This document shows positions 1 through 64,000 of a stretch of 64,000 bases of DNA, piece after piece. A program made the translations under genes and the position numbers. Location of the stretch: contig NZ_BMER01000001.1 of NCBI RefSeq assembly GCF_014636865.1, positions 2,778,718 to 2,842,717 on the forward strand. Direction: 5' to 3'. A model generated the notes under the pieces. That model had not been told where the DNA came from. It did no database searches and worked only from the letters and a program-made list of their open reading frames with translations. Each line of letters opens with the position of its first letter. Within the stretch, counting starts at the first letter, position 1. The DNA is from Parapedobacter pyrenivorans (lineage in GTDB: Bacteria > Bacteroidota > Bacteroidia > Sphingobacteriales > Sphingobacteriaceae).

Positions 1-1496
1 CCATAACGGATTTCAGCCACGCGGCCATAATCGCCAGCGCGCTCAGCTTGATCTGCCTCAATTTTGTAGGTTTCGATTTGTTCCAGTTCTTGGTTGATGT
101 TGTCTACAAGCGACTTTTCACTTTGCCAAGCCGCCCGCAGGGAATCTCGTTCGGCACCGAGGTTAGCGATTTCCTTACTGAGTTCCTCTACCTTTTTGGT
201 GTCTTTTTCCCGCTTGATCGCTTCGCGTTCGATCTCAAGTTGCATGATGCGACGCTCGATTTCATCCACGGCTTCAGGCACGGAGTCCATCTCCAATCGG
301 AGTTTTGAAGCAGCCTCATCCATGAGGTCAATGGCCTTATCAGGCAGGAATCGATCAGCGATGTAGCGTTGTGACAGTTCTACGGCAGCGATAATGGCTT
401 CGTCGAGGATACGCACCTTATGGTGTGTCTCATAACGTTCTTTCAATCCACGCAAGATGGAAATGGCGTCCTGCGTATCGGGCTCTTCCACCATCACTTT
501 TTGGAAACGTCGCTCCAACGCCTTGTCTTTCTCAAAATATTTTTGGTATTCATTGAGCGTCGTGGCACCGATGGCGCGTAATTCTCCACGTGCCAGTGCA
601 GGCTTCAGGATGTTGGCCGCATCCATAGCCCCTTCACCACCACCGGCCCCGATGAGCGTATGGATTTCATCGATGAAGAGGATGATTTCGCCATCGCTTT
701 GGGTTACTTCCTTTACCACAGCCTTGAGCCTTTCCTCAAATTCGCCCTTATATTTGGCTCCTGCAATCAATGCGCCCATATCGAGTGAAAAGACGGTTTT
801 GGTCTTCAGGTTTTCGGGCACGTCACCTTTAATGATGCGGTGTGCGATGCCTTCAGCGATAGCGGTCTTACCCACTCCTGGCTCACCAACCAATATGGGG
901 TTGTTTTTGGTCCGGCGCGAAAGAATCTGGATAACCCTGCGGATTTCTTCGTCGCGGCCGATTACGGGGTCGAGCTTGCCGGACTCTGCAAATTCATTGA
1001 GGTTGCGCGCATATTTATTCAGGGCATTGTAGGTAGCCTCTGCGTTTTGGTCGGTTACCCGCGCATTACCCCTAAGGTCACTGATGGCTTTTTTGAGGTC
1101 TTTTTCTGTTATTCCCTGGTCTTTGAGTAGGGTCGCGGTTTTGTCGCTTGCATGAAGAATGCCCAATAGGATGTGTTCAATGGAGATAAACTCATCCTTG
1201 AATTCCTTTAAGTATGATTGCGCTTTCTGCAAGGCGGCATTGGCGCCTGATGATAGGTAGATGTTGCTGCCACTCACTTTGGGGAACGTACTGATCTGCT
1301 TGTCGAGCTCTTCCTCTACATGCTTTACGTTTACATTCAGCTTTTTGAGCAGGTGGCTTACCACGTTTTCATCCACCACCAGCAATGCCTTCAGCAGGTG
1401 AGCCGTTTCAATGGATTGTTGTTGATTTCCCGTGGCAATTTCGGACGCTTTCTGAATCGCTTCCTGTGCTTTGATCGTATAGTTGTTGAAATTCAT
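1..1496 (-). CDS. clpB: ATP-dependent chaperone ClpB, N-terminal part (cut by window edge)
   Basis: Protein disaggregase of the AAA+ Hsp100 family, which works with DnaK to resolubilise aggregates in the cytoplasm. About 498 N-terminal residues are visible. They hold the double ClpN repeat (about 1-145), nucleotide-binding domain 1 with Walker A GEPGVGKT at about 204-211 and the Walker B stretch [13 protein letters not shown], and the start of the coiled-coil middle domain ([21 protein letters not shown]). That long middle domain separates it from the ClpC gene at 48978-51527. The ATG at 1496 gives the usual start [15 protein letters not shown]. The second ATPase domain lies beyond base 1. 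No clear TAnnTTTG box was found upstream. Confidence 0.97.
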
Positions 1497-1696
1497 CTTC
1501 TTGTGATTTTACTGTGTATAATCAAAACAAGTACCACGGGGGATTTGATTGGGTAATCGGAAATTTTGTCGGTTGAGATTAAAATATGCTGAATAATTGG
1601 CTGGTGATTAGTGGATTATACTGAAAAAATAGCAGGTCCCGTTGCAATTGTGCTACTTAAGTGCCTCGGATAACGATAAAAATACTTATGCATAAA

Positions 1697-1728
1697 TTTC
1701 TTATGTATATCGGAAAGCTATATATTTG
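1697..1728 (+). promoter_or_regulatory. Bacteroidota-type promoter of the padR pair
   Basis: TTTC at 1697-1700, a 20-bp spacer and TATATTTG at 1721-1728 match the -33/-7 pattern with one deviation (TTTC for TTTG). Only four bases separate the -7 box from the ATG at 1733, so the transcript probably starts at or almost at the initiation codon. Confidence 0.6.
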
Positions 1729-1732
1729 CTGT

Positions 1733-2071
1733 ATGAGTTCAACGAAACTATTAAAAGGCACACTTCAGACCATTATTTTAAAGTTGCTTGAAGATCATGA
1801 TAAAATGTACGGCTACGAGATTACCCAAAAGGTAAAGCAGCTGAGTCACGGGGAGTTCAAGCTCACCGAAGGTGCTTTATACCCTGCGTTACACAAATTA
1901 GAAGCAGATGGCTTGCTGGAAACCAGTACCGAGTTGGTGGATGGGCGTGTGCGCAAATACTACGCATTGTCTTCCGAAGGAAAGGGTGAGGTGAAAGAAA
2001 AAATGAGTGAAGCCGTCACCTTTATTGAAAAGCTGCAATTGGTGTTAAACCTTAAGCCTGTTGTATCATGA
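1733..2071 (+). CDS. PadR family transcriptional regulator
   Basis: A 112-residue winged-helix regulator consisting almost only of the PadR N-terminal domain (LLKGTLQTIILKLLEDHDKMYGYEITQKV, then LTEGALYPALHKLEADGLLETS and the wing with GRVRKYYALSSEGK). PadR proteins of this size usually repress their own operon and sense a ligand in the dimer interface. The ATG at 1733 is preferred over the upstream start at 1661 because the PadR domain begins there and the promoter lies just upstream. The stop overlaps the start of the next gene (ATGA), so the two are probably translationally coupled. The ligand is unknown. Confidence 0.9.
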   Translation: MSSTKLLKGTLQTIILKLLEDHDKMYGYEITQKVKQLSHGEFKLTEGALYPALHKLEADGLLETSTELVDGRVRKYYALSSEGKGEVKEKMSEAVTFIEKLQLVLNLKPVVS

Positions 2072-2757
2072 AACTGAATAAACAGCAGCTAAAGCAGTTG
2101 CGCGCTTTCATCCGTCAGCAAGGCTTTACTGCGATCGATCTCCAAATGGAAATCATTGATCATGTGGCCTGTAGCATTGAGGAGAAAATGGGTGAAAATC
2201 CTGCTGCAACCTTTGGACAGGCGCTGAAACAGACCCATGCGGAATTCGGTGTGTTTGGATTTAGTACATTGAAAGAAGCGATGGCCAACTCGCTTCGTAG
2301 GAAATATTTTCGTCAAATGTCGCTTGAGTTGAAACGGTGGCTGTCTTTCCCTGCTTTGTTGGTGGTAGGAGGTTTCGCCCTGGTATTATACCAGCTATTT
2401 TTTCTCATTGCTACACCTTGGCTGTTGGCGATTGTATGGTCTGTTTATCTTGCGGTTTCATTGGGAATATTTCTATACAATCGGTGGTTACAACGCAGAT
2501 ATCGGAAACTGATGGTTATGCAGTTTGCTATTCAATTTGCATTTTTACCAACTTTTCTCTTCCTGATTGGGGTGCGATTTTCAGAAATTCCTGGTCAAAT
2601 CATCATTCGTCCAGAACACACTTGGATTTATGCGAGCCTTTTCGCAGGCATTATCCTGCTTTTTGCATTCCTTTTTGCAGCGTATTTCAGGATCATTTCT
2701 TATGCGATCCGGAAGTGCCGGGAGTTTGAACGGCACGTTCACCCAACGGGCATTTAA
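2068..2757 (+). CDS. Membrane protein paired with PadR
   Basis: A 229-residue protein with a soluble N-terminal part of about 85 residues (a helical segment LKQLRAFIRQQGFTAIDLQMEIIDHVACSIEEKM) followed by four or five hydrophobic segments. It is joined to padR by a 4-base overlap. PadR genes in Gram-positive and Bacteroidota genomes are often followed by small membrane proteins with an N-terminal helical domain (HAAS/DUF1700-like). The layout here fits that pattern, but I do not recognise the family with certainty. No catalytic motif is visible. It may be the effector or the ligand-sensing partner of the regulator. Confidence 0.75.
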   Translation: MKLNKQQLKQLRAFIRQQGFTAIDLQMEIIDHVACSIEEKMGENPAATFGQALKQTHAEFGVFGFSTLKEAMANSLRRKYFRQMSLELKRWLSFPALLVVGGFALVLYQLFFLIATPWLLAIVWSVYLAVSLGIFLYNRWLQRRYRKLMVMQFAIQFAFLPTFLFLIGVRFSEIPGQIIIRPEHTWIYASLFAGIILLFAFLFAAYFRIISYAIRKCREFERHVHPTGI

Positions 2758-2799
2758 GGATTGGGAGGATAATTACTCCACACCCATGTTCCATAATTC

Positions 2800-3510
2800 T
2801 TAAAAATTCGGCTTAAGCAAATATTTGTCGTAAAACCGGAAAATGTGTTCAGCAGCTTCTTCGGCTGTATCCACCATGCGGTATAGGTTGAGATCTTCCG
2901 GACTGATGTTGCCGGCTTCCAGCATCCTGCTCTTTATCCATTCAAAGAGCCCGCCCCAGTAATCTTTGCCCACCAGTACAATAGGGAAGCGGGCGATTTT
3001 CCCAGTTTGGATCAGGGTGATGGCTTCAAACAGTTCATCCATGGTGCCGAAGCCCCCGGGGAGTACGATGAACCCTTGCGAGTATTTCATGAACATGACT
3101 TTGCGCACGAAGAAATAATTGAACTGAAGGAGCTTGTCGCGGTCGATGTATGCGTTATGAAACTGCTCGAAAGGGAGCTCGATATTGATGCCTACGGATT
3201 TTCCGCCAGCTTCATAAGCTCCTTTATTAGCGGCCTCCATAATGCCCGGCCCACCGCCCGAGACTACGCCATAGCCCCGTTCCGTCAACAATCGCGCGAT
3301 ATCTTCCGCAAGTTTATAATGGGGATGGTCTTGTGGCGTTCGTGCCGAACCGAACATCGATACGCAGGGGCCAATTTTGGCAAGCTTTTCGAATCCGTCT
3401 ACAAATTCAGCCATGATTTTGAAAATCTGCCATGAATCCTTGACCTTTATCTCCTGCCAGGTCTTGTTTTCAAAGGCCCGCATGATTTTGTCTTCTCGTG
3501 TTCTTGCCAT
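2800..3510 (-). CDS. LOG family protein (nucleotide 5'-monophosphate phosphoribohydrolase-like)
   Basis: 236 residues with the Rossmann-like LOG fold: SGGGPGIMEAANKGAYEAGG in the middle and the signature PGGFGTMDELFE (PGGxGTxxE), which carries the catalytic Arg/Glu region of this family. LOG proteins release ribose 5-phosphate from nucleoside monophosphates, classically cytokinin nucleotides. In bacteria without cytokinin signalling the substrate is mostly unclear. The start codon at 3510 is directly preceded by the perfect 12-bp palindrome AAAACATGTTTT (3511-3522), which could be an operator. The gene converges with the padR pair and diverges from recR. Confidence 0.88.
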   Translation of the reverse strand: MARTREDKIMRAFENKTWQEIKVKDSWQIFKIMAEFVDGFEKLAKIGPCVSMFGSARTPQDHPHYKLAEDIARLLTERGYGVVSGGGPGIMEAANKGAYEAGGKSVGINIELPFEQFHNAYIDRDKLLQFNYFFVRKVMFMKYSQGFIVLPGGFGTMDELFEAITLIQTGKIARFPIVLVGKDYWGGLFEWIKSRMLEAGNISPEDLNLYRMVDTAEEAAEHIFRFYDKYLLKPNF

Positions 3511-3649
3511 AAAACATGTTTTGATTTTGGCTAAAATACTAATTTAAAACGGGTGTTCCGCTGTATTTAACGCATGCACAAAAAATCCATTTCAGGTAGT
3601 AATCGGCTTTCTCCTGCTTTTGTGCCCTATAACTTTCGGACTAAAAAAG

Positions 3650-3657
3650 TACCTTTG
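3650..3657 (+). promoter_or_regulatory. -7 box of recR
   Basis: TACCTTTG fits TAnnTTTG and ends only four bases before the recR ATG at 3662. No matching TTTG is found at the usual 17-23 bp distance; the nearest, at 3619-3622, is 27 bp away. If used, transcription would begin within a few bases of the start codon. Confidence 0.5.
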
Positions 3658-3661
3658 CCTT

Positions 3662-4279
3662 ATGAACTTCTCCTCCAAACTATTGGAACAGGCGGTAGCT
3701 GAGTTTGGCCGGTTACCGGGGATCGGCCAAAAGACGGCTCTGAGGCTCGTATTGCATTTATTGAAACAGCCGGACGCCGAAGTTTCGCGTTTTACCGAAG
3801 CACTTGATCGCCTAAAGCGAGAAATTCGGCATTGCACAACGTGCTATAATATTTCGGATGCGACCACGTGCGAAATATGCGCTTCAGCCAAGCGAGGCAA
3901 CGGACTGATTTGCGTCGTGGAAGATACGCGTGACGTGATGGCCATAGAAAACACCAATCAATACCATGGCGTTTACCACGTGCTGGGTGGACTCATTTCA
4001 CCCATGGATGGTATAGGACCCTCGGATCTCCAGATCGATAGCTTGATACGGCGCGTGGAGGAGGGCGGAGTACAAGAGATCATCTTGGCGCTGAGTGCTA
4101 CGATGGAAGGTGATACGACCATTTTTTACCTTTATAAAAAACTGAAGGGGTTTGGTGTACAAATCAGCACCATCGCCCGGGGTATCGCTTTTGGCGGTGA
4201 GCTGGAATACGTAGACGAAGTGACCTTGGGGCGTTCAATCGCCACACGTGTGCCTTATGAGCGGAACATTGCATCGTAA
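3662..4279 (+). CDS. recR: Recombination mediator protein RecR
   Basis: 205 residues, the normal length for RecR, which with RecO loads RecA onto SSB-covered DNA during gap repair. Visible parts in order: an N-terminal helix-hairpin-helix ([17 protein letters not shown]), a four-cysteine zinc finger ([17 protein letters not shown]), and a Toprim domain starting at [14 protein letters not shown] with [11 protein letters not shown]. The ATG at 3662 gives the standard [16 protein letters not shown] start; the upstream extension from 3620 would cover the promoter. The 3' end overlaps the next gene by 23 bases. Confidence 0.97.
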
Positions 4280-5078
4280 AACTATTGTCATCACTGGCGC
4301 CTCTTCCGGTATCGGCTTAGCTTGTGCCGAAGCTTTTGCTCGCCATGGCTCTAATCTCGTATTGGGTGCCAGGCGCTTCGTCGATTTGTGTGCAATCGCC
4401 CAATCATTGGAGAAAGAATACGGTATCCGCGCGGTAGCGGTGCAGTGCGATGTGGCGATGGAATCGGATTGCAAGGCTTTAGTGCAGCAAGCAATAAACA
4501 CGTTTGGCGGGGTGGATGCACTGATCAACAATGCGGGTATCAGTATGCGTGCTTTGTTTGCTGATTTGGATTTGGCAGTGCTTCACCGGCTGATGGATGT
4601 CAACTTTTGGGGTACAGTGTATTGTACCAAGTATGCCATGGCCGAATTGCTGCAAAGCCAAGGGTCGGTCGTAGCCGTTTCGTCCATAGCCGGATATCGC
4701 GGACTCCCTGGCCGTACAGGATATTCGGCTTCCAAATTTGCTATACAGGGATTTATGGAGTCATTGCGGGTGGAAAACCTTAAAACAGGCTTGCATGTGA
4801 TGGTCGCGTGTCCGGGTTTCACCGCCTCCAACATCCGGCAAACAGCATTGAATGCCGTTGGGAGCGAACATGGTGAAACCAGCATGAATGAAGATAAGAT
4901 GATGACTGCAGAAGAAGTGGCCGCACGAATCGTGCAGGGGATAATCCGCCGTAAACGTACACTGATTATGACCCGGCAAGGGAAGCTCGCGGTATTGATG
5001 AACAAGCTATTGCCCGATTGGGTAGATCGGCAGGTGTATAAGCTGTTTGCGAAGGAAAGGAACCCGTTGGTCAGCTAA
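4257..5078 (+). CDS. Short-chain dehydrogenase/reductase (SDR)
   Basis: 273 residues with a classical SDR fold: cofactor motif [10 protein letters not shown] near the N-terminus, NNAG in the middle (LINNAGISM), catalytic Ser in SSIAGYRG and the YSASK active site (YxxxK). It uses NAD(P)H to interconvert an alcohol and a carbonyl group on an unknown substrate. The C-terminal extension ([25 protein letters not shown]) resembles membrane-associated DHRS7/lipid-type SDRs. The ATG at 4257 lies inside the 3' end of recR, suggesting coupled translation. A GTG three codons upstream is an alternative. It ends three bases from the convergent MFS gene. Confidence 0.9.
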
Positions 5079-5081
5079 TTG

Positions 5082-6284
5082 TTACATCTTCCTAACCACG
5101 AAATACAGTCCAATTGCTACCCCAACGAGTACAGTGGCTGTACCCCACCATAATACATTGAAGCCGTAGTTGTCAGCGATGCGTGTGCCGAGGAATGGCG
5201 AAAATACGTGGGCAGTGGAAAAAGCCAGCGCGTTCAGTCCCATATAGGCACCTTGGTTCTGTTTGGAAGCCCGTTTTACGGCTACAGATGCCATGAAGGG
5301 CATGGCCAATATTTCAGAGATGCTGAGCATGAAAATAGAAGCGTAGAGTATCCAGTATCCCGTAGGCAAAGGGAGCAACGCAAATGAAACGGCGCATAGT
5401 GCCGTACCCCAGAATATGCTGCTCGCGTAGTTAAGTCGTCGCTCTGCGATGTGTACCAATAACATCTCAAAGATCACAACGATAAGCCCGCTGAAGCCCA
5501 GTATGATGCCGATTTGTTGCTCGTTGAGGAAATGACCCTTTTGATAAAATAGTGGCATTGTACTCAATAACTGGAAAAAACAAATGGCATAAATACAGCA
5601 AAGCAAGCTGAAAAGCAAAAATAGCCAATCCCGATACGGGGATTTCGGTGCTTGCGAAGAGGCAGGGATGGGTTCGGCCTGCTTAGTCCGCACCGTGCCC
5701 TTGCGCTTATAGAAAAACAAGATGAATGTGAGCGTTGCGATGGAAGCACCCAGCGCATTCCCATAGAAAATCCAGTGATAGGAAATGGACGCCAGGAAAC
5801 CGCCCAATGCCGGGCCGATGGAAAAGCCGAGATTAATGGCCATGCGGTTGAGCGAAAAGGCGCGCGTGATATTTTCAGGTCGTGCATAGCGCGCTACCGA
5901 AACGGAGTTGGCCGGACGGAATGACTCCGTTACCACGCTGAGGACGTAGATGGCGATTGATACGGCTTCAACCGACGTAAACTGGGGAATAACCAGGAAT
6001 AATGGGACCGAAAGCAACAAACTGAGTGTCTGCACCCAGAAATTGCCGAAGCGATCAGTTAACCATCCGCCAAGCCATGAGCCGGTGACCGCGCCCAAAC
6101 CGAAGCACGCCAGCACGGTACCCACTTCCTGGATAGTGAAGCCGAGCGCTTGGGTCATATAGATGCTTAGAAAAGGCAGCACCATAGCACCGGTACGGTT
6201 CACCAGCATGACCAATGCCAGCATCCAAGCTGGCCGGGATAGCCCCCGGTACGAGTCGATATATATCCGTATGAGTTCTTTCAC
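5082..6284 (-). CDS. MFS transporter
   Basis: 400 residues with about 12 predicted membrane segments and the loop-2 motif GGWLTDRFGNFWVQ, placing it in the major facilitator superfamily as a drug/metabolite exporter-like carrier (MdtH/YfcJ style). The start is GTG at 6284, only 18 bases after the stop of the metallophosphatase gene. The order nucleotidase C-domain, nucleotidase catalytic domain, MFS suggests one operon. Uptake or release of a nucleoside or a related product would fit the context, but the sequence does not show the substrate. Confidence 0.87.
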   Translation of the reverse strand: MKELIRIYIDSYRGLSRPAWMLALVMLVNRTGAMVLPFLSIYMTQALGFTIQEVGTVLACFGLGAVTGSWLGGWLTDRFGNFWVQTLSLLLSVPLFLVIPQFTSVEAVSIAIYVLSVVTESFRPANSVSVARYARPENITRAFSLNRMAINLGFSIGPALGGFLASISYHWIFYGNALGASIATLTFILFFYKRKGTVRTKQAEPIPASSQAPKSPYRDWLFLLFSLLCCIYAICFFQLLSTMPLFYQKGHFLNEQQIGIILGFSGLIVVIFEMLLVHIAERRLNYASSIFWGTALCAVSFALLPLPTGYWILYASIFMLSISEILAMPFMASVAVKRASKQNQGAYMGLNALAFSTAHVFSPFLGTRIADNYGFNVLWWGTATVLVGVAIGLYFVVRKM

Positions 6285-6302
6285 AGTGCCATCCGTGTCG
6301 GC

Positions 6303-7262
6303 TTATCCGTTCCATACGGAAACACCATCCGTAATTTCATAACTGCTGGCTGTGACCAATTCTTTCCTGCCAGATTGTTGCTCGAAAACATAATCCAAAC
6401 GCCCGAGGTTGATGCCGCCGAATCCCACTTGGTTGATGGTCGTCAATTCACCGTTTAGATTTCGGATGCTTTCGGGTGCGGGCATGAAAGTGTGCGTGTG
6501 CCCACCGATGATGAGGTCGATGTTTCGTGTGTTCTTTGCCAACACCACATCGGAAACTTTATTTCCTTGGTATTTGTAACCCAAGTGGGAGAGGCAGATC
6601 ACAAAGCTACATCGATAATCCTGTTTGAGCCGTTCGGCAAGTGTGTTGGCAGTAGCAATGGGGTCGAGGTAGCGGACATCGCGGCAAAGGGTTGGGTCGA
6701 CCATCCCATCCAATTCGATGCCCAGCCCAAAAACGCCAATCCGGAGCCCTTGTTTCTTAAAGATGCTATACTCGCGGGTTTTTCCTTTCAGCATGGTGTC
6801 GCTGAAATCGTAATTTGCAGTAAGAAATGGGAATTTAGCATATGGAAGCATCTTAGCCAGGCCCTCCAATCCATTGTCGAACTCGTGATTACCGATGGTG
6901 CTGGCTTCGTAACCCATCTTGCTCATCAATTCCAGTTCCACTTTTCCCCCAAAAAGGTTGAAGTAAGGCGTGCCCTGTACCGTGTCGCCTGCATCAAGCA
7001 GGAGCACATTGCGTTGTTCGCTCCGAATACGCTCCACCAGTGTTGCCCGACGTGCTACGCCGCCCAGGCCTTGGTTGCGTGAGCCGTCCATGGGAAACGG
7101 ATCGATACGACTGTGTACGTCATTGGTGTGCAGGATGGTCAATGCGATGTGATCTTCATTGGCTAAAGCAGCCAGGGGAATACCTCCTAGCAAGGAAAGT
7201 GTACCAAACGTGCCCGCTTGTTTCAGAAAATGGCGCCTATTGATTGTGGGTAATCCTTCCAT
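6303..7262 (-). CDS. 5'-nucleotidase family metallophosphatase, catalytic domain only
   Basis: About 319 residues. It begins with a Tat-like signal (NRRHFLKQAGTFGTLSLLGGIPLAAL), so it is exported folded to the periplasm. The calcineurin-like phosphatase motifs of UshA-type enzymes are all present: ILHTNDVHSRIDP, DAGDTVQGTPYF, GNHEFDNGLEG, and GGHTHTF near the end. The substrate-binding C-terminal domain of UshA is missing here; it is encoded by the upstream gene, whose 3' end overlaps this one by 26 bases. ATG at 7262 is chosen over the TTG at 7265. Likely activity: dephosphorylation of nucleotides or UDP-sugars together with the partner. Confidence 0.9.
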   Translation of the reverse strand: MEGLPTINRRHFLKQAGTFGTLSLLGGIPLAALANEDHIALTILHTNDVHSRIDPFPMDGSRNQGLGGVARRATLVERIRSEQRNVLLLDAGDTVQGTPYFNLFGGKVELELMSKMGYEASTIGNHEFDNGLEGLAKMLPYAKFPFLTANYDFSDTMLKGKTREYSIFKKQGLRIGVFGLGIELDGMVDPTLCRDVRYLDPIATANTLAERLKQDYRCSFVICLSHLGYKYQGNKVSDVVLAKNTRNIDLIIGGHTHTFMPAPESIRNLNGELTTINQVGFGGINLGRLDYVFEQQSGRKELVTASSYEITDGVSVWNG

Positions 7263-8004
7263 CAAGTTGTGTATTTATGTGTTTACCAGCCCGTGTTTGT
7301 TCTCCGACGTACGTGATCAATGCTTCCCGTACTTTCAGTCCGAGGTTGGTGCGGCTGACCGGATTGCTCAACCCACGGGAATTGTCGCCCCCGTTGGCGA
7401 GATAGTCGTAGGTGATCAGTTTGTAGGTGCGGGAGAGTTCCAATGGTTTGCCCGCCACGGTGATGTCGATGGCTTTACCATCTTTGATCCTCATACGTAA
7501 ACCTGCCACGGGCTGCCCGTCCGTGGCCGCGATAAACTGGGCGAGTTGCAGCAAACTTTTGCCTGAAAGCTCCAACAGTACCATTTCATTTTCAAACGGC
7601 ATCAATTCAAATAGGTTGCCCATTGTGATGGTTCCCTTTTGCAATTCAATGCGCAGGCCACCTTTCGTCCCAAAGGAAAGTTCGGCATCCGGATGTCGCT
7701 TTTTTCCTTCTGCTAGCAATGCATCGGCAAAAAAATTGCCTAGGCGCGTCTCGGGTACATCGCGGGGGTGGGTAAGGTTCACATCGGTATAACCGACTAC
7801 GCGATTCATTTCGGCTTCTAGCTGCTCCCTATAGGGAGCGTATAATTGTAAAAAAGTGGAGTCGCCGGTTAGGGTGCTGTCGATTTGAAGCTTTGTATAA
7901 ACAGCCTGCTCGCGGGGGGCAAAATACCTACTGCATGATGCACTTCCCAAGCCCAGGGCTATGGCGAGCAATGCAAGGCGGTTTTTAGGGGTAAAATACT
8001 TCAT
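7237..8004 (-). CDS. 5'-nucleotidase C-terminal domain lipoprotein
   Basis: 255 residues, beginning with a lipoprotein-type signal (LLAIALGLGSASC, candidate lipidated Cys24). The rest matches the substrate-binding domain of 5'-nucleotidases (ETRLGNFFADALL, LSFGTKGGLRIELQKGTITMGNLFELMPFENEMVLLELSGKSLLQL, YKLITYDYLANGGDN). In UshA this domain binds the base and closes over the catalytic domain. Here it is a separate, probably membrane-anchored protein encoded just upstream of the catalytic half. Start ATG at 8004 gives MKYFTPKNR; the longer version from 8034 would lack a clean signal peptide. Confidence 0.88.
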   Translation of the reverse strand: MKYFTPKNRLALLAIALGLGSASCSRYFAPREQAVYTKLQIDSTLTGDSTFLQLYAPYREQLEAEMNRVVGYTDVNLTHPRDVPETRLGNFFADALLAEGKKRHPDAELSFGTKGGLRIELQKGTITMGNLFELMPFENEMVLLELSGKSLLQLAQFIAATDGQPVAGLRMRIKDGKAIDITVAGKPLELSRTYKLITYDYLANGGDNSRGLSNPVSRTNLGLKVREALITYVGEQTRAGKHINTQLDGRITHNQ

Positions 8005-8100
8005 GGTGTTGCAAAATTCTCTTTTTTGGCACATGGCCGTGGGTAAGCAAAGGTAACCAACGCATGTTAAATTGAAAAGAAGTTTTTGAGGGGTTAACCT

Positions 8101-9174
8101 TTAGTTGGGAAGCGTTTTTCCCATCGACTGCGTACCGGAAGGAGCAGGAAGCGAAGCCCGGATTTTTGCCCGTGTGCGGGCGCTTTCGCGGAGTCGCGCA
8201 TAGCGGCTTCTGCGCCGGGTGAATAACGCGGACAGATTATACGCATCCCAGTTGATTAAGAAGACGCTTCCCAGAATAACCAATAACGCGATCAACTGGG
8301 AGTAGGAAACCGTTTCATGGGCAAACCAGGCGCCGAGCAATACGGCGACAATTGGGTTCACATACGTGTGCGTGCTCACTTCGGTTGCCGGCCGAATCTG
8401 CAAGAGCCAGATATATGAACTATACGCAACGATGGATCCCATGCCAATGAGGTAAGCCATTGCCCACCAAGCAGAGGCTGGCACCATATCAAAACGGAAG
8501 CTGGCAATTTCCCCCCGGCTGGAGGCCGTGAGTGTAAAAGCAACTCCGGCAATAAACATTTGCCACGCGGTGCCCACCAAACCATTCCCGCTCTCGCTAT
8601 TTTTGGACTTGCCATAATATTTGGAATACAACGAGCCGATGGTCCAAGCCAATGTGCCGAGCAATAGGAGTGACATGCCCAAGATATTTGCCTGACGTTG
8701 CGAAGCATCCAATGCTTGGGCCAGGCGGTCACCAAACAGCATGACCACACCGAAGAAACCCATAAAAAGGCCGATGATCACCGGTAGGTTGCCAAAGTTG
8801 GCTTTCCAATTGGGTTTATCCAAGACGATGAACCAAATGGCGGCAGATGCCGACATGATAGCAACGAGTCCGCTGGGCATGAACTGTTCAACCCAAATAA
8901 TGATGCCGTTGTCGATGTACAGGAGCAACAAACCCATTAAACCCGCATGGAGGATGGTTGATCGATGAAAAATCCGGTACCCTTTAAGGTAACACCACAC
9001 CAGCATGAGGAACCCGGCGGTGCTGAACCGTACGGCTCCCAACAAGAATGGGCTAAAGCCGGCCAATGCCTTATGGATGAAAAAAAACGTCGACCCCCAC
9101 ACTACATAAACGATGGCGAAAGCCACGACAATCTTTAATCTGGAGTGTCCATCTCGTATTTCCGCTGTCGTCAT
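8101..9174 (-). CDS. EamA/DMT family transporter
   Basis: 357 residues with ten hydrophobic segments in two EamA repeats (VVWGSTFFFIHKALAGFSPFLLGAVRF in the first; AWTIGSLYSKYY and AYSSYIWLLQIRPATEVSTHTYVNPIVAVLLGAWFAHE in the second). Proteins of this family export amino acids or small metabolites. The C-terminal tail is unusually basic (TRRRSRYARLRESARTRAKIRAS). It follows the Lrp-type regulator by 57 bp on the same strand, and no separate promoter was seen, so export of an amino acid under Lrp control is a reasonable inference. Confidence 0.9.
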   Translation of the reverse strand: MTTAEIRDGHSRLKIVVAFAIVYVVWGSTFFFIHKALAGFSPFLLGAVRFSTAGFLMLVWCYLKGYRIFHRSTILHAGLMGLLLLYIDNGIIIWVEQFMPSGLVAIMSASAAIWFIVLDKPNWKANFGNLPVIIGLFMGFFGVVMLFGDRLAQALDASQRQANILGMSLLLLGTLAWTIGSLYSKYYGKSKNSESGNGLVGTAWQMFIAGVAFTLTASSRGEIASFRFDMVPASAWWAMAYLIGMGSIVAYSSYIWLLQIRPATEVSTHTYVNPIVAVLLGAWFAHETVSYSQLIALLVILGSVFLINWDAYNLSALFTRRRSRYARLRESARTRAKIRASLPAPSGTQSMGKTLPN

Positions 9175-9231
9175 TTTTATCTTTGCTTTTTATTCCTTTT
9201 AGTTTTGTTGCTCGATCCTCACTCCTTCATC

Positions 9232-9714
9232 TTACCCTTCGAATCGAGGAATGACCAACTGCTGTTCCTCTTTGACTGTTTCCAGCACAATGGTGGTGCG
9301 GGTTGAAATAATGCTTGGTATCTTTGCAAACGAATTCCGCATAAGCTCCACCAGTGCCGCCGAATCTGCCGTACGCACTTTCACCAAGTAGCCGTCGTCG
9401 CCAGCAATGTCGTGTACTTCCTGTACTTCGGGAATAGCTGCCAACGCTTGTCCCGTGGTCGCACATCCAATCCCATCGGCTGCACGGATGAAAATGAACG
9501 AGAGTAAGGTCTGATCCAATGCCGCTGGATTGATTTTCGCTCGGTATTGCAGGATCACTTCCCGTTGCTCCAATTTTTTTATTCGCTCCAGGATTGCAGA
9601 GGGAGCCATTCCCAGTTCGCGGGCGATGTCCGCATTGCTGATCCGGGCGTTTTCTTGCATCAACCGCAGGATGGCGTAATCGGTCTGATCTAAATTATGT
9701 TCTATTTTGTTCAT
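9232..9714 (-). CDS. Lrp/AsnC family transcriptional regulator
   Basis: 160 residues, normal for the family. The N-terminal HTH is LDQTDYAILRLMQENARISNADIARELGMAPSAILERIKKLEQREVI, followed by the RAM ligand-binding domain (IPEVQEVHDIAGDDGYLVKVRTADSAALVELM). Such proteins sense amino acids and form octameric disks that wrap DNA. It probably controls itself and the downstream EamA exporter. A perfect 15-bp palindrome overlapping its promoter (9738-9752) is the candidate autoregulatory site. Confidence 0.93.
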   Translation of the reverse strand: MNKIEHNLDQTDYAILRLMQENARISNADIARELGMAPSAILERIKKLEQREVILQYRAKINPAALDQTLLSFIFIRAADGIGCATTGQALAAIPEVQEVHDIAGDDGYLVKVRTADSAALVELMRNSFAKIPSIISTRTTIVLETVKEEQQLVIPRFEG

Positions 9715-9721
9715 TATTCTG

Positions 9722-9753
9722 CAAAATTAATGAATATTTGAATAATATTCAAA
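9722..9753 (-). promoter_or_regulatory. Promoter of the Lrp-type gene with overlapping palindrome
   Basis: On the minus strand a perfect TTTG (9753-9750), a 20-bp spacer and TAATTTTG (9729-9722) precede the ATG at 9714. The palindrome TTGAATAATATTCAA (9738-9752) covers the -33 box and most of the spacer. Lrp/AsnC proteins bind 13-15-bp AT-rich palindromes, so autorepression by occlusion is likely. A second inverted repeat, GAATATT/AATATTC (9732-9750), overlaps it. The remaining gap up to 9860 is AT-rich with no gene. Confidence 0.75.
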
Positions 9754-9863
9754 ATATATAATAATACAATGAATTATGTTCTGTAATAGTGGTTTGTGAT
9801 AATTGTTTTTGGGCTTTAGTGGATAGAATAGGGTTCCGTTGACAAAAAAATAAAAAAAAGATA

Positions 9864-9894
9864 TTGGATTAATTAACAGTGTTAAGTAAATTTG
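9864..9894 (+). promoter_or_regulatory. tetR promoter with operator in the spacer
   Basis: TTG at 9864-9866, a 20-bp spacer and TAAATTTG at 9887-9894 form a clear Bacteroidota promoter 18 bp before the tetR ATG. The 13-bp palindrome TTAACAGTGTTAA (9873-9885) sits wholly inside the spacer. A 12/13 match in inverse orientation occurs before the pump operon (10575-10587). Confidence 0.8.
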
Positions 9895-9912
9895 CTTCGT
9901 TAATTTATTGCG

Positions 9913-10557
9913 ATGGGTATTAAGGAAAGAAAGGAAAGGCATCGGGAAGACTTCAAGGCCCGGATCCTGCAGGCAGCGAAAAAATTATTTATCACCGAAG
10001 GATACGAGGCGACCTCTATCCGGAAAATCGCTGCTGAGATCGAATTCAGTCCGACGACGATCTATTTGTATTATAAGGATAAGACCGATATCGCTTACGC
10101 GCTTCATCAAGAGGGGTTTGGCTTAATGCGTGAGCGCTTTTCTGCGCTTGCACATGTAGACGACCCTTTTGAACGATTGAAGGCAATGGGTAGGGGGTAC
10201 ATCCAATTTGCAATTGATCATCCGGACTTTTACGAGTTGATGTTCATCATGAAGGAGCCAATGCAGTATTTGCAAGCCCATCACCCGGAAGACGAATGGG
10301 AAGAGGGGGAGCAGGTGTTTAATGCGTTGATACAGACCGTAGAAGGATGTAAAGTGCACGGTTATTTCAGCAGCATGCCCACCGAGGAAATGGCAATGCT
10401 TTCCTGGAGTGTGGTGCACGGGTTATGTTCGTTACATATTACCAGCCATTTTAAACACATTGCAGAAAAATGCAGCGATATTGAACTCATTAAGCAGGAC
10501 ACCTTGTTGGAGAGCGTGTTTGGAGCTTATTTACAATTATTGGAGCGGTTAAAATAA
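9913..10557 (+). CDS. TetR/AcrR family repressor of the adjacent RND pump
   Basis: 214 residues. The N-terminal TetR HTH reads RILQAAKKLFITEGYEATSIRKIAAEIEFSPTTIYLYYKDKTDIAYAL, and the helical ligand-binding domain follows (HPDFYELMFIMKEPM, MLSWSVVHGLCSLHITSHF), resembling TetR_C_13/33-type regulators. It stands directly before a TolC/adaptor/RND operon on the same strand. Shared operator-like palindromes before this gene and before the pump suggest that it represses both and is released by a pump substrate. Confidence 0.93.
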   Translation: MGIKERKERHREDFKARILQAAKKLFITEGYEATSIRKIAAEIEFSPTTIYLYYKDKTDIAYALHQEGFGLMRERFSALAHVDDPFERLKAMGRGYIQFAIDHPDFYELMFIMKEPMQYLQAHHPEDEWEEGEQVFNALIQTVEGCKVHGYFSSMPTEEMAMLSWSVVHGLCSLHITSHFKHIAEKCSDIELIKQDTLLESVFGAYLQLLERLK

Positions 10558-10574
10558 TTTTTTTTGCACCTTTA

Positions 10575-10587
10575 TAAACACTGTTAA
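10575..10587 (+). promoter_or_regulatory. Candidate TetR operator before the pump operon
   Basis: TAAACACTGTTAA matches the reverse complement of the tetR operator (TTAACACTGTTAA) at 12 of 13 positions. Read on the minus strand, the first 12 bases of ATTAACAGTGTT are identical at both sites. It lies directly before the ATG at 10590, over the expected transcription start and ribosome entry region. Confidence 0.7.
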
Positions 10588-10589
10588 TA

Positions 10590-11945
10590 ATGAGAACAGT
10601 ATTAATAATCATGCTGGGACTTATCGTTGGACAGACGATGGCACAGGAAGTACTTGACAATTATATCAGAGAAGGGCTGGAAACCAACCTGGTGATGAAA
10701 CAGCGCACGGTGTCGCTTCAAAAGGCCACGTATGCGTTGAAGTCAGCCAAAAGCATGTACCTACCCACCGTGGCCTTGCAGGCGGGATATCAGACGGCCG
10801 ACGGAGGGCGGAATATCCCACTTCCCATAGGGGACCTGCTCAACCCCGTTTATCGTACGTTAAACCAGCTCACCGGAACAGGAGCGTTTCCGGAAATTGA
10901 AAATGAAACCATCAATTTCCTGCCGAGAAATTACTACGATGCGCACATCCGCACCACCATGCCACTTATCAATACGGATATCGGTGCGAATAAACGTATC
11001 CATGAACAGCAGTTGCAACTCAGCAAACTGGACGTAGCGATCTACCAGCGGGAATTAGTCAAGGAAATCAAGGTAGCCTATTTCAATTACCTCAGTGCTG
11101 TGCGGGCCAAGGATATTTATCGGGCCGCGGTAGACCTCGCCCGGGAGGGGCAGCGTACCAATGAGAAACTGGTGGAGAACGGAAAGGGACTGCCCGCTTA
11201 TGTATTGCGTTCAAACAGCGAAGTTGCGGAGTCTGAAGCCCGGTTGACGGATGCCGAAATGAAGGCGCGTAACGCGCGGGCTTATTTTAATAGCCTGCTC
11301 AATCGTGCCGAAGAAGCGGAGGTAGATACCACGTTTGGCCATGAAACAGCACTTTTGCACGCTGCGTCTGTGTTGCACAACGATAGCAACGCCGGCCGTG
11401 AGCGGGAGGAACTCCAATCGTTATCAACCGCCATCGACATCCGTTCCACGATGCTGAAAATGGACCAACGGTTTGCCATCCCCAAATTGAATGCCTTCCT
11501 GGATCTGGGATCGCAATCGGAAGGCTTTCATTTCAACGGCCAGACACGCTATTACATGGCGGGGCTCCAGTTGGAATTCCCCATTTTCAACGGCAACCGC
11601 AATAAATATAAAATCCAGCAATCACGTCTGGATCTACAGGACGCACAGTTGCAACTGGAACAAACAAAACAACAGCTGCAGCTTGCAAATTCCATGGCAT
11701 ATCGCAACCTACAGTCCGCATGGAAGAACTATCAATCGTCGAAAAGCCAACTGGAGGCTGCACAGGCGTACCGGCGGCTGATTGCCAAAGGCTACCAGGC
11801 CGGATCGAACAGTTACATCGAGACGGTAGATGCACGCAATCAGTACACCTCCGCCAGTATGGCATTGCTGATCAACACCTATCAGGTACTTTCAGCAGCA
11901 GCAAGCCTCGAACGTGAACAGGCAAGTTATCCCCTTACCCAATAA
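10590..11945 (+). CDS. TolC family outer-membrane efflux protein
   Basis: 451 residues with an N-terminal signal peptide (VLIIMLGLIVGQTMAQ) and two TolC-type coiled-coil repeats, including AYFNYLSAVRAKDIYRAAVDLAREGQRTNEKLVENGKG and AYRNLQSAWKNYQSSKSQLEAAQAYRRLIAKGYQAGSNSYIETVDARNQY. It forms the outer-membrane channel of a tripartite efflux pump. First gene of a three-gene operon (12 bp to the adaptor, 6 bp from adaptor to RND pump), under the candidate TetR operator. Confidence 0.93.
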   Translation: MRTVLIIMLGLIVGQTMAQEVLDNYIREGLETNLVMKQRTVSLQKATYALKSAKSMYLPTVALQAGYQTADGGRNIPLPIGDLLNPVYRTLNQLTGTGAFPEIENETINFLPRNYYDAHIRTTMPLINTDIGANKRIHEQQLQLSKLDVAIYQRELVKEIKVAYFNYLSAVRAKDIYRAAVDLAREGQRTNEKLVENGKGLPAYVLRSNSEVAESEARLTDAEMKARNARAYFNSLLNRAEEAEVDTTFGHETALLHAASVLHNDSNAGREREELQSLSTAIDIRSTMLKMDQRFAIPKLNAFLDLGSQSEGFHFNGQTRYYMAGLQLEFPIFNGNRNKYKIQQSRLDLQDAQLQLEQTKQQLQLANSMAYRNLQSAWKNYQSSKSQLEAAQAYRRLIAKGYQAGSNSYIETVDARNQYTSASMALLINTYQVLSAAASLEREQASYPLTQ

Positions 11946-11957
11946 AAACAGAAGACA

Positions 11958-13013
11958 ATGGATATAAAATCATTCAGCTATTATTCCATGGCGCTTGTAC
12001 TGATCCTGAGTGCGTGCGGCCCCTCCGATGAACAACGTACCGATAGCCTGGCAGACAGCGAGGTAATCCCCGTGCGTGTTATTCAGCTGGCGACGCGCGA
12101 TACGAGCCAGGTAATCCGTGCCACGGGTACCTTTACAACCGACGATGAAACCGTGCTTGCATTCAAGAACGGTGGTGTGATCCAGCAGCTCCACGTAAAA
12201 GAGGGCGATTCCTTCAAGAAAGGGCAATTGCTGGCATCGTTGGAACCTACGGAAATCAATACCGCGGTGAAGCAGGCGCAGCTGGGGGTGGAGAAAGCTG
12301 CGCGCGACTACCACCGCGCGCGGCAGTTGTTCCTCGACAGCGTAGCCACGCAGGAGCAGATGGAAAATGCGAAAACGGCATTTGAAGCTGCCAAGCAGGA
12401 TGCAGACCGTGCTGCTTACAACCTGGGCCATACCCGTATCCATGCGGCGTTCGATGGGTACGTATTGCAGCGCCCGGCCAGCACCGGGCAGGTCGTCGGA
12501 CCGGGAGCCCCGGTGCTGTTGGTTAGCAGTACGGGGCGTGACGGCTGGTTGCTCAAAGCGGGGGTGAGCGACCGGCAATGGTCGGCCATCCAATTAGGCG
12601 ACAATGCAGAGGTAACCACAGATGCAGTCCGAAACAAACGCTTTTCGGCAAAGGTATTCCGCAAATCCGAAGGAATCGATCTGAAGTCTGGAACGTTTAC
12701 AGTATACCTGAAGCTGGTAGGGAACGACGGACTGCCTACGGTAGCATCGGGTATGTTCGGTAAGGCTGAAATCCAGCTGTCGACCAAAACAGGAGCCTGG
12801 TTCATTCCCTATGAGGCCTTATTGGATGGCGATGCGGGTACGGGTTATGTATTCGTTACCGATGATGGACAAACGGCACGCCGGATTCCCGTACAAATAG
12901 GAAGCATACAGAAAGACCGTGTCGTGGTGACAGGCGGACTGGAAGATGCAAACTCACTGATTGTGTCCGGCAGCCCTTATCTTCGGGATGGTTCAAAAAT
13001 AACGGTAAAATAA
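11958..13013 (+). CDS. RND efflux periplasmic adaptor lipoprotein
   Basis: 351 residues. The signal ends in the lipobox LILSACGPSD (Cys at about residue 20), so the adaptor is anchored in a membrane by lipid. Lipoyl/barrel-sandwich (AFKNGGVIQQLHVKEGDSFKKGQLLASLEPTEI), alpha-hairpin (VKQAQLGVEKAARDYHRARQLFLDSVATQEQMENAKTAFEAAKQDADRA) and beta-barrel regions follow in the order typical of the MexA/AcrA family. It connects the inner-membrane RND pump at 13020 with the TolC-like channel. Confidence 0.93.
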   Translation: MDIKSFSYYSMALVLILSACGPSDEQRTDSLADSEVIPVRVIQLATRDTSQVIRATGTFTTDDETVLAFKNGGVIQQLHVKEGDSFKKGQLLASLEPTEINTAVKQAQLGVEKAARDYHRARQLFLDSVATQEQMENAKTAFEAAKQDADRAAYNLGHTRIHAAFDGYVLQRPASTGQVVGPGAPVLLVSSTGRDGWLLKAGVSDRQWSAIQLGDNAEVTTDAVRNKRFSAKVFRKSEGIDLKSGTFTVYLKLVGNDGLPTVASGMFGKAEIQLSTKTGAWFIPYEALLDGDAGTGYVFVTDDGQTARRIPVQIGSIQKDRVVVTGGLEDANSLIVSGSPYLRDGSKITVK

Positions 13014-13019
13014 AAGGCT

Positions 13020-16000
13020 ATGGACCTGATCAAATATCCGATTAAGAACTATCAGTTTACGCTCATCATGGTGCTCATGGTGATCGCCATCGGCGTAAGC
13101 AGCATCCTGACCATGCCCCGTGCAGAAGATCCCGAAATGCGTCCTCCAAACTTTCCGGTGGTGGTGATCTATCCCGGTACCAACCCCAAGGACATGGAAC
13201 AGCTGATTGTGAAGCCCATTGAATCCCGGCTTTATGACCTGGATAATATCAAGCGTATCCGCACGACGATTGTCAATGGCTTAGCGGTGCTGTTTGTAGA
13301 GTATGAGCACAACGTAGACTACGACAATAAATACCAGGAGCTGATCCGCGAGGTGGGCGCCTTGCGCCCGCAGTTGCCGGATGAGCTCTACAGCATCGAT
13401 GTCCAGCAAATCGACCCAACGGGGGTTAATGTCCTGCAGGTGGCCCTGATCTCCGAAAATGCATCACGCAAGGTGATGAAAGATGTATCAGACGATCTCA
13501 AGGAGGAGCTGGAGAAGGTAAAAGCGCTTAAGGAAGTAAAGGTAAGCGGGTTAACGGATCAATTGATCCGTGTGGACGTCGAGCCAGCACGCCTGGCACA
13601 ATTGGGCATACCGCTTAATCAGGTGATGCAAGCCATCCAGAGCGAAGGCGCGAATATTCCCGGCGGCAGCGTGCTGGCAGGCGGAAGGGTGTTCAGTATC
13701 AAGACCAGCGGCAACTATCAAAGTGTCGACGGCATCCGTAACACCATTGTGTCGAGTGCGCAGGGAAAAAATATCCTGTTGCGGGACATCGCCGATGTGT
13801 ATGCCGATTTCGCTCCCGAAACACATATTACCCGCTTAAATGGGCATCGGGCCGTGTTTGTCAACGCCGCACAAAAGGCCGGAGAAAACATCAGTCGCAC
13901 GCAGGAGGCTTACCTTCAGGTGTTGGATCAATTCAGGGAACGTTTGCCCGACAACATCGATATGGTGCTGCACTTCGACCAAGGTGAAAATGTGAACAAT
14001 CGGCTGAGCGGGCTGGGGGTCGACTTCCTGATTGCAGTAACGCTGGTGCTCCTTACGTTGCTGCCGCTTGGCACCCGGGCTTCGCTGGTGGTGATGATCG
14101 CGGTACCCCTGTCTTTGGCCATGGGGGTAATCGCGCTTAATGTATTGGGTTATTCGTTGAATCAGTTGAGTATTGTGGGGTTTGTGGTGGCCTTGGGGCT
14201 GGTCGTTGACGACAGCATTGTGGTGGTGGAGAATATCGAGCGATGGATGCGAGAAGGATTTTCGCGCGTTGAGGCAGCCATAAAGGGAACGCATCAGATT
14301 GCCCTGGCGGTAGTGGGGTGTACGGCCACATTGGCCATCGCCTTCATGCCGCTGATGTTTATGCCGGAAGCTGCCGGGGACTTTATCCGCAGCTTGCCCA
14401 TGGCGGTCATCGGATCGGTACTCGCTTCCATGCTCGTGGCGCTATTGGTGGTTCCTTTCCTTTCGAGCCGTCTACTGAAACCGCATGAAAACCCGGAAGG
14501 AAATGCGGTGCTTCGCTGGTTGCAGCGGACCATCCATAGCACCTATTCCGTATTGCTCGACCGGGCATTGAAACGCCCCTGGTACGCCTTGGGTATAGCG
14601 GCATTTATTTTTGCCGGCGCCCTGGCCCTTATCCCCATCATCGGGTTCAGCCTGTTTCCTGCATCGGAAAAACCACAGTTCCTGATCCGCATCAGTGCGC
14701 CGTTGCAGGCAAATATCTACACAACGGACAGCATCACCCGCCAGATCGAAAAAGAACTCGATTCATGGCCAGAGGTACGGTACTTTGCGTCCAATGTAGG
14801 CAAGGGCAATCCGCGGATCTATTATAACGTGGAGCAGGCTAATGAGCGGGCTGATTTTTCCGAAATCTTTGTGCAGCTGCAACCCGAAACACGGGCACGG
14901 GATAAAGAGGAGCTGATCGAGCGGCTCCGGAGGCGTTGGACACCGTATCTGGGCGCCAAAGTGGAGGTGAAGAATTTCGAACAAGGTGTGCCCGTCATCT
15001 CGCCCGTGGAAGTACGGTTATTCGGGGATAACCTAGATACCTTGAAGCAGCTCGCTTACCGGACGGAACGGATGATGGAGCAAACCCCCGGCGCGTTATA
15101 TGTAAATAACCCGGTGAGCAACGATAAGACAGATATCCAGGTAGACATCCAGCGCGATAAAGCCTTGGCCCTCGGGGTCCCGACGGCCAACATCGACCGG
15201 ACGGTCCGCATGGTGCTGGCTGGACTGGATGTAACGACGTATACGGATCCTGCATCAGACGACGACGATTATCTTGTACGGCTGAGCGTGCCCCGGGCGG
15301 CTTATCCCGATCTGTCGGTATTCGATCAGGTTTATGTAGACAATGTGCAGGGAACGGCGATACCTTTTAGTCAGTTGGCTACGCTGCAACTGATGCCCTC
15401 ACCTCCGGCCATCTATCACATCAACCGCGACCGCACGGTTTCGGTCAACTCTTTTGTGGATGCCGGATATACCAACGACGAGGTTATTCAGCACGTCGTT
15501 GATCAAATGGATGCTATGAAATTGCCCGCTGGATATCATTACGAGATGGGGGGCGAGGTGGAAAGCCGTGAGCAGTCGTTCGGTGGCTTCGGTACGGTGA
15601 TATTGATTACGGTATTTCTGTTTATCGCGGTACTGGTGCTCGAATTCAAGACCCTGAAAAGTACGCTGATTGTGCTTTCAGTCATTCCACTGGGCATCGT
15701 GGGTGCTGCGTTGGCATTGTTGGTTACAGGTAACACCCTGTCTTTCGTCGCCTCCATCGGGTTGGTGGCGCTGGCTGGGATCGAGGTAAAAAACACCATC
15801 CTGTTGGTTGATTTCACCAACCAGCTACGCCGCGAAGGCATGGAACTTAACGAAGCGATCGAAAAGGCCGGCGAGATGCGATTTCTGCCCATTATTCTGA
15901 CATCGCTGACAGCGATTGGAGGGTTGCTGCCTATCGCTTGGTCGAGCAACCCGCTGATTTCACCGCTGGCGATTGTGATGATTGGTGGCTTGATTAGTTC

Positions 16001-16067
16001 CACCTTGCTTTCGCGGGTGGTTACGCCTGTCGTTTATAAACTGATGCCGCCAAAGATCGAGGTCTAG
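13020..16067 (+). CDS. RND efflux pump, AcrB/MexF superfamily permease
   Basis: 1015 residues, normal for RND permeases, with twelve membrane segments and two large periplasmic loops. TM4 holds the proton-relay region GLVVDDSIVVVENIERWMREG with adjacent Asp residues, and the second half has the matching GLVALAGIEVKNTILLVDFTNQLRREGM. The start MDLIKYPIKNYQFTLIMVLMVIAIGVSSILTMPRAEDPEMRPP is typical of the hydrophobic/amphiphilic efflux clade (AcrB/MdtF-like, not heavy-metal type). It uses the proton gradient to expel drugs, bile acids, fatty acids or similar compounds. The substrate is not shown by the sequence. Confidence 0.94.
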   Translation: MDLIKYPIKNYQFTLIMVLMVIAIGVSSILTMPRAEDPEMRPPNFPVVVIYPGTNPKDMEQLIVKPIESRLYDLDNIKRIRTTIVNGLAVLFVEYEHNVDYDNKYQELIREVGALRPQLPDELYSIDVQQIDPTGVNVLQVALISENASRKVMKDVSDDLKEELEKVKALKEVKVSGLTDQLIRVDVEPARLAQLGIPLNQVMQAIQSEGANIPGGSVLAGGRVFSIKTSGNYQSVDGIRNTIVSSAQGKNILLRDIADVYADFAPETHITRLNGHRAVFVNAAQKAGENISRTQEAYLQVLDQFRERLPDNIDMVLHFDQGENVNNRLSGLGVDFLIAVTLVLLTLLPLGTRASLVVMIAVPLSLAMGVIALNVLGYSLNQLSIVGFVVALGLVVDDSIVVVENIERWMREGFSRVEAAIKGTHQIALAVVGCTATLAIAFMPLMFMPEAAGDFIRSLPMAVIGSVLASMLVALLVVPFLSSRLLKPHENPEGNAVLRWLQRTIHSTYSVLLDRALKRPWYALGIAAFIFAGALALIPIIGFSLFPASEKPQFLIRISAPLQANIYTTDSITRQIEKELDSWPEVRYFASNVGKGNPRIYYNVEQANERADFSEIFVQLQPETRARDKEELIERLRRRWTPYLGAKVEVKNFEQGVPVISPVEVRLFGDNLDTLKQLAYRTERMMEQTPGALYVNNPVSNDKTDIQVDIQRDKALALGVPTANIDRTVRMVLAGLDVTTYTDPASDDDDYLVRLSVPRAAYPDLSVFDQVYVDNVQGTAIPFSQLATLQLMPSPPAIYHINRDRTVSVNSFVDAGYTNDEVIQHVVDQMDAMKLPAGYHYEMGGEVESREQSFGGFGTVILITVFLFIAVLVLEFKTLKSTLIVLSVIPLGIVGAALALLVTGNTLSFVASIGLVALAGIEVKNTILLVDFTNQLRREGMELNEAIEKAGEMRFLPIILTSLTAIGGLLPIAWSSNPLISPLAIVMIGGLISSTLLSRVVTPVVYKLMPPKIEV

Positions 16068-16213
16068 AACTGGCTTGCCACGGATGTAATGCACGCTTTT
16101 AAAGAGGCGATATCCCAGGTAAGATCACGTTAAGTCACGGGTATGAAAAAAAAATAACTGATTTTCAATAAATTATAGTTACTTTTACACCTTTATTCAT
16201 AAATTAATAAATA

Positions 16214-16405
16214 ATGTCAACAGGAGTAGTAAAATTTTTCAACGAAACCAAGGGTTTCGGATTCATCACACCAAGTGACGGTGGACGTGAAATTTTTGTT
16301 CATTCGTCTGGTTTGAAAGACCGTATCCGTGAAAACGACGAAGTTTCGTATGATGTGGAGCAGGGTCAAAAGGGATTGAATGCGGTAAATGTCAAGTTGG
16401 TTTAA
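16214..16405 (+). CDS. Cold shock protein, CspA family
   Basis: 63 residues forming one cold-shock domain with both RNA-binding motifs: KGFGFIT (RNP1) and EIFVHSS (RNP2 form). These proteins bind single-stranded RNA and DNA and melt secondary structure. Upstream lies TACTTTTA (16180-16187, one mismatch to TAnnTTTG) and then an A/T-rich leader of about 25 bases without stable structure, unlike the long thermosensor leader of E. coli cspA. A strong intrinsic terminator follows at 16429-16456, so it is a single-gene unit. Confidence 0.95.
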
Positions 16406-16428
16406 AACACCTCTTTAGATATTTTTGG

Positions 16429-16456
16429 AGGCTGTCTGATCAGGCAGCCTTTTTTA
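16429..16456 (+). terminator. Intrinsic terminator of the cold shock gene
   Basis: Eleven-base-pair hairpin AGGCTGTCTGA / TCAGGCAGCCT (16429-16450, one G-U pair, almost no loop, so the inner pairs must open) followed by TTTTTT. It lies 24 bp after the cold shock stop codon. Confidence 0.85.
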
Positions 16457-16508
16457 TTTTGGTGATTTCCAAAAGAACGTAATCTTTTTTTGTAGCTTGT
16501 CGGCATCA

Positions 16509-17603
16509 ATGAATACCATCATGAAACATAGCAGTTCAATCATCGTGGGGAGCGGTTGCTACCTTCCTACCCACAGGGTAACCAACGATGGTTTCATCGA
16601 TCATGTTTTTTTTGGTCAAGATGGGATTAAGCTTCCCGCCGAGAACAAAGAAATTATCGAGAAATTTCAGCATATCACCGGTATCCGCGAAAGAAGGTAC
16701 GTGACTGATGATCTGCTTGCTTCTGACATTGCTTTTTTAGCAGCGGAAGATGCACTGGCCTCATCAAAAACGGATCGGGAAACGTTGGACTACATCATTG
16801 TAGCTCATAATTTCGGCGATATCAGTAAGCAAAATCCTACGAGTGAGTTTGTGCCTGCTTTGGCTTCGAAGGTTAAACATCGGCTGGGGATTACTAATCC
16901 GAACACGGTGACCTATGACTTGACGTTTGGCTGTGCGGGGTGGTTGCAAGGCGTCATCCAGGCAGATTATTATATTCGATCCGGCCAGGCGGGCCGCGTC
17001 ATGGTGATTGGTACAGAGACCCTTTCGCGGATATGCGACCCGCATGATCGAGACAGTATGATTTATGCGGATGGCGCAGGTGCGATAATCCTTTCTGCCA
17101 TTGAAACAACGGAGCGCGTGGGCATACTGGCGCATGCCGCGCGGTCCTATACGGATGAACTCGCTTTCGTACTGAAAATGGGAAAGTCCAACAACCCCGA
17201 ATACCGGAGTGACCGGTTATTTCTCAAGATGCAGGGCCGGAAACTTTATGAAAAGGCCCTCAAGATCGTGCCCGAGATCATCAAAACGTGCATGGACAGG
17301 GTTAATGTGCCCATTGACGATGTAGATAGTGTATTGGTGCATCAGGCAAACAACAAAATGGACGAGGCCATACTTCGGGAACTTTACGGCTTGTACGGCA
17401 GGAAACATGCGCCCGAAGGTGTGATGCCGATGACCATCTCTTGGTTGGGAAACAGTTCGGTAGCCACGTTACCGACATTGTACAGCCTCCTGGCCTCCGG
17501 GAAGATTCCTAATTATGCATTAAAAGCAGGCGCCACCATTGTATTTGCGGCGGTTGGTGCCGGTGTCAATATCAATGCACTGGTGTATAAGGTTCCGGAA
17601 TAA
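16509..17603 (+). CDS. 3-oxoacyl-ACP synthase III family protein (FabH-like)
   Basis: About 364 residues with a thiolase fold. Active-site Cys142 in DLTFGCAGWLQGV, His278 in VLVHQANNKMDEAI and Asn315 in WLGNSSVATLP match the Cys-His-Asn triad of KAS III enzymes. These condense acyl-CoA with malonyl-ACP, or in related branches act in specialised lipid synthesis. No other fatty-acid gene is adjacent, so the role could be a side pathway rather than housekeeping fatty acid initiation. The start could be ATG 16509 or 16521; a TTG at 16497 is less likely. Confidence 0.87.
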   Translation: MNTIMKHSSSIIVGSGCYLPTHRVTNDGFIDHVFFGQDGIKLPAENKEIIEKFQHITGIRERRYVTDDLLASDIAFLAAEDALASSKTDRETLDYIIVAHNFGDISKQNPTSEFVPALASKVKHRLGITNPNTVTYDLTFGCAGWLQGVIQADYYIRSGQAGRVMVIGTETLSRICDPHDRDSMIYADGAGAIILSAIETTERVGILAHAARSYTDELAFVLKMGKSNNPEYRSDRLFLKMQGRKLYEKALKIVPEIIKTCMDRVNVPIDDVDSVLVHQANNKMDEAILRELYGLYGRKHAPEGVMPMTISWLGNSSVATLPTLYSLLASGKIPNYALKAGATIVFAAVGAGVNINALVYKVPE

Positions 17604-17619
17604 TGTTGCTTGGCGGATG

Positions 17620-17808
17620 TTATTCCTTATCGTTGCTCTGTCCGTTATCGATTTTGGTTTTTCCCGTGCGCACGCCGCCTGCATTAGGTAAACCTTGGTG
17701 GCGTTTGAGCGTCCGCATATCCTTGAAGGTCTTATCTGCCGTGGGATTGCCCATCTCCACATTGCGGCTTTTGTCCTGTGCGCCGGTCAAATTTTGTTGC
17801 TTTTTCAT
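17620..17808 (-). CDS. Small basic hydrophilic protein, function unknown
   Basis: 62 residues (MKKQQNLTGAQDKSRNVEMGNPTADKTFKDM...), rich in Lys, Gln, Asn and Asp, with no membrane segment and low predicted order. It lies 53 bp downstream of the AI-2E permease gene on the same strand and converges with the KAS III gene. The composition is coding-like, and small disordered proteins of this kind are common in Sphingobacteriaceae. I do not recognise the family. It could also be a chance open frame. Confidence 0.5.
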   Translation of the reverse strand: MKKQQNLTGAQDKSRNVEMGNPTADKTFKDMRTLKRHQGLPNAGGVRTGKTKIDNGQSNDKE

Positions 17809-17861
17809 AATGCTCCTTACACTGATTCTGTTTGAAAGCAACAAATGTGTAAGCGAAATGT

Positions 17862-19058
17862 TCAGTTTTTTTCGTCTTTGCCCTTTGAGGGATTACCTGC
17901 TTTATCGGCTGTGATTTTAGTTTTCCGTTCCTTCGCTTCCAGTATTTCACGAAGGTTCCAGCGCTTAAGCAGGATTTTGGTGGAGTACCGTTTAAGGTGA
18001 TACTTTTCGGGTTCACCGATGAGAAAGCCGAAGGCATTCATGGACGGGACGGCGTCAAAAATGACCTTAATGGTGGCCGTGAGCGGCAATGCCAAGATCA
18101 AACCGGCAAGCCCGAAAAGCATGCCGCCAAGAAGGATGGAAATGATGGCCATCAGCGGGTTTATGCTTACCTTACTTCCCACAATATTCGGTGTGATGAG
18201 ATTGCCCTCGAGAAATTGCACCACCTGAAACCATGCAATGACCCCCACCGCATACCAAGCGGTATCTTTCGTGGCCAGCGCAAATAATGCTGGGAGTATG
18301 GAACCAATCGCAATGCCGATATAAGGGAGTAACATCAGCAACGATGCCAATGTGCCAAAAAACCAAGCATATTGAATCCCCAGTATCCACAAACCGACGG
18401 TATTAAGTATGGCTACGATACCCATGACGGTGATAAGGCCAAGCAGGTAACTCTGCACTACATTATAAATTTTATTGAGTGTGTTGTGCACTTTTTCCTG
18501 TGAGGTAGATTTGAATGCACGAAAGAAAAACTCGCGAAAAAACACGCGGTAATACAACAGGAAAAAGGAAAATAAAGGTACCAACACCGCACCGGCGAGT
18601 ATGTTTCCCAATGAGCCGAAAGCAGCAGTGATATACGATGCGGCATTAGACAGGATCTGGTTGGCTTGGCTTCTGAGCCGTTCTACGATTTCGGTGGGCT
18701 CTAGTCCGAAGCGCTCCTGTAGCCAACGCTGTATCGTGTCGAATATCGAGAGGAACTTTTGCTGGATTTCAGCACCGTCCCTGCCGATGACAATCACTTG
18801 GTGCACAATAAACCAGACCAAACCCGATAGGATGGCAATGGCCAAAATGACCGCCAATAGCGCAGAAAAGGCCTTCCCCAGTCGTAACCGCTCCAAGGTG
18901 CCAGCCACAGGATATAGCGAGATGGCGATAAGGATGGAAAACATGAGGGGTAGGAGTACGCCTTGAAGTACGTACATCAGCGCAATGATAAGCGCTAGGG
19001 AAACGAGGCTGCTCGCCAATTCAAGGGCATAGGGCCGTTTGGTAGGAGTTTCTTCCAT
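17862..19058 (-). CDS. AI-2E family transporter (PerM/YdiK-like)
   Basis: 398 residues with about eight membrane segments and the family's central amphipathic region (VIVIGRDGAEIQQKFLSIFDTIQRWLQERFGLEPTEIVERLRSQA), followed by YIGIAIGSILPALFALATKDT and GSKVSINPLMAIISILLGGMLFGLAGLILALPLTATIKVI. Members are named after the AI-2 exporter TqsA, but others move ions or other small molecules, so the substrate is open. The C-terminal tail is highly charged (EAKERKTKITADKAGNPSKGKDEKN). Confidence 0.92.
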   Translation of the reverse strand: MEETPTKRPYALELASSLVSLALIIALMYVLQGVLLPLMFSILIAISLYPVAGTLERLRLGKAFSALLAVILAIAILSGLVWFIVHQVIVIGRDGAEIQQKFLSIFDTIQRWLQERFGLEPTEIVERLRSQANQILSNAASYITAAFGSLGNILAGAVLVPLFSFFLLYYRVFFREFFFRAFKSTSQEKVHNTLNKIYNVVQSYLLGLITVMGIVAILNTVGLWILGIQYAWFFGTLASLLMLLPYIGIAIGSILPALFALATKDTAWYAVGVIAWFQVVQFLEGNLITPNIVGSKVSINPLMAIISILLGGMLFGLAGLILALPLTATIKVIFDAVPSMNAFGFLIGEPEKYHLKRYSTKILLKRWNLREILEAKERKTKITADKAGNPSKGKDEKN

Positions 19059-19184
19059 ATGATTTAGATAAATTGCTTGTTATATTTTCTGTATCGGTGC
19101 AGCAAAATCATCGCGATAATGCAATGTATCGATAAGTTGGGGATGAAACAAACAATAGTAGATAATGTTTCGAACGTTTTCTTT

Positions 19185-21314
19185 TTAAGATACCAGCGTG
19201 AAATCAATCTGCCGTTTAGACAGGTCAACCTTTTTTACCCGAATTTGTACTTCATCGCCCAGTTGGTATCGTTTCTTTTTCCGCTGACCAATAATGGCGT
19301 AGTTCTTTTCGTCGAGTGCATAAAAATCATCCGTAATATCGCGTAGCCTAACCATACCTTCACATTTGTTTTCCTCGATTTCCACGTACATGCCCCATTC
19401 AGTCACCCCGGAGATAATGCCCATATAGATTTCGCCCACCTGATCCTGCAGAAATTCGGCTTGTTTGTATTTGACGGAAGCGCGCTCCGCGTCGGCAGCT
19501 TTCTTTTCCATCTGGGAGGCGTGTTCGCATTGTTTTTCATAAACTTCGGCGTTAACGGATTTGCCGCCTGCCAAGTAATGGTCAAGTAGCCGATGTACCA
19601 TCACGTCGGGATAGCGCCGGATAGGCGAGGTGAAGTGCGTGTAATAATCGAACGCCAAGCCATAGTGGCTGGTTTTCTTCGTGGTATAGATGGCTTTGGC
19701 CATCGAGCGGATAGCGAGTGTGGTCAGTACGTTCTGTTCTTTAGTGCCTTCTACCCGTTCCATTAATGCATTGAGCGAGCGAGCGGTTTCCCGATCCGAT
19801 TTTGTGTTGATCTTATATCCGAATCGGGCTGCAAACTGCGCAAACGCAGTGATACTCTCTTCTTTCGGTACATCGTGTACCCGGTATACGAATGTCTTTT
19901 TATTGTTGCCTTTTCCCTGCTTGCCGATAAATTCGGCCACGCGTCTGTTGGCCAGCAGCATGAAGTCTTCGATGAGCTTGTGAGCGTCTTTACGCTCTTT
20001 CACGTACACGCCTAAGGGCTTGCCGTTTTCGTCGAGATGGAATTTCACTTCCGTAGTTTCGAAACTGATGGCACCATGCCTGAACTTCCGGTCGCGGAGT
20101 ATATAAGCCAATTCGTTAAGTGTCTGCAATTCCTTGCTGAATGCTCCGGTTTGCTGTTCAATGATTTCTTGCGCTTCCTCGTAACTGAATCGCTTATCGG
20201 AATGGATGACGCTTCTCCCGAACCACTCGTGGATAACATTGGCATTTTTATCCATTTCGAATACCGCTGAGAATACCAGGCGATCTTCGCGCGGACGCAA
20301 TGAGCAGAGGTCGTTTGACAGCCGCTCGGGCAGCATGGGTATGACGCGGTCTACCAAGTATACGGACGTACCCCGCTCGAAAGCTTCCTTGTCAAGCGCT
20401 GAGTCAGGCCGCACGTAGTGTGCAACGTCCGCGATGTGCACGCCGATTTCATAATGGCCATTGGGTAACTGCTGGAATGAGATCGCATCATCGAAGTCCT
20501 TGGCGTCCGCCGGGTCGATAGTAAAGGTTGTAATGGAGCGAAAATCACGCCGCTTGGCAATTTCATCTGGCGATATCTGTGCCGGGAAAGCCTCCGCTTC
20601 CTGTTCCACCGCGTTGGGAAATGCCAATGGAAAGCCAAAATCGGCCAATATCGCAACCATCTCGGTGTCGTTCTCTCCCTTTTTGCCGAGCACATAAGTC
20701 ACCTTGCCGACGGGATTTTTACTCTCCTGTGGCCACTCGGTGATGGTTACCACCACTTTTTCACCGTCTTTGGCCCCATTGAGATCTGCCAGTGGGATGA
20801 ATATGTCTTGAAGCATCTTCCGGTCATCTGCAATCAAGAAAGCAAAACGGGGGGATATCGTCACCGTACCGATAAATTCCGTCCGCGCTCGTTCAAGTAT
20901 TTCCACTACTTCGCCCTCTTTGCGTTTGCCACGCCGCTTTTCGTAGGTATGTACCTTCACACGGTCGCCATGTAGCGCCTGCCGCAATTTGCGCGGACCG
21001 ATATAGATGTCGTCCTCAAACTCATCCTCAGGCACGATGAATGCGGAGCCGTCGGCCGTCATGTCCACGCGACCTACCACAAATGCCTTAAGCTCCTTGA
21101 GGGCGTATTTCCCTTTTTCAACCACTCTGAATAACCCCGTGCGGGCCTCTTCCTCCAGGATGTCACGGATTGCTTCACGCGATTCAGGATCGGCCAGATT
21201 GAGTTTGGCTGCTACCTGCTTATAGTTCATAGGCTTGTTACCCGATTTTTCGATGAGATCCGAAATGAGCTGGGTAAGAACATGTTTGAATGCGCTGGTT
21301 TTCTTGCTTGCCAT
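19185..21314 (-). CDS. rnr: Ribonuclease R
   Basis: 709 residues, a processive 3'-5' exoribonuclease of the RNB family that degrades structured RNA. Order of parts: N-terminal winged-helix/OB region (SDLIEKSGNKPMNYKQVAAKLN), cold-shock domains (GRVDMTADGSAFIVPEDEFEDDIYIGPRKLRQALHGDRVKV), RNB catalytic centre (FTIDPADAKDFDDAISFQ, with the metal-binding Asp residues, and HIADVAHYVRPDSALDKEAFERGTSVYL), then a C-terminal S1 domain (GEIYMGIISGVTEWGMYVEIEENKCEGMVRL). Compared with E. coli RNase R the C-terminal basic tail is short. Confidence 0.96.
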   Translation of the reverse strand: MASKKTSAFKHVLTQLISDLIEKSGNKPMNYKQVAAKLNLADPESREAIRDILEEEARTGLFRVVEKGKYALKELKAFVVGRVDMTADGSAFIVPEDEFEDDIYIGPRKLRQALHGDRVKVHTYEKRRGKRKEGEVVEILERARTEFIGTVTISPRFAFLIADDRKMLQDIFIPLADLNGAKDGEKVVVTITEWPQESKNPVGKVTYVLGKKGENDTEMVAILADFGFPLAFPNAVEQEAEAFPAQISPDEIAKRRDFRSITTFTIDPADAKDFDDAISFQQLPNGHYEIGVHIADVAHYVRPDSALDKEAFERGTSVYLVDRVIPMLPERLSNDLCSLRPREDRLVFSAVFEMDKNANVIHEWFGRSVIHSDKRFSYEEAQEIIEQQTGAFSKELQTLNELAYILRDRKFRHGAISFETTEVKFHLDENGKPLGVYVKERKDAHKLIEDFMLLANRRVAEFIGKQGKGNNKKTFVYRVHDVPKEESITAFAQFAARFGYKINTKSDRETARSLNALMERVEGTKEQNVLTTLAIRSMAKAIYTTKKTSHYGLAFDYYTHFTSPIRRYPDVMVHRLLDHYLAGGKSVNAEVYEKQCEHASQMEKKAADAERASVKYKQAEFLQDQVGEIYMGIISGVTEWGMYVEIEENKCEGMVRLRDITDDFYALDEKNYAIIGQRKKKRYQLGDEVQIRVKKVDLSKRQIDFTLVS

Positions 21315-21448
21315 AATTGTATTTGAGATGTTAGCTATGAGATATCAGACTATTCCGTGTCGTGTTGTCTCGACTTTGTTGTTCGTTTATTCGTGTTATT
21401 TTTTATACCCCATAATAACCGGTCCGGCCACGCATCCCTGAATGCCAA

Positions 21449-22162
21449 CTACTCCGCGAAGCTGATGGCCTCTTGTGTTATCAGCGGTTCGTTGCGCAAT
21501 CTCCGCAAGATTTGTGCCGTGGTTATGACATCTTTTTCACAATATACACGGATACGGCCCAGATTGTTTTCACCGTAGTAGACCTCGAAGACGTCCTTCC
21601 CACTGATATCGTCCTTTGGCGAGGGGATACCTAATACTGCGGCCATGAGATTGAGTGAGACGGCATTGCGGAAATCGCCGAATCGCCACAGTTCCATCGT
21701 ATCCAAATGCGAGATTTCCCAGGGCTTTTTTCCTGATAGGTCCAGCTGCCGCGGGAGGGCAACCCCGTTGATCAACATCCGCTTGCAGAGGTACGGGAAG
21801 TCAAAGCCCTTGCCATTATGTGCGCAGAGCGTAAGGTTGCTCGGCTGTTTCCGCAGCAGTGCCGAGAATTCCGCAAGCAATTCCTTTTCGTTTACATGTG
21901 CAAAAGATTTTACGCGAAAGCCGGTTTGTCCGTGCTGCTGATGGAACACCCCTACGGATATACAGATGATTTTGCCGAATTCCGCATATAGCCCTGCATC
22001 CGGGTATACATCGGCTGCGCTTTGGCCGTCGTTTAGGGAATTTTGCATTTTAAGGGTCCACAATTCCTGAAAGTTGTCGGGCAGTTCAGTATAATTGGCT
22101 TTTTGGCTTACCGTTTCAATATCCAATACCAGTACCTGTTGCAGATCGATTGTTTCGAGCAT
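21449..22162 (-). CDS. Predicted 3'-5' exonuclease, PolB-exo2/DnaQ-like
   Basis: 237 residues with an RNase H-like exonuclease fold: VLDIETVSQ (ExoI DxE), LCAHNGKGFDFPYLCKRM (ExoII NxxxFD) and a final YCEKDVITTAQILRRL (ExoIII YxxxD), all needed for two-metal catalysis. It resembles the PF10108-type exonuclease found as a stand-alone protein in Bacteroidota and Proteobacteria. It begins two bases after the pbpC stop codon, so both are probably cotranscribed. Confidence 0.88.
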   Translation of the reverse strand: MLETIDLQQVLVLDIETVSQKANYTELPDNFQELWTLKMQNSLNDGQSAADVYPDAGLYAEFGKIICISVGVFHQQHGQTGFRVKSFAHVNEKELLAEFSALLRKQPSNLTLCAHNGKGFDFPYLCKRMLINGVALPRQLDLSGKKPWEISHLDTMELWRFGDFRNAVSLNLMAAVLGIPSPKDDISGKDVFEVYYGENNLGRIRVYCEKDVITTAQILRRLRNEPLITQEAISFAE

Positions 22163-22164
22163 GG

Positions 22165-24570
22165 TTATTTCTGTAAGATTTCAAACTGCTGGCTCATGCG
22201 CATGCCATCATCGTCTACCAATGTGATGCGGTGTTTCCCTGGCAATATATCCAGTGCGAGCTGGTGGAATGTTTCCGTTTCACCAACGAATGTATCGTCG
22301 AGGTGCCAATATATTTTGCTGCCGCGTTTGCGATGTGCCGCATTGAATATCACCTGCCCACGCCGGCCATCAATCTCTAAAGGTATGTAAATTCTCGCAT
22401 TGTTTTTGGGATAAATCATTTCCATCACCTGGCCTTCGACGCTGTGGTTGCAACCTGCGGCGAAGGGCGGAAGCTCCCGGTAGTTGCTATGCCGCGGTTT
22501 ATAATAGTATTCCATGGCTGGTGGCAGGACGAACCATTTAGTTGCGACGATATTGCCGGGTGGCACGCAGTTGGCAGTAACCCGCAAGGTACCATCGGTA
22601 TTGGTGTGTATGGTGCGGTGGTACGGGCATACCGTTGATCGGTGTCCGGGCACAGGGATATAAACGGTATCGGGGTTAGGGCAGTCAGGGCCTGCTAGGT
22701 GACCGCTTTCTCGGCATACCGCCGTTTGTACCATCCGGTCGAGCGGCGCTTCAAACCAACTGGTAGCGGGCAATAAATCGAAAATATCAAACAATATAGG
22801 AGCCGCCGTGCCGATCCCCGTAAGCCCAGGCCGCCCCTCGCCATCAGCATTGCCCACCCATACACAAACGACGTGAGTGGGTGTCAGCCCGATAGCCCAC
22901 CCATCCCGGAAACCGAAGCTCGTACCGGTCTTCCAGGCAATCTTTTTTGAAGAAGCAAATTGCTCCCATAGGGCTTCCTCACCGGGGCGCATCACCTCGT
23001 TCATTGCTTGGAAAGTAAAATAGAGTGATGCGTGATCAATAATAGCAGCCCGTTCCAAGGCTTTTCCGCCCAAATCAGGTGTGTCTTTCAGGTAGGAAGG
23101 TGCGTGGTAGTCCGCGGGGTTATAATTGGCGTTATAGCGGCTGTAGTGGTTAAGTGTGCGGGCCATGCTGGCATAGGCGCCAGCCAGCTGCCACATGGTA
23201 ACCTCGCAGCCCCCCAAAATCATGGATAGCCCATAGAAATTGGCCGGACGGTTGAGTGTGTGGATCCCCACTACTTTGAGAAATGGGTGGAAGCGCTGGT
23301 ACTTATACTGTTGCAGCATCTTCACCGCCGGTATGTTGAGCGATCTGCTCAACGCCCGCGAGGCCGGTATGGCACCATCGTAACCCAAATCGTAATTTTG
23401 CGGCGCATACCCGCCGATTTGGGTGGGGACATCCGGGATCAGTGTATGTGGCAGTATCAGGCCGTCTGTAAGCATGGCACCATACAGCAGGGGTTTCAAT
23501 GTACTCCCAGGGCTCCGCAAGGAGGTGACGATGTCCACGTGGCTTTCGGCTTCACTGTTCTGCGGGGTGTGTACATTTCCCACGTAGGCCAATGTTTTGC
23601 CGGTTTCAACCTCCAAGATCAATGCAGCGGCATTCTGTATGCCGTTAGCGCTGAGGTTTCGGTGGTAGCGATCGACGATATCTGCGACCCGCTGCTGTAA
23701 GGTGCCGTCGAGCGACGTTTGGATACGGGTGACACGCTGGTCCAACTGACTGTATTCTTGTTTGAACCGCTCCAACAAGTGGGGCGCAATCCGGGGTAAG
23801 GAATGTGGCTTGTCTGGCAGCGGTTCCAATTTGGCCAGCGTTGCTGTATTTTGGTCGATGGCGCCTGCCGATACCAGCTTATCGAGTAATGTATTCCGTT
23901 TGGCGAGCAGGCGTTGCCGATTGCGTCCTAGATGGATGAGCGTTGGTGCATTGGGTAACACGGCAAGCAAGGCCGTTTCCGCCCATGAAAGTTGTTCGGG
24001 GGAGCGCCCGAAATACCGCCATGCCGCAGCATCGAGCCCTACGACATTGCTGCCGAACGGAGCGTTTGCACTATACAATTGCAAAATGGCAGCTTTGCTA
24101 TATCCCACTTCCAACCGTACCGCTAGCAATGCCTCGATAACTTTCTGCCAAACAGTGCGCCGTTTGTTGCGGCTCATGCGGATGACCTGCATACTGATGG
24201 TGCTTCCACCACTGATGACTCGCCCATTCGCAATGTTTTGGGCGACTGCCCGTGCCAGGGCGATCGGGTCAATACCGGGATGGAAATAGAACCGTTTGTC
24301 TTCAAACGTCGTAATGCAATCGGCAAATTTTTCCGGTACGGCTTTAATCGATGGAAAGCGCCATTGACCGTCCGCTGCGATCGATGCTCCCATAAGCTTT
24401 CCCGAAGCATCTTCAATAACAAATGAAGTGGGTGCGAGGAATAGGGGTTTGGGTAAGGAAAAATAGAGGAGTAGGAGCAGGCAGGTTACGGATGTAATAA
24501 TGGCTATGCCTTTTCTGGTTCTAGCGTACTTGAGGAAACGCCGCCCCTGTATTTTTGTCCAAGCGATCAC
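22165..24570 (-). CDS. pbpC: Penicillin-binding protein 1C
   Basis: About 801 residues from the GTG at 24570. Bifunctional peptidoglycan synthase: one membrane anchor (ITSVTCLLLLLYFSL), a GT51 glycosyltransferase domain (FEDKRFYFHPGIDPIALARA with catalytic Glu, GGSTISMQVIRMSRN), a transpeptidase domain with SPGSTLKP (SxxK), SRSLN (SxN) and WKTGTSFGFRDGW (KTG), and a C-terminal BiPBP_C-like domain. Family members often pair with an alpha-2-macroglobulin gene; none is adjacent here. An upstream in-frame TTG at 24633 lies inside the inserted repeat and before the -7 box, so it is rejected as the start. Confidence 0.93.
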   Translation of the reverse strand: MIAWTKIQGRRFLKYARTRKGIAIITSVTCLLLLLYFSLPKPLFLAPTSFVIEDASGKLMGASIAADGQWRFPSIKAVPEKFADCITTFEDKRFYFHPGIDPIALARAVAQNIANGRVISGGSTISMQVIRMSRNKRRTVWQKVIEALLAVRLEVGYSKAAILQLYSANAPFGSNVVGLDAAAWRYFGRSPEQLSWAETALLAVLPNAPTLIHLGRNRQRLLAKRNTLLDKLVSAGAIDQNTATLAKLEPLPDKPHSLPRIAPHLLERFKQEYSQLDQRVTRIQTSLDGTLQQRVADIVDRYHRNLSANGIQNAAALILEVETGKTLAYVGNVHTPQNSEAESHVDIVTSLRSPGSTLKPLLYGAMLTDGLILPHTLIPDVPTQIGGYAPQNYDLGYDGAIPASRALSRSLNIPAVKMLQQYKYQRFHPFLKVVGIHTLNRPANFYGLSMILGGCEVTMWQLAGAYASMARTLNHYSRYNANYNPADYHAPSYLKDTPDLGGKALERAAIIDHASLYFTFQAMNEVMRPGEEALWEQFASSKKIAWKTGTSFGFRDGWAIGLTPTHVVCVWVGNADGEGRPGLTGIGTAAPILFDIFDLLPATSWFEAPLDRMVQTAVCRESGHLAGPDCPNPDTVYIPVPGHRSTVCPYHRTIHTNTDGTLRVTANCVPPGNIVATKWFVLPPAMEYYYKPRHSNYRELPPFAAGCNHSVEGQVMEMIYPKNNARIYIPLEIDGRRGQVIFNAAHRKRGSKIYWHLDDTFVGETETFHQLALDILPGKHRITLVDDDGMRMSQQFEILQK

Positions 24571-24582
24571 GCTGCTAAAGTA

Positions 24583-24590
24583 CAAAAATA
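24583..24590 (-). promoter_or_regulatory. -7 box of pbpC
   Basis: TATTTTTG on the minus strand fits TAnnTTTG and lies 12 bp before the GTG at 24570. The expected -33 position falls on the target duplication of the adjacent insertion and shows no TTTG. Confidence 0.5.
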
Positions 24591-24611
24591 TTGGCCGCCT
24601 TCGGGATGGAG

Positions 24612-24770
24612 CATCGAGTTGGGTGCACGACAAATTTCCGTTTATATTTTCTGCTTGTCATTTTTCGGCTATAACGCTCACTTCGCTCACGCCATAAGGC
24701 CTGCAAAACAACAAGCAGAAAACAAGGTTGATTTCGGAAACCGGAAACTTGTCGTGCACCCCATCGAGTT
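24612..24770. mobile_element. 141-bp MITE-like insertion with 9-bp target duplication
   Basis: The 9-bp direct repeat CATCGAGTT occurs at 24612-24620 and 24762-24770. It directly encloses a 141-bp element (24621-24761) whose ends are perfect 13-bp inverted repeats: GGGTGCACGACAA at 24621-24633 and its complement at 24749-24761. Allowing two mismatches, the inverted ends extend to about 23 bp, and TTTTCTGCTTGT recurs inverted farther inside. There is no open frame. This is the pattern of a non-autonomous transposed element. A single copy was noticed in the window, and no matching transposase is present. Confidence 0.8.
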
Positions 24771-25158
24771 TGGATAGCTAAAAAGCAAATAGTAACTTAT
24801 TGTTTATATAGATATATTAATTGATTGTTTATAATTGTATTATATTTATTTTGCTTAAATTTTAGCAAAATTATGGTGGCGTATTTTAGTAATTAATCGT
24901 GTTTTTGGTGGCTCCTTGGAGGTTTCCTATTTTACTTGCTTGTTAAGTGCTTTTGCTAAAGTGTTGTGTGTTGATTTTTGATGTATTTTAATTTATATGG
25001 ATAGTTGATTTATAACTTATTATGATATTTTTTGCTAAAATATAAGTGCCAGTAATATGGATTGTTTTAGCTACCGGTGTTTTGAAAATCAGCGCCTGCA
25101 GTAGCTGAAGGTGAGATTAGGAATAAGCATGGCAATCACCCGGGGTAGCGGGTCGGAT
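24771..25158. other. AT-rich gene-free stretch with repeated TTTTGCTAAA
   Basis: No credible open frame on either strand. The 10-mer TTTTGCTAAA is present at 24951-24960 and 25030-25039, and inverted at 24861-24870. Base composition is much more AT-rich than the flanking genes. It lies downstream of the Fur-type gene and upstream of the insertion and pbpC. It could be a regulatory region, a small RNA locus or a decayed insertion. Confidence 0.5.
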
Positions 25159-25629
25159 TTACTTCGTCAAGGGCTTGCACTGCGCGCAAAGTCCTACGGC
25201 ATTGACGCCAATGGAGTGGAGCTGGTAGCCAGCTGGTAGATCGATTTTAGGCATCTTGAAATCATCGAGACAATAGATGCTGTTGCACGATGCACAGATG
25301 AAATGCACATGTTCATCATGATGGTGATGCTCGTCACAATCGGTGGAACACAACGCATAAGTGGCCGTGCCATGAAGGTCGAATATTTTGTGAAGGATCC
25401 CTTTTTCCTCAAAGGTGGCCAATACCCGGTAGAGCGTAACGCGGTCTACTGCATCGCCCAATAGTTTTTCGAGTTCCGGTTGGGAAATAGCGGTTTCTTT
25501 ATCGGAGATGATGTGCAAAACGCTGAGCCGGGGCTGAGTAACCTTAAGCTTGTTACGGCGGAGCAGTCGGCTGAATTTCTCGCCCTCCAGCACCTTTTCC
25601 TGTTCTTTTTCCATTGCCGTCAGCATCAT
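25159..25629 (-). CDS. Fur family metalloregulator (Fur/Zur/PerR type)
   Basis: 156 residues. A winged helix (RLLRRNKLKVTQPRLSVLHIISDKETAISQPELEKLLGDAVDRVTLYRVLATFEEKGILHKI) is followed by the dimerisation domain with the metal-binding cluster DEHHHHDEHVHFICASCNSIYCLDD and a second zinc pair CAQC near the C-terminus. The two CxxC pairs indicate a structural zinc site. The regulatory metal (iron, zinc, or iron/peroxide) cannot be told from sequence alone. Start ATG 25629 or 25614. Downstream of transaldolase, with a hairpin between them. Confidence 0.92.
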   Translation of the reverse strand: MMLTAMEKEQEKVLEGEKFSRLLRRNKLKVTQPRLSVLHIISDKETAISQPELEKLLGDAVDRVTLYRVLATFEEKGILHKIFDLHGTATYALCSTDCDEHHHHDEHVHFICASCNSIYCLDDFKMPKIDLPAGYQLHSIGVNAVGLCAQCKPLTK

Positions 25630-25640
25630 TTACTAGTTAA

Positions 25641-25670
25641 TGAGGCCCACTGTGCTCACAATGGGCCTCA
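25641..25670 (-). terminator. Stem-loop between transaldolase and fur-type gene
   Basis: TGAGGCCCA (25641-25649) pairs with TGGGCCTCA (25662-25670), and an inner TGTG/CACA pair follows after one mismatch. On the minus strand the stem follows the transaldolase stop but has no U-tract (ATTAACTAG). It may be a weak or factor-assisted terminator, an mRNA-stabilising hairpin or an attenuator before the regulator gene. Confidence 0.55.
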
Positions 25671-25676
25671 TGAGCT

Positions 25677-26336
25677 TTATTTTCCAGCCGCCTTGGCGTG
25701 GTCTGCCAAAAACTGCGCAAGGCCATTGTCCGTAAGGGGGTGTTTAAGCAATCCCAATATTGCTGATAACGGCCCGGTCATCACATCCGCACCGATCTTC
25801 GCACATTCGACGATATGCATGACGTGACGAATGGATGCAGCCAATATCTGCGTTTCGTATCCATAGTTGTCATAAATCAACCGGATATCTTCAATCAATG
25901 CCAACCCATCCGTTGAAATATCGTCCAGGCGGCCAAGGAATGGCGATACATAAGTGGCGCCGGCCTTCGCTGCCAACAGGGCCTGTCCGGACGAAAATAC
26001 CAGCGTACAGTTAGTTTTAATGCCGTTGCTGCTGAAGTATTTGATGGCTTTCACGCCCTCTTTAATCATGGGTACTTTCACAACGATCCGGTCATGGAGT
26101 TTGGCTAGGGCCTCGCCCTCTTTGATGATGTTATCGAAGTCCGTAGAAATTACCTCTGCACTGACATCTCCGTCCACAATATCGCAGATGGCTTTGTAAT
26201 GATCGATGACATTTTGTTCGCCCGTAATGCCTTCTTTGGCCATCAGGCTCGGATTTGTGGTTACACCATCCAACACACCCAGGTCTTGGGCCTCTTTGAT
26301 TTGTTGCAAGTTAGCGGTATCAATGAAAAATTTCAT
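25677..26336 (-). CDS. Transaldolase (small TalC/Fsa-type)
   Basis: 219 residues, the compact form of the family. [36 protein letters not shown] is diagnostic, and the Schiff-base lysine lies in [15 protein letters not shown]. Other conserved parts are [32 protein letters not shown] and [28 protein letters not shown]. It transfers dihydroxyacetone units between sugar phosphates in the non-oxidative pentose phosphate pathway; the related Fsa enzymes are fructose 6-phosphate aldolases. The start MKFFID at 26336 is well supported. Confidence 0.95.
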
Positions 26337-26471
26337 GTTTTGAGCTGTATAAATTATTTAAGTATAAACAAGCATAAATGCTGGAATCCAGCATGTAAAA
26401 TTAACGATTATAAAGCAAAAAGCGAAAAAATAAACACGTTTTGGTATTTTAAATCCGGGTCGTTACATGGT

Positions 26472-27716
26472 ATGACTTTTGTTCATGAAATGGACGTGAA
26501 TATCTTCCGGGCACTAAAGCACCGTAACTATCGACTGCACTTTACAGGACAAGCCATTTCCCTGATGGGAACCTGGATGCAACGAATCGCTATCAGCTGG
26601 CTGGTTTACCGGCTCACGGAGTCCGCATTGATTCTGGGGCTCGTCTCGTTTGTGTCGCTTATCCCTTCCCTTGTCCTGTCGCCCTTCATCGGCAGCTTTG
26701 TCGACCGGCGCCAGAAATACCGCATTGTTTTATTCACCCAAATAGGTTTGATGGTTCAGGCGGGGACGCTTGCCCTGATGGTTTTTTTGGGGTATTACAG
26801 TGTGTGGTGGATTGGTGCGTTGAGTTTTATCCAGGGTGTCGTCAATACGTTCGATGTAACCGCGCGGCAGTCACTCATGGTGGAGCTGGTTGACGAAAAG
26901 GCGGATCTACCCAATGCGATTGCGCTCAATTCTTCCGCATTCAACGCCGCGCGGATGTTGGGGCCGGCTGCGGGAGGCATATTGCTGAGTGCCTATGGCG
27001 AAGCGGTGTGTTTCGCTGTCAATTTCATCAGTTTCATTGCCGTAATCGGATCGCTGCTATTAATGAAATTGGTGCCCAAGCCCATCACTGCGAAGCAGGA
27101 AAGCACCTGGAGGGGGCTTAAGGAAGGTTTTAGCTATTTGAAGCATTCTCCACATTTATCATCACTTATCCTCTTGCTTACGGCATCCAGCCTATTGGTC
27201 ATCCCCTATACCACCTTGCTGCCGGTAATCGCTCGCGAAATGTTCGATGGTGATGCCACCACGTTCAGTTGGTTTGAGAGTGCCGCAGGGTTGGGTGCGA
27301 TGGCTGGCGCGATTTATATGGCTAGGACGCGGATGGGTACCAACTTGCGTTTCCGCGTGATGAAAGCATCTGGTTTACTCGCGCTCGGCATTTTGGCACT
27401 TTCTTTTTCATCATGGCTTCCACTGGCGTTATTCAGCACCTTGTTTGCTGCCATGGGGATGATGGTGCAGAATTCGAGCATAAACACCTATATACAAACG
27501 CATGCCATGCCCGCATACCGAGCCAGGGCAATCAGCTATTATATCATGGCATTCCAAGGGGTTTTCCCCCTTGGAAGCCTATTGGTCGGTGCGTTGGCAA
27601 GCGCTTGGGGAATTCATTACACACTGCTTATCCAAGGCGTCGCTGGCGCGCTCGTAGCCTTAGGTTTCATGATATATATCCGGCAACACATTAACCGTAG
27701 ATACGTGCCCGTGTAA
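26472..27716 (+). CDS. MFS transporter, EntS-like (MFS_3)
   Basis: 414 residues with about 12 membrane segments. The opening FRALKHRNYRLHFTGQAISLMGTWMQRIAISWLVYRLTESALILGLVSFVSLIPSLVLSPFIGSFVDRR is characteristic of the MFS_3 group, which includes the enterobactin exporter EntS. ATG 26472 (MTFVHEMDVN) or 26490 is the likely start; a longer frame back to 26199 overlaps the opposite-strand transaldolase gene and has no homologous features. Substrate unknown; a siderophore or drug is possible. Confidence 0.9.
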   Translation: MTFVHEMDVNIFRALKHRNYRLHFTGQAISLMGTWMQRIAISWLVYRLTESALILGLVSFVSLIPSLVLSPFIGSFVDRRQKYRIVLFTQIGLMVQAGTLALMVFLGYYSVWWIGALSFIQGVVNTFDVTARQSLMVELVDEKADLPNAIALNSSAFNAARMLGPAAGGILLSAYGEAVCFAVNFISFIAVIGSLLLMKLVPKPITAKQESTWRGLKEGFSYLKHSPHLSSLILLLTASSLLVIPYTTLLPVIAREMFDGDATTFSWFESAAGLGAMAGAIYMARTRMGTNLRFRVMKASGLLALGILALSFSSWLPLALFSTLFAAMGMMVQNSSINTYIQTHAMPAYRARAISYYIMAFQGVFPLGSLLVGALASAWGIHYTLLIQGVAGALVALGFMIYIRQHINRRYVPV

Positions 27717-27729
27717 TTGTTGGCTATTC

Positions 27730-28230
27730 CTACCGGTCCCAAAAAGGTGGTGGTTCGATTCCAAGCGATCGGAGATACACGTAGCCTTGGCCCCGGTGGT
27801 GTATTTCGTTGTCGATGAAATAGAACAGCTGCCACCAAACCGGTCCTTCCCATTGTCCATACGCTTTTTCCGGTTCCTGCAAGCGGCCGGGGCCCACTTG
27901 TGGCCAGATGGTATTGATGTACTCCGTGCTCCAGTCCCAAATGCGGAGCACACCCTCCTTCGTCGTCGGAGAGAAGTCAATTCCATCGGCACCGGGCAGG
28001 TCTTTCACGTCTTTCCATTCGCCGGTAGCAATACCGTGCGCGCCATTTGCACCCATGCGGTTGAGTTCCATCGCGAGTTCGCCAAACGTACGCATGCCAC
28101 CGATGGAATGCGAAAATAATTTATCGTCGGGAAAAGCATCGATCACCCTGCGGGTCAGGCTACGGTGTCCCTGCCAATGGGTAAGCAATTGCGAAAGGTT
28201 GACGGTGGTGTCTTTTTGTGATGTTTCCAT
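27730..28230 (-). CDS. DinB family protein
   Basis: 166 residues from ATG 28230 (METSQKDTTVNL). The four-helix DinB/YfiT fold is indicated by the metal-binding pattern: H in LLTHWQGHRSLTRRVIDAFPDDKLFSHSIGGMRTFGELAMELNRMG, and the late INDNEIHHRGQGYVYLRSLGIEPPPFW, where IHHRGQ is the classic second half of the site. Such proteins are often thiol transferases or metal-dependent hydrolases; most are uncharacterised. Converges with the MFS gene 14 bp away. Confidence 0.88.
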   Translation of the reverse strand: METSQKDTTVNLSQLLTHWQGHRSLTRRVIDAFPDDKLFSHSIGGMRTFGELAMELNRMGANGAHGIATGEWKDVKDLPGADGIDFSPTTKEGVLRIWDWSTEYINTIWPQVGPGRLQEPEKAYGQWEGPVWWQLFYFIDNEIHHRGQGYVYLRSLGIEPPPFWDR

Positions 28231-28306
28231 ATTTTTTTGTTCTTGATTTCGATAACAAAGAAAACACACGTTGCTGACAACCCTATGGCAGTGTCTATTA
28301 TTGTTT

Positions 28307-29233
28307 TTAAGTTTTTAAGCTGGTGGTACGTCTAATCCGTTTGACTTGATAGCTTTTGTTGATGAAATATACACCACAGAGGGTGACCGTCAAGGCCAAC
28401 GCCGTAACCCAGGTAAGTCGTTCGTCCAAAAAGAAATAGCCCAGTAGCAATGCGATGAACGGATTGACGTAAGCATATACTGAAGCAAGGCCGGAAGGCA
28501 GGTGCTTCAGTGCGTAGAGAAAACAGCCATATGAGGCTAGTGAGCCAAAAAGGATGAGGTAAACCAACGCCCATATGCTGTCAGTCGACACGGTATTCAA
28601 TTCCGAGTAATCATCGAGGAAGATACTGCCAACGAGCAGAACGAGACCTCCACTGGTAAGCTGAAACGCCACGTTTACCAACGTTTTGGCTGCGGAGGGT
28701 TTATGTTTGGTGTATACCGTACCCGCTGCCCAGCAAAAGCAGGCAAAGAATGCCGCGAGAATCCCAACGAAGTAGTTGGTGTTGCCCAAGTCGGCCAAGT
28801 TGTCCCTGAAAATTAATGCAACACCGATACAGCCCAGTAATAGGCCGATGACGAGATGTGCATTTACCGCCTTCCTGTCGGTGCCCGACGCGTAACCAAT
28901 CAACACCACGTAAACAGGCATAACCGAAACGATAAGCGCCGCTAAGCCGCTGGGAATGTAGCGTTCAGCCCAGCCAACAACGCCATTACCAAGGGCAATC
29001 ATTAGCGTGCCAGCCACAAACTGACGCGTTATATCGCGACGGCTAATGGTGATTTTTTGACCTGATAGTAATAAGATGAGTACCATCAATAGCCCGGCAG
29101 TCACCTGCCTAATGCCAGAAAAAAGAAATGCGGGGAAAGTTTCCACACCGATGCGCATGGCGAAATAAGTGGTGCCCCATACGACGCAGACGACGGCTAA
29201 TGCGAAATAAGCATTTACGATTTTTTTTTCCAT
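28307..29233 (-). CDS. EamA/DMT family transporter
   Basis: 308 residues from ATG 29233 (MEKKIVNAYFALAVVCVVWGTTYFAMRIG), with ten membrane segments in two EamA repeats. AGTLMIALGNGVVGWAERYIPSGLAALIVSVMPVYVVL and YAYVNPFIALLLGYFFLDERLTWVTALALTVTLCGVYFINKS are typical. A metabolite exporter, second of its family in the window (compare 8101-9174). No specific regulator is adjacent. Confidence 0.9.
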   Translation of the reverse strand: MEKKIVNAYFALAVVCVVWGTTYFAMRIGVETFPAFLFSGIRQVTAGLLMVLILLLSGQKITISRRDITRQFVAGTLMIALGNGVVGWAERYIPSGLAALIVSVMPVYVVLIGYASGTDRKAVNAHLVIGLLLGCIGVALIFRDNLADLGNTNYFVGILAAFFACFCWAAGTVYTKHKPSAAKTLVNVAFQLTSGGLVLLVGSIFLDDYSELNTVSTDSIWALVYLILFGSLASYGCFLYALKHLPSGLASVYAYVNPFIALLLGYFFLDERLTWVTALALTVTLCGVYFINKSYQVKRIRRTTSLKT

Positions 29234-29291
29234 GACCAATGTGAATCCTTGCAAATTTCAGTCAAAGTGCTGAAAAAACAGCAGTTATATT

Positions 29292-30668
29292 TCAGTTATT
29301 TTTGCCAAGTGTGATTGCGGGGCTTGGCTGCCCCGGCTTCCATACTTTTGACGGATGCTTTTCAGCATAGCTATAGATCAATTGCATCATGTAGTGGTTG
29401 CTTGGATAACGAGTGAGTGCTTCTTTTACAGCTTCAAATGAGGTGATATCGCCATGATGGCTGACATAACCCATACCGTGGAATTTCCCGTTTTCCACCC
29501 ATATGCAACCGTTTTCATCTTCGTCACGTCCCTTGTCAAAAATAGCAAATGTAGGGAGGTGGTGTGCCAGGTGATCAAGTGCTCGCTGTACACGTTGGTT
29601 GTAAACCGTTGGCGATAGCTCCGTGCCGTTGGTGCCGAATCCGCAAAACTTAGGATGAAGGTCAAATTCTTTGATGAGTTGTTGAAGTAAATTGATTGCA
29701 TCGAGTTTCCTGTGGAAGACGTGGATGTGTTGGAGGAGTTTGCCATACTTCCCGATAGCCAGGCGTAAGTAACCCCCACCATCTTCGTAAGCATATAGGG
29801 CATACTTTGGTTCGAAGCGTTTCAATGCCCGGTTGTAGACAGGCCACAGTCGTTGGATTTCGACCGCTTCTAATAGCAGTGCCATCAGTTCGGTGCCACA
29901 CCGCTGGTTAGTGACCGAGTGGATATCTCTCAAGAAATGCTGGCGCTGGGGATTGGGGTTGTGACCGGTGAAATGCTGGGCTACCCGACTGCGGATATCA
30001 CGTGCTTTACCCACATAGATGACTTTGCCACCCTTGTTCCGGAAATAGTACACTCCAGCTCCATGAGGCAAAGCATCAAATTGCTCTTTTGCTAGGTTTG
30101 GGGGAAGCTGCTGGTGCTTGGATGTTTTTTTTAGCATTTCAGCGATGACCCCGTTGACATCCCATTCCAACAACCAGCCAAATAAAATGGCTGTGGCGTC
30201 GGCGTCACCGCCCGCACGGTGGCGGTTGCTGATCGGCACTCCAAGTACATCGCAAAGCCTACCTAAACTATAAGAGGGGAGGCCTGGCTTGATTTTCCGG
30301 CTCATCCGCACAGTACAGAGCTTGGGCACGGCGAAGCCGTATCCTGCAACCTCGAGGTGGTGTTTAATAAAGGAATAGTCGAAGTTGACGTTGTGTGCAA
30401 CGAAAATACGGCCATCCAGAAGCCCGTATACCCGAGATGCTAACTGCCCAAACGTTGGACTTCCCGCCACCATATCATCGGTAATCCCTGTCATCGCTTG
30501 GATGGATAATGGAATGGGACGTTGCGGGTCGATGAGCGACTCAAACCGCTCAACCACCTGTTGCCCATCGTGGATCAAAATGGCGATTTCCGTGATACCG
30601 CTCCCTGCTGCATAACCGCCGGTAGTCTCGATATCCACAATAGCGTATTGGATATGGGTTTGCTTCAC
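29292..30668 (-). CDS. DnaQ-type exonuclease fused to GIY-YIG nuclease
   Basis: 458 residues. Residues 1-170 form an epsilon-like 3'-5' exonuclease (VDIETTGGYAAGSGITEIAI, HNVNFDYSFIKHHLEV, HRAGGDADATA). At about 200-280 follows a GIY-YIG nuclease domain like UvrC/Cho (LPHGAGVYYFRNKGGKVIYVGKARDIRSRVAQHF). A C-terminal region of about 170 residues has no UvrC RNase H-type or HhH motifs. Such fusions occur in several phyla and are expected to act in DNA repair as Cho-like incision enzymes with trimming activity; experimental data are scarce. Confidence 0.92.
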   Translation of the reverse strand: MKQTHIQYAIVDIETTGGYAAGSGITEIAILIHDGQQVVERFESLIDPQRPIPLSIQAMTGITDDMVAGSPTFGQLASRVYGLLDGRIFVAHNVNFDYSFIKHHLEVAGYGFAVPKLCTVRMSRKIKPGLPSYSLGRLCDVLGVPISNRHRAGGDADATAILFGWLLEWDVNGVIAEMLKKTSKHQQLPPNLAKEQFDALPHGAGVYYFRNKGGKVIYVGKARDIRSRVAQHFTGHNPNPQRQHFLRDIHSVTNQRCGTELMALLLEAVEIQRLWPVYNRALKRFEPKYALYAYEDGGGYLRLAIGKYGKLLQHIHVFHRKLDAINLLQQLIKEFDLHPKFCGFGTNGTELSPTVYNQRVQRALDHLAHHLPTFAIFDKGRDEDENGCIWVENGKFHGMGYVSHHGDITSFEAVKEALTRYPSNHYMMQLIYSYAEKHPSKVWKPGQPSPAITLGKNN

Positions 30669-30734
30669 ATCAGCAAATGTACTAAAATAGTTAGCTGATT
30701 TGTGTGGTGTTTTGTTTTTTTACAATCAATCAAA

Positions 30735-33700
30735 CTAAGGGCGCTCTGTACGTGCAGCTTCCCGGCTATATACCCAGTAAAACAGCTGTGGCAATACCGT
30801 GAAGGAAAGCACCATGCAGACCAATAATCCACCTACGATCATAATGGCTAGTGGTTTTTGGATTTCTGAGCCCATGCCAGTCGATAAAGCCGCCGGTAAC
30901 AATCCCATAGACCCCATCAGTGCAATCATTACGATGGGGCGTATCCGGCTTTCTACGCCCTCGCTGATTGCTTTCGAAAGTGGCATTTTACGCTTCAGGT
31001 TTTCTTTCATTACCGCAATTAAGATGATAGCGTTGATCGTGTTGACCCCAAAGAGTATGATAAACCCGATTCCTGCCGAGATGCCGAATACCGTGCCGGT
31101 CACCCAAAGTGACAGGAAACCACCTATAAAAGCAAAGGGAATGGCTCCGACAGCTACCAACGTGTCTTTGTAGTTGCCAAAATTGAAGTATAGCAGGAAA
31201 AGAATAAGTATCAATACCACAGGGATGACCATGGCCAATTGCTTGGATGCGCGCGCTTTGCTTTCGAATTCACCCGCCCATTCCATTTTCATGTTCGGCA
31301 GAAGTTCCACCTCACGGGCTACATTGGCCTGTGCTTCGGAAATGGTACTTCCGAGATCACGGCCGGCAATACTGAAACCTACGCCGATATACCGGCTACT
31401 GCCTTCGCGGTAGATAAAAGCCGGTCCGGTATGAAAATCGATCGTCGCGATTTCTCGCAGGGGCACACTTTTGCCGTCTAGGGTAGGGATGAGGATATTG
31501 CCGATTTTCAGGTCGTCATCGCGATAGGATTTCTGAAAGCGCAGGCGCACGTCAAAGACGCGTTCACCTTCGTAGAATTGCGTAGCGGCTTGTCCACCGA
31601 TGGCCATGGCGATTACGGCCTGCACATCGGCTGTGTTTACGGCATACCGGGCCATTTTATGGTCATGCAACTGGATGCGCAGTTCCGGCAGGCCGATGTT
31701 TTTATAGACATTAAGGTCTTCGATACCATCCACGTGCTGCAATACCTGGTTCACCTTCCCTGCGTAGTTTTCCAGTTCTTCAAGATCATCTCCGAATATC
31801 TTAACCACCAGCGAGCTCTTCACACCTGCTACATATTCTTCTACATTGTCCTGTATGGGTTGGCTGAAACCAAAATTGATCCCCGGATACGCTTCCAGTA
31901 CGGTACGCATTTCATCGAGCAGGTGTGTCTTTGAAATGGGCCGCGACCAAGATTGCTCGGGATACAGCTGGATATGGAATTCGATATTGAAAAACCCGGT
32001 GGGGTCGGTACCGTCGTTCGGCCGGCCGGTTTGGCTCATCACAAATTCCACCTCTTCAAATGCCCTTAGTTTATGACGCATCTCATTGGCCAGCCGTACC
32101 GACTCTTCAAGGTGAACACTGTTGGGCAGTGTAGCGCGGATGTAAACAGCCCCTTCATTGAGGCTCGGGATGAATTCAGAGCCGTAAAACGCTAAACGGG
32201 CTGCACAGAGGGCCAACAATAAGCAAAAACCACAAAGCGCAGTCCTGCGGTAGCGGTGGCCCCATCTAAATAGCTGCGATGCGGCATAATGGAACGAACG
32301 GGATATGACGTTTTCCCGCTCGGAGATATTTTTGCGCAACAACGCTTTGCACATAGCCGGCACATAAGTCAGGCTGAGGATAAGCGACCCAAGCAATGCA
32401 TATCCAAGTGTAAACGCCAGCGGCGAAAACATCTTCCCCTCTACTTTTTGGAAGGAAAAAATAGGCAGCAGGGCGACGATGAGAATCAACTGGGCAAAAA
32501 ACACATACGTGGCGACCGACGTGACACTTTTTTTGATGATGCCAAGTTTAATTGAATTATTGAATTTTGCCATGCCTACTAGATTCGCTCGTTTTCGCAT
32601 GCCGACAAAGACACTTTCGACGATGACTAGTGTCCCCTCCAGCAGTAACCCGAAATCCAGTGCACCCATGGAAATCAAGTTGGCCGGGAGCCCTTGAATA
32701 CGCAGCATGATGATGGCAAAAAGGAATGCCAATGGGATCACGGACGTGACAATCAGGGTTGTACGCCAGTTAAATAGGAAGATGAATACGATGACCGACA
32801 CGAAGACGATACCCTCTATTAGGTTTCTGCTCACGGTACCTACCGTTGCGTTCACGAGCCTAGTCCGGTCGATGAACGGTTCGATGGTCACGTTTGCGGG
32901 AAGGATGCGCTGGTTCAATTCGCTAATTTTCTCCTTCAGACCGGTGATGACGTCTCCAGGGTTTTCACCCCGGAGCATAATGACAATGCCTTGCACCAGG
33001 TCGTCATCATCCTGCAGCCCCACCTGTCCGAGCCGGGGCTTTGCGGATATTACTACTTTTGCTACATGTTTGATCAATACAGGGGTACTTCCCTTTACGG
33101 TGATCAGAATGTTCTCAATGTCTTCGACCTTGTCTAGCAGGCCGATGCCACGTACGACATAAGCCTGGTCTCCCCGCTGGATGACATCGCCCCCCACATT
33201 GACATTGCTGTTGCTCACCGCTTCGTATACATCCAGTGGCGACAGGTCGTAGTTGACCAGCTCGGTAGGGTTGATTTTGATTTCATAAATTTTTTCTTCG
33301 CCGCCGAAACTCACTACGTCTGCCACACCCGGCACGCCGAGCAGTTCGCGCTCGATTACCCAATCCTGCAATGCCGTCACCTCTTTGATGGGGAGGTCGC
33401 TCTTGATCACATACCGGAATATCTCGCCGGTAGCTCCTGAGGGTGGTTCGATTTCGGCTTCCGCACCGTCGGGAAGCTTTACGCCCTGTACTCGGTTGGC
33501 AGCATATTGCTGGGCGTAGAAATCCTCCACATTATCCTCGAAGATCACGGTCACCACGGAAAGGCCGAATAGTGAAATCGATCGTACATCCGCTTTTCGT
33601 GGGATGGTGTTGACTTCTTTGGATATGGGTAAAGTCACCAATTTCTCCACCTCTTCGGCGCTGCGTCCGGGCCACTGGGTGATGATGCGTGCGCGGGTAT

Positions 33701-33839
33701 TGGTCACGTCAGGAAACGCTTCAACAGGCGTGTGGATAAGGCTGTAGATGCCTACTCCAACCAGTAGGGCGGTGAAAAAAAAGACAAGAAACGTGTTTTT
33801 TAAGGAAAAGGATACGATACCTTGGACAATTTTGTTCAT
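30735..33839 (-). CDS. Heavy-metal RND efflux pump, CzcA/CusA family
   Basis: 1034 residues, 12 membrane segments, two large periplasmic loops. HTPVEAFPDVTNTRARIITQWPGRSAEEVEKLVTLPISKEVNTIPRK is the HME-RND signature. The TM4 proton-relay region reads GALDFGLLLEGTLVIVESVF, with Asp, Glu, Glu where CzcA has Asp, Asp, Glu. It drives proton-coupled export of metal cations. Whether the substrate is Cu/Ag or Co/Zn/Cd cannot be decided by eye. Last gene of a TolC-adaptor-pump operon; it overlaps the adaptor stop by 4 bp. Confidence 0.94.
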   Translation of the reverse strand: MNKIVQGIVSFSLKNTFLVFFFTALLVGVGIYSLIHTPVEAFPDVTNTRARIITQWPGRSAEEVEKLVTLPISKEVNTIPRKADVRSISLFGLSVVTVIFEDNVEDFYAQQYAANRVQGVKLPDGAEAEIEPPSGATGEIFRYVIKSDLPIKEVTALQDWVIERELLGVPGVADVVSFGGEEKIYEIKINPTELVNYDLSPLDVYEAVSNSNVNVGGDVIQRGDQAYVVRGIGLLDKVEDIENILITVKGSTPVLIKHVAKVVISAKPRLGQVGLQDDDDLVQGIVIMLRGENPGDVITGLKEKISELNQRILPANVTIEPFIDRTRLVNATVGTVSRNLIEGIVFVSVIVFIFLFNWRTTLIVTSVIPLAFLFAIIMLRIQGLPANLISMGALDFGLLLEGTLVIVESVFVGMRKRANLVGMAKFNNSIKLGIIKKSVTSVATYVFFAQLILIVALLPIFSFQKVEGKMFSPLAFTLGYALLGSLILSLTYVPAMCKALLRKNISERENVISRSFHYAASQLFRWGHRYRRTALCGFCLLLALCAARLAFYGSEFIPSLNEGAVYIRATLPNSVHLEESVRLANEMRHKLRAFEEVEFVMSQTGRPNDGTDPTGFFNIEFHIQLYPEQSWSRPISKTHLLDEMRTVLEAYPGINFGFSQPIQDNVEEYVAGVKSSLVVKIFGDDLEELENYAGKVNQVLQHVDGIEDLNVYKNIGLPELRIQLHDHKMARYAVNTADVQAVIAMAIGGQAATQFYEGERVFDVRLRFQKSYRDDDLKIGNILIPTLDGKSVPLREIATIDFHTGPAFIYREGSSRYIGVGFSIAGRDLGSTISEAQANVAREVELLPNMKMEWAGEFESKARASKQLAMVIPVVLILILFLLYFNFGNYKDTLVAVGAIPFAFIGGFLSLWVTGTVFGISAGIGFIILFGVNTINAIILIAVMKENLKRKMPLSKAISEGVESRIRPIVMIALMGSMGLLPAALSTGMGSEIQKPLAIMIVGGLLVCMVLSFTVLPQLFYWVYSREAARTERP

Positions 33840-34921
33840 AGTGACTTTATTTTCTCGTAAATCAATAGGTGGTTTTGACGAACGATAAGTTCGCCTGCTT
33901 CAAAACCTTCGTCTACGAAGTACCAGTTGTTGTCGCGGATAGCCGGTATCAATCTGCGCAGCTCAACGCTGCAGTCGTCCTGGTAAATAAGGGCAAAATG
34001 CTGGTTGTCGTCAAAAATCGCAGCATCGGCTGGAATGGCAACGGCCTCGATTCCATTCTGTCGCTCCACCGATACATCGACCGCCATGCCGGGCTTTAGT
34101 TTCATGTCGGCATTGGGTAAAACGATACGCGCTTTCAGCACGCGTTCTTCGCTGTCAAACACCTGAGGCAGCGCCGAAATCTGACCAGTAAATTCTTCGT
34201 CCGGGTAAGCCAGGGTACGGACCGCAACCGGCATGCCTTGCTGGATAAACGGTATGTCTGTGGCATAAACGTTGATCATCACCCATATTTCATCTAAATC
34301 CGATACGGTAAAAAGGTTTGCCCCCTGCTGTATCGGCATGCCGGTACTGACCTGTTTCTCCACGATGTACCCCGATGCGGGCGACCGGATCTGGAAGGTG
34401 CCTTCCGCCGGATTTGGATGGAACAAGGACAGTGTGCCCTGCAGGCCTTCCAGCTCGGCTGCTAGTTTCTCCAGCCCTGATTTTGCTTCGATCAGGTCAC
34501 GCTCCGAAGCGACATGGTCTGCATACATGGACTTAATGGCATCATATTCCCGCTGTGCGAGCCTGACGTTTGCCTGCAGACTATGGATGTCCGCAACCAT
34601 GGTGTTGAGTTCTGGGCTTTTTAAGGAAGCGATGACTTGCCCTTTCTTGACATAGTCTCCCAATGAAAAACGCGTTTCGACCATCACGCCCTCCACTAGG
34701 CTGGCAAATTGCACCACCTTATTGGGATTGTAAGTAACCTGGCCGGTGAGTCTCAGGTGCTGCAATACCTCGTGCTTTTGCAGGGTGTCTATCACCAATC
34801 CGGCACGCAGGGCTTCATTTAGGCAGAAGGTGTTGACGGTACGTTCTTCTACCGGATCGCTATGCCTACTGCATGAAAAACAAAGCAGTAAGCCTATCCA
34901 AATGGGATTATTGATCTTCAT
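33836..34921 (-). CDS. Metal efflux periplasmic adaptor, CusB/CzcB-like
   Basis: 361 residues with a lipoprotein signal (IWIGLLLCFSCSRHSDP, candidate Cys17). Barrel-sandwich (VVQFASLVEGVMVETRFSLGDYVKKGQVIASLKSPEL), alpha-hairpin (VADIHSLQANVRLAQREYDAIKSMYADHVASERDLIEAKSGLEKLAAELEGL) and beta-barrel parts (DLDEIWVMINVYATDIPFIQQGMPV, LKPGMAVDVSVERQ) follow in family order. It bridges the CzcA-like pump and the TolC-like channel. The short His-poor N-terminus lacks an obvious Met-rich copper site. Confidence 0.92.
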   Translation of the reverse strand: MKINNPIWIGLLLCFSCSRHSDPVEERTVNTFCLNEALRAGLVIDTLQKHEVLQHLRLTGQVTYNPNKVVQFASLVEGVMVETRFSLGDYVKKGQVIASLKSPELNTMVADIHSLQANVRLAQREYDAIKSMYADHVASERDLIEAKSGLEKLAAELEGLQGTLSLFHPNPAEGTFQIRSPASGYIVEKQVSTGMPIQQGANLFTVSDLDEIWVMINVYATDIPFIQQGMPVAVRTLAYPDEEFTGQISALPQVFDSEERVLKARIVLPNADMKLKPGMAVDVSVERQNGIEAVAIPADAAIFDDNQHFALIYQDDCSVELRRLIPAIRDNNWYFVDEGFEAGELIVRQNHLLIYEKIKSL

Positions 34922-34942
34922 TACGTTGATGTTGTTATTTTG

Positions 34943-36232
34943 TCAATTAATTAGTTGGCTGCCCACCGTAAACTGTAGCGTCTCATATTGGGTAAGGAAT
35001 GATTCATACGTTTCCAATAACAGGTCCTTGCCCTCGAGATACGCCCAAAGGGAATCCAGGTACTCCAGCAGGCTGGTATGGCGCAAGGCGAAACTGCGAT
35101 GATGGCTTTCGGCCATCCGGTCGAGGCCAGTTTCATAGGTTGTGTCGAATCGCTCAAGGCGTTCGGCGGTGAGCATGAGCGCTTGCCAGGCTTGGAGTAC
35201 CGCCGCTTTCACTTCGGTTTCTTGGTGGCTGGCCAACAAGCGACGACGCTCTACGGTAGTCTGTGCAGCGATGATGTTGCCTTTGTTCTTGTTGAAAACC
35301 GGGATATCTACCGATACGCCCAGCCCGATAAAGTCACGCATGATATTGCCGCCTCGGTCATACCCTATGCTCAGGGTTAGGTCGGGTATGCGCTGGGCGC
35401 GTTCATATGCAAGTTGTTGTTCTGCATAGTCGGATTGCAATGTTGCGGTTTTGAGACTTGGCCGGTTTTCCAGCGCGCGAGTTACCAACCCGTCGGCGGA
35501 GAGCGACTTAATGTACTCGAGGGTAGGCAAGTTTGGGGGTTCTCTCACGACCAAAATCTGGTGTGTGGTACTGCCCAGCATGCTTTGGAGTGCTTGCTGG
35601 GCTTCAATATTCTCCCCGCGGATATCATCAATGGTTTTCATCAGAGCCATCTCAGAAGCTTGTAATCTGAGGTACTCGCTTTGGCTTACATAGCCTTGCT
35701 GTACCTGTCGTTGGTATGCAGCAAGCAGCACACGAAGCTGTTCGAGTTGCTGATGGTAGAGGGAGAGCCGTTTTTGGCTATAATATAAAGCCGTTAGGCG
35801 GGTTCGCAGTTCCAGCCTAAGGCTTTGGAGCAGATCTGCAAAATCCTGTTCGGCGATATCCACACTCGTTTTTGCCATAGCAATGGCTTTCTTCCGCTTT
35901 CCTGCCGTTTGGATCAGTTGCTCGATACCCACCGAAAGTTGACTGTGATTACCCCAATTGCCGGTTATCCGGCCAAGTTCTTCAGCGCCATGATTATTCC
36001 ATAAATTCACTTCCTCTATCGTGATGGTGGGGTTTGGCCATACGCGAGCCTGGATGAGCAGCGCTTGCGATTCGTTGATTTCAAGTCTGCCGGCGAGTAA
36101 TTTCAGGTTTCCTTCGATGAGGGCTGTCTCCGCGGCCGCTGGAGTAATCTCTAGCGTATCCCGCAGTGGCTTCGCGTGCAGCACGTCTAGTAATAGCAGC
36201 CCATAAATGAACGGCAGTATCAGTTTCAGCAT
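34943..36232 (-). CDS. TolC family outer-membrane channel of the metal pump
   Basis: 429 residues with a signal peptide (LILPFIYGLLLLDVLHA) and two outer-membrane efflux repeats (LEINESQALLIQARVWPNPTITIEEVNLWNN, GRITGNWGNHSQLSVGIEQLIQTAGKRKKAIAMAKTSVDIAEQDF; later LAYERAQRIPDLTLSIGYDRGGNIMRDFIGLGVSVDIPVFNKNKGNI). First gene of the metal efflux operon, directly behind a promoter with five CTAATC repeats. Confidence 0.92.
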   Translation of the reverse strand: MLKLILPFIYGLLLLDVLHAKPLRDTLEITPAAAETALIEGNLKLLAGRLEINESQALLIQARVWPNPTITIEEVNLWNNHGAEELGRITGNWGNHSQLSVGIEQLIQTAGKRKKAIAMAKTSVDIAEQDFADLLQSLRLELRTRLTALYYSQKRLSLYHQQLEQLRVLLAAYQRQVQQGYVSQSEYLRLQASEMALMKTIDDIRGENIEAQQALQSMLGSTTHQILVVREPPNLPTLEYIKSLSADGLVTRALENRPSLKTATLQSDYAEQQLAYERAQRIPDLTLSIGYDRGGNIMRDFIGLGVSVDIPVFNKNKGNIIAAQTTVERRRLLASHQETEVKAAVLQAWQALMLTAERLERFDTTYETGLDRMAESHHRSFALRHTSLLEYLDSLWAYLEGKDLLLETYESFLTQYETLQFTVGSQLIN

Positions 36233-36250
36233 ATGTTACCTTTTGCCGGA

Positions 36251-36347
36251 CAAAGGTATTTTATGGGGGTTACAGCGGCATTGGGAGAAGATTAGATTCT
36301 GGTTGTAATCGGATTAGAAAACGATTAGATCAATACGATTAGATTAG
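36251..36347 (-). promoter_or_regulatory. Promoter of the metal pump operon with CTAATC direct repeats
   Basis: On the minus strand TACCTTTG (36258-36251, TAnnTTTG) precedes the ATG at 36232, and no -33 TTTG is present. Upstream, CTAATC occurs at 36347-36342, 36342-36337 (sharing one base), 36328-36323, 36317-36312 and 36295-36290. The two central copies are 11 bp apart. OmpR-type regulators bind such direct repeats at helical spacing, so this is the likely site of the response regulator encoded at 37723-38406. The first copies overlap the end of the kinase gene. Confidence 0.75.
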
Positions 36348-37723
36348 TGCAAAACCGTGTAGGCCGGCCATCTCAAATGCACGGTGCTGCCCTTTGTTTC
36401 GACCGAAGAAATACTGAACGATACATTGTTTTGTTTGCAGATCAGTACCGCCAAGGATAGGCCGATTCCGCTTCCCTTAATTTGGCCAACATTGTTGCCG
36501 CGATAAAACGGTTGATGAATAAACCGCAGTTCATTTTCGGCAATACCACGGCCGTGGTCTTGTATCTCCATGGTCAATTGACCGTTTTGCTCCTTGAGCG
36601 AAACAGTTACTGGTTTGCTATCAGCATATTTCAGCGCATTTTCCATTAAGTTATACACCGCTATCTGCATTTGACTTCCATTTCCTTTTATGGTAAGCCG
36701 CCCGGCTGATGGTACATCCATGTATACGGATATCAGCGGTTTCGCATCCGGCCATTCGCGGTAAATTCGGTCGAGCGTTTCCCAAAGCATTTCATCAACA
36801 CGGTAGCTGGTATTCCCTTGGTCAGCTTCTCGTAGCCCGGCGAGGAGCATCAGGTTGCGGAGTAACTCCTCCATGTGGTATACCTGCGTCACGACCCGGC
36901 CTGTCACCTCGCGGTATTCCTGTGCTGTGCGCTCCTTTTGTGCGAAAACTTCGAGGTTGCCCGAGATCGACGCCAATGGCGTTTTGAATTCGTGCGATAC
37001 ATAGTTGATAAAGTTACGTTGGATAACAAAGGCATCCGATAGCCGGACAAGAAGGTCGTTGAAGGTCAGGACCAATGCGTGAAGCTCATCACGGGGCTCC
37101 GGTGGTATAACCGTATTGTCCAGCGAATGGATATCTATTTTGTTGACCTGCTTGATGATGTGAGCAACAGGCTGATAAGCCAAGCGGGATAGCCAGCGGC
37201 TCAGGAGAACGATGATGATTAATCCGAGCAGTAGTGCAACCACCATCATGAGCAACAGTTGCCGGCTTTGTGACACAAGGAATGCGTCAGTGGTAGCGAC
37301 CACTATGACGAAGTCACCTTGGTTGTCCGGATAGAAAATACCGTAATAATAATGTCCATTGGCATTAGTGTTTGCCTTGCCCTCGCTGCGGATACGCTCA
37401 AGTATGCCGGAAGTCAACTCCTTGTCGAGTCTTCCATTTCCATAAGTCAGGCGATTGTTTTGATCGTAAATCTTGACGTCCGTGTTGAACATGGTCGCGT
37501 CGAATTTGCTGCGCACCTGCTGATGTTCGTAGGCGGGCAACTCATCTTTTTCGAGATATACCATGGCCGCCAGCATGCTGGTTTTTTGAAGTTCGCTGAA
37601 AATGATCCGTTCAGAAGTGTCATAGAATACCGCATAGACCAATACCGCAGCCAAAGCGAACGCGATTCCGAATGCCGCGGAAGCGATCAGCGTCAGTTTA
37701 TTGCGAATGGTCATCGCTGCCAT
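36344..37723 (-). CDS. Sensor histidine kinase of the metal efflux system
   Basis: 459 residues. Two membrane segments (LIASAAFGIAFALAAVLVYAVFY and LLLMMVVALLLGLIIIVLLSRWL) enclose a periplasmic sensor of about 130 residues. HAMP, a dimerisation domain with VSHEFKTPLASISGN (phosphorylated His) and an ATPase domain (NALKYAD, DHGRGI, GSGIGLSLAV) follow. It has the layout of CusS-type kinases, and its position between the regulator and the pump operon suggests it senses periplasmic metal. No clear Met/His cluster is visible in the sensor domain. It overlaps the regulator gene by one base. Confidence 0.92.
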   Translation of the reverse strand: MAAMTIRNKLTLIASAAFGIAFALAAVLVYAVFYDTSERIIFSELQKTSMLAAMVYLEKDELPAYEHQQVRSKFDATMFNTDVKIYDQNNRLTYGNGRLDKELTSGILERIRSEGKANTNANGHYYYGIFYPDNQGDFVIVVATTDAFLVSQSRQLLLMMVVALLLGLIIIVLLSRWLSRLAYQPVAHIIKQVNKIDIHSLDNTVIPPEPRDELHALVLTFNDLLVRLSDAFVIQRNFINYVSHEFKTPLASISGNLEVFAQKERTAQEYREVTGRVVTQVYHMEELLRNLMLLAGLREADQGNTSYRVDEMLWETLDRIYREWPDAKPLISVYMDVPSAGRLTIKGNGSQMQIAVYNLMENALKYADSKPVTVSLKEQNGQLTMEIQDHGRGIAENELRFIHQPFYRGNNVGQIKGSGIGLSLAVLICKQNNVSFSISSVETKGSTVHLRWPAYTVLH

Positions 37724-38406
37724 CAGTAGTGAGGATCTTTGAATAGGTAACCGGCGCCTTTTACTGTTTGGATAAACTTGATCCCGCCGTTTTCGAGTTT
37801 AGCGCGGAGGTAAGATATATATACATCTACTACGTTTGTATTGTTGTCATAGTCGATTCCCCACACTGCGTTTAGAATCCGGGTGCGGGGCTGTACCTTA
37901 TTTTTATGTTCAAAAAGATATAACAGTAGCTTATATTCTTTGGGTGATAATTCTACCCGTTTGTGGTCAAGATATACGGCGTATTCGTCTACATTAATGG
38001 TGAGGTTGGCGCACTGATAAACACCACCTGTACCCATTTCATTGAATTTCTTCCTGCGGACCAACGCATTTATCCGCGAAATCAATTCCCTGAAATGAAA
38101 AGGCTTTACCAGGTAGTCGTCTGCACCGCTATCCAGCGCGTTTACCTTGTCATTCGTTCCATCCAGGGCACTCAGCACCAATATTGGGGTGTGGTTGCGC
38201 TGATACCGAACGAGTTTCGTAAGCTGCACGCCATCGATCCCGGGCAACATGATGTCCATTAGAATAATATCCCATGTATATGACTGAATGCGTTCTCGGG
38301 CTTCTTCACCCGACGTTGACAATACAACGGTGTGCCCATGCTCGCCCAAGCCTTTGATGATGAACTCACTGATTCGGCTATCGTCTTCTATTAGGAGGAT
38401 ATTCAT
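37723..38406 (-). CDS. OmpR-family response regulator of the metal efflux system
   Basis: 227 residues. The receiver domain has the acidic pair in LIEDDS, phospho-acceptor Asp in IILMDIMLPG and Lys in DYLVKPF. A winged-helix output domain follows (VELSPKEYKLLLYLFEHKNKVQPRTRILNAVWGIDYDNNTNVVDVYISYLRAKLE). CusR/OmpR type. It is cotranscribed with the downstream kinase, has its own promoter at 38436-38465, and probably binds the CTAATC repeats before the pump genes. Confidence 0.94.
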   Translation of the reverse strand: MNILLIEDDSRISEFIIKGLGEHGHTVVLSTSGEEARERIQSYTWDIILMDIMLPGIDGVQLTKLVRYQRNHTPILVLSALDGTNDKVNALDSGADDYLVKPFHFRELISRINALVRRKKFNEMGTGGVYQCANLTINVDEYAVYLDHKRVELSPKEYKLLLYLFEHKNKVQPRTRILNAVWGIDYDNNTNVVDVYISYLRAKLENGGIKFIQTVKGAGYLFKDPHY

Positions 38407-38435
38407 GGATTGCAGCTTCTATGACAAATCGAGCG

Positions 38436-38465
38436 CAAATTTAGTCATTTAAAGTGAGCGATCAA
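38436..38465 (-). promoter_or_regulatory. Promoter of the metal two-component genes
   Basis: Minus-strand TTG (38465-38463), a 19-bp spacer and TAAATTTG (38443-38436) lie 29 bp before the regulator ATG at 38406. No CTAATC repeat was seen here, so the regulator genes may not be autoregulated through the same motif. Confidence 0.65.
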
Positions 38466-38580
38466 CTTTTCGCACTTCCATTCCCTGCAGCAGCAGTATT
38501 TGACATCGACCATCGCACCCGCTTGGAGTATTATAATGTAATGTACTATCGGGTGCCCCGAAGCACATGGTACAGGATAG

Positions 38581-38607
38581 TTGTCCGGGTTTTTCTTATT
38601 AACTTTG
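38581..38607 (+). promoter_or_regulatory. Candidate promoter of the cytochrome/DUF1553 gene
   Basis: TAACTTTG at 38600-38607 fits TAnnTTTG; a TTG at 38581-38583 lies 16 bp upstream, slightly close. The position supports a start at 38658 or 38685 rather than 38454. The stretch 38466-38580 between the divergent genes shows nothing else. Confidence 0.5.
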
Positions 38608-38684
38608 TTCTATTGACCAATTTACCTTGTGGTTATAAGCTGTTTTTTGCTGTGCTGATGTCCAATAACAGACCTACATTTGAA

Positions 38685-41219
38685 ATGATAAAAATTAGTA
38701 AACCAGTATATTATCCATCGGTAATCAAAGCCTTGCTAGCAGTTGCTGTCGTCGTTTTTATTCACGTTTCAGCTATCGCTGAAACGATTCAGTCGACTGA
38801 GGCCGAGCAAGCCATTGTCGCCACGGAGCGGTGGTGGGGTTGGGAGTTTTTGGGCAGACTTCATCCTTTGCTGGTCCATTTCCCGGTGACCTTATTACTC
38901 ATAGGCGCAGTAATGGAGCTAGCAACCCTACGGAAATTTCAGTCGCAGCTTCGGCCCGGTATTCGATGGATGGTTTTTTTAGGCGCAGCCAGTGCGGCGC
39001 TTGCTGTGTTATTTGGCTGGTTGCTGGCATCCTCTGGAAACTATGGGGGTGACACGTTTGTCTTACACCAATGGACTGGAGTGGCTACTGCCGTTTTAGG
39101 GGCGGTGGCCGCTCTCTTGCTGTGGCTTATCCGCTATCGACACACTTACGGTTTGATACTGGTGTACCGAGGCATACTTTTCCTTACGGCAATGGGCATT
39201 TTTGTTGCAGGCCATTATGGCGGCTCGCTTACTCACGGGCAGGATTATTTGATTGGTGTAACACCGTGGGCACCACAGGACGAGCAGTTAGCAGAAATAG
39301 CCGGCGGTCCTACGTCGATGAATCTGGATTGGGTTTCCTTTGCGAGCGCGTCAGACAGTCTGAGCGCAGAACAAGAGGCAGACCTTAATATCGCGGCCCG
39401 TACCATACTGGCCCACCATTGTTATCAATGCCACAGTAGTGACAAATCCGAGGGCAAACTACGGCTGGATCAAAAGGAATTGGTTTTCAAAGGCGGGGAA
39501 TCAGGTCCGGTCATTGAACCAGGCAACGCGCAGAAAAGCGAGCTGATACGTCGCATTACGTTGCCGGCGGGTCACAAGGAAGCCATGCCTGGTAAGGGGA
39601 AGCCGTTGCAGGAACGGGATATCGAGTTACTCAAACTTTGGATAGATAGAGGAGCACCATGGCCTGAAGGTGCTTCCCAAGGTGTCTTTAAGGAAGCCAA
39701 GCTTGCACCACGCAAGCCAGAGCTTCCAGCGGCAACAACCGGCCTGTCCAATCCCATCGACCGTTGGGTAAATGCCTATTTTGAGAAAAAGGGGATCAAA
39801 TGGCAGCCCATTGTAGATGACCGCACGTTTCTTCGCCGGATATTTTTTGACATTGTCGGATTACCCCCTACACCCGAAGACCTCCAGCAATTCAGTGCTG
39901 ACACCCGCCCCGATAAACGCGATCGGATCGTTGAAGCGTTGTTAGCCCGGAATGATGACTATGCTACACATTGGACCACTTTTTGGAATGACTTGCTACG
40001 AAATGACTATACCGGCACAGGCTATATTACTAACGGACGGTTTAACATATCGGATTGGCTTTATCGATCCTTGGCGGCCAACACGCCATACAAACAATTT
40101 GTGATGGAGCTTCTGGACCCCAACGAAAGTTCAAAAGGATTCATCAAGGGTATTGAATGGCGGGGAGCGATCAACAGTAGTCAGACTACAGCAATGCAGG
40201 CGGCACAGAATGTTTCACAAGCTTTGCTGGGATTGAATCTGAAGTGCGCATCTTGCCATGACAGTTTTGTCAGTAACTGGAAGCTGGATGATGCCTATGC
40301 CTTCGCTAACATATTTTCTGAAAAACCGCTGGAAATCAATCGCTGCGATATTCCGACCGGGAAGATGGCCGATACACGATTACTGTGGCAGGAATTAGGA
40401 AACATTTCGAAGGATGCTACTGTAAAGCAAAAATCGGCAGAACTGGCAGAACTATTGACCCAGCCAGACAATGGCCGCTTATACCGAACGGTGGTGAACC
40501 GGATTTGGGCACAGCTGATGGGTCGGGGGATTGTTGCGCCTACCGATGAAATGGATAGGGAACCCTGGAGTGCCGATTTGTTGGATTGGCTTGCGGTGTA
40601 TTTCGTGGAGGAAGGTTATGATATCAAACAATTGATCTACCTCATTACCACATCAAATAGCTATCAGCAGCCTTCCATGTCGATTGAAAATCCGGATATG
40701 ATTAATTCAATGGAATTTGTATTTACGGGGATGCTCAAGCGCAAGCTTACTGCCGAGCAGTTTGCCGATGCCGTCAGCACGGCGATACATCCGGTATATC
40801 CGATTTCATCGCTTAAGTATAACCCTTATGGTGGGGCTGAGCAATATCAGCGCGCCAACACTTTTGTACGGGCATCGTTGGTACAAAATGACCCGTTTCT
40901 CACCGCGCTGGGCAGACCCAGCCGTGAAAACGTAACCAGTGTACGCGATGGACAGTCAAATCTCCTCCAAGCGATGGAGCTGACAAATGGTGAGCTACTC
41001 AATGAGACGTTGGCCAAAGGTGCCAATAGCTGGGCAACCCACTACAAAAGTAGTGATGAGCTTATCCGCTCGGTTTACAGGCAAATCTTAGCCCGCGATC
41101 CAACGGACAAGGAACACCAGGTAGCGCAGGGTTTATTTGGTGATACCGTTGAAGAAGCGCAGGTGCAGGATTTGTTATGGGCCGTGGTGTTGCTGCCCGA
41201 ATTTCAGTTTATCGATTAA
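38685..41219 (+). CDS. Planctomycete-type cytochrome c / DUF1549 / DUF1553 protein with DUF2231 membrane domain
   Basis: About 844 residues. A signal peptide (VIKALLAVAVVVFIHVSAIA) is followed by a membrane region of about 150 residues (LHPLLVHFPVTLLLIGAVMELATL, DUF2231-like), a PSCyt1 haem domain (HHCYQCHSSDKSEGKLRLD, CxxCH), a DUF1549 region (NPIDRWVNAYFEKKGI, FFDIVGLPPTPEDLQQF, with a second CxxCH in LKCASCHDSF) and a DUF1553 region (RTVVNRIWAQLMGRGIV). Such proteins pair with DUF1501 proteins, as here; they are common in Planctomycetota and occur in Bacteroidota. The role is unproven; degradation of complex substrates with electron transfer is often proposed. Start 38685 or 38658. Confidence 0.88.
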   Translation: MIKISKPVYYPSVIKALLAVAVVVFIHVSAIAETIQSTEAEQAIVATERWWGWEFLGRLHPLLVHFPVTLLLIGAVMELATLRKFQSQLRPGIRWMVFLGAASAALAVLFGWLLASSGNYGGDTFVLHQWTGVATAVLGAVAALLLWLIRYRHTYGLILVYRGILFLTAMGIFVAGHYGGSLTHGQDYLIGVTPWAPQDEQLAEIAGGPTSMNLDWVSFASASDSLSAEQEADLNIAARTILAHHCYQCHSSDKSEGKLRLDQKELVFKGGESGPVIEPGNAQKSELIRRITLPAGHKEAMPGKGKPLQERDIELLKLWIDRGAPWPEGASQGVFKEAKLAPRKPELPAATTGLSNPIDRWVNAYFEKKGIKWQPIVDDRTFLRRIFFDIVGLPPTPEDLQQFSADTRPDKRDRIVEALLARNDDYATHWTTFWNDLLRNDYTGTGYITNGRFNISDWLYRSLAANTPYKQFVMELLDPNESSKGFIKGIEWRGAINSSQTTAMQAAQNVSQALLGLNLKCASCHDSFVSNWKLDDAYAFANIFSEKPLEINRCDIPTGKMADTRLLWQELGNISKDATVKQKSAELAELLTQPDNGRLYRTVVNRIWAQLMGRGIVAPTDEMDREPWSADLLDWLAVYFVEEGYDIKQLIYLITTSNSYQQPSMSIENPDMINSMEFVFTGMLKRKLTAEQFADAVSTAIHPVYPISSLKYNPYGGAEQYQRANTFVRASLVQNDPFLTALGRPSRENVTSVRDGQSNLLQAMELTNGELLNETLAKGANSWATHYKSSDELIRSVYRQILARDPTDKEHQVAQGLFGDTVEEAQVQDLLWAVVLLPEFQFID

Positions 41220-41234
41220 ATTATCCATATATCC

Positions 41235-42653
41235 ATGCAGTACAATAGAAGAAATTTCCTGAAGACCGCCAGTGCGAGTACCCTGGCTGCCCTGGCGGCT
41301 GGTGCGCCCCTTTCGGGCTTTTTGGCCTCCTGCGGTGCGAAGTCGGCCGCTACTGCAGATACAGTCATCCTATTGTGGATGGCTGGCGGTATGGCCCATA
41401 CGGATACGTTTGATCCGAAGAGATATACACCGTTTGAAAAAGGATTGGACTCCCAGCGTGTACTCAGCACATTCAAAGCAATCCCTACGGCATTAGATGG
41501 AATCCAATTTTCTGAAGGGCTGGAAAACATGGCGACCCTTATGGATAAAGGAACGCTCATTCGTTCGTATGTTGCGGCCGATTTGGGGCATATTTTGCAT
41601 TCACGGCATCAGTATCACTGGCACACCTGCTATGAACCCCCTCAGACGGTGGCGGCCCCGCACATCGGTGCCTGGATTGCACAGGAGCTTGGCCCCAAAA
41701 ATCCGGTGATACCAGCATTCATCGACATCGGTCAGCGGATGACCGTTGGCGAAGCCGAAGAACTCAAGGCATTTCATACCGCCGGTTTTTTGGGAAGTGA
41801 GTTCGGGCCTTTCATGATCCCAGACCCATCATCAGGCCTCGATGCCGTAAAGCCTCCTGCCGGTATGTCGTTTAGCCGATTCGAACGACGTAACCAGCTA
41901 TATACCGAATTGCTGGATCAAAGTCCGATAGGTGAATACGCCAGCGATTATCAGAAGGAATCTTTCAGGCGATCTATGGAGCAATCGTATCGGTTGCTTA
42001 AATCGCCTGAAGCTAAGGCATTTGACCTCAATGATGAGCCCAAGGAAAGCTACGATATTTACAATACCGGAAAGTTTGGGTTGGGTTGCTTGATGGCACG
42101 GCGGCTTACCGAACAGGGTGCGCGGTTCATTAGTGTCACAACGGAATATGAGCCCTTTATGGGCTGGGATACCCACGAAAATGGCCATGTCCGTACGCGT
42201 GATATGAAAAAACTCATTGATGCGCCGATTGCACAACTACTTAAAGATTTGGATCGTAGTGGGCATCTCGACAGGACGTTGGTTATTGTTGCGAGTGAAT
42301 TCAGCCGTGACATGGTAATGGAGGGACGGCCTGGAGCAGAGGTGTTGCACCAGGTGGAGCAGCCCGATGTCATCAACGATATCAAGAATTATGGCATGCA
42401 TCGTCATTTTACCGATGGTTGCTCCATGCTTATGTTTGGCGGTGGGATAAAAAAGGGATTTGTTTTTGGTAAAACAGCAGACGAACGCCCCTGTAAAACC
42501 ATTGAAAAGCCAATCCGGATTGAACAGATACACCAATCGATTTATCACGCTTTGGGGATTGACCCGCAGAAGCATGCTGTCGTTGAGGGGAGACCGTTTT
42601 ATACAACACCGGATGGTGTTCATAAAGCCGAGCTGGAGTTGTTCGGGGGATAA
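41235..42653 (+). CDS. DUF1501 domain protein, Tat-exported
   Basis: 472 residues with a Tat-type signal (YNRRNFLKTASASTLAALAAGAPLSGFLASCG; a lipobox-like Cys follows). The fold is alkaline-phosphatase/sulfatase-like: VILLWMAGGMAHTDTFDPK near the start, HSRHQYHWHTCYE, GWDTHENGHVRTRDMKKLID, ASEFSRDMVMEGRPG and later HRHFTDGCSMLMFGGGIKKG. Metal-binding His and Asp residues are present, but the family's activity is not established. It starts 15 bp after the DUF1553 gene, its usual partner. Confidence 0.88.
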   Translation: MQYNRRNFLKTASASTLAALAAGAPLSGFLASCGAKSAATADTVILLWMAGGMAHTDTFDPKRYTPFEKGLDSQRVLSTFKAIPTALDGIQFSEGLENMATLMDKGTLIRSYVAADLGHILHSRHQYHWHTCYEPPQTVAAPHIGAWIAQELGPKNPVIPAFIDIGQRMTVGEAEELKAFHTAGFLGSEFGPFMIPDPSSGLDAVKPPAGMSFSRFERRNQLYTELLDQSPIGEYASDYQKESFRRSMEQSYRLLKSPEAKAFDLNDEPKESYDIYNTGKFGLGCLMARRLTEQGARFISVTTEYEPFMGWDTHENGHVRTRDMKKLIDAPIAQLLKDLDRSGHLDRTLVIVASEFSRDMVMEGRPGAEVLHQVEQPDVINDIKNYGMHRHFTDGCSMLMFGGGIKKGFVFGKTADERPCKTIEKPIRIEQIHQSIYHALGIDPQKHAVVEGRPFYTTPDGVHKAELELFGG

Positions 42654-42723
42654 TGAGTACATCCGTATCAATTACTGTATTTCGCATCGCTGACATCGGA
42701 TAGGAGGTTCCATGCCAACAAAA

Positions 42724-42755
42724 TTTGACTACTAAATATATTAGTATTAATTTTG
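42724..42755 (+). promoter_or_regulatory. dnaE2 promoter with a 17-bp palindrome in the spacer
   Basis: A perfect promoter: TTTG (42724-42727), a 20-bp spacer, TAATTTTG (42748-42755). The spacer holds the exact palindrome TACTAA-ATATA-TTAGTA (42730-42746), a good candidate operator for a LexA-like or other dimeric repressor of damage-inducible mutagenesis genes. The ATG follows at 42777. Confidence 0.75.
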
Positions 42756-42776
42756 ATGTCCCCAACTCGGTAGGAC

Positions 42777-45700
42777 ATGGCATATGTAGAATTACAGGTA
42801 ACGACGAATTTCAGCTTTCTCCGCGGGGCTTCGCATCCCGATGAGCTGGTGGAACGGGCGGTGGCACTGGGTTACCCGGCTGTGGCCGTGACGGACCGCA
42901 ACAGCTTCGCGGGCATTGTGCGGGCACACATGGCGGCGAAGAAGCACGGCATACGTCTGATTCCGGGCTGCCGTCTTGACCTCCTGGATGGCCCTAGCCT
43001 GCTGGCTTATCCCACCGACCGGGCAGCCTACGGGCGGCTATCCCGGCTGCTTACCAAGGGCAACTACAGGGCCGAAAAGGGGCAATGTCACCTGTACCGT
43101 GCTGATGTCTACGAATACAGCAAAGGCATGCAATTCATCGCCGTTCCACCCGATAAACTGACGGCTGCGTTTGAACTGGAACCGAATTATGTAAAGCACA
43201 TTACAGAATACCGCGAGGTGCTGGGTAATCATTTCTGCCTTGGCGCAGTACGTACCTATCTAGGCGATGATGCCAAGAAGCTGTTCCGTATCCACCAGCT
43301 CTGCGAGTGGCTCGATATGCCGATGGTGGCGCTCAATGATGTACACTACCACATATCAGAACGGCGGGAGTTGCAGGACGTGCTGACCTGTATCCGCGAG
43401 AAATGTACCATCCAGACCGCTGGCTATCGCTTGCATCCCAATGCGGAGCGGTATTTAAAACCCGCGGATGAGATGGAGCGCTTATTCCGGCAATACCCCA
43501 AAGCTATCCGAAATGGGGAGGCCATCGCCGATGCCTGCCGTTTTTCGCTTAGTGAGCTGGAGTACGTGTACCCCCAAGAACTGACCCCGGATGGACGTAC
43601 TCCGCAGGAAGAACTCACCCGGCTTACCTGGGAAGGTGCCAGGGAACGTTTCGCGGATGAGATTCCGGATAACGTGCGGGAAACCATTAATATGGAGCTG
43701 GCGTTCATTGCGAAGAAAAACTATGCTTCCTACTTCCTTACAGTACACGACTATGTACGCTTTGCACGTGGGCGCAATATCCTATGCCAGGGCAGAGGTT
43801 CTGCAGCCAACTCTACGGTCTGCTACTGTTTAGGCATCACTTCCGTCAATCCAGCTAAGGTCCGGTTATTGTTCGCCCGCTTTATGTCTGATGCGCGTGA
43901 TGAGCCACCCGATATCGACGTAGACTTCGAACACGAACGGCGCGAGGAAGTCATCCAGTACATTTATGAAAAATATACACGTAGTCGGGCAGCCATCGTA
44001 GCTACCGTCACGCAAGTCCGTGCCAAAGGTGCCGTGCGCGATGTTGGTAAGGCCATGGGGCTGTCGCTGGATGCCATAGGGAGGCTTGCCGGTACGGTCA
44101 GCAGCCATTGGGACGATTACATCGACGAACAGCTGCTTGCCGAGCAGGGCTTCAATCCTAGCGACCCACACTTGCGCAAGGTGCTGCAATTGACGGCCCA
44201 ATATATAGGTTTCCCCCGGCAATTGGGGCAGCATACGGGCGGTTTTGTCATTACGCAGGGCAGGTTGGATGAGTTGTGCCCCATCATCAATGCGCGGATG
44301 GAAGACCGGACGAACCTGGAGTGGAACAAGGATGACCTCGAAGCCCTCGGATTCCTGAAGGTAGACGTACTGGGTCTCGGTATGCTCACCTGCATCCGCA
44401 AGGCGTTCGATCTGGCAAAACATCACTACGGCCGTGAGCTTACACTGGCCAATGTCCCCGAGGATAAGTCAGAAGTTTACGACATGATCTGCCGTGCCGA
44501 CACGCTTGGCGTATTCCAGATTGAAAGCCGTGCGCAGATGTCCATGCTGCCGCGGCTGAAGCCCCGCACCTTCTATGACCTCGTCATCGAAGTAGCCATC
44601 GTGCGACCAGGCCCGATACAGGGTGATATGGTGCATCCCTATCTGCGGCGCCGGAACAAAGAGGAGACCGTGGATTATCCTTCAGAAGAAATCCAGGGAA
44701 TCCTTGAAAAGACCTTGGGCGTTCCATTATTCCAGGAGCAGGCCATGGAGATCGCCATCGTGGCTGCAGAATTTTCGCCAGCCCAAGCCGATGAACTGCG
44801 CAGGAGTATGGCCACCTTTAAGGCGGAAGGGCAGGTTTCAGCTTTCCGCGAAAAGATGGTAGACGGCATGGTCAAAAAGGGATACACATCGGAATTCGCC
44901 AACCGGGTATTCAGGCAACTGGAAGGCTTCGGTAGCTACGGCTTCCCCGAAAGCCATGCCGCTTCCTTTGCGCTATTGGTTTACATTTCCTCCTGGATTA
45001 AATGCTATTACCCCGACATCTTCGCTGCTTCCCTGCTAAACAGCCAGCCTATGGGCTTCTACCAGCCTGCACAGATCGTTATCGATGCCCGCAAGCACGG
45101 TGTGAAAATATTACCTGTAGACGTGAACCATTCCCAGTGGGACCATACGCTGGAATGGGAATTCGATGTAAAACACCATGCATTGCGCCTCGGATTCCGT
45201 CAGGTGAAGGGGCTGGGTAAGGAAGATATGGATGTATTGGTGACAGCTCGTGGTGATGGTTATACTTCCATTACGGCAGTGATTGGGGCTGGGGTGCCGC
45301 TTGCGGCCATGGAGCACCTGGCCGATGCGGATGCTTTCCGCTCGATGGGGCTTGACCGCAGGCAAGCCCTGTGGGTCGTGTCGGCTTTGCAGGATCGGCC
45401 TGTAGCCCTCTTTGAAGGGCTGCCATCAGAATGCACGAAGGAAGGGCAGATCGAACTGCCCCTGATGACGCTGGGTGAGCACGTTGTGCAGGATTATGCC
45501 AGTACAACGCTCTCCATCAAGGCACACCCTGTGAGCTTCCTGCGGGAAAAGCTCGGCTTGCTCCGTGTTACACCCACGGGAGAATTACCTAGCCTAAAAG
45601 ACGGCATGTTCGTAAAGGTATGCGGTATGGTTACCGTACGCCAACGGCCCGGCACCGCCATGGGAGTACTGTTTGTCACCATTGAAGACGAAACGGGGTT

Positions 45701-45920
45701 TGCCAACCTCGTTGTGTGGGGGATGATGTTCGAGAAATACCGTCGCGAAATCCTGCAGGCCAGGCTACTGATGGTATCGGGCAAACTGCAAATCGAAGGT
45801 GAGGTCATCCATGTGATCGTACAACACTGTACCAATCTGAACGGCTGGCTTCGTGGATTGGCCACACCCGAAGAGGGGGATGCCGCACGGGTGTTCCACA
45901 AGGGGAGGAATTTTCAATGA
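42777..45920 (+). CDS. dnaE2: Error-prone DNA polymerase DnaE2 (ImuC)
   Basis: 1047 residues, shorter than replicative DnaE (about 1160-1450). N-terminal PHP domain (YVELQVTTNFSFLRGASHPDELVERAVALGYPAVAVTDRN), C-family polymerase core with the catalytic acidic residues in PPDIDVDFEHERREEVIQYIYEKY, GRGSAANSTVCYCLGIT, and a C-terminal OB-fold (VCGMVTVRQRPGTAMGVLFVTIEDETGFANLVVW). DnaE2 performs translesion synthesis and mutagenesis and usually forms an imuA-imuB-dnaE2 operon. Here neither imuA nor imuB is adjacent, and the gene has its own promoter. The stop overlaps the convergent glycosyltransferase by 7 bp. Confidence 0.94.
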   Translation: MAYVELQVTTNFSFLRGASHPDELVERAVALGYPAVAVTDRNSFAGIVRAHMAAKKHGIRLIPGCRLDLLDGPSLLAYPTDRAAYGRLSRLLTKGNYRAEKGQCHLYRADVYEYSKGMQFIAVPPDKLTAAFELEPNYVKHITEYREVLGNHFCLGAVRTYLGDDAKKLFRIHQLCEWLDMPMVALNDVHYHISERRELQDVLTCIREKCTIQTAGYRLHPNAERYLKPADEMERLFRQYPKAIRNGEAIADACRFSLSELEYVYPQELTPDGRTPQEELTRLTWEGARERFADEIPDNVRETINMELAFIAKKNYASYFLTVHDYVRFARGRNILCQGRGSAANSTVCYCLGITSVNPAKVRLLFARFMSDARDEPPDIDVDFEHERREEVIQYIYEKYTRSRAAIVATVTQVRAKGAVRDVGKAMGLSLDAIGRLAGTVSSHWDDYIDEQLLAEQGFNPSDPHLRKVLQLTAQYIGFPRQLGQHTGGFVITQGRLDELCPIINARMEDRTNLEWNKDDLEALGFLKVDVLGLGMLTCIRKAFDLAKHHYGRELTLANVPEDKSEVYDMICRADTLGVFQIESRAQMSMLPRLKPRTFYDLVIEVAIVRPGPIQGDMVHPYLRRRNKEETVDYPSEEIQGILEKTLGVPLFQEQAMEIAIVAAEFSPAQADELRRSMATFKAEGQVSAFREKMVDGMVKKGYTSEFANRVFRQLEGFGSYGFPESHAASFALLVYISSWIKCYYPDIFAASLLNSQPMGFYQPAQIVIDARKHGVKILPVDVNHSQWDHTLEWEFDVKHHALRLGFRQVKGLGKEDMDVLVTARGDGYTSITAVIGAGVPLAAMEHLADADAFRSMGLDRRQALWVVSALQDRPVALFEGLPSECTKEGQIELPLMTLGEHVVQDYASTTLSIKAHPVSFLREKLGLLRVTPTGELPSLKDGMFVKVCGMVTVRQRPGTAMGVLFVTIEDETGFANLVVWGMMFEKYRREILQARLLMVSGKLQIEGEVIHVIVQHCTNLNGWLRGLATPEEGDAARVFHKGRNFQ

Positions 45921-46906
45921 TAAAAAGACTTTATAAACAGAGAAAATTCCCCTTTTTTAAAAATGATTCGTCGAGCAAAGGCATGCACAAATCCAAACCC
46001 ATATCCCAACAGTTGCACATAGCTTGTTATGACTGCCAGTAGTCCAATCAAGACATTCCTGGTCCTGAAGGTGGCATCAAGCAGGATAAACATGGTGTGA
46101 AATAGCAGCGGCAGGAGAAAGCATGAGGATACGATTACGGACAGCGCAGCAATCAGACCAACCCCAATGGTGAATGCAGCAGGAGCCAAATGCACCAACT
46201 TCAACGAATGAGGGTGTCGTTTGTATAGGTTGATCCGCGCAATGCCCGAGTTATACACCTGCTTAAAGAACCGCCGAAAGTTGGTGCGTCTTCTATGATA
46301 TACATATGCGTCCTTGATCAGTCGAGTCTTGAATCCGGCATCGATAATTCGGATACTCATATCAATGTCTTCACCAAATCGCATCGTGGAAAACCCACCG
46401 GTACGTTCGAATACTTCCGCAGAATACCCCATGTTGAAACTCCTGGGATGGAATTTGTCTAGCTTTTCACTCCCGCCCCTGATACCGCCTGTGGTAAAAA
46501 AGGAAGTCATGGAATAGTTTATCGCCCGTTGCAACGACGTGAAATCTTCCCTTGCTCTGTCAGGACCACCGTAAGCATCGGAGTAATTCCGTGATAGCGA
46601 TGTTCTGACGGTTTCGATATAAGACGCCGGTAATACGCAATCCGAATCAAGGATAATCAGATAGTCGCCTTTAGCAATCCTGCTCCCTGCGTTGCGCGCC
46701 TGTCCCGGACCTGAATTTGAGATGTAAGTATAATGAAGGTTCAGTTTTGATTGGTAAGTATCCACTTCATCTTCACATTTAATGATTGAACCATCTTCAA
46801 CGACGATTACCTCAAAAACAGGATCCGTTTGTATGGATAGACTTTCCAGTAAATCCCTTACTTCGAAAGGGCGGTTGAACACGGGTATAATGACGGATAG
46901 GTGCAT
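45914..46906 (-). CDS. Glycosyltransferase family 2
   Basis: 330 residues from ATG 46906 (MHLSVIIPVFNRPFEVRDLLESL); a GTG ten codons upstream is an alternative. The GT-A fold has EVIVVEDGS, GPGQARNAGSRIAKGDYLIILDSDCVLP (DxD-type metal site) and GGFSTMRFGEDIDMSIRIIDAGFKTRLI. Two or three C-terminal hydrophobic segments (IGVGLIAALSVIVSSCFLLPLLFHTMFIL) anchor it in the inner membrane. It transfers a sugar from an activated donor, probably in exopolysaccharide or lipid glycosylation. No other polysaccharide gene is nearby. Confidence 0.9.
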   Translation of the reverse strand: MHLSVIIPVFNRPFEVRDLLESLSIQTDPVFEVIVVEDGSIIKCEDEVDTYQSKLNLHYTYISNSGPGQARNAGSRIAKGDYLIILDSDCVLPASYIETVRTSLSRNYSDAYGGPDRAREDFTSLQRAINYSMTSFFTTGGIRGGSEKLDKFHPRSFNMGYSAEVFERTGGFSTMRFGEDIDMSIRIIDAGFKTRLIKDAYVYHRRRTNFRRFFKQVYNSGIARINLYKRHPHSLKLVHLAPAAFTIGVGLIAALSVIVSSCFLLPLLFHTMFILLDATFRTRNVLIGLLAVITSYVQLLGYGFGFVHAFARRIIFKKGEFSLFIKSFYH

Positions 46907-47086
46907 GGAGCTGTACGGAAAATTGAAAAGTTGCACAGGGTGCCGTTATTCGGTATCCCTCATAAACTTAGACGGAACAGCCACTTAATACGCTAAGCGT
47001 TTTTCCATATTTGTCGGGAAAATGACGGAAAACGAAAAAAGCGAATATTTTTATTAGCGTTTTACACAGCATACTCGTCTATACAA

Positions 47087-47707
47087 TTGGAGACGCAAAA
47101 CTTTAGATTCAAACGAACAGGATACCTGCTTTACGTGGACGGGAAAGATGACGAGTATTTAACGGATTTTTTTGATGGCCGGGTAGACCTTACCGCCGAA
47201 CTGGAGGAAAAACTCTATAGCCGGTATTGGGGCAAACTGATGGGGGTAGCCCGCAGGTATGTGCAGGAAAGGGAAGTAGCACGGGAAATCGTGAACGATA
47301 GTTTCGTCAAGGCGTTCAGCAAATTGTCAACCTTCAGGGGCGAAGGTCAGGATAAGCCGATTATACTGAGGGCTTGGTTAATTCGCATTACCGTCAACAC
47401 GGCCATAGACCGATTGCGTGCTCAGCGCACAATGCCTGAGGTTACACCCTTAGACGGATTGGAAAACCATCCCGCTATAGAAATGGATGACAGGCTGGGG
47501 ATAGATGATATTTTACGTCTCATACAAGCCTTGCCTGACGTGCACCGGATCGTGTTCAACTTATACGAATTGGAAGGCTATTCGCACGAGGAAATCGGGA
47601 AGATGCTAAAAATACCGGTCAGTTCGAGCCGTGTCTATTTGGCAAAGGCAAAACAGGGATTAAGGGAATTGTATAGCAATTATTTCGGGGGGCGGCACGA
47701 TGGATAA
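47087..47707 (+). CDS. ECF-type RNA polymerase sigma factor
   Basis: 206 residues from TTG 47087; a GTG at 47135 would give a shorter protein. Sigma-70 region 2 (EKLYSRYWGKLMGVARRYVQEREVAREIVNDSFVKAFSKLSTF) and region 4 (IQALPDVHRIVFNLYELEGYSHEEIGKMLKIPVSSSRVYLAKAKQGLREL) are clear; region 3 is absent, as in extracytoplasmic function sigma factors. It overlaps the predicted anti-sigma/barrel gene by 8 bp. Upstream, TATTTTTA at 47046-47053 is a weak -7 candidate. The 180-bp gap to the glycosyltransferase shows nothing else certain. Confidence 0.92.
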   Translation: METQNFRFKRTGYLLYVDGKDDEYLTDFFDGRVDLTAELEEKLYSRYWGKLMGVARRYVQEREVAREIVNDSFVKAFSKLSTFRGEGQDKPIILRAWLIRITVNTAIDRLRAQRTMPEVTPLDGLENHPAIEMDDRLGIDDILRLIQALPDVHRIVFNLYELEGYSHEEIGKMLKIPVSSSRVYLAKAKQGLRELYSNYFGGRHDG

Positions 47708-48872
47708 GAGACCAAAGAAGGAATTGATAAACGGCATCAAAGACTTCCTGAAGGATTTTGAGGAGCCATATGACCACGGGGAATGGAAGCGGTTCCAACG
47801 GCAAAGAAAAAACAGGCAGCGGAAACCCATTCCGCTTTTTATAAAACTAGCTGGGGTCGCTGCCTCCCTCTTCCTGATGGTCTATGCATCAGTCAGGTTT
47901 CTTCCATTTTTTGATCGGAAGGATGAAATCGGAGGGAAGGTACCCAAAGCGGTGCCCTATTGTATTGGAGACCGGGAGCAACAGACGAAAGACACAGCTA
48001 GTGTAGGTGCTATCCCGCCTTTGGTTGACGGTGATGATCAAATGCGGGAAATGCCCGAAGCAATAATGCCTGCTCAGCGATTGCCGGATTTTAACCGGGA
48101 GTTACAAACCCAGCCCAGCTCGGTAACGGCTAATACAACCGGGATAATGCTCGATTCGATACCCAAGGCACAGGCCATCAAAAACGTTGGGCTCCAAGCG
48201 GGACACTTCGGTGCAGATTTGCCCAGGCATGGGGATCCGGCGCAGACCAAACCGGCAAGATCAAACTGGATAAATTTGAGGGATACACGGATAGGGTTCA
48301 ACATCAATCCCGCATTCACGAACAAGGGATTCTCTTTTGGCGGTGGGATAGCTGCGCAAATCCCACTGTTTAGCCGGATATCCACGGAAATCGGGGTAAG
48401 CTATACGAATTTAAGGGTTGGGGTGGACATGGCCCCCGATATGACCGATACCGTAAGGAGGCAACTCATCGGGATAAGGCATTCAGTCGGCATGGTCGCA
48501 ATCCCGGTATCCTTAAATTTTCTGGTTACCAAGAATTTCTCAGCATCTTTGGGGCTGGTGCCTTTCCGGGTGGTCCGGGACCAACGCACGGACATCCTCC
48601 AATCCTTTCGATGGGTAAAGGGTGACGTTTTATCCGGAGATACAACCAGCCATCTGGTTGGCGAGCGGACAACGTCCAAACGGTCCGATTCGCTCTATAT
48701 GGGGAAAACCTATTTAGGGTTCGTCCACATAGCTGGCCAGTTAAGCCCGCCAATCCTAAAGCGATATAATATGGTCATCACACCGTTTGTCGCCATTCCT
48801 TTGGAGGGGTTAAGCAAGGAAAAATATCGTTGGTTGCATGGGGGAGTGTCGTTCCGTATCTATTTGCGTTGA
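47700..48872 (+). CDS. Predicted anti-sigma factor fused to an outer-membrane beta-barrel-like domain
   Basis: 390 residues. A charged N-terminal segment (about 1-40), one membrane helix at about 42-70 (PLFIKLAGVAASLFLMVYASVRFLPFF), a disordered linker of about 110 residues, and a C-terminal part of about 190 residues with alternating strands ending in Arg (GFNINPAFTNKGFSFGGGIAAQIPLFSRISTEIGVSYTNLRVGV ... HGGVSFRIYLR) like PorT/OmpA-type barrels. Coupling to the ECF sigma gene suggests that the N-terminus holds the sigma factor. Two membrane localisations in one chain are odd. The identity as anti-sigma rests on context. Confidence 0.7.
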   Translation: MDKRPKKELINGIKDFLKDFEEPYDHGEWKRFQRQRKNRQRKPIPLFIKLAGVAASLFLMVYASVRFLPFFDRKDEIGGKVPKAVPYCIGDREQQTKDTASVGAIPPLVDGDDQMREMPEAIMPAQRLPDFNRELQTQPSSVTANTTGIMLDSIPKAQAIKNVGLQAGHFGADLPRHGDPAQTKPARSNWINLRDTRIGFNINPAFTNKGFSFGGGIAAQIPLFSRISTEIGVSYTNLRVGVDMAPDMTDTVRRQLIGIRHSVGMVAIPVSLNFLVTKNFSASLGLVPFRVVRDQRTDILQSFRWVKGDVLSGDTTSHLVGERTTSKRSDSLYMGKTYLGFVHIAGQLSPPILKRYNMVITPFVAIPLEGLSKEKYRWLHGGVSFRIYLR

Positions 48873-48920
48873 TGAGCTACTTTCCACTTCCTAGCAATTT
48901 GGGAGCCTGCTAATAAACAA

Positions 48921-48954
48921 TAGCGGCCAGCTGATTGATATCAGCCGGCCGCTA
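48921..48954. terminator. Strong hairpin between convergent genes
   Basis: TAGCGGCC-A-GCTGAT, loop TGAT, ATCAGC-C-GGCCGCTA: 14 paired bases with one A-C mismatch. On the minus strand it is followed by TTGTTTATTA, so it best serves as terminator of clpC; on the plus strand it can also end the sigma/barrel transcript. Confidence 0.8.
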
Positions 48955-48977
48955 ACGATTACATTATGCACCTTTAA

Positions 48978-51527
48978 TTAGTCGTCTTTCTTTTCTTCGG
49001 CAAGGTCCGACGGTTTGGAAGAACCATTGTCACCTGCCTGTATGTTGACGACTACCTCTTCTTTATCCTTCTTGTAGTCAATCTCCAGTGTGTTTCCTTC
49101 GGCCACCACGCCTTTGAGGATTTCTTCGGCGATGGGGTCTTCCAGATACTTTTGGATAGCTCGCTTAAGCGGACGCGCACCAAAATTGCTGTCGAAGCCT
49201 TTTTCGGCAACGAATTCCTTAGCGGCATCCGTAAGCTTAATGTTGTAGCCCAAAGCTTCAATGCGGACGAAGAGCGACTTCAGTTCAATGTCAATGATTT
49301 TGAAAATGTGTTCCTTATCCAATGAGTTAAACACAATCACATCGTCGATCCGGTTCAGGAACTCAGGAGCAAAAGCGCGCTTTAGTGCATTCTCAATTAC
49401 ACTGCGTGAGTGCGTTCCTGCCTGTTCGGTCTTGGCAGCGGTCGTGAAGCCCACGCCTTGCCCGAAATCCTTTAATTGACGGGCTCCGATATTGGAGGTC
49501 ATGATGAGAATGGTATTCCTGAAATCCACGCGACGGCCAAGGCTATCGGTAAGCTGCCCTTCATCCAATACCTGCAGCAACAGGTTGAAGACATCGGGAT
49601 GTGCTTTTTCAATCTCATCAAGCAACACCACCGAGTACGGTTTGCGGCGTACCTTCTCTGTCAACTGGCCTCCTTCTTCATAGCCAACATATCCCGGGGG
49701 CGCACCCACTAGGCGGGAGATCGCGAATTTCTCCATGTATTCGCTCATGTCAATCTGGATGAGGGAGTCCTCGCTGTCAAACATGAAGCGGGCCAGTTCC
49801 TTTGCCAATTCGGTCTTGCCGACACCGGTAGGACCCAGGAAGATAAACGAACCGATTGGTTTTTTAGGATCTTTCAATCCAGCGCGCGTGCGCTGGATCG
49901 CCTTAACCAGTTTCTTCACGGCCTCGTCTTGCCCGATGATGCGATCTTTCATCGATTCGGCCATACCCAAGAGCTTCTGACTATCCGATTGCCCTACCCG
50001 CTGTACGGGGATGCCGGTCATCATTGACACCACTTCGGCGACGTTGTCTTCCGTTACGGTATATCGCTTGGTTTTGGTTTCGGCTTCCCAAGCAGTCTTT
50101 TCTTCTTCCAGCTCTTCAAGCAATTTTTTCTCCGTGTCGCGCAGTTTAGCCGCTTCCTCGTATTTCTGGCTGCGGACCACTTTGTTTTTCTCGACCTTTA
50201 TTTCCTCGATTTTCTGTTCGATATCGATGATGCTTTGCGGCACGTGGATATTGGTGAGGTGCACACGAGAGCCCGACTCATCCAGGGCATCAATGGCCTT
50301 GTCTGGCAGGAAGCGATCCGTGATATAGCGTGTGGTCAACGTCACACAGGCTTCGATGGCCTCGGGCGTATAGTTGACGTTGTGGTGCTCTTCATACTTT
50401 TCCTTAATGCGGTTCAGTATTTCCACCGTTTCGTCATGCGTAGCGGGCTCAATCATCACTTTTTGGAAACGGCGGTCAAGTGCACCATCTTTTTCGATGT
50501 ATTGCCGGTATTCGTCGAGTGTGGTGGCACCAACGCATTGGATTTCACCACGGGCCAATGCCGGTTTGAACATGTTGGAGGCGTCCAATGACCCCGAAGC
50601 ACCACCGGCACCTACAATGGTATGGATCTCGTCGATGAATAGGATGACGTCCGGCGATTTCTCCAATTCATTCATCACTGCTTTCATACGCTCCTCGAAC
50701 TGGCCACGATATTTGGTGCCAGCCACCAAAGAGGCCAGGTCAAGCGTAACCACCCTTTTGTTGAACAGCACCCGCGATACCTTACGTTGGATGATGCGCA
50801 GCGCAAGTCCCTCGGCAATGGCCGATTTACCTACACCAGGCTCGCCAATCAATATGGGGTTGTTCTTTTTACGGCGTGATAGGATCTGCGAAACACGCTC
50901 GATCTCTTTTTCGCGGCCTACAATAGGATCCAGGCGGCCTTCTTCGGCAGCTTTGGTCAGATCGCGGCCAAAGTTGTCCAACACCGGTGTCTTCGATTTG
51001 ATATCGGATACCTTCTTTGGCTGACTGAAATGATCTTCTTCTTTGAAATCGTCATCGCCGGCAGCCGAACCCGGTGCCTGATCCGTGATGCCTGCCTTAT
51101 GTTGCTCAACATCTGCTTTGAATACATCATAGTTGATGTCGAACTGCTGCAGGATCTGTGAGGCAATGTTGTCTTCATCGCGGAGGATAGACAAGAGCAG
51201 GTGCTCGGTACCGATAACGTCGCTTTTGAAGATTTTTGCTTCCAGGTATGTGATTTTCAATACTTTCTCCGCTTGCTTGGTAAGCGGCATATTGCCAATA
51301 GGGGCACGAGACATCGAAGAACCTTTCACGGCATCTTCAATGGACTTGCGTAGTTCGGTGGTGTCGATCCCTGCATGTTTCAGTATCTTGATGGCCATGC
51401 CATCTCCTTCACGAATAAGGCCGAGCAACAAATGCTCGGTGCCGATATAATCATGCTTCAACCTGATGGCTTCTTCCCTGCTGTATGAAATCACATCCTT
51501 TACGCGAGGCGAAAATTTTGCTTCCAT
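48978..51527 (-). CDS. clpC: ATP-dependent Clp protease ATP-binding subunit ClpC
   Basis: 849 residues. Two ClpN repeats (FSPRVKDVISYSREEAIRLKHDYIGTEHLLLGLI and the repeat beginning LTKQAEKVLKITYLEAKIFKSDVIGTEHLLLSILRDED), AAA+ domain 1 (GEPGVGKSAIAEG), a short middle domain with a UVR motif (VRSQKYEEAAKLRDTEKKLLEELEEEK) that distinguishes ClpC from ClpB, and AAA+ domain 2 (GPTGVGKTELAKELARFMF). It unfolds proteins for ClpP. The C-terminal tail is highly acidic/basic and Bacteroidota-like. A candidate -7 box TACATTTA (51573-51566) lies upstream. Confidence 0.96.
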   Translation of the reverse strand: MEAKFSPRVKDVISYSREEAIRLKHDYIGTEHLLLGLIREGDGMAIKILKHAGIDTTELRKSIEDAVKGSSMSRAPIGNMPLTKQAEKVLKITYLEAKIFKSDVIGTEHLLLSILRDEDNIASQILQQFDINYDVFKADVEQHKAGITDQAPGSAAGDDDFKEEDHFSQPKKVSDIKSKTPVLDNFGRDLTKAAEEGRLDPIVGREKEIERVSQILSRRKKNNPILIGEPGVGKSAIAEGLALRIIQRKVSRVLFNKRVVTLDLASLVAGTKYRGQFEERMKAVMNELEKSPDVILFIDEIHTIVGAGGASGSLDASNMFKPALARGEIQCVGATTLDEYRQYIEKDGALDRRFQKVMIEPATHDETVEILNRIKEKYEEHHNVNYTPEAIEACVTLTTRYITDRFLPDKAIDALDESGSRVHLTNIHVPQSIIDIEQKIEEIKVEKNKVVRSQKYEEAAKLRDTEKKLLEELEEEKTAWEAETKTKRYTVTEDNVAEVVSMMTGIPVQRVGQSDSQKLLGMAESMKDRIIGQDEAVKKLVKAIQRTRAGLKDPKKPIGSFIFLGPTGVGKTELAKELARFMFDSEDSLIQIDMSEYMEKFAISRLVGAPPGYVGYEEGGQLTEKVRRKPYSVVLLDEIEKAHPDVFNLLLQVLDEGQLTDSLGRRVDFRNTILIMTSNIGARQLKDFGQGVGFTTAAKTEQAGTHSRSVIENALKRAFAPEFLNRIDDVIVFNSLDKEHIFKIIDIELKSLFVRIEALGYNIKLTDAAKEFVAEKGFDSNFGARPLKRAIQKYLEDPIAEEILKGVVAEGNTLEIDYKKDKEEVVVNIQAGDNGSSKPSDLAEEKKDD

Positions 51528-51565
51528 GAATGTTTTACCTTTCTTTTTGTATGCTAAGGATGCGA

Positions 51566-51573
51566 TAAATGTA
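51566..51573 (-). promoter_or_regulatory. Candidate -7 box of clpC
   Basis: TACATTTA on the minus strand matches TAnnTTTG at seven of eight bases, about 38 bp before the clpC ATG. No good -33 element was seen. Confidence 0.4.
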
Positions 51574-51690
51574 AAGAAAATTATCGCTTATGCCCTTAAT
51601 ATTTGTGTAACATTTATCAACAATTAAGCCATTGATACAAATATAACATTTTGTCAGGTGGCATAAAAGCTTTTATTGCACCTTTCTGAC

Positions 51691-51698
51691 TATCTTTG
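51691..51698 (+). promoter_or_regulatory. -7 box of the ettA/oxygen-sensing operon
   Basis: TATCTTTG fits TAnnTTTG and lies 38 bp before the ettA ATG at 51737. A consensus -33 box at the right distance was not found. The gap 51574-51690 is AT-rich and shows nothing else. Confidence 0.55.
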
Positions 51699-51736
51699 CA
51701 CTTCTTGTTTTTACGGGCGTTTTAAAAGACCATTGC

Positions 51737-53422
51737 ATGTCAGACGAAAAGATCATATTCTCCATGGCGGGGGTAAGCAAAGTTTACCCACCCCAAAAGC
51801 AGGTGCTGAAAAATATTTACCTTTCCTTTTTCTATGGGGCCAAAATCGGCGTCATCGGCCTGAACGGCTCGGGTAAGTCATCGCTGTTACGCATCATAGC
51901 CGGGCTGGATAAATCCATCAATGGCGAAGTGGTATTCTCACCGGGGTATACCGTGGGTTATTTGGCCCAGGAACCTGAGTTGGATGCCCAGAAAACGGTG
52001 CTCGAGGTGGTGGAAGAGGGAGTGGCTCACGTGATGGCCCTGCTCCGGGAGTACGAGGAAATCAATGAAAAATTCGGCCTTCCCGAAGTCTACGAAAATG
52101 CCGATGAAATGGACCGACTACTGGCCCGCCAAGGGGAGATTCAAGATGAAATCGACGCTTCCGGTGCATGGGAGATCGATAGCCAATTGGAACGTGCGAT
52201 GGATGCCTTGCGTTGCCCCGATCCGGATCGGAAGGTAGCCACATTGTCAGGAGGCGAACGTCGCAGGGTGGCATTATGTCGGTTGTTGCTGCAAGAACCG
52301 GATGTGCTTCTGCTGGATGAGCCCACCAACCACCTCGATGCAGAGTCCATCGATTGGCTCGAACAACACCTGCAACAATACAAGGGTACGGTTATCGCGG
52401 TGACGCACGACCGTTATTTCCTAGACAATGTCGCGGGCTGGATCCTGGAACTCGATCGGGGTGAGGGAATTCCCTGGAAAGGGAATTACTCTTCATGGCT
52501 TGACCAAAAAGCCAAGCGCCTGGCACAAGAGGAAAAATCGGAAAGTAAGCGACAGAAGACCCTGGAGCGCGAGTTGGAATGGGCGCGTATGGCGCCCAAG
52601 GCACGGCATGCTAAATCCAAAGCCCGCCTGCATAACTATGAAAAACTGGCCTCTGAAGAAACCAAGGAACGAGAGGACAAACTGGAGCTGTTTATTCCGC
52701 CGGGCCCACGGTTGGGCAATGTTGTCATCGAAGCCCAGCAAGTCAGTAAAGCGTATGGCGATAAACTGTTGTTTGAAAACCTCGACTTTTCATTGCCTCC
52801 AGCGGGCATTGTAGGCATTATCGGCCCCAACGGCGCCGGAAAAACAACACTCTTCCGATTAATCACCGGGCAGGAGCAACCGGACAACGGCACATTCCGT
52901 GTCGGGGAGACCGTAGCAGTGGGGTATGTCGATCAGTTGCATGACGATCTCAACCCTGATAAGACGGTTTGGGAAAACATCACCGGAGGAAATGAAAATA
53001 TCCAGTTGGGGAACCGGGTGATGAATTCACGGGCTTATGTGTCTAAGTTCAATTTCAATGGCGCTGACCAGCAGAAGAAAGTAGGCGTACTTTCCGGCGG
53101 TGAACGAAATCGCGTACACCTGGCCATCACCCTAAAAAAAGGTGCCAACGTACTGCTGCTGGATGAACCTACAAACGATATCGACGTCAATACACTACGG
53201 GCGCTGGAAGAGGGATTGGAAAACTTCGGCGGATGTGCCGTGGTTATTTCACACGATCGCTGGTTCCTCGACCGCATCTGTACGCACATCCTTGCTTTTG
53301 AAGGCGATTCGCAGGTCTATTTCTTTGAGGGGAATTATTCCGAGTACGAAGAAAACCGTAAGAAGCGTTTGGGAGACAATGCACCCCAGCGTATCAAGTA
53401 TAAAAAGTTGGTCAAAGGATAG
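51737..53422 (+). CDS. ettA: Energy-dependent translational throttle protein EttA (ABC-F)
   Basis: 561 residues, full length for EttA. Two ABC ATPase domains: Walker A GLNGSGKSSLL and GPNGAGKTTLF, signatures LSGGERRRVALC and LSGGERNRVHLA, Walker B VLLLDEPTNHLD and VLLLDEPTNDID. The arm and P-site tRNA interaction linker lie between them (WARMAPKARHAKSKARLHNYEKL). EttA binds the ribosomal E site and gates the first peptide bond according to ATP/ADP ratio. Its stop codon abuts the ATG of the FixL-like kinase without a gap, an unusual partner. Confidence 0.95.
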   Translation: MSDEKIIFSMAGVSKVYPPQKQVLKNIYLSFFYGAKIGVIGLNGSGKSSLLRIIAGLDKSINGEVVFSPGYTVGYLAQEPELDAQKTVLEVVEEGVAHVMALLREYEEINEKFGLPEVYENADEMDRLLARQGEIQDEIDASGAWEIDSQLERAMDALRCPDPDRKVATLSGGERRRVALCRLLLQEPDVLLLDEPTNHLDAESIDWLEQHLQQYKGTVIAVTHDRYFLDNVAGWILELDRGEGIPWKGNYSSWLDQKAKRLAQEEKSESKRQKTLERELEWARMAPKARHAKSKARLHNYEKLASEETKEREDKLELFIPPGPRLGNVVIEAQQVSKAYGDKLLFENLDFSLPPAGIVGIIGPNGAGKTTLFRLITGQEQPDNGTFRVGETVAVGYVDQLHDDLNPDKTVWENITGGNENIQLGNRVMNSRAYVSKFNFNGADQQKKVGVLSGGERNRVHLAITLKKGANVLLLDEPTNDIDVNTLRALEEGLENFGGCAVVISHDRWFLDRICTHILAFEGDSQVYFFEGNYSEYEENRKKRLGDNAPQRIKYKKLVKG

Positions 53423-54610
53423 ATGGATACGTCGAGGTTACTCAAGGCAATTATCGAAAATGCAATCGATGGAATCATCACGATCGACCGGCACGGTATC
53501 GTGGATTCGATCAATCCGGCGGCGTCCAATATTTTCGGATACGAAGCACATGAAGTAATCGGTAACAACGTGTCGATGCTGATGCCCGAACCGGACCACA
53601 GTAGACATGACCAGTATCTCCACAATTACCTGGAGACCGGCGTCAAGAAAATTATCGGTATTGGCAGGGAGGTGAGGGGGTTGCGCAAGGATGGAACGAC
53701 GTTTCCATTCCGATTGGCAGTGAGTGAGGTGCATTATGAAAACAAGATTGCCTTTACCGGCTTCGTACATGACCTGTCAAAAGAAAAGGAGGCGGAGGAA
53801 AAGCTCATCCAACACATGGAGGAGTTGGAAGCAACAGTTAGTAACCGTACAAAAGATTTGATTAAATTGGTGTCCGAACTGGAAAGGACCAAATCCGAGG
53901 TAAGCCAATCGCTAGAAAAGGAAAAGGAACTCAATCAACTCAAATCGCGCTTCGTGTCTATGGCTTCGCATGAGTTTAGAACGCCGCTCAGCGCCGTGCA
54001 GTTGTCGGCCTCGTTAATTGAAAAATATGTAGAAAGGCCGGATCCCGCCAACGTACTCAAGCACACAGCCCGGATTAAAAGTTCGGTGCAGTTGCTGACC
54101 AGTATCCTGAATGACTTTTTATCCCTTGAACGGCTAGAGGCTGGTAAGGTATTGGCAAACAACGAAGAAATAAACCTGGTGGAGCTCGCCGAGGAAATTA
54201 CTGAAGAGATGCAGCTGATCTGCAAAACGAACCAGCATATCGTTTACCAGCATACCGGAGCTAAGGGGGCGTTTGCGTTGGATGCCAACCTGCTTAAAAA
54301 TAGTATCATTAATCTGATTTCCAATGCGATTAAGTATTCGGGCGAAAATACGTTCATTGAATTCAGTACGGAAATCAATGGCGAAACGTGTACGGTTATC
54401 GTAAAAGACGATGGCATCGGCATCCCCAAGGACGATCAGAAAAGCCTTTTTGAGCCGTTTTTCCGCGCGCATAATACAGGCAATATACCAGGTACCGGCT
54501 TGGGTCTTAATATCGTGAAAAGGTACGTGTCACTGATGGGGGGAGAAGTGGCTTGTCACAGTGCGCAGGATAAAGGAGCAATTTTTACACTTACATTCCG
54601 CACATCGTAG
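53423..54610 (+). CDS. FixL-like haem-PAS sensor histidine kinase
   Basis: 395 residues, no membrane segment, so cytoplasmic. The PAS domain covers about 1-125 (LLKAIIENAIDGIITIDRHGIVDSINPAASNIFGY, MLMPEPDHSRHDQYLHNYLETG, IIGIGREVRGLRKDGTTFPFRLAVSEV, FTGFVHDLS). His62 and Arg82 match the haem-ligand His200 and the O2-contacting Arg220 of Bradyrhizobium FixL, with the same 20-residue distance. A coiled coil (125-175) leads to the H-box (SHEFRTPLS, His183) and ATPase motifs NAIKYS, DDGIGIP and GTGLGLNIV. Probable oxygen sensor that phosphorylates the next gene product. Confidence 0.9.
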   Translation: MDTSRLLKAIIENAIDGIITIDRHGIVDSINPAASNIFGYEAHEVIGNNVSMLMPEPDHSRHDQYLHNYLETGVKKIIGIGREVRGLRKDGTTFPFRLAVSEVHYENKIAFTGFVHDLSKEKEAEEKLIQHMEELEATVSNRTKDLIKLVSELERTKSEVSQSLEKEKELNQLKSRFVSMASHEFRTPLSAVQLSASLIEKYVERPDPANVLKHTARIKSSVQLLTSILNDFLSLERLEAGKVLANNEEINLVELAEEITEEMQLICKTNQHIVYQHTGAKGAFALDANLLKNSIINLISNAIKYSGENTFIEFSTEINGETCTVIVKDDGIGIPKDDQKSLFEPFFRAHNTGNIPGTGLGLNIVKRYVSLMGGEVACHSAQDKGAIFTLTFRTS

Positions 54611-54615
54611 GCAAA

Positions 54616-55680
54616 ATGGCAGCTAAGAAAACAACCATATTGATCATCGAAGACAACGATGATATCCGCGAAGGCACGAAGGAAATCCTCGAACTCACCG
54701 GCTATGAGGTGTATACCGCATCCGAAGGAAAGACAGGTGTAGACCTGGCGTTGAAGCACCTGCCGGATGTCATCCTGTGCGATATCATGATGCCGGAACT
54801 GGATGGTTTTGGTGTCCTTTACATGCTTTCCAAACATCAACAAGCCTCAACGATACCTTTTATTTTCATGACAGCCAAGGCCGAACGGGCCGATATGCGC
54901 AAGGCGATGGAGTTAGGGGCGGATGATTACCTGACCAAACCGTTTGATGATATCGAACTGCTGAATGCGATTGAGACCCGTCTGAAAAAACGTAAACAAC
55001 TGGAATCGGAAAGTATCAATCTGAAAAACCTGTACCTGAGCGAGGAGGAACAGGATATATTGCTTCAAGAACTCGTGCAGCGGTCGCGGCTGAAAACCTA
55101 CAAAAAAAAGCAGGCGGTTTACGAAGAAGGCGATACACCCCTGTATGTCTACTTTGTGAAAACAGGTAAGGTGCGGCGGTTCCTGCATTACCTAGACGGC
55201 CGGGAGCTTGCTACGGATATCCATGCAGAGGGTTCGTTTTTTGGCTATGGAGCGGTATTGCTTCAACAGCAGTATACGGATAATGCGGAGACCCTCGAGC
55301 ATGCGGAGCTGGCGCTTATCGAGCGGGATAATTTCTTTGAGTTGCTCTACCGCAAGCCGGGTATCGCCAGCAAATTCATCAAGTTGCTTTCGGGCAATAT
55401 CCGTGGCAAGGAGGCCCAATTATTGGCTTTCGCTTATGATTCCGTTCGCAAACGGGTGGCCAATGCATTAATCCATGTCGCAGACAAGACGTTGTCGGGC
55501 GTAATAGCCGACGAATGCCTAATCCGTATTTCGCGCGATGACCTGGCCTCCCTGGCGGGTACCGCCAATGAAACCATCAGCCGGATGCTTGCCGATTTTA
55601 AGGACGAGAAACTGATTGCGAAGGAGGGAAATGCCATCCGTGTCTTGTCATTGAATAAACTGCGTCACATCAAACAGTAA
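54616..55680 (+). CDS. Response regulator with receiver domain fused to Crp/Fnr DNA-binding module
   Basis: 354 residues. Receiver domain about 1-125: acidic residues in IIEDNDD, phospho-acceptor Asp56 (ILCDIMMPELDG), Thr86 and Lys108. A cNMP-binding-like beta-roll at about 145-260 (VYEEGDTPLYVYFVKTGKVRRFLHYLDGRELATDIHAEGSFFGYGAVL) and a Crp-type winged helix at 270-345 follow, with the recognition helix ETISR (319-323), the same E--SR residues as Fnr. The N-terminal Fe-S cysteines of Fnr are absent. Predicted phosphorylation-driven activator of low-oxygen genes. Starts 5 bp after the kinase stop. Confidence 0.92.
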   Translation: MAAKKTTILIIEDNDDIREGTKEILELTGYEVYTASEGKTGVDLALKHLPDVILCDIMMPELDGFGVLYMLSKHQQASTIPFIFMTAKAERADMRKAMELGADDYLTKPFDDIELLNAIETRLKKRKQLESESINLKNLYLSEEEQDILLQELVQRSRLKTYKKKQAVYEEGDTPLYVYFVKTGKVRRFLHYLDGRELATDIHAEGSFFGYGAVLLQQQYTDNAETLEHAELALIERDNFFELLYRKPGIASKFIKLLSGNIRGKEAQLLAFAYDSVRKRVANALIHVADKTLSGVIADECLIRISRDDLASLAGTANETISRMLADFKDEKLIAKEGNAIRVLSLNKLRHIKQ

Positions 55681-55687
55681 CCCGCCG

Positions 55688-55756
55688 AAAGTGATCTAAA
55701 TCACTTTTTATCCTGATGGCCTTCATCTACGGCTATCGCTGCCCCGTTTAGCTTTG
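55688..55756 (+). promoter_or_regulatory. Fnr-type box and -7 box of the hemN/ccoI operon
   Basis: The 20-bp perfect palindrome AAAGTGAT-N4-ATCACTTT (55688-55707) contains the TGAT-N4-ATCA core recognised by Fnr proteins. TAGCTTTG (55749-55756) is the -7 box; there is no -33 TTG. The palindrome centre lies 51.5 bp before the first base of the -7 box, about -62 from the start, a class I activator position. Confidence 0.85.
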
Positions 55757-55773
55757 TGGAATAATGATGAAAC

Positions 55774-56193
55774 ATGAAAGCTATCGCCTACAGCATAAAA
55801 CCGCAAGAGAAGGAATTTTTAGCAGTAGCCAACGGAAAGAGGCATGATTTGACTTTGATTTCCAATGAATTGAATTCGCAGACTGTGTCCTTCGCGCTTG
55901 GCAAGGACGTTGTGATTATATCGGACTATGACATCCTCGATCGCCAAATGCTTTGGGAGTTAAAAGCGATCAGTGTAACTAAAATCATTACCCGCTCGAA
56001 GACCACTACACATATCGACCTAAAGGAAGCAACACGGATGGGCTTCAATATTGCCAATGTGCCGGAAGAAGACCAGACGCTTGAAAGTATTGCTAAGCAA
56101 ACCATGCGTAATCTCAATGCATGGGATACAGGCAAATGCGTAGGTAAGGCCTGTTGTTGCCAAAAGGTATGTGCAATGGATAGAAAAAGATAG
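55774..56193 (+). CDS. Truncated D-2-hydroxyacid dehydrogenase-like protein with Cys-rich tail
   Basis: 139 residues. MKAIAYSIKPQEKEFLAVANGKRHDLTLISNELN and VTKIITRSKTTTHIDLKEATRMGFNIANVPEED resemble the N-terminal lobe of D-lactate dehydrogenase; the NAD-binding lobe and catalytic His/Glu are absent. The chain ends in NLNAWDTGKCVGKACCCQKVCAMDRKR, with Cys122, 127-129 and 133. First gene behind the Fnr-type box and 4 bp before hemN, so expected to be made at low oxygen. The function is unknown; metal or iron-sulphur binding is an inference from the cysteines. Confidence 0.82.
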   Translation: MKAIAYSIKPQEKEFLAVANGKRHDLTLISNELNSQTVSFALGKDVVIISDYDILDRQMLWELKAISVTKIITRSKTTTHIDLKEATRMGFNIANVPEEDQTLESIAKQTMRNLNAWDTGKCVGKACCCQKVCAMDRKR

Positions 56194-56197
56194 CACC

Positions 56198-57562
56198 ATG
56201 GGAGAAAATAAGATTGTCGACTTGATACAGCGCTATGATGTGGCTGCGCCACGCTATACCAGTTACCCGACGGTACCGTGCTGGGATGGGCAAGGCTGGA
56301 ATTCGGATAACTGGAATCATCACGTCCGTTCGCGCTTCGCAGTGTCATCTTCGCAGGGAATAAGTCTTTATATCCACCTTCCTTTCTGCGAGAGCCTGTG
56401 TACGTATTGCGGATGCAACACACGGATCACGAAGAACCATGGCGTGGAAGAGCCGTATATCGATACGGTATTGGCAGAATGGAAGCTCTATCGCAATTGC
56501 CTCGGCGTGGACGAAATTCCTATTGCCGAATTACATCTTGGTGGCGGAACCCCCACGTTCTTCAGTCCGCACCAGCTTCGCCGCTTGGTTGAAGGATTGC
56601 TGGCGGGGAGCAAGGTGATTGCCGGGGCCTCATTTTCATTCGAGGCTCACCCGGCGAATACAACGGTGGATCATCTCCAAACGTTGTTCGATGTTGGGTT
56701 TAAGAGGCTGAGCCTCGGCATACAGGATTTTGACCCCGAAGTACAGCGGCTAATCAATCGCCGACAAACCGACGCCGACGTAAGGCGGGTGATGGAAGAC
56801 GCCCGCCGCATCGGCTATACGTCTATCAACTTTGACCTGATTTACGGCCTCCCGTTGCAGTCGCCCAAAACGGTTCGCGAAACCATGACAAAGGCGTTGG
56901 CGATGCGGCCCGACCGGATTTCGTTTTATAGTTACGCCCACGTGCCTTGGATGCGACCAGGCCAACGACACTATACCGAGGCCGATCTGCCGACAGGGAG
57001 CGCTAAACTGGAGTTATATCACCTCGGCAAGCGGATGATTGGTCAGGCGGGCTACCGCGATGTGGGCATGGATCATTTTGCTTTGCCGGAAGATCCGTTG
57101 TGCCTTGCTGCGGACGGCGGATCGCTGCACCGGAATTTTATGGGATATACCGATCGGTACACGCCATTGCTTATCGGACTGGGTGTGTCGGCTATCAGCG
57201 ATTCTTGGACGGCTTTTGCGCAGAATGCAAAATCGGTCGAAGCGTATCAGGCACTGGTGAGGGAAGGGAAGCTACCTGTTTTCAAGGGCCATGTACTTAC
57301 GGATATCGATTTACAGATCCGGAAACATATCCTCAATATCATGTGCCGGGGTTTTACGCTATTGGATATGCCCAGTGCGCAGGCGGCCAAGACAATCCGT
57401 CGCCTCACACCATTGCTTGAAGACGGGTTGGCGATATGGGATGGCACTGCCATTAGGGCAACAAAGACCGGCTTCTCGTTCTTGCGCAATATCTGCATGG
57501 CATTCGACGAAAGGTTACATAATAAACAACAGTCAAAGCCGCTATTCAGTAAGGCCGTATGA
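56198..57562 (+). CDS. hemN: Oxygen-independent coproporphyrinogen III oxidase HemN
   Basis: 454 residues, a radical SAM enzyme that decarboxylates coproporphyrinogen III to protoporphyrinogen IX without O2. The opening RYDVAAPRYTSYPTVPCWDG is specific for true HemN. The [4Fe-4S] motif CESLCTYCGC uses Cys64, 68 and 71; GGGTPTFFS and SLGIQDFDPEVQRLINRRQ follow. ATG 56198 (MGENK) is chosen; the upstream extension overlaps the previous gene. It supplies haem for the cbb3 oxidase when oxygen is low, and its stop overlaps ccoI by 4 bp. Confidence 0.96.
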   Translation: MGENKIVDLIQRYDVAAPRYTSYPTVPCWDGQGWNSDNWNHHVRSRFAVSSSQGISLYIHLPFCESLCTYCGCNTRITKNHGVEEPYIDTVLAEWKLYRNCLGVDEIPIAELHLGGGTPTFFSPHQLRRLVEGLLAGSKVIAGASFSFEAHPANTTVDHLQTLFDVGFKRLSLGIQDFDPEVQRLINRRQTDADVRRVMEDARRIGYTSINFDLIYGLPLQSPKTVRETMTKALAMRPDRISFYSYAHVPWMRPGQRHYTEADLPTGSAKLELYHLGKRMIGQAGYRDVGMDHFALPEDPLCLAADGGSLHRNFMGYTDRYTPLLIGLGVSAISDSWTAFAQNAKSVEAYQALVREGKLPVFKGHVLTDIDLQIRKHILNIMCRGFTLLDMPSAQAAKTIRRLTPLLEDGLAIWDGTAIRATKTGFSFLRNICMAFDERLHNKQQSKPLFSKAV

Positions 57563-59958
57563 TAGCTGAGAAAACCAGGTGTTACCATTGCGGTGATCCG
57601 ACTGCCCATACACCGTATGAGCTGGATGACCATGCCTTTTGCTGCTTGGGTTGCCAAACTGTATACCAGGTGTTGCATAGCAATAACATGCAACAATATT
57701 ATCGGTATAATACACATCCCGGAAAGAAAAGGCAAGCGCGCAGTGAACGGTATGATTACCTAGATGAAGCCACAATAGCCGATAAACTCATCGATTTCCG
57801 TAATGAGGAGCTAACGATTATCACCTGTTACATTCCGGCGATCCATTGCAGCTCGTGTATTTGGTTGCTTGAGCACCTGTATAAGTTGCATCCGGCGATT
57901 ATGACATCGCAAAGTGACTTCATGAAGAAGCAGGTGACGATTACGTTCAAACAGGATGAACTCAGTTTGCGCGGGTTGGTGGAGCTGCTCGCGGATGTTG
58001 GCTACGAACCGAAAATCACCCTGCAGGATGTCGTACAAGAAAACCGGAAATTCTCACAGAAAGGGCTGATCGCTAAGATTGCCGTTGCCGGATTTTGTTT
58101 TGGCAATTCGATGATGCTCAGCTTTCCGGAGTACTTCGGAATGGCGGCATTCGAGGCCAGTTATTCGGTGTTTTTCGGCTGGATGAACTTAGCGTTTACG
58201 CTTCCGGTTTTGTTGTATAGCGGCCGGGATTACTTCGGGTCTGCATGGCATAGCCTGCGGCAGCGGCAGCTCAACCTGGATGTACCGCTGGCACTCGGTA
58301 TCTTGGTGCTGTTTCTGCGCACGGCATGGGAGATTATTGGCGGCAGCGGTGCCGGGTTTGCCGATACACTTTGTGGGCTTGTTTTCTTCTTGCTGGTAGG
58401 CCGGTGGGTACAGCAGCGCACCTATCATCACATCTCGTTTGAGCGCGACTACCGATCCTATTTTCCGGTGGCGGTAACCCGCATCACCGAGGATGGTAAT
58501 AAGCCGGTGCCGATAGCAGCCATCCAAGTAGGGGACCGGCTGGTCATCCGGAATAACGAGATCATCCCTGCGGATGCCATCCTTTTGAAAGGAAACGCCG
58601 CTATCGACTTTAGTTTCGTAACCGGAGAATCCCAGCCGGTACGAAAGGTGCTTGGCGAAATCATCTACGCTGGGGGGCGACAGCTGGGAGCGGCAATTGA
58701 ACTGGAAGTAACGAGGGCTGTGTCGCAAAGCTACCTCACCCAGTTGTGGAATAATGAGGCATTCAAGCAATATGAACGGAAATTCCGGACATTCAGTAAT
58801 GTCGTAAGCCGGTATTTTACGATCGCGTTGCTTACGGTGGCAATAACTGCCATGACGTATTGGTTTTTCCAGGATAACCCTGCAAAGGCTTGGGGTGCTT
58901 TTACAGCGGTACTAATTATTGGTTGCCCCTGCGCATTGGCGTTGAGCAGTCCATTTACGCTGTCGGCCGCATTAAGTGTTTTTGACCGAAACCGTTTCTA
59001 CGTAAAGAACACGGCTGCCATTGAACAGTTGGCGGCGATAGACTGCCTGGTTTTTGACAAAACAGGAACCATTTCTTCGCCGGATGCCTCCCGCATGCAT
59101 TTTGAAGGCGACCTTTCGGCAAACGAGCTGGCCATGGTGGTGGCCGTGTGCCGAAACTCCAGCCATCCGGTTAGCCGCGAATTGGTGAATTGGGCTGGGG
59201 CTGTTGCTCCGCTGGTTGCCGCCGATTTCCGTGAGCTACCGGGTGAAGGTATCGAAGCGATTGTCGGTACACATCGTATACGTGTGGGCAGTGGTGCTTT
59301 CATCGGGGTGGTCGATGGTAGTCCAGGTGCAAGCGGAGGAAGCCGGACTTACATCGCTATTGATGAGCGGATAATGGGTTGTTTCCATGCGGAGCAGCCG
59401 TGGCGGCCAAATCTACGAGCCCTAATGGGCAGACTAGCGGACGATTACAAGCTAAACCTGATTTCCGGCGATAACGATCGGGATAAGGATGGGTTGCGCG
59501 GGGTTTTTCCCAGCGATGCGGATTTGTTGTTTGATCGGCTACCTGCAGAAAAACTGGAATATATCCGTTCGTTGCAGACTGCGGGGAGGGCTGTGTGCAT
59601 GTTTGGTGATGGGCTCAATGATGCCGGCGCACTGAAGCAGGCCGATTTGGGAATTGCGGTGAGCGACGATATCAACAACTTCTCACCAGGATGCGATGCG
59701 GTATTGGATGGAAAATCATTTGCCCAGCTGCCACGATTCTTTGCATTTGCAAAAGACGTTCGAAAGGTCATCCATGCAAGTTTCGGAATTTCATTAATGT
59801 ATAATACCGTAGGGCTGAGTTTTGCCGTCATGGGAACGATGTCACCGTTGTTTGCTGCCGTGCTGATGCCGTTGAGTACGGTCACCATTATCGGATTTAC
59901 GACGGTGGCCACTCATTTATATGCTATTAAAAACCATCTTAATAAGGATTTGTCATGA
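57559..59958 (+). CDS. ccoI: Copper-transporting P1B-type ATPase CcoI/FixI
   Basis: 799 residues. The N-terminus has a Cys-rich metal site (CYHCGDPTAH ... FCCLGCQTVYQVL) and an HMA domain with CSSCIWLLEHL. Eight membrane helices follow, with the CPC motif at 456-458 (GCPCALALS), TGES in the actuator domain (VTGESQPV) and the phosphorylation site DKTGT at Asp500. It exports or delivers copper for assembly of the CuB centre of cbb3 oxidase. It overlaps hemN and ccoS by 4 bp each, so it belongs to one operon. Confidence 0.95.
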   Translation: MIAEKTRCYHCGDPTAHTPYELDDHAFCCLGCQTVYQVLHSNNMQQYYRYNTHPGKKRQARSERYDYLDEATIADKLIDFRNEELTIITCYIPAIHCSSCIWLLEHLYKLHPAIMTSQSDFMKKQVTITFKQDELSLRGLVELLADVGYEPKITLQDVVQENRKFSQKGLIAKIAVAGFCFGNSMMLSFPEYFGMAAFEASYSVFFGWMNLAFTLPVLLYSGRDYFGSAWHSLRQRQLNLDVPLALGILVLFLRTAWEIIGGSGAGFADTLCGLVFFLLVGRWVQQRTYHHISFERDYRSYFPVAVTRITEDGNKPVPIAAIQVGDRLVIRNNEIIPADAILLKGNAAIDFSFVTGESQPVRKVLGEIIYAGGRQLGAAIELEVTRAVSQSYLTQLWNNEAFKQYERKFRTFSNVVSRYFTIALLTVAITAMTYWFFQDNPAKAWGAFTAVLIIGCPCALALSSPFTLSAALSVFDRNRFYVKNTAAIEQLAAIDCLVFDKTGTISSPDASRMHFEGDLSANELAMVVAVCRNSSHPVSRELVNWAGAVAPLVAADFRELPGEGIEAIVGTHRIRVGSGAFIGVVDGSPGASGGSRTYIAIDERIMGCFHAEQPWRPNLRALMGRLADDYKLNLISGDNDRDKDGLRGVFPSDADLLFDRLPAEKLEYIRSLQTAGRAVCMFGDGLNDAGALKQADLGIAVSDDINNFSPGCDAVLDGKSFAQLPRFFAFAKDVRKVIHASFGISLMYNTVGLSFAVMGTMSPLFAAVLMPLSTVTIIGFTTVATHLYAIKNHLNKDLS

Positions 59959-60104
59959 GCGCTATTTTCTTCCTCATCGGCTGCAGTGTATTTATCGCCC
60001 TGATATTCCTCGCTGCTTTTTTTTGGGCCAACAAAACTGGGCAGCACGAGGACACGCATACCCCATCGATAAGGATGCTGTTTGATGATGAAAGCGAGGT
60101 CTAA
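59955..60104 (+). CDS. ccoS: cbb3-type oxidase assembly protein CcoS
   Basis: 49 residues: one membrane helix (IFFLIGCSVFIALIFLAAFFWA) and a short acidic tail (NKTGQHEDTHTPSIRMLFDDESEV), the standard CcoS form. It is needed for insertion of haem and copper cofactors into CcoN. The start ATG overlaps the ccoI stop (ATGA). Last gene of the operon that begins at 55774. Confidence 0.92.
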   Translation: MSAIFFLIGCSVFIALIFLAAFFWANKTGQHEDTHTPSIRMLFDDESEV

Positions 60105-60123
60105 AGCGAACGGAAGGCGGATT

Positions 60124-60408
60124 TTAAAGCAGAATCCTGACCAACTCTTCCCATTCCTCTTCCAGCGTAGCGGAAGGTCGCTGCCGTCCGGCTCGGCGGT
60201 ACCAGTAGTCGGCATTCCACAGGTCACCTTCCTTACGGTGCAGGTAGGCGTGTACGTGGGCAGACTGCTTGTCATCCAGATCGTCTATCAAGTCGTGGGC
60301 ATGATCCCAGTCGCCCTTACCGTCATACCACAAGGCTTCGAGCTGCACGGTGAGACCAATAGGAGGGGTGGTCTCTTTTAATAAATCTTTGAAAGATGTG
60401 ATATCCAT
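60124..60408 (-). CDS. Small conserved-looking soluble protein, unknown function
   Basis: 94 residues (MDITSFKDLLKETTPPIGLTVQLEALWYDGKGDWDHAHDLIDDLDDKQSAHVHAYLHRKEGDLWNADYWYRRAGRQRP...), acidic and rich in Trp, Asp and His, with no signal or membrane segment. The WDHAHDLIDDL ... AHVHAYLHRKEGD ... NADYWYRRAG pattern suggests two alpha-hairpins of a TPR-like fold. It is inserted on the opposite strand between ccoS and ccoNO, and its 5' end faces the ccoNO control region. The family appears to recur in Bacteroidota, but I cannot name a function. Confidence 0.75.
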   Translation of the reverse strand: MDITSFKDLLKETTPPIGLTVQLEALWYDGKGDWDHAHDLIDDLDDKQSAHVHAYLHRKEGDLWNADYWYRRAGRQRPSATLEEEWEELVRILL

Positions 60409-60526
60409 AATTGTTTCGCTACTCCAAAGGTAACAATTTCATTTCCATTCTGCGACTGCTGATCAGTCGAGCTATCGTTTTTCCAGATGCATTCCCGATC
60501 GACGGCTTATTGCACAGGTACGAAAT

Positions 60527-60593
60527 AGTGATCATCATCACTTTTAAACCCGATACCAATCACTCGAATGACACTGCGATGACGGTAATTTTA
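60527..60593 (+). promoter_or_regulatory. Fnr-type box and -7 box of ccoNO
   Basis: Palindrome AGTGAT-CATC-ATCACT (60527-60542) and -7-like TAATTTTA (60586-60593, one mismatch to TAnnTTTG). The centre-to-box distance is 51.5 bp, identical to the site before 55774. There is no -33 TTG. The rest of the 208-bp gap between the divergent genes shows nothing more. Confidence 0.82.
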
Positions 60594-60616
60594 CCGCCGG
60601 AAAAACAACGATAGCA

Positions 60617-62743
60617 ATGCAGCTAACTAAATTTAATTACGACAACAAAATCGTCAGGGACTTTGGCATCGCCACGATCGTTTGGGGGATCATCGGGATG
60701 TCTGTGGGCTTACTGGTAGCCATACAGCTGGTATGGCCATTTATGAATTTCGAATTGCAATATACGACGTTCGGACGTGTGCGCCCTCTACATACAAATG
60801 CAGTTGTTTTTGCATTTGTCGGTAATGGCATCTTCATGGGGGTTTATTATTCACTGCAGCGACTGCTCAAAGCCCGGATGTACAGCGACTTCCTGAGCCG
60901 GGTACATTTCTGGGGCTGGCAACTCATCATTGTAGCAGCCGCCATTACCTTGCCGTTGGGCCTCACCACCTCGCATGAATATGCGGAGTTGGAATGGCCT
61001 ATTGACGTGGCTATCACCCTCATCTGGGTGGTTTTCGGTATCAACATGTTTGGTACCATCATCAAGCGGCGCGAGCGCCATATGTATGTAGCCATTTGGT
61101 TTTACATTGCTACGTTTGTCACGATTGCCGTGTTGCACATTGTGAATTCGGCACAGCTGCCCATTTCGATGTGGAAAAGCTATTACCTGTATGCCGGCGT
61201 GCAGGATGCGCTGGTGCAATGGTGGTACGGGCATAATGCGGTGGCGTTTTTCTTGACTACGCCGTATCTGGGTATGATGTATTACTTCCTGCCCAAAATG
61301 GCCAACCGGCCTATTTACTCCTATAAACTCAGTATTCTGCATTTTTGGTCGTTGATTTTCATCTACATCTGGGCCGGCCCGCACCACCTATTATATACCG
61401 CCCTGCCGGGCTGGGTGCAGTCCCTTGGCGTCGCCTTTTCCGTGATGCTTATTGCCCCAAGCTGGGGTGGGATGATCAACGGACTGCTCACGCTACGTGG
61501 TGCGTGGGATAAAGTACGCACCGATCCTACTTTGAAATTCATGGTCGTGGCGCTTACCGCTTATGGCATGGCCACGTTTGAAGGGCCGATGCTCTCGCTG
61601 AAGCAGGTCAATGCCATCGCACATTTCACTGACTGGATTGTGGCCCACGTGCATGTCGGGGCGCTGGGATGGAACGGTTTTATGACATTTGCCATCCTAT
61701 ATTGGCTGATACCCCGTATTTATAAAACCGAGCTGTATTCGAAAAAGTTGGCTTCCGCACATTTCTGGATCGGTACACTGGGCATTCTTTTCTATGCGAT
61801 TCCGATGTATTGGGCTGCCGTGGTACAGGGGTTGATGTGGAAAGAGTTTACGCCCGAAGGCGTGTTGAAATATCCAAATTTCCTGGCTACCACGCTTCAG
61901 ATTATACCCATGCATCTACTGCGTGCAATAGGCGGCGCCCTCTACTTATCGGGCGTGATCCTGATGACCTACAACCTAGTGAAAACCATGAAGCAGGGGC
62001 GGCTTTTAGCCAATGAGCCGGCCGAAGCGCCCGAACTAACACCCGTACTCGTCAACGAACGTGCACCACACCGCCGATTGGAGCGTAAGCCCATCTTGTT
62101 TATGGTGCTGGCACTGATCACCATTTTGATTGGTGGCATCGTTCAAATGATGCCTACCTTCATGATTTCGTCCAACGTGCCTACCATATCCAGTGTACAA
62201 CCCTATACCGCATTAGAACTGCAGGGCCGCGACCTGTACATCCGCGAAGGGTGTGTCAACTGCCATACGCAGACTGTCCGCCCATTCCGTTCGGAAACCG
62301 TGCGCTATGGGGAGTATAGCAAAGCTGGCGAATTTGTCTATGACCATCCCTTCCTTTGGGGATCAAAACGGACGGGGCCAGACCTCCATCGCATCGGTAA
62401 GAAATATCCGCATAAGTGGCATTTCGATCACATGCTGGATCCGACAATTACCTCTCCCGGAAGCATCATGCCGCCCTATCCCTGGCTGATCGAGCAATCG
62501 TTGGATACGACAGCAACCAAAGCTAAACTGAATGCTATGCGGCTATTGGGGGTGCCGTATACCGATGCGGATATCAATACCGCAAATGTTGACCTCAGCG
62601 AGCAGGCCGAAGCAATCGCTGCCGAAATGGGCCAGCAGGGTGTGGATGTACGGGCCGATCGAGAGATCATCGCGATGATCGCCTATCTCCAACGGTTGGG
62701 GACGGACATCAACGTACCAGCAGGAACGGCAACGAATGAATAA
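60617..62743 (+). CDS. ccoNO: cbb3-type cytochrome c oxidase, fused subunits I and II (CcoN-CcoO)
   Basis: 708 residues. Residues 1 to about 480 are CcoN: twelve membrane helices with haem and CuB ligands in PLHTNAVVFAFVGNG, WWYGHNAVAFFLTTPYLGMMYYFLPK, WAGPHHLLYTALPGW and HFTDWIVAHVHVGALGWNG. From about 490 a membrane helix (PILFMVLALITILIGGIVQMMPTF) leads into CcoO, with a c-type haem motif CVNCHTQTVRPF (Cys546, Cys549, His550) and LWGSKRTGPDLHRIGKKY. The two are separate genes in Proteobacteria; the fusion is known in Bacteroidota. High-affinity terminal oxidase for low oxygen. Confidence 0.96.
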   Translation: MQLTKFNYDNKIVRDFGIATIVWGIIGMSVGLLVAIQLVWPFMNFELQYTTFGRVRPLHTNAVVFAFVGNGIFMGVYYSLQRLLKARMYSDFLSRVHFWGWQLIIVAAAITLPLGLTTSHEYAELEWPIDVAITLIWVVFGINMFGTIIKRRERHMYVAIWFYIATFVTIAVLHIVNSAQLPISMWKSYYLYAGVQDALVQWWYGHNAVAFFLTTPYLGMMYYFLPKMANRPIYSYKLSILHFWSLIFIYIWAGPHHLLYTALPGWVQSLGVAFSVMLIAPSWGGMINGLLTLRGAWDKVRTDPTLKFMVVALTAYGMATFEGPMLSLKQVNAIAHFTDWIVAHVHVGALGWNGFMTFAILYWLIPRIYKTELYSKKLASAHFWIGTLGILFYAIPMYWAAVVQGLMWKEFTPEGVLKYPNFLATTLQIIPMHLLRAIGGALYLSGVILMTYNLVKTMKQGRLLANEPAEAPELTPVLVNERAPHRRLERKPILFMVLALITILIGGIVQMMPTFMISSNVPTISSVQPYTALELQGRDLYIREGCVNCHTQTVRPFRSETVRYGEYSKAGEFVYDHPFLWGSKRTGPDLHRIGKKYPHKWHFDHMLDPTITSPGSIMPPYPWLIEQSLDTTATKAKLNAMRLLGVPYTDADINTANVDLSEQAEAIAAEMGQQGVDVRADREIIAMIAYLQRLGTDINVPAGTATNE

Positions 62744-62761
62744 TATAGTAAAGAACAAACG

Positions 62762-62947
62762 ATGTTTAAGCAACTAACGGATTTGAGCGGCAATGAATGG
62801 TATCTCATTGCATCGCTATGGATTTTCCTTGCCTTCTTCATTACAGTAGGTATTATGCTCTTCAGAATGCCCAAGGATGATGTCAACTACATGAAGGGGT
62901 TGCCCGTGGATGAAACGGGGAGTAAGGATGATGATTTAACTAACTAA
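62762..62947 (+). CDS. ccoQ: Small cbb3 oxidase subunit CcoQ-like
   Basis: 61 residues with one membrane helix (WYLIASLWIFLAFFITVGIMLFRMPKDDVNYM) and a short charged tail. Size, topology and position between ccoNO and ccoP are those of CcoQ/FixQ, which stabilises the complex. Sequence similarity to proteobacterial CcoQ is weak, so the name rests on context. The stop codon abuts the ccoP ATG. Confidence 0.82.
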   Translation: MFKQLTDLSGNEWYLIASLWIFLAFFITVGIMLFRMPKDDVNYMKGLPVDETGSKDDDLTN

Positions 62948-63805
62948 ATGCAGCAGACCATGAAAATAATCGCCTTAGATTCTTCCAACGATACCCTGAT
63001 TGTTGCGCTCTTTGTGGTCATGGTGGTCGTATTGATCGCTGCATTGGTGGTGTTACGGGCCATGCGTGTGATGTTACGTGTTACAATGCCACACGTGCTG
63101 GAAGCAGAAAAAGTAAGTTTGACTGAGGCTAAGTTCGTACGGCGGAATCGACGCCAGCAGTGGTGGAACAAACTGATGGGACTGCGCCCGCTAGCGGAGG
63201 AAAAGGATCTCGTCATTGACCACGAATATGATGGCATTACCGAGTTGGACAATCCGGTTCCTGCCTGGTTCAACGGCATGTTTTACGCCAGCTTGGCCTT
63301 TGCTGTGGTTTACTTATGTGTATATCATGTGTTTGGTTGGGGGCTCAATCAAGATCAGGAGTACGACCGTGAAATGGCACGTGCGGAGCAGGCAAGGCAG
63401 GAGTGGCTGGCACAAGCTGCAGACAATGTTGACGAAAATACCGTAACGGTAGATACGGATCCCCAAACGGTGGCAGCCGGAATGGCGATCTTCACCCAGA
63501 ATTGCATCGCCTGCCATGGGGGAGCCGGCGAAGGAGGGATTGGACCAAACTTGGCGGATGACTACTGGCTTCACGGTGGCAAAGTGCAGGATATATTCAA
63601 GGTGATAAAGTATGGCGTACTGGATAAAGGCATGGTGCCTTGGGAGCAGAGCCTCACACCGGCGCAGATTGCCGAAGTGACGAACTACATCATTACGCTC
63701 CGTGGTACAAACCCACCAAATGCCAAGGATCCGCAGGGGGAAAAGGTTGAGTATGAGGCTAAGGAACACAGCGAAGCAGTTGATCCGGCCGCTACAGCGG
63801 GATAA
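62948..63805 (+). CDS. ccoP: cbb3 oxidase subunit III, mono-haem CcoP
   Basis: 285 residues. Two membrane helices (LIVALFVVMVVVLIAALVVL and the FixP_N-type ELDNPVPAWFNGMFYASLAFAVVYLCVYHVFGWG), then one cytochrome c domain with CIACHGGAGEGGIGPNLADDYW (Cys186, Cys189, His190). Proteobacterial CcoP has two haem domains; only one CxxCH is present here. The extra N-terminal helix is a Bacteroidota feature. It passes electrons from the periplasmic donor to CcoO. Starts directly after the ccoQ stop. Confidence 0.93.
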   Translation: MQQTMKIIALDSSNDTLIVALFVVMVVVLIAALVVLRAMRVMLRVTMPHVLEAEKVSLTEAKFVRRNRRQQWWNKLMGLRPLAEEKDLVIDHEYDGITELDNPVPAWFNGMFYASLAFAVVYLCVYHVFGWGLNQDQEYDREMARAEQARQEWLAQAADNVDENTVTVDTDPQTVAAGMAIFTQNCIACHGGAGEGGIGPNLADDYWLHGGKVQDIFKVIKYGVLDKGMVPWEQSLTPAQIAEVTNYIITLRGTNPPNAKDPQGEKVEYEAKEHSEAVDPAATAG

Positions 63806-63824
63806 ACAACGATAGGAAGATACC

Positions 63825-64000
63825 ATGGGTACAGCAGGAATGGCCGCGGAGTCAAAACCCAAACGCAACTGGATTTATGCCAAAAAGCCGGCAGGCAGGT
63901 GGTTCAACCGTCGGCAATGGTTTGGTTATACCCTATTGACGTTCTTTATTGCTGCCCCTTTTATCAAAATCGGCGGTGAACCGTTCCTATTGTTCAATAT
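63825..64000 (+). CDS. ccoG: Cytochrome c oxidase accessory protein CcoG, N-terminal fragment (cut by window edge)
   Basis: 58 residues visible (AKKPAGRWFNRRQWFGYTLLTFFIAAPFIKIGGEPFLLFN). The RRQWFGYTLL...PFIKIGGEPFLLFN segment is the first membrane helix region of CcoG/RdxA/FixG, an iron-sulphur membrane protein that reduces copper for cbb3 assembly. It follows ccoP by 19 bp in the same operon. The ferredoxin clusters lie beyond the window. Confidence 0.88.
   Translation, partial: MGTAGMAAESKPKRNWIYAKKPAGRWFNRRQWFGYTLLTFFIAAPFIKIGGEPFLLFN

Follow-up and report, generated by a model that had tools for sequence, protein, structure and literature searches.

The cbb3 oxidase and haem genes of Parapedobacter pyrenivorans are probably controlled by a two-protein oxygen circuit, in which a FixL-like haem kinase would signal to a response regulator made of a receiver and a Crp/Fnr module (REC-Crp), and the regulator would act through tandem dyads on the hemN, ccoI and ccoNO genes. 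The window, i.e. the whole 64,000 nt stretch analysed (GCF_014636865.1, NZ_BMER01000001.1, 2,778,718-2,842,717 of the forward strand), carries a FixL-type haem pocket, a receiver-Crp fusion and conserved sites at both cbb3-linked promoters (Table 1), and a direct kinase-to-activator circuit is therefore the simplest reading of the sequence. Our searches of the open-licence literature turned up no description of a phospho-switched class of Crp/Fnr activators, nor any report of a FixL-like kinase paired with a REC-Crp protein in Bacteroidota. If the reading is true, this conserved phosphorylation-gated form would mean that a receiver domain is able to drive the allosteric switch of CRP, and it would explain how many Bacteroidota link their cbb3 oxidase to oxygen although the locus has no Fe-S Fnr. 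With two proteins and two short promoters, the system is directly testable.

Table 1. Features of the kinase-regulator locus and its candidate target promoters (window positions)
Feature	Position	Strand	Basis
FixL-like histidine kinase, PAS-HisKA-HATPase_c, 395 aa	53423..54610	+	ORF and Pfam
PAS with FixL-type haem pocket, LMPEPDHSRHD ... IIGIGR	53441..53773	+	Pfam and alignment to FixL
His62, predicted haem ligand	53606..53608	+	FixL alignment; 80/80 relatives (best 80 of 197)
Arg82, O2-linked arginine equivalent	53666..53668	+	80/80 relatives (best 80 of 197)
His183, predicted phospho-acceptor, SHEFRTPL	53969..53971	+	HisKA; 80/80 relatives (best 80 of 197)
REC-Crp/Fnr fusion response regulator, 354 aa	54616..55680	+	ORF and Pfam
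Receiver domain, E12, D13, D56, T86, K108	54637..54975	+	Pfam and alignment
Asp56, predicted phosphorylation site	54781..54783	+	81/81 sequences
cNMP_binding fold of the regulator	55093..55347	+	Pfam and structure alignment
HTH_Crp_2 DNA-binding domain	55450..55668	+	Pfam
Recognition helix core ETISR	55570..55584	+	Sequence alignment
Dyad I before dldhN-hemN-ccoI, AAGTGATCTAAATCACTT, centre about -63.5	55689..55706	+	Motif and promoter alignment
Dyad II before dldhN, TGA-N6-TCA, centre about -41.5	55714..55725	+	Promoter alignment
-7 box TAGCTTTG of dldhN promoter, at 51 bp from the centre of dyad I	55749..55756	+	Consensus as given in excerpts of PMC9723704
dldhN (name used here), small ORF, N-part of 2-Hacid_dh and Cys-rich tail, heads target operon	55774..56193	+	Pfam
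hemN, oxygen-independent coproporphyrinogen III oxidase	56198..57562	+	TIGR00538 above cut-off
P-type ATPase, assigned to the ccoI type from its metal-binding domain and neighbouring genes	57559..59958	+	PF12156, PF00122
Dyad I before ccoNO, TAGTGATCATCATCACTT	60526..60543	+	Motif and promoter alignment
Dyad II before ccoNO, CGA-N6-TCA	60551..60562	+	Promoter alignment
-7 box TAATTTTA of ccoNO promoter, TAnnTTTA, 51 bp from dyad I centre	60586..60593	+	Pattern scan
ccoNO fusion, cbb3 oxidase subunits I/II	60617..62743	+	NF011053 above cut-off
ccoP, cbb3 oxidase subunit III	62948..63805	+	FixP_N and cytochrome c domains; TIGR00782 below cut-off

Domains were called with Pfam at its curated cut-offs and families at the NCBIfam cut-offs. 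The kinase has PAS (residues 7-117), HisKA (174-241) and HATPase_c (287-393) domains, all above cut-off, and is probably soluble, since the PAS domain begins at residue 7. The closest structures to this PAS domain are those of FixL haem PAS domains (E 4.9e-32). Both residues by which a FixL pocket was recognised are present, namely H62, the equivalent of the haem ligand His200 of B. japonicum FixL, and R82, the equivalent of the O2-linked Arg220. A FixL-type pocket is thus supported by the sequence, and haem occupancy is predicted, with pocket positions 68 and 76 differing from B. japonicum FixL (N for R and K for H). The NCBIfam FixL model gives 170 bits against a cut-off of 850, so the protein is called FixL-like and not FixL.

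The regulator begins 5 bp after the kinase, as the initial annotation described, and ORFs, Pfam and the FixL-nearest PAS agree on the nature of the pair. Its domains are Response_reg (8-120; 102.5 bits), cNMP_binding (160-244) and HTH_Crp_2 (279-351), with PF00027 and PF13545 above cut-off placing it in the Crp/Fnr superfamily. The receiver residues Asp56, Thr86 and Lys108 had been picked out correctly and are constant, with E12 and D13, in 81/81 sequences; the ETISR helix was also read correctly, E, T, S and R of E319-T-(I/V)-S-R323 being present in all 81. Crp/Fnr proteins are generally known as sensors of small molecules or redox state in their own right, and FNR senses O2 directly through N-terminal cysteines. 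The regulator holds just Cys55 and Cys301, so that, as had been claimed, the Fe-S set (N-terminal CxxC...C) is absent. It shares the cNMP fold and HTH with CRP, and the best solved structural match of its Crp part is T. thermophilus CAP (4ev0), but in that alignment Tyr211 and Tyr220 stand where the cAMP cassette has Glu and Arg. That cAMP or an Fe-S cluster controls the Crp part was rejected, because the cassette residues and the cysteine set are both missing. Membership of the two proteins in the FixL, FixJ and FixK families was likewise rejected on curated scores, the regulator reaching 69.6 of 255 bits for FixJ and 71 of 300 for FixK (Caulobacter model). The AF2 model (pLDDT 82, pTM 0.40) gives an unreliable packing of the domains, and the mechanism of the phospho-switch is therefore one that we infer; no full-length REC-Crp structure was found among the best 50 fold matches listed for the regulator.

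Kinase and regulator are adjacent on the same strand in all of the 80 relatives compared (loci L009-L088, the best 80 of 197, which bear names of Sphingobacteriaceae), with gaps of -13 to 199 bases, which argues that the pairing is more than chance. Kinase and ccoNO tend to occur together: among 151 genomes, 99 have both, 8 the kinase alone, 12 ccoNO alone and 32 neither (Fisher p 1e-15, without kinship correction), numbers that a scripted recount reproduced. Eight of the 107 kinase genomes thus lack ccoNO, among them G009 and G147, whose completeness is just 71 and 77%. Kinship was corrected for only in the -7-box-aligned promoters, by means of 70% representatives; all other counts are uncorrected.

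Downstream of the pair, the identities assigned earlier to hemN, the ccoI-type ATPase, ccoNO and ccoP were right, with the small ORF dldhN standing first. The ATPase scores above cut-off for TIGR01494 and below it for the copper-specific TIGR01511. The two palindromes mentioned in the initial annotation exist, and are the only exact GTGAT-N4-ATCAC sites in the window (55691 and 60528). When a dyad scoring at least 9 of 12 was sought within 200 bp upstream of each gene, it was found before dldhN at 67/78 loci against 9.7 in shuffles that keep base composition only (11/78 scored below 9), and before ccoNO at 35/35 against 3.2. Before the other genes it was near or below the shuffle level: hemN 7/79 (7.6), ccoI 8/79 (8.3), the kinase 1/81 (8.8), the regulator 8/81 (6.8) and ccoP 1/35 (4.9). 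Of 78 dldhN promoters, 63 have TAnnTTTG at 51 bp from dyad I and 13 have it at 52 bp, the exceptions being L014, with the box at 29, and L076, with none; in 27/35 ccoNO promoters the distance is 51 bp. Where ccoNO is unlinked, in Sphingobacterium-type genomes, the upstream region was fetched for 13 of the 17 genomes with kinase and ccoNO, and the dyad is kept in all 13, at 51 bp in seven and 52 bp in six.

Aligning 111 promoters (80 representatives at <70% identity) on the -7 box alone makes both dyads visible against flanks of 0.07 bits, 22 bp apart and with centres near -63.5 and -41.5. The CA of dyad II is invariant in 80/80 representatives, and dyad I is variable, with its left G in 54/80 and right C in 41/80. 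The numbering depends on the Bacteroidota -7 box consensus and its placement at -12 to -5 in excerpts of PMC9723704; if the box spans these positions, dyad II, 29 bp from its T, would lie at -41.5, where a class II CRP/FNR-dependent promoter has its dyad relative to the transcription start. The conservation of this pair of dyads before both dldhN-hemN-ccoI and ccoNO ties the kinase-regulator pair to these targets.

We suggest that the kinase binds haem through H62 and that, at low O2, the departure of O2 from the haem would allow autophosphorylation on H183, from which the phosphate would pass to D56 of REC-Crp. The receiver would take the place of the ligand of CRP or the Fe-S cluster of FNR, with phosphorylation favouring a DNA-binding dimer. 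One or more such dimers would then occupy the two dyads, whose 22 bp spacing is two helical turns: AAGTGA-N6-TCACTT, centred near -63.5, and TRA-N6-TCA, the weaker of the two, near -41.5. The promoters activated in this way would be those whose -7 box reads TAnnTTTG/A. Switching on dldhN-hemN-ccoI would provide haem synthesis without O2 and a copper supply, while ccoNO-ccoP would yield the high-affinity cbb3 oxidase. In rhizobia, the FixL-FixJ-FixK2 chain (Bradyrhizobium) and the hFixL-FxkR-FixK chain (Rhizobium) likewise join a FixL-type haem PAS kinase, a Crp/Fnr-type activator and cbb3 targets (PMC7888657, PMC9104804). In those chains a separate response regulator induces fixK, whereas here a single protein combines the receiver with the Crp/Fnr module. 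The sites differ as well, the rhizobial anaerobox being given as TTGAT-N4-ATCAA (PMC7888657) and the site here being the tandem pair.

Genomes with ccoNO and without the kinase number twelve; the ccoNO upstream region was fetched for seven, G004 and G010 were examined as loci L163 and L164, and G008, G043 and G070 were left out. All seven fetched regions carry the palindrome ATGA-N6-TCAT. In four such genomes of the family we found an Fnr gene that is not fused to a receiver and encodes an Fe-S-type cysteine motif; it lies beside the cco genes in two cases (L163, L164), and the recognition helix of these Fnr proteins reads TATET(A/V)IRLL against TANETISRML in REC-Crp. Fe-S FNR acting on cbb3 genes has the same fold and activator class, with a dyad at about -41.5 and the -7 box 29 bp away from it, whereas REC-Crp has a receiver in place of the N-terminal cysteines and differs in recognition helix and outer site base. 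With the family scores below cut-off and an Fe-S-type Fnr in these four genomes, the earlier description of the pair as a replacement for FixL-FixJ-FixK holds as an analogy and not as a replacement. We propose tentatively, at a little under even confidence, that the cbb3 and haem genes of Sphingobacteriaceae are controlled either by an Fe-S Fnr that does its own sensing or by a REC-Crp that takes its orders from a haem kinase. The operator would have changed along with the sensor, a single ATGA-N6-TCAT near -41.5 giving way to a tandem pair, mostly of GTGA type, near -63.5/-41.5, so that oxygen sensors would have been exchanged naturally on one output module and a Crp/Fnr protein would be phospho-switched. 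In a tree of the Crp half (81 sequences, after four of 85 rows with a matched stretch of at most 130 residues were dropped; two rows are very long-branched), ten plain regulators form one clade (support 100/99), six with the N-terminal CxxC...C (L160, L161, L163, L164, L232, L233) and four without it (L158, L162, L234, L235). The deep part of the REC-Crp branches is compatible with a single or a multiple origin.

Several different gases can act on haem PAS kinases, and two pocket positions here are unlike FixL, so the kinase might sense NO, CO or redox instead of O2, or act mainly as a phosphatase; against this stand H62 and R82, kept in all of the best 80 of 197 relatives, and targets that are genes of low-O2 respiration, and we regard it as unlikely. 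That another Crp/Fnr protein binds the dyads, with the pair controlling something else, is quite unlikely in our view. The genome does encode 15 cNMP_binding proteins, i.e. 14 besides the regulator, one of which (L100) has tandem TGA-N6-TCA in its own promoter, and the strict tandem pattern (at most one mismatch) is in some excess even in 19 genomes without the kinase (26 matches against 10 in the control), compared with 140 against 19 in 42 kinase genomes. However, L100 occurs in 4/41 genomes, whereas the dyad accompanies the pair in many genera; in all seven fetched regions from genomes without the kinase, the ccoNO site carries A and T at the positions at which dyad I has G in 54/80 and C in 41/80, and the helix of the Fnr proteins found in four such genomes differs from that of REC-Crp.

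Input to the receiver could also be independent of phosphorylation or come from other kinases, and DNA might be bound without phosphate. Some paralogues of REC-Crp have no FixL-type kinase next to them (e.g. L134, L135, L141), and 6/36 REC-Crp loci of other families have no adjacent kinase (30/36 have one), which is in keeping with this idea; but the phosphorylation residues are invariant and the adjacency is unbroken among the best 80 of 197 relatives, which makes it very unlikely. Finally, the palindrome 3' of the regulator gene could be a transcription terminator, as it is followed by T-rich sequence and its fold has -10.1 kcal/mol (z -2.5). This is scarcely credible and was rejected, because the palindrome stays with dldhN and not with the regulator in loci that separate the two genes or place them on opposite strands (L018, L020, L024, L026, L060, L133), and because the same dyad precedes ccoNO and keeps a fixed spacing to the -7 box. 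Direct control of both promoters by the kinase and REC-Crp remains the reading we prefer.

In the P. pyrenivorans genome the strict tandem pattern has three matches (control none), and the looser TGA-N6-TCA-N45-TAnnTTT has 11 against 4. AAGTGA-N6-TCACTT with at most one mismatch occurs at 11 sites against 5 in the control, of which none but the window's two has a TAnnTTT 51 bp away; a large consensus-level regulon was accordingly rejected. A tandem site also lies upstream of a Crp-family gene adjoining nosZ-like genes, which is a possible third target. The claim that the cascade is collapsed into one phosphotransfer step thus stands as the simplest reading of the pair itself, but with this site the collapse is perhaps not complete.

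Fusions of a receiver to a Crp module are found well beyond this locus and are common among Bacteroidia, mostly with PAS kinases that lack the FixL pocket, and ccoNO is on the fetched piece in 8/36 REC-Crp loci of other families. Among 28 loci of other Bacteroidia (L196-L223), spaced dyads after the regulator are few: L204 and L208 have tandem ones, L199 has one at 30 bp and L206 one at 29 bp. Two observations count against our reading, namely that L208 has its tandem dyads yet Tyr for H62 and Lys for R82, and that in L190, a control genome without the kinase, a palindrome lies 51 bp from a -7-like box. The REC-Crp and PAS kinase loci L224-L231 have the same domain order (Pfam, L228), but most of their PAS domains lack the LMPEPD/IIGIGR pocket and the dyad is single, 29 bp from the -7 box after the regulator in 7/8. 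Several of these loci precede Usp-like genes by our own reading of the sequence.

The kinase and the adjoining fusion of a receiver with a Crp/Fnr module (REC-Crp) lie where the initial annotation placed them. The closest structure matches of the kinase PAS domain are FixL (Bradyrhizobium FixL, E 4.9e-32) and then DosP, and the equivalents of the FixL haem-pocket residues, H62 and R82, are each kept in 80/80 relatives (the best 80 of 197). These match the FixL His and Arg that hold haem and respond to O2. The window's kinase departs from the FixL pocket at two further positions (N68, K76) and scores 170 bits against the NCBIfam FixL cut-off of 850; as this is far under the cut-off, FixL-like is the fair name. 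In the regulator, the phosphorylation residues Asp56, Thr86 and Lys108 and the ETISR recognition helix (E319, T320, S322, R323) were correctly assigned, and both sets, with the acidic pair E12 and D13, are the same in 81/81 sequences (the best 80 of 197 relatives plus the window). The reported absence of Fe-S cysteines also stands, there being two cysteines in total. The host genome is Parapedobacter-like (Sphingobacteriaceae), with P. soli as nearest named relative (regulator identity 86%). The Crp half retains both the cNMP fold and the HTH; aligned to T. thermophilus CAP, the cAMP-cassette Glu is replaced by Tyr211 in 75/81 and the Arg by Tyr220 in 80/81, and therefore cAMP control appears unlikely. 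An AF2 model recovered both domains (pLDDT 82), with unreliable packing (pTM 0.40).

Features in the window, in its genome (G000) and in genomes without the kinase
Feature	Position or locus	Strand	Remarks
FixL-like kinase	53423-54610
REC-Crp regulator	54616-55680
dldhN ORF	55774-56193
ccoNO	60617-62743
Third tandem site	G000:C1:2207331-2207395 (L092, L266)	minus	TGA-N6-TCA dyads and TACCTTTG box
FixO-like cytochrome domain	G000:C7:90966-91427
Plain Crp/Fnr with CxxC...C	G023, G008, G004, G010 (L160, L161, L163, L164)

The exact palindrome GTGAT-N4-ATCAC occurs twice in the whole window, once ahead of dldhN-hemN-ccoI and once ahead of ccoNO. Among relatives, dyads (AAGTGA-N6-TCACTT, scoring 9 or more out of 12, within 200 bp upstream) precede dldhN at 67/78 loci (9.7 expected from shuffles) and ccoNO at 35/35 (3.2 expected), while counts were near or below shuffles for hemN (7/79), ccoI (8/79), the kinase (1/81), the regulator (8/81) and ccoP (1/35). 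Measured from the centre of the dyad, the T of TAnnTTTG, the −7 box, lies exactly 51 bp away in 63/78 dldhN promoters, 52 bp in 13 and 29 bp in one, with no box in one; at ccoNO the distance is 51 bp in 27/35 promoters. The window's own ccoNO promoter has TAATTTTA at 51 bp. The 52-bp dldhN spacing belongs to 13 Sphingobacterium loci (L044-L048, L050, L051, L053-L058), and 6 of 13 fetched Sphingobacterium-type ccoNO promoters share it (L176-L180, L184); L176 (ccoNO, 52 bp) and L025 (dldhN, 51 bp) were taken as one genome. An alignment of 111 promoters anchored on the −7 box alone, with the dyad unused (80 kept at <70% identity), revealed the same dyad I and a weaker dyad II 22 bp downstream, against flank columns averaging 0.07 bits. 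The TGA/TCA letters of dyad I are the commonest in 64 to 75 of the 80 representatives, its outer letters vary more (left G 54/80, right C 41/80), and all 80 have the CA of dyad II. PMC9723704 places the TAnnTTTG box of Flavobacterium psychrophilum at −12 to −5, a rule that would put the centres of dyads I and II at −63.5 and −41.5. The dyad persists ahead of dldhN at loci that have the regulator in another place or on the opposite strand (L018, L020, L024, L026, L060, L133), and ahead of unlinked ccoNO in 13/13 fetched genomes of Sphingobacterium type, out of 17 that have both kinase and ccoNO (seven at 51 bp, six at 52 bp). The dyad tracks the target gene rather than the regulator.

A strict tandem pattern matched three places in the window's genome (control 0), two of them the window's sites. 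The third precedes a stand-alone 202-aa Crp gene, divergent from a cytochrome c gene and nosZ/nosL/nosD/nosF-like genes (names from our own reading of the translations). This Crp gene, present in 4/41 genomes and in one of two other genus members sampled (L267, tandem kept at 52 and 30 bp), may be a REC-Crp target or control itself. Across 61 genomes, the pattern gave 140 matches in the 42 with the kinase (control 19) and 26 in the 19 without it (control 10).

Co-occurrence with cbb3 genes was scored for kinase (E ≤1e-110) against ccoNO (PF02433, E <1e-90) in the same 151 family genomes: the kinase is in 107 and ccoNO in 111, with 99 having both, 8 the kinase only, 12 ccoNO only and 32 neither (Fisher p 1e-15, uncorrected). 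Both are missing together within genera otherwise having both (e.g. G087, G048, G035, G062, G101, G040 and five genomes of genus g21), as expected from joint loss.

The pair had been proposed as a replacement for rhizobial FixL-FixJ-FixK. Of the 12 genomes that have ccoNO but lack this kinase, four encode a plain Crp/Fnr that shares the N-terminal CxxC...C motif of Fe-S Fnr and has a TATET(A/V)IRLL helix. The cco genes adjoin it at L163 and L164; none was seen on the L160 and L161 pieces, both short. The motif is absent from two further plain family regulators, L158 (G029, among the 12) and L162 (G073). The ccoNO palindrome is ATGA-N6-TCAT in 7/7 kinase-less genomes examined of the 12, and its spacing to the −7 box is 29 bp in three, 51 bp in one and unassigned in three; L163 and L164 likewise have 29 bp. 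Since Fe-S-type Fnr and this palindrome occur in kinase-less ccoNO genomes, Fnr looks like the circuit's counterpart within the family, and the comparison with the rhizobial chain is one of analogy. Sequence evidence for the kinase/REC-Crp/promoter wiring is strong, and the best reading, a probable one, is an oxygen circuit in which two proteins act directly at haem and cbb3 promoters; each of its biochemical steps is inferred. A natural exchange of oxygen sensors, Fe-S Fnr versus phospho-switched REC-Crp, on one cbb3/haem output is put forward more tentatively, at a little under even chances. Both estimates are set slightly lower because cco adjoins Fe-S-type Fnr in just two of four genomes and dyad I's outer letters are loose.

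REC-Crp proteins are spread over many Bacteroidia families. Among 36 loci hand-picked from the REC-Crp list outside the family (L196-L231), a same-strand kinase adjoins REC-Crp in 30. In eight, the fetched piece includes ccoNO (L196, L200, L202, L206, L209, L210, L227, L228; L227 and L228 are near copies), five of these with an adjacent kinase. The kinase PAS domains mostly have His at position 62 without the FixL pocket; FixL-like PAS domains are found at L204, L211 and L213. L204 and L208 both have tandem dyads, spaced 51 and 29 bp from the −7 box, even though Tyr and Lys replace H62 and R82 in the L208 kinase. Family f4 (L224-L231) has a single dyad at 7/8 loci; it directly follows the regulator, with 29 bp to the −7 box, and Usp-like genes come next at several.

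The product of the small dldhN ORF corresponds to just the N-terminal portion of a 2-hydroxyacid dehydrogenase and has a Cys-rich tail (GKACCCQKVC); the ORF is conserved, usually directly 5' of hemN-ccoI in relatives (exception L137, opposite strand). In Sphingobacterium the cluster is split: in six single-contig genomes, ~17 to 30 kb separate the pair from ccoNO. Many contigs at L015-L058 stop ~1 kb past ccoI, which suggests a repeat there, such as an rRNA operon. The second, distant FixO-like cytochrome domain, also found in similar places in other genomes, lies in a separate frame of ~330 to 380 residues.
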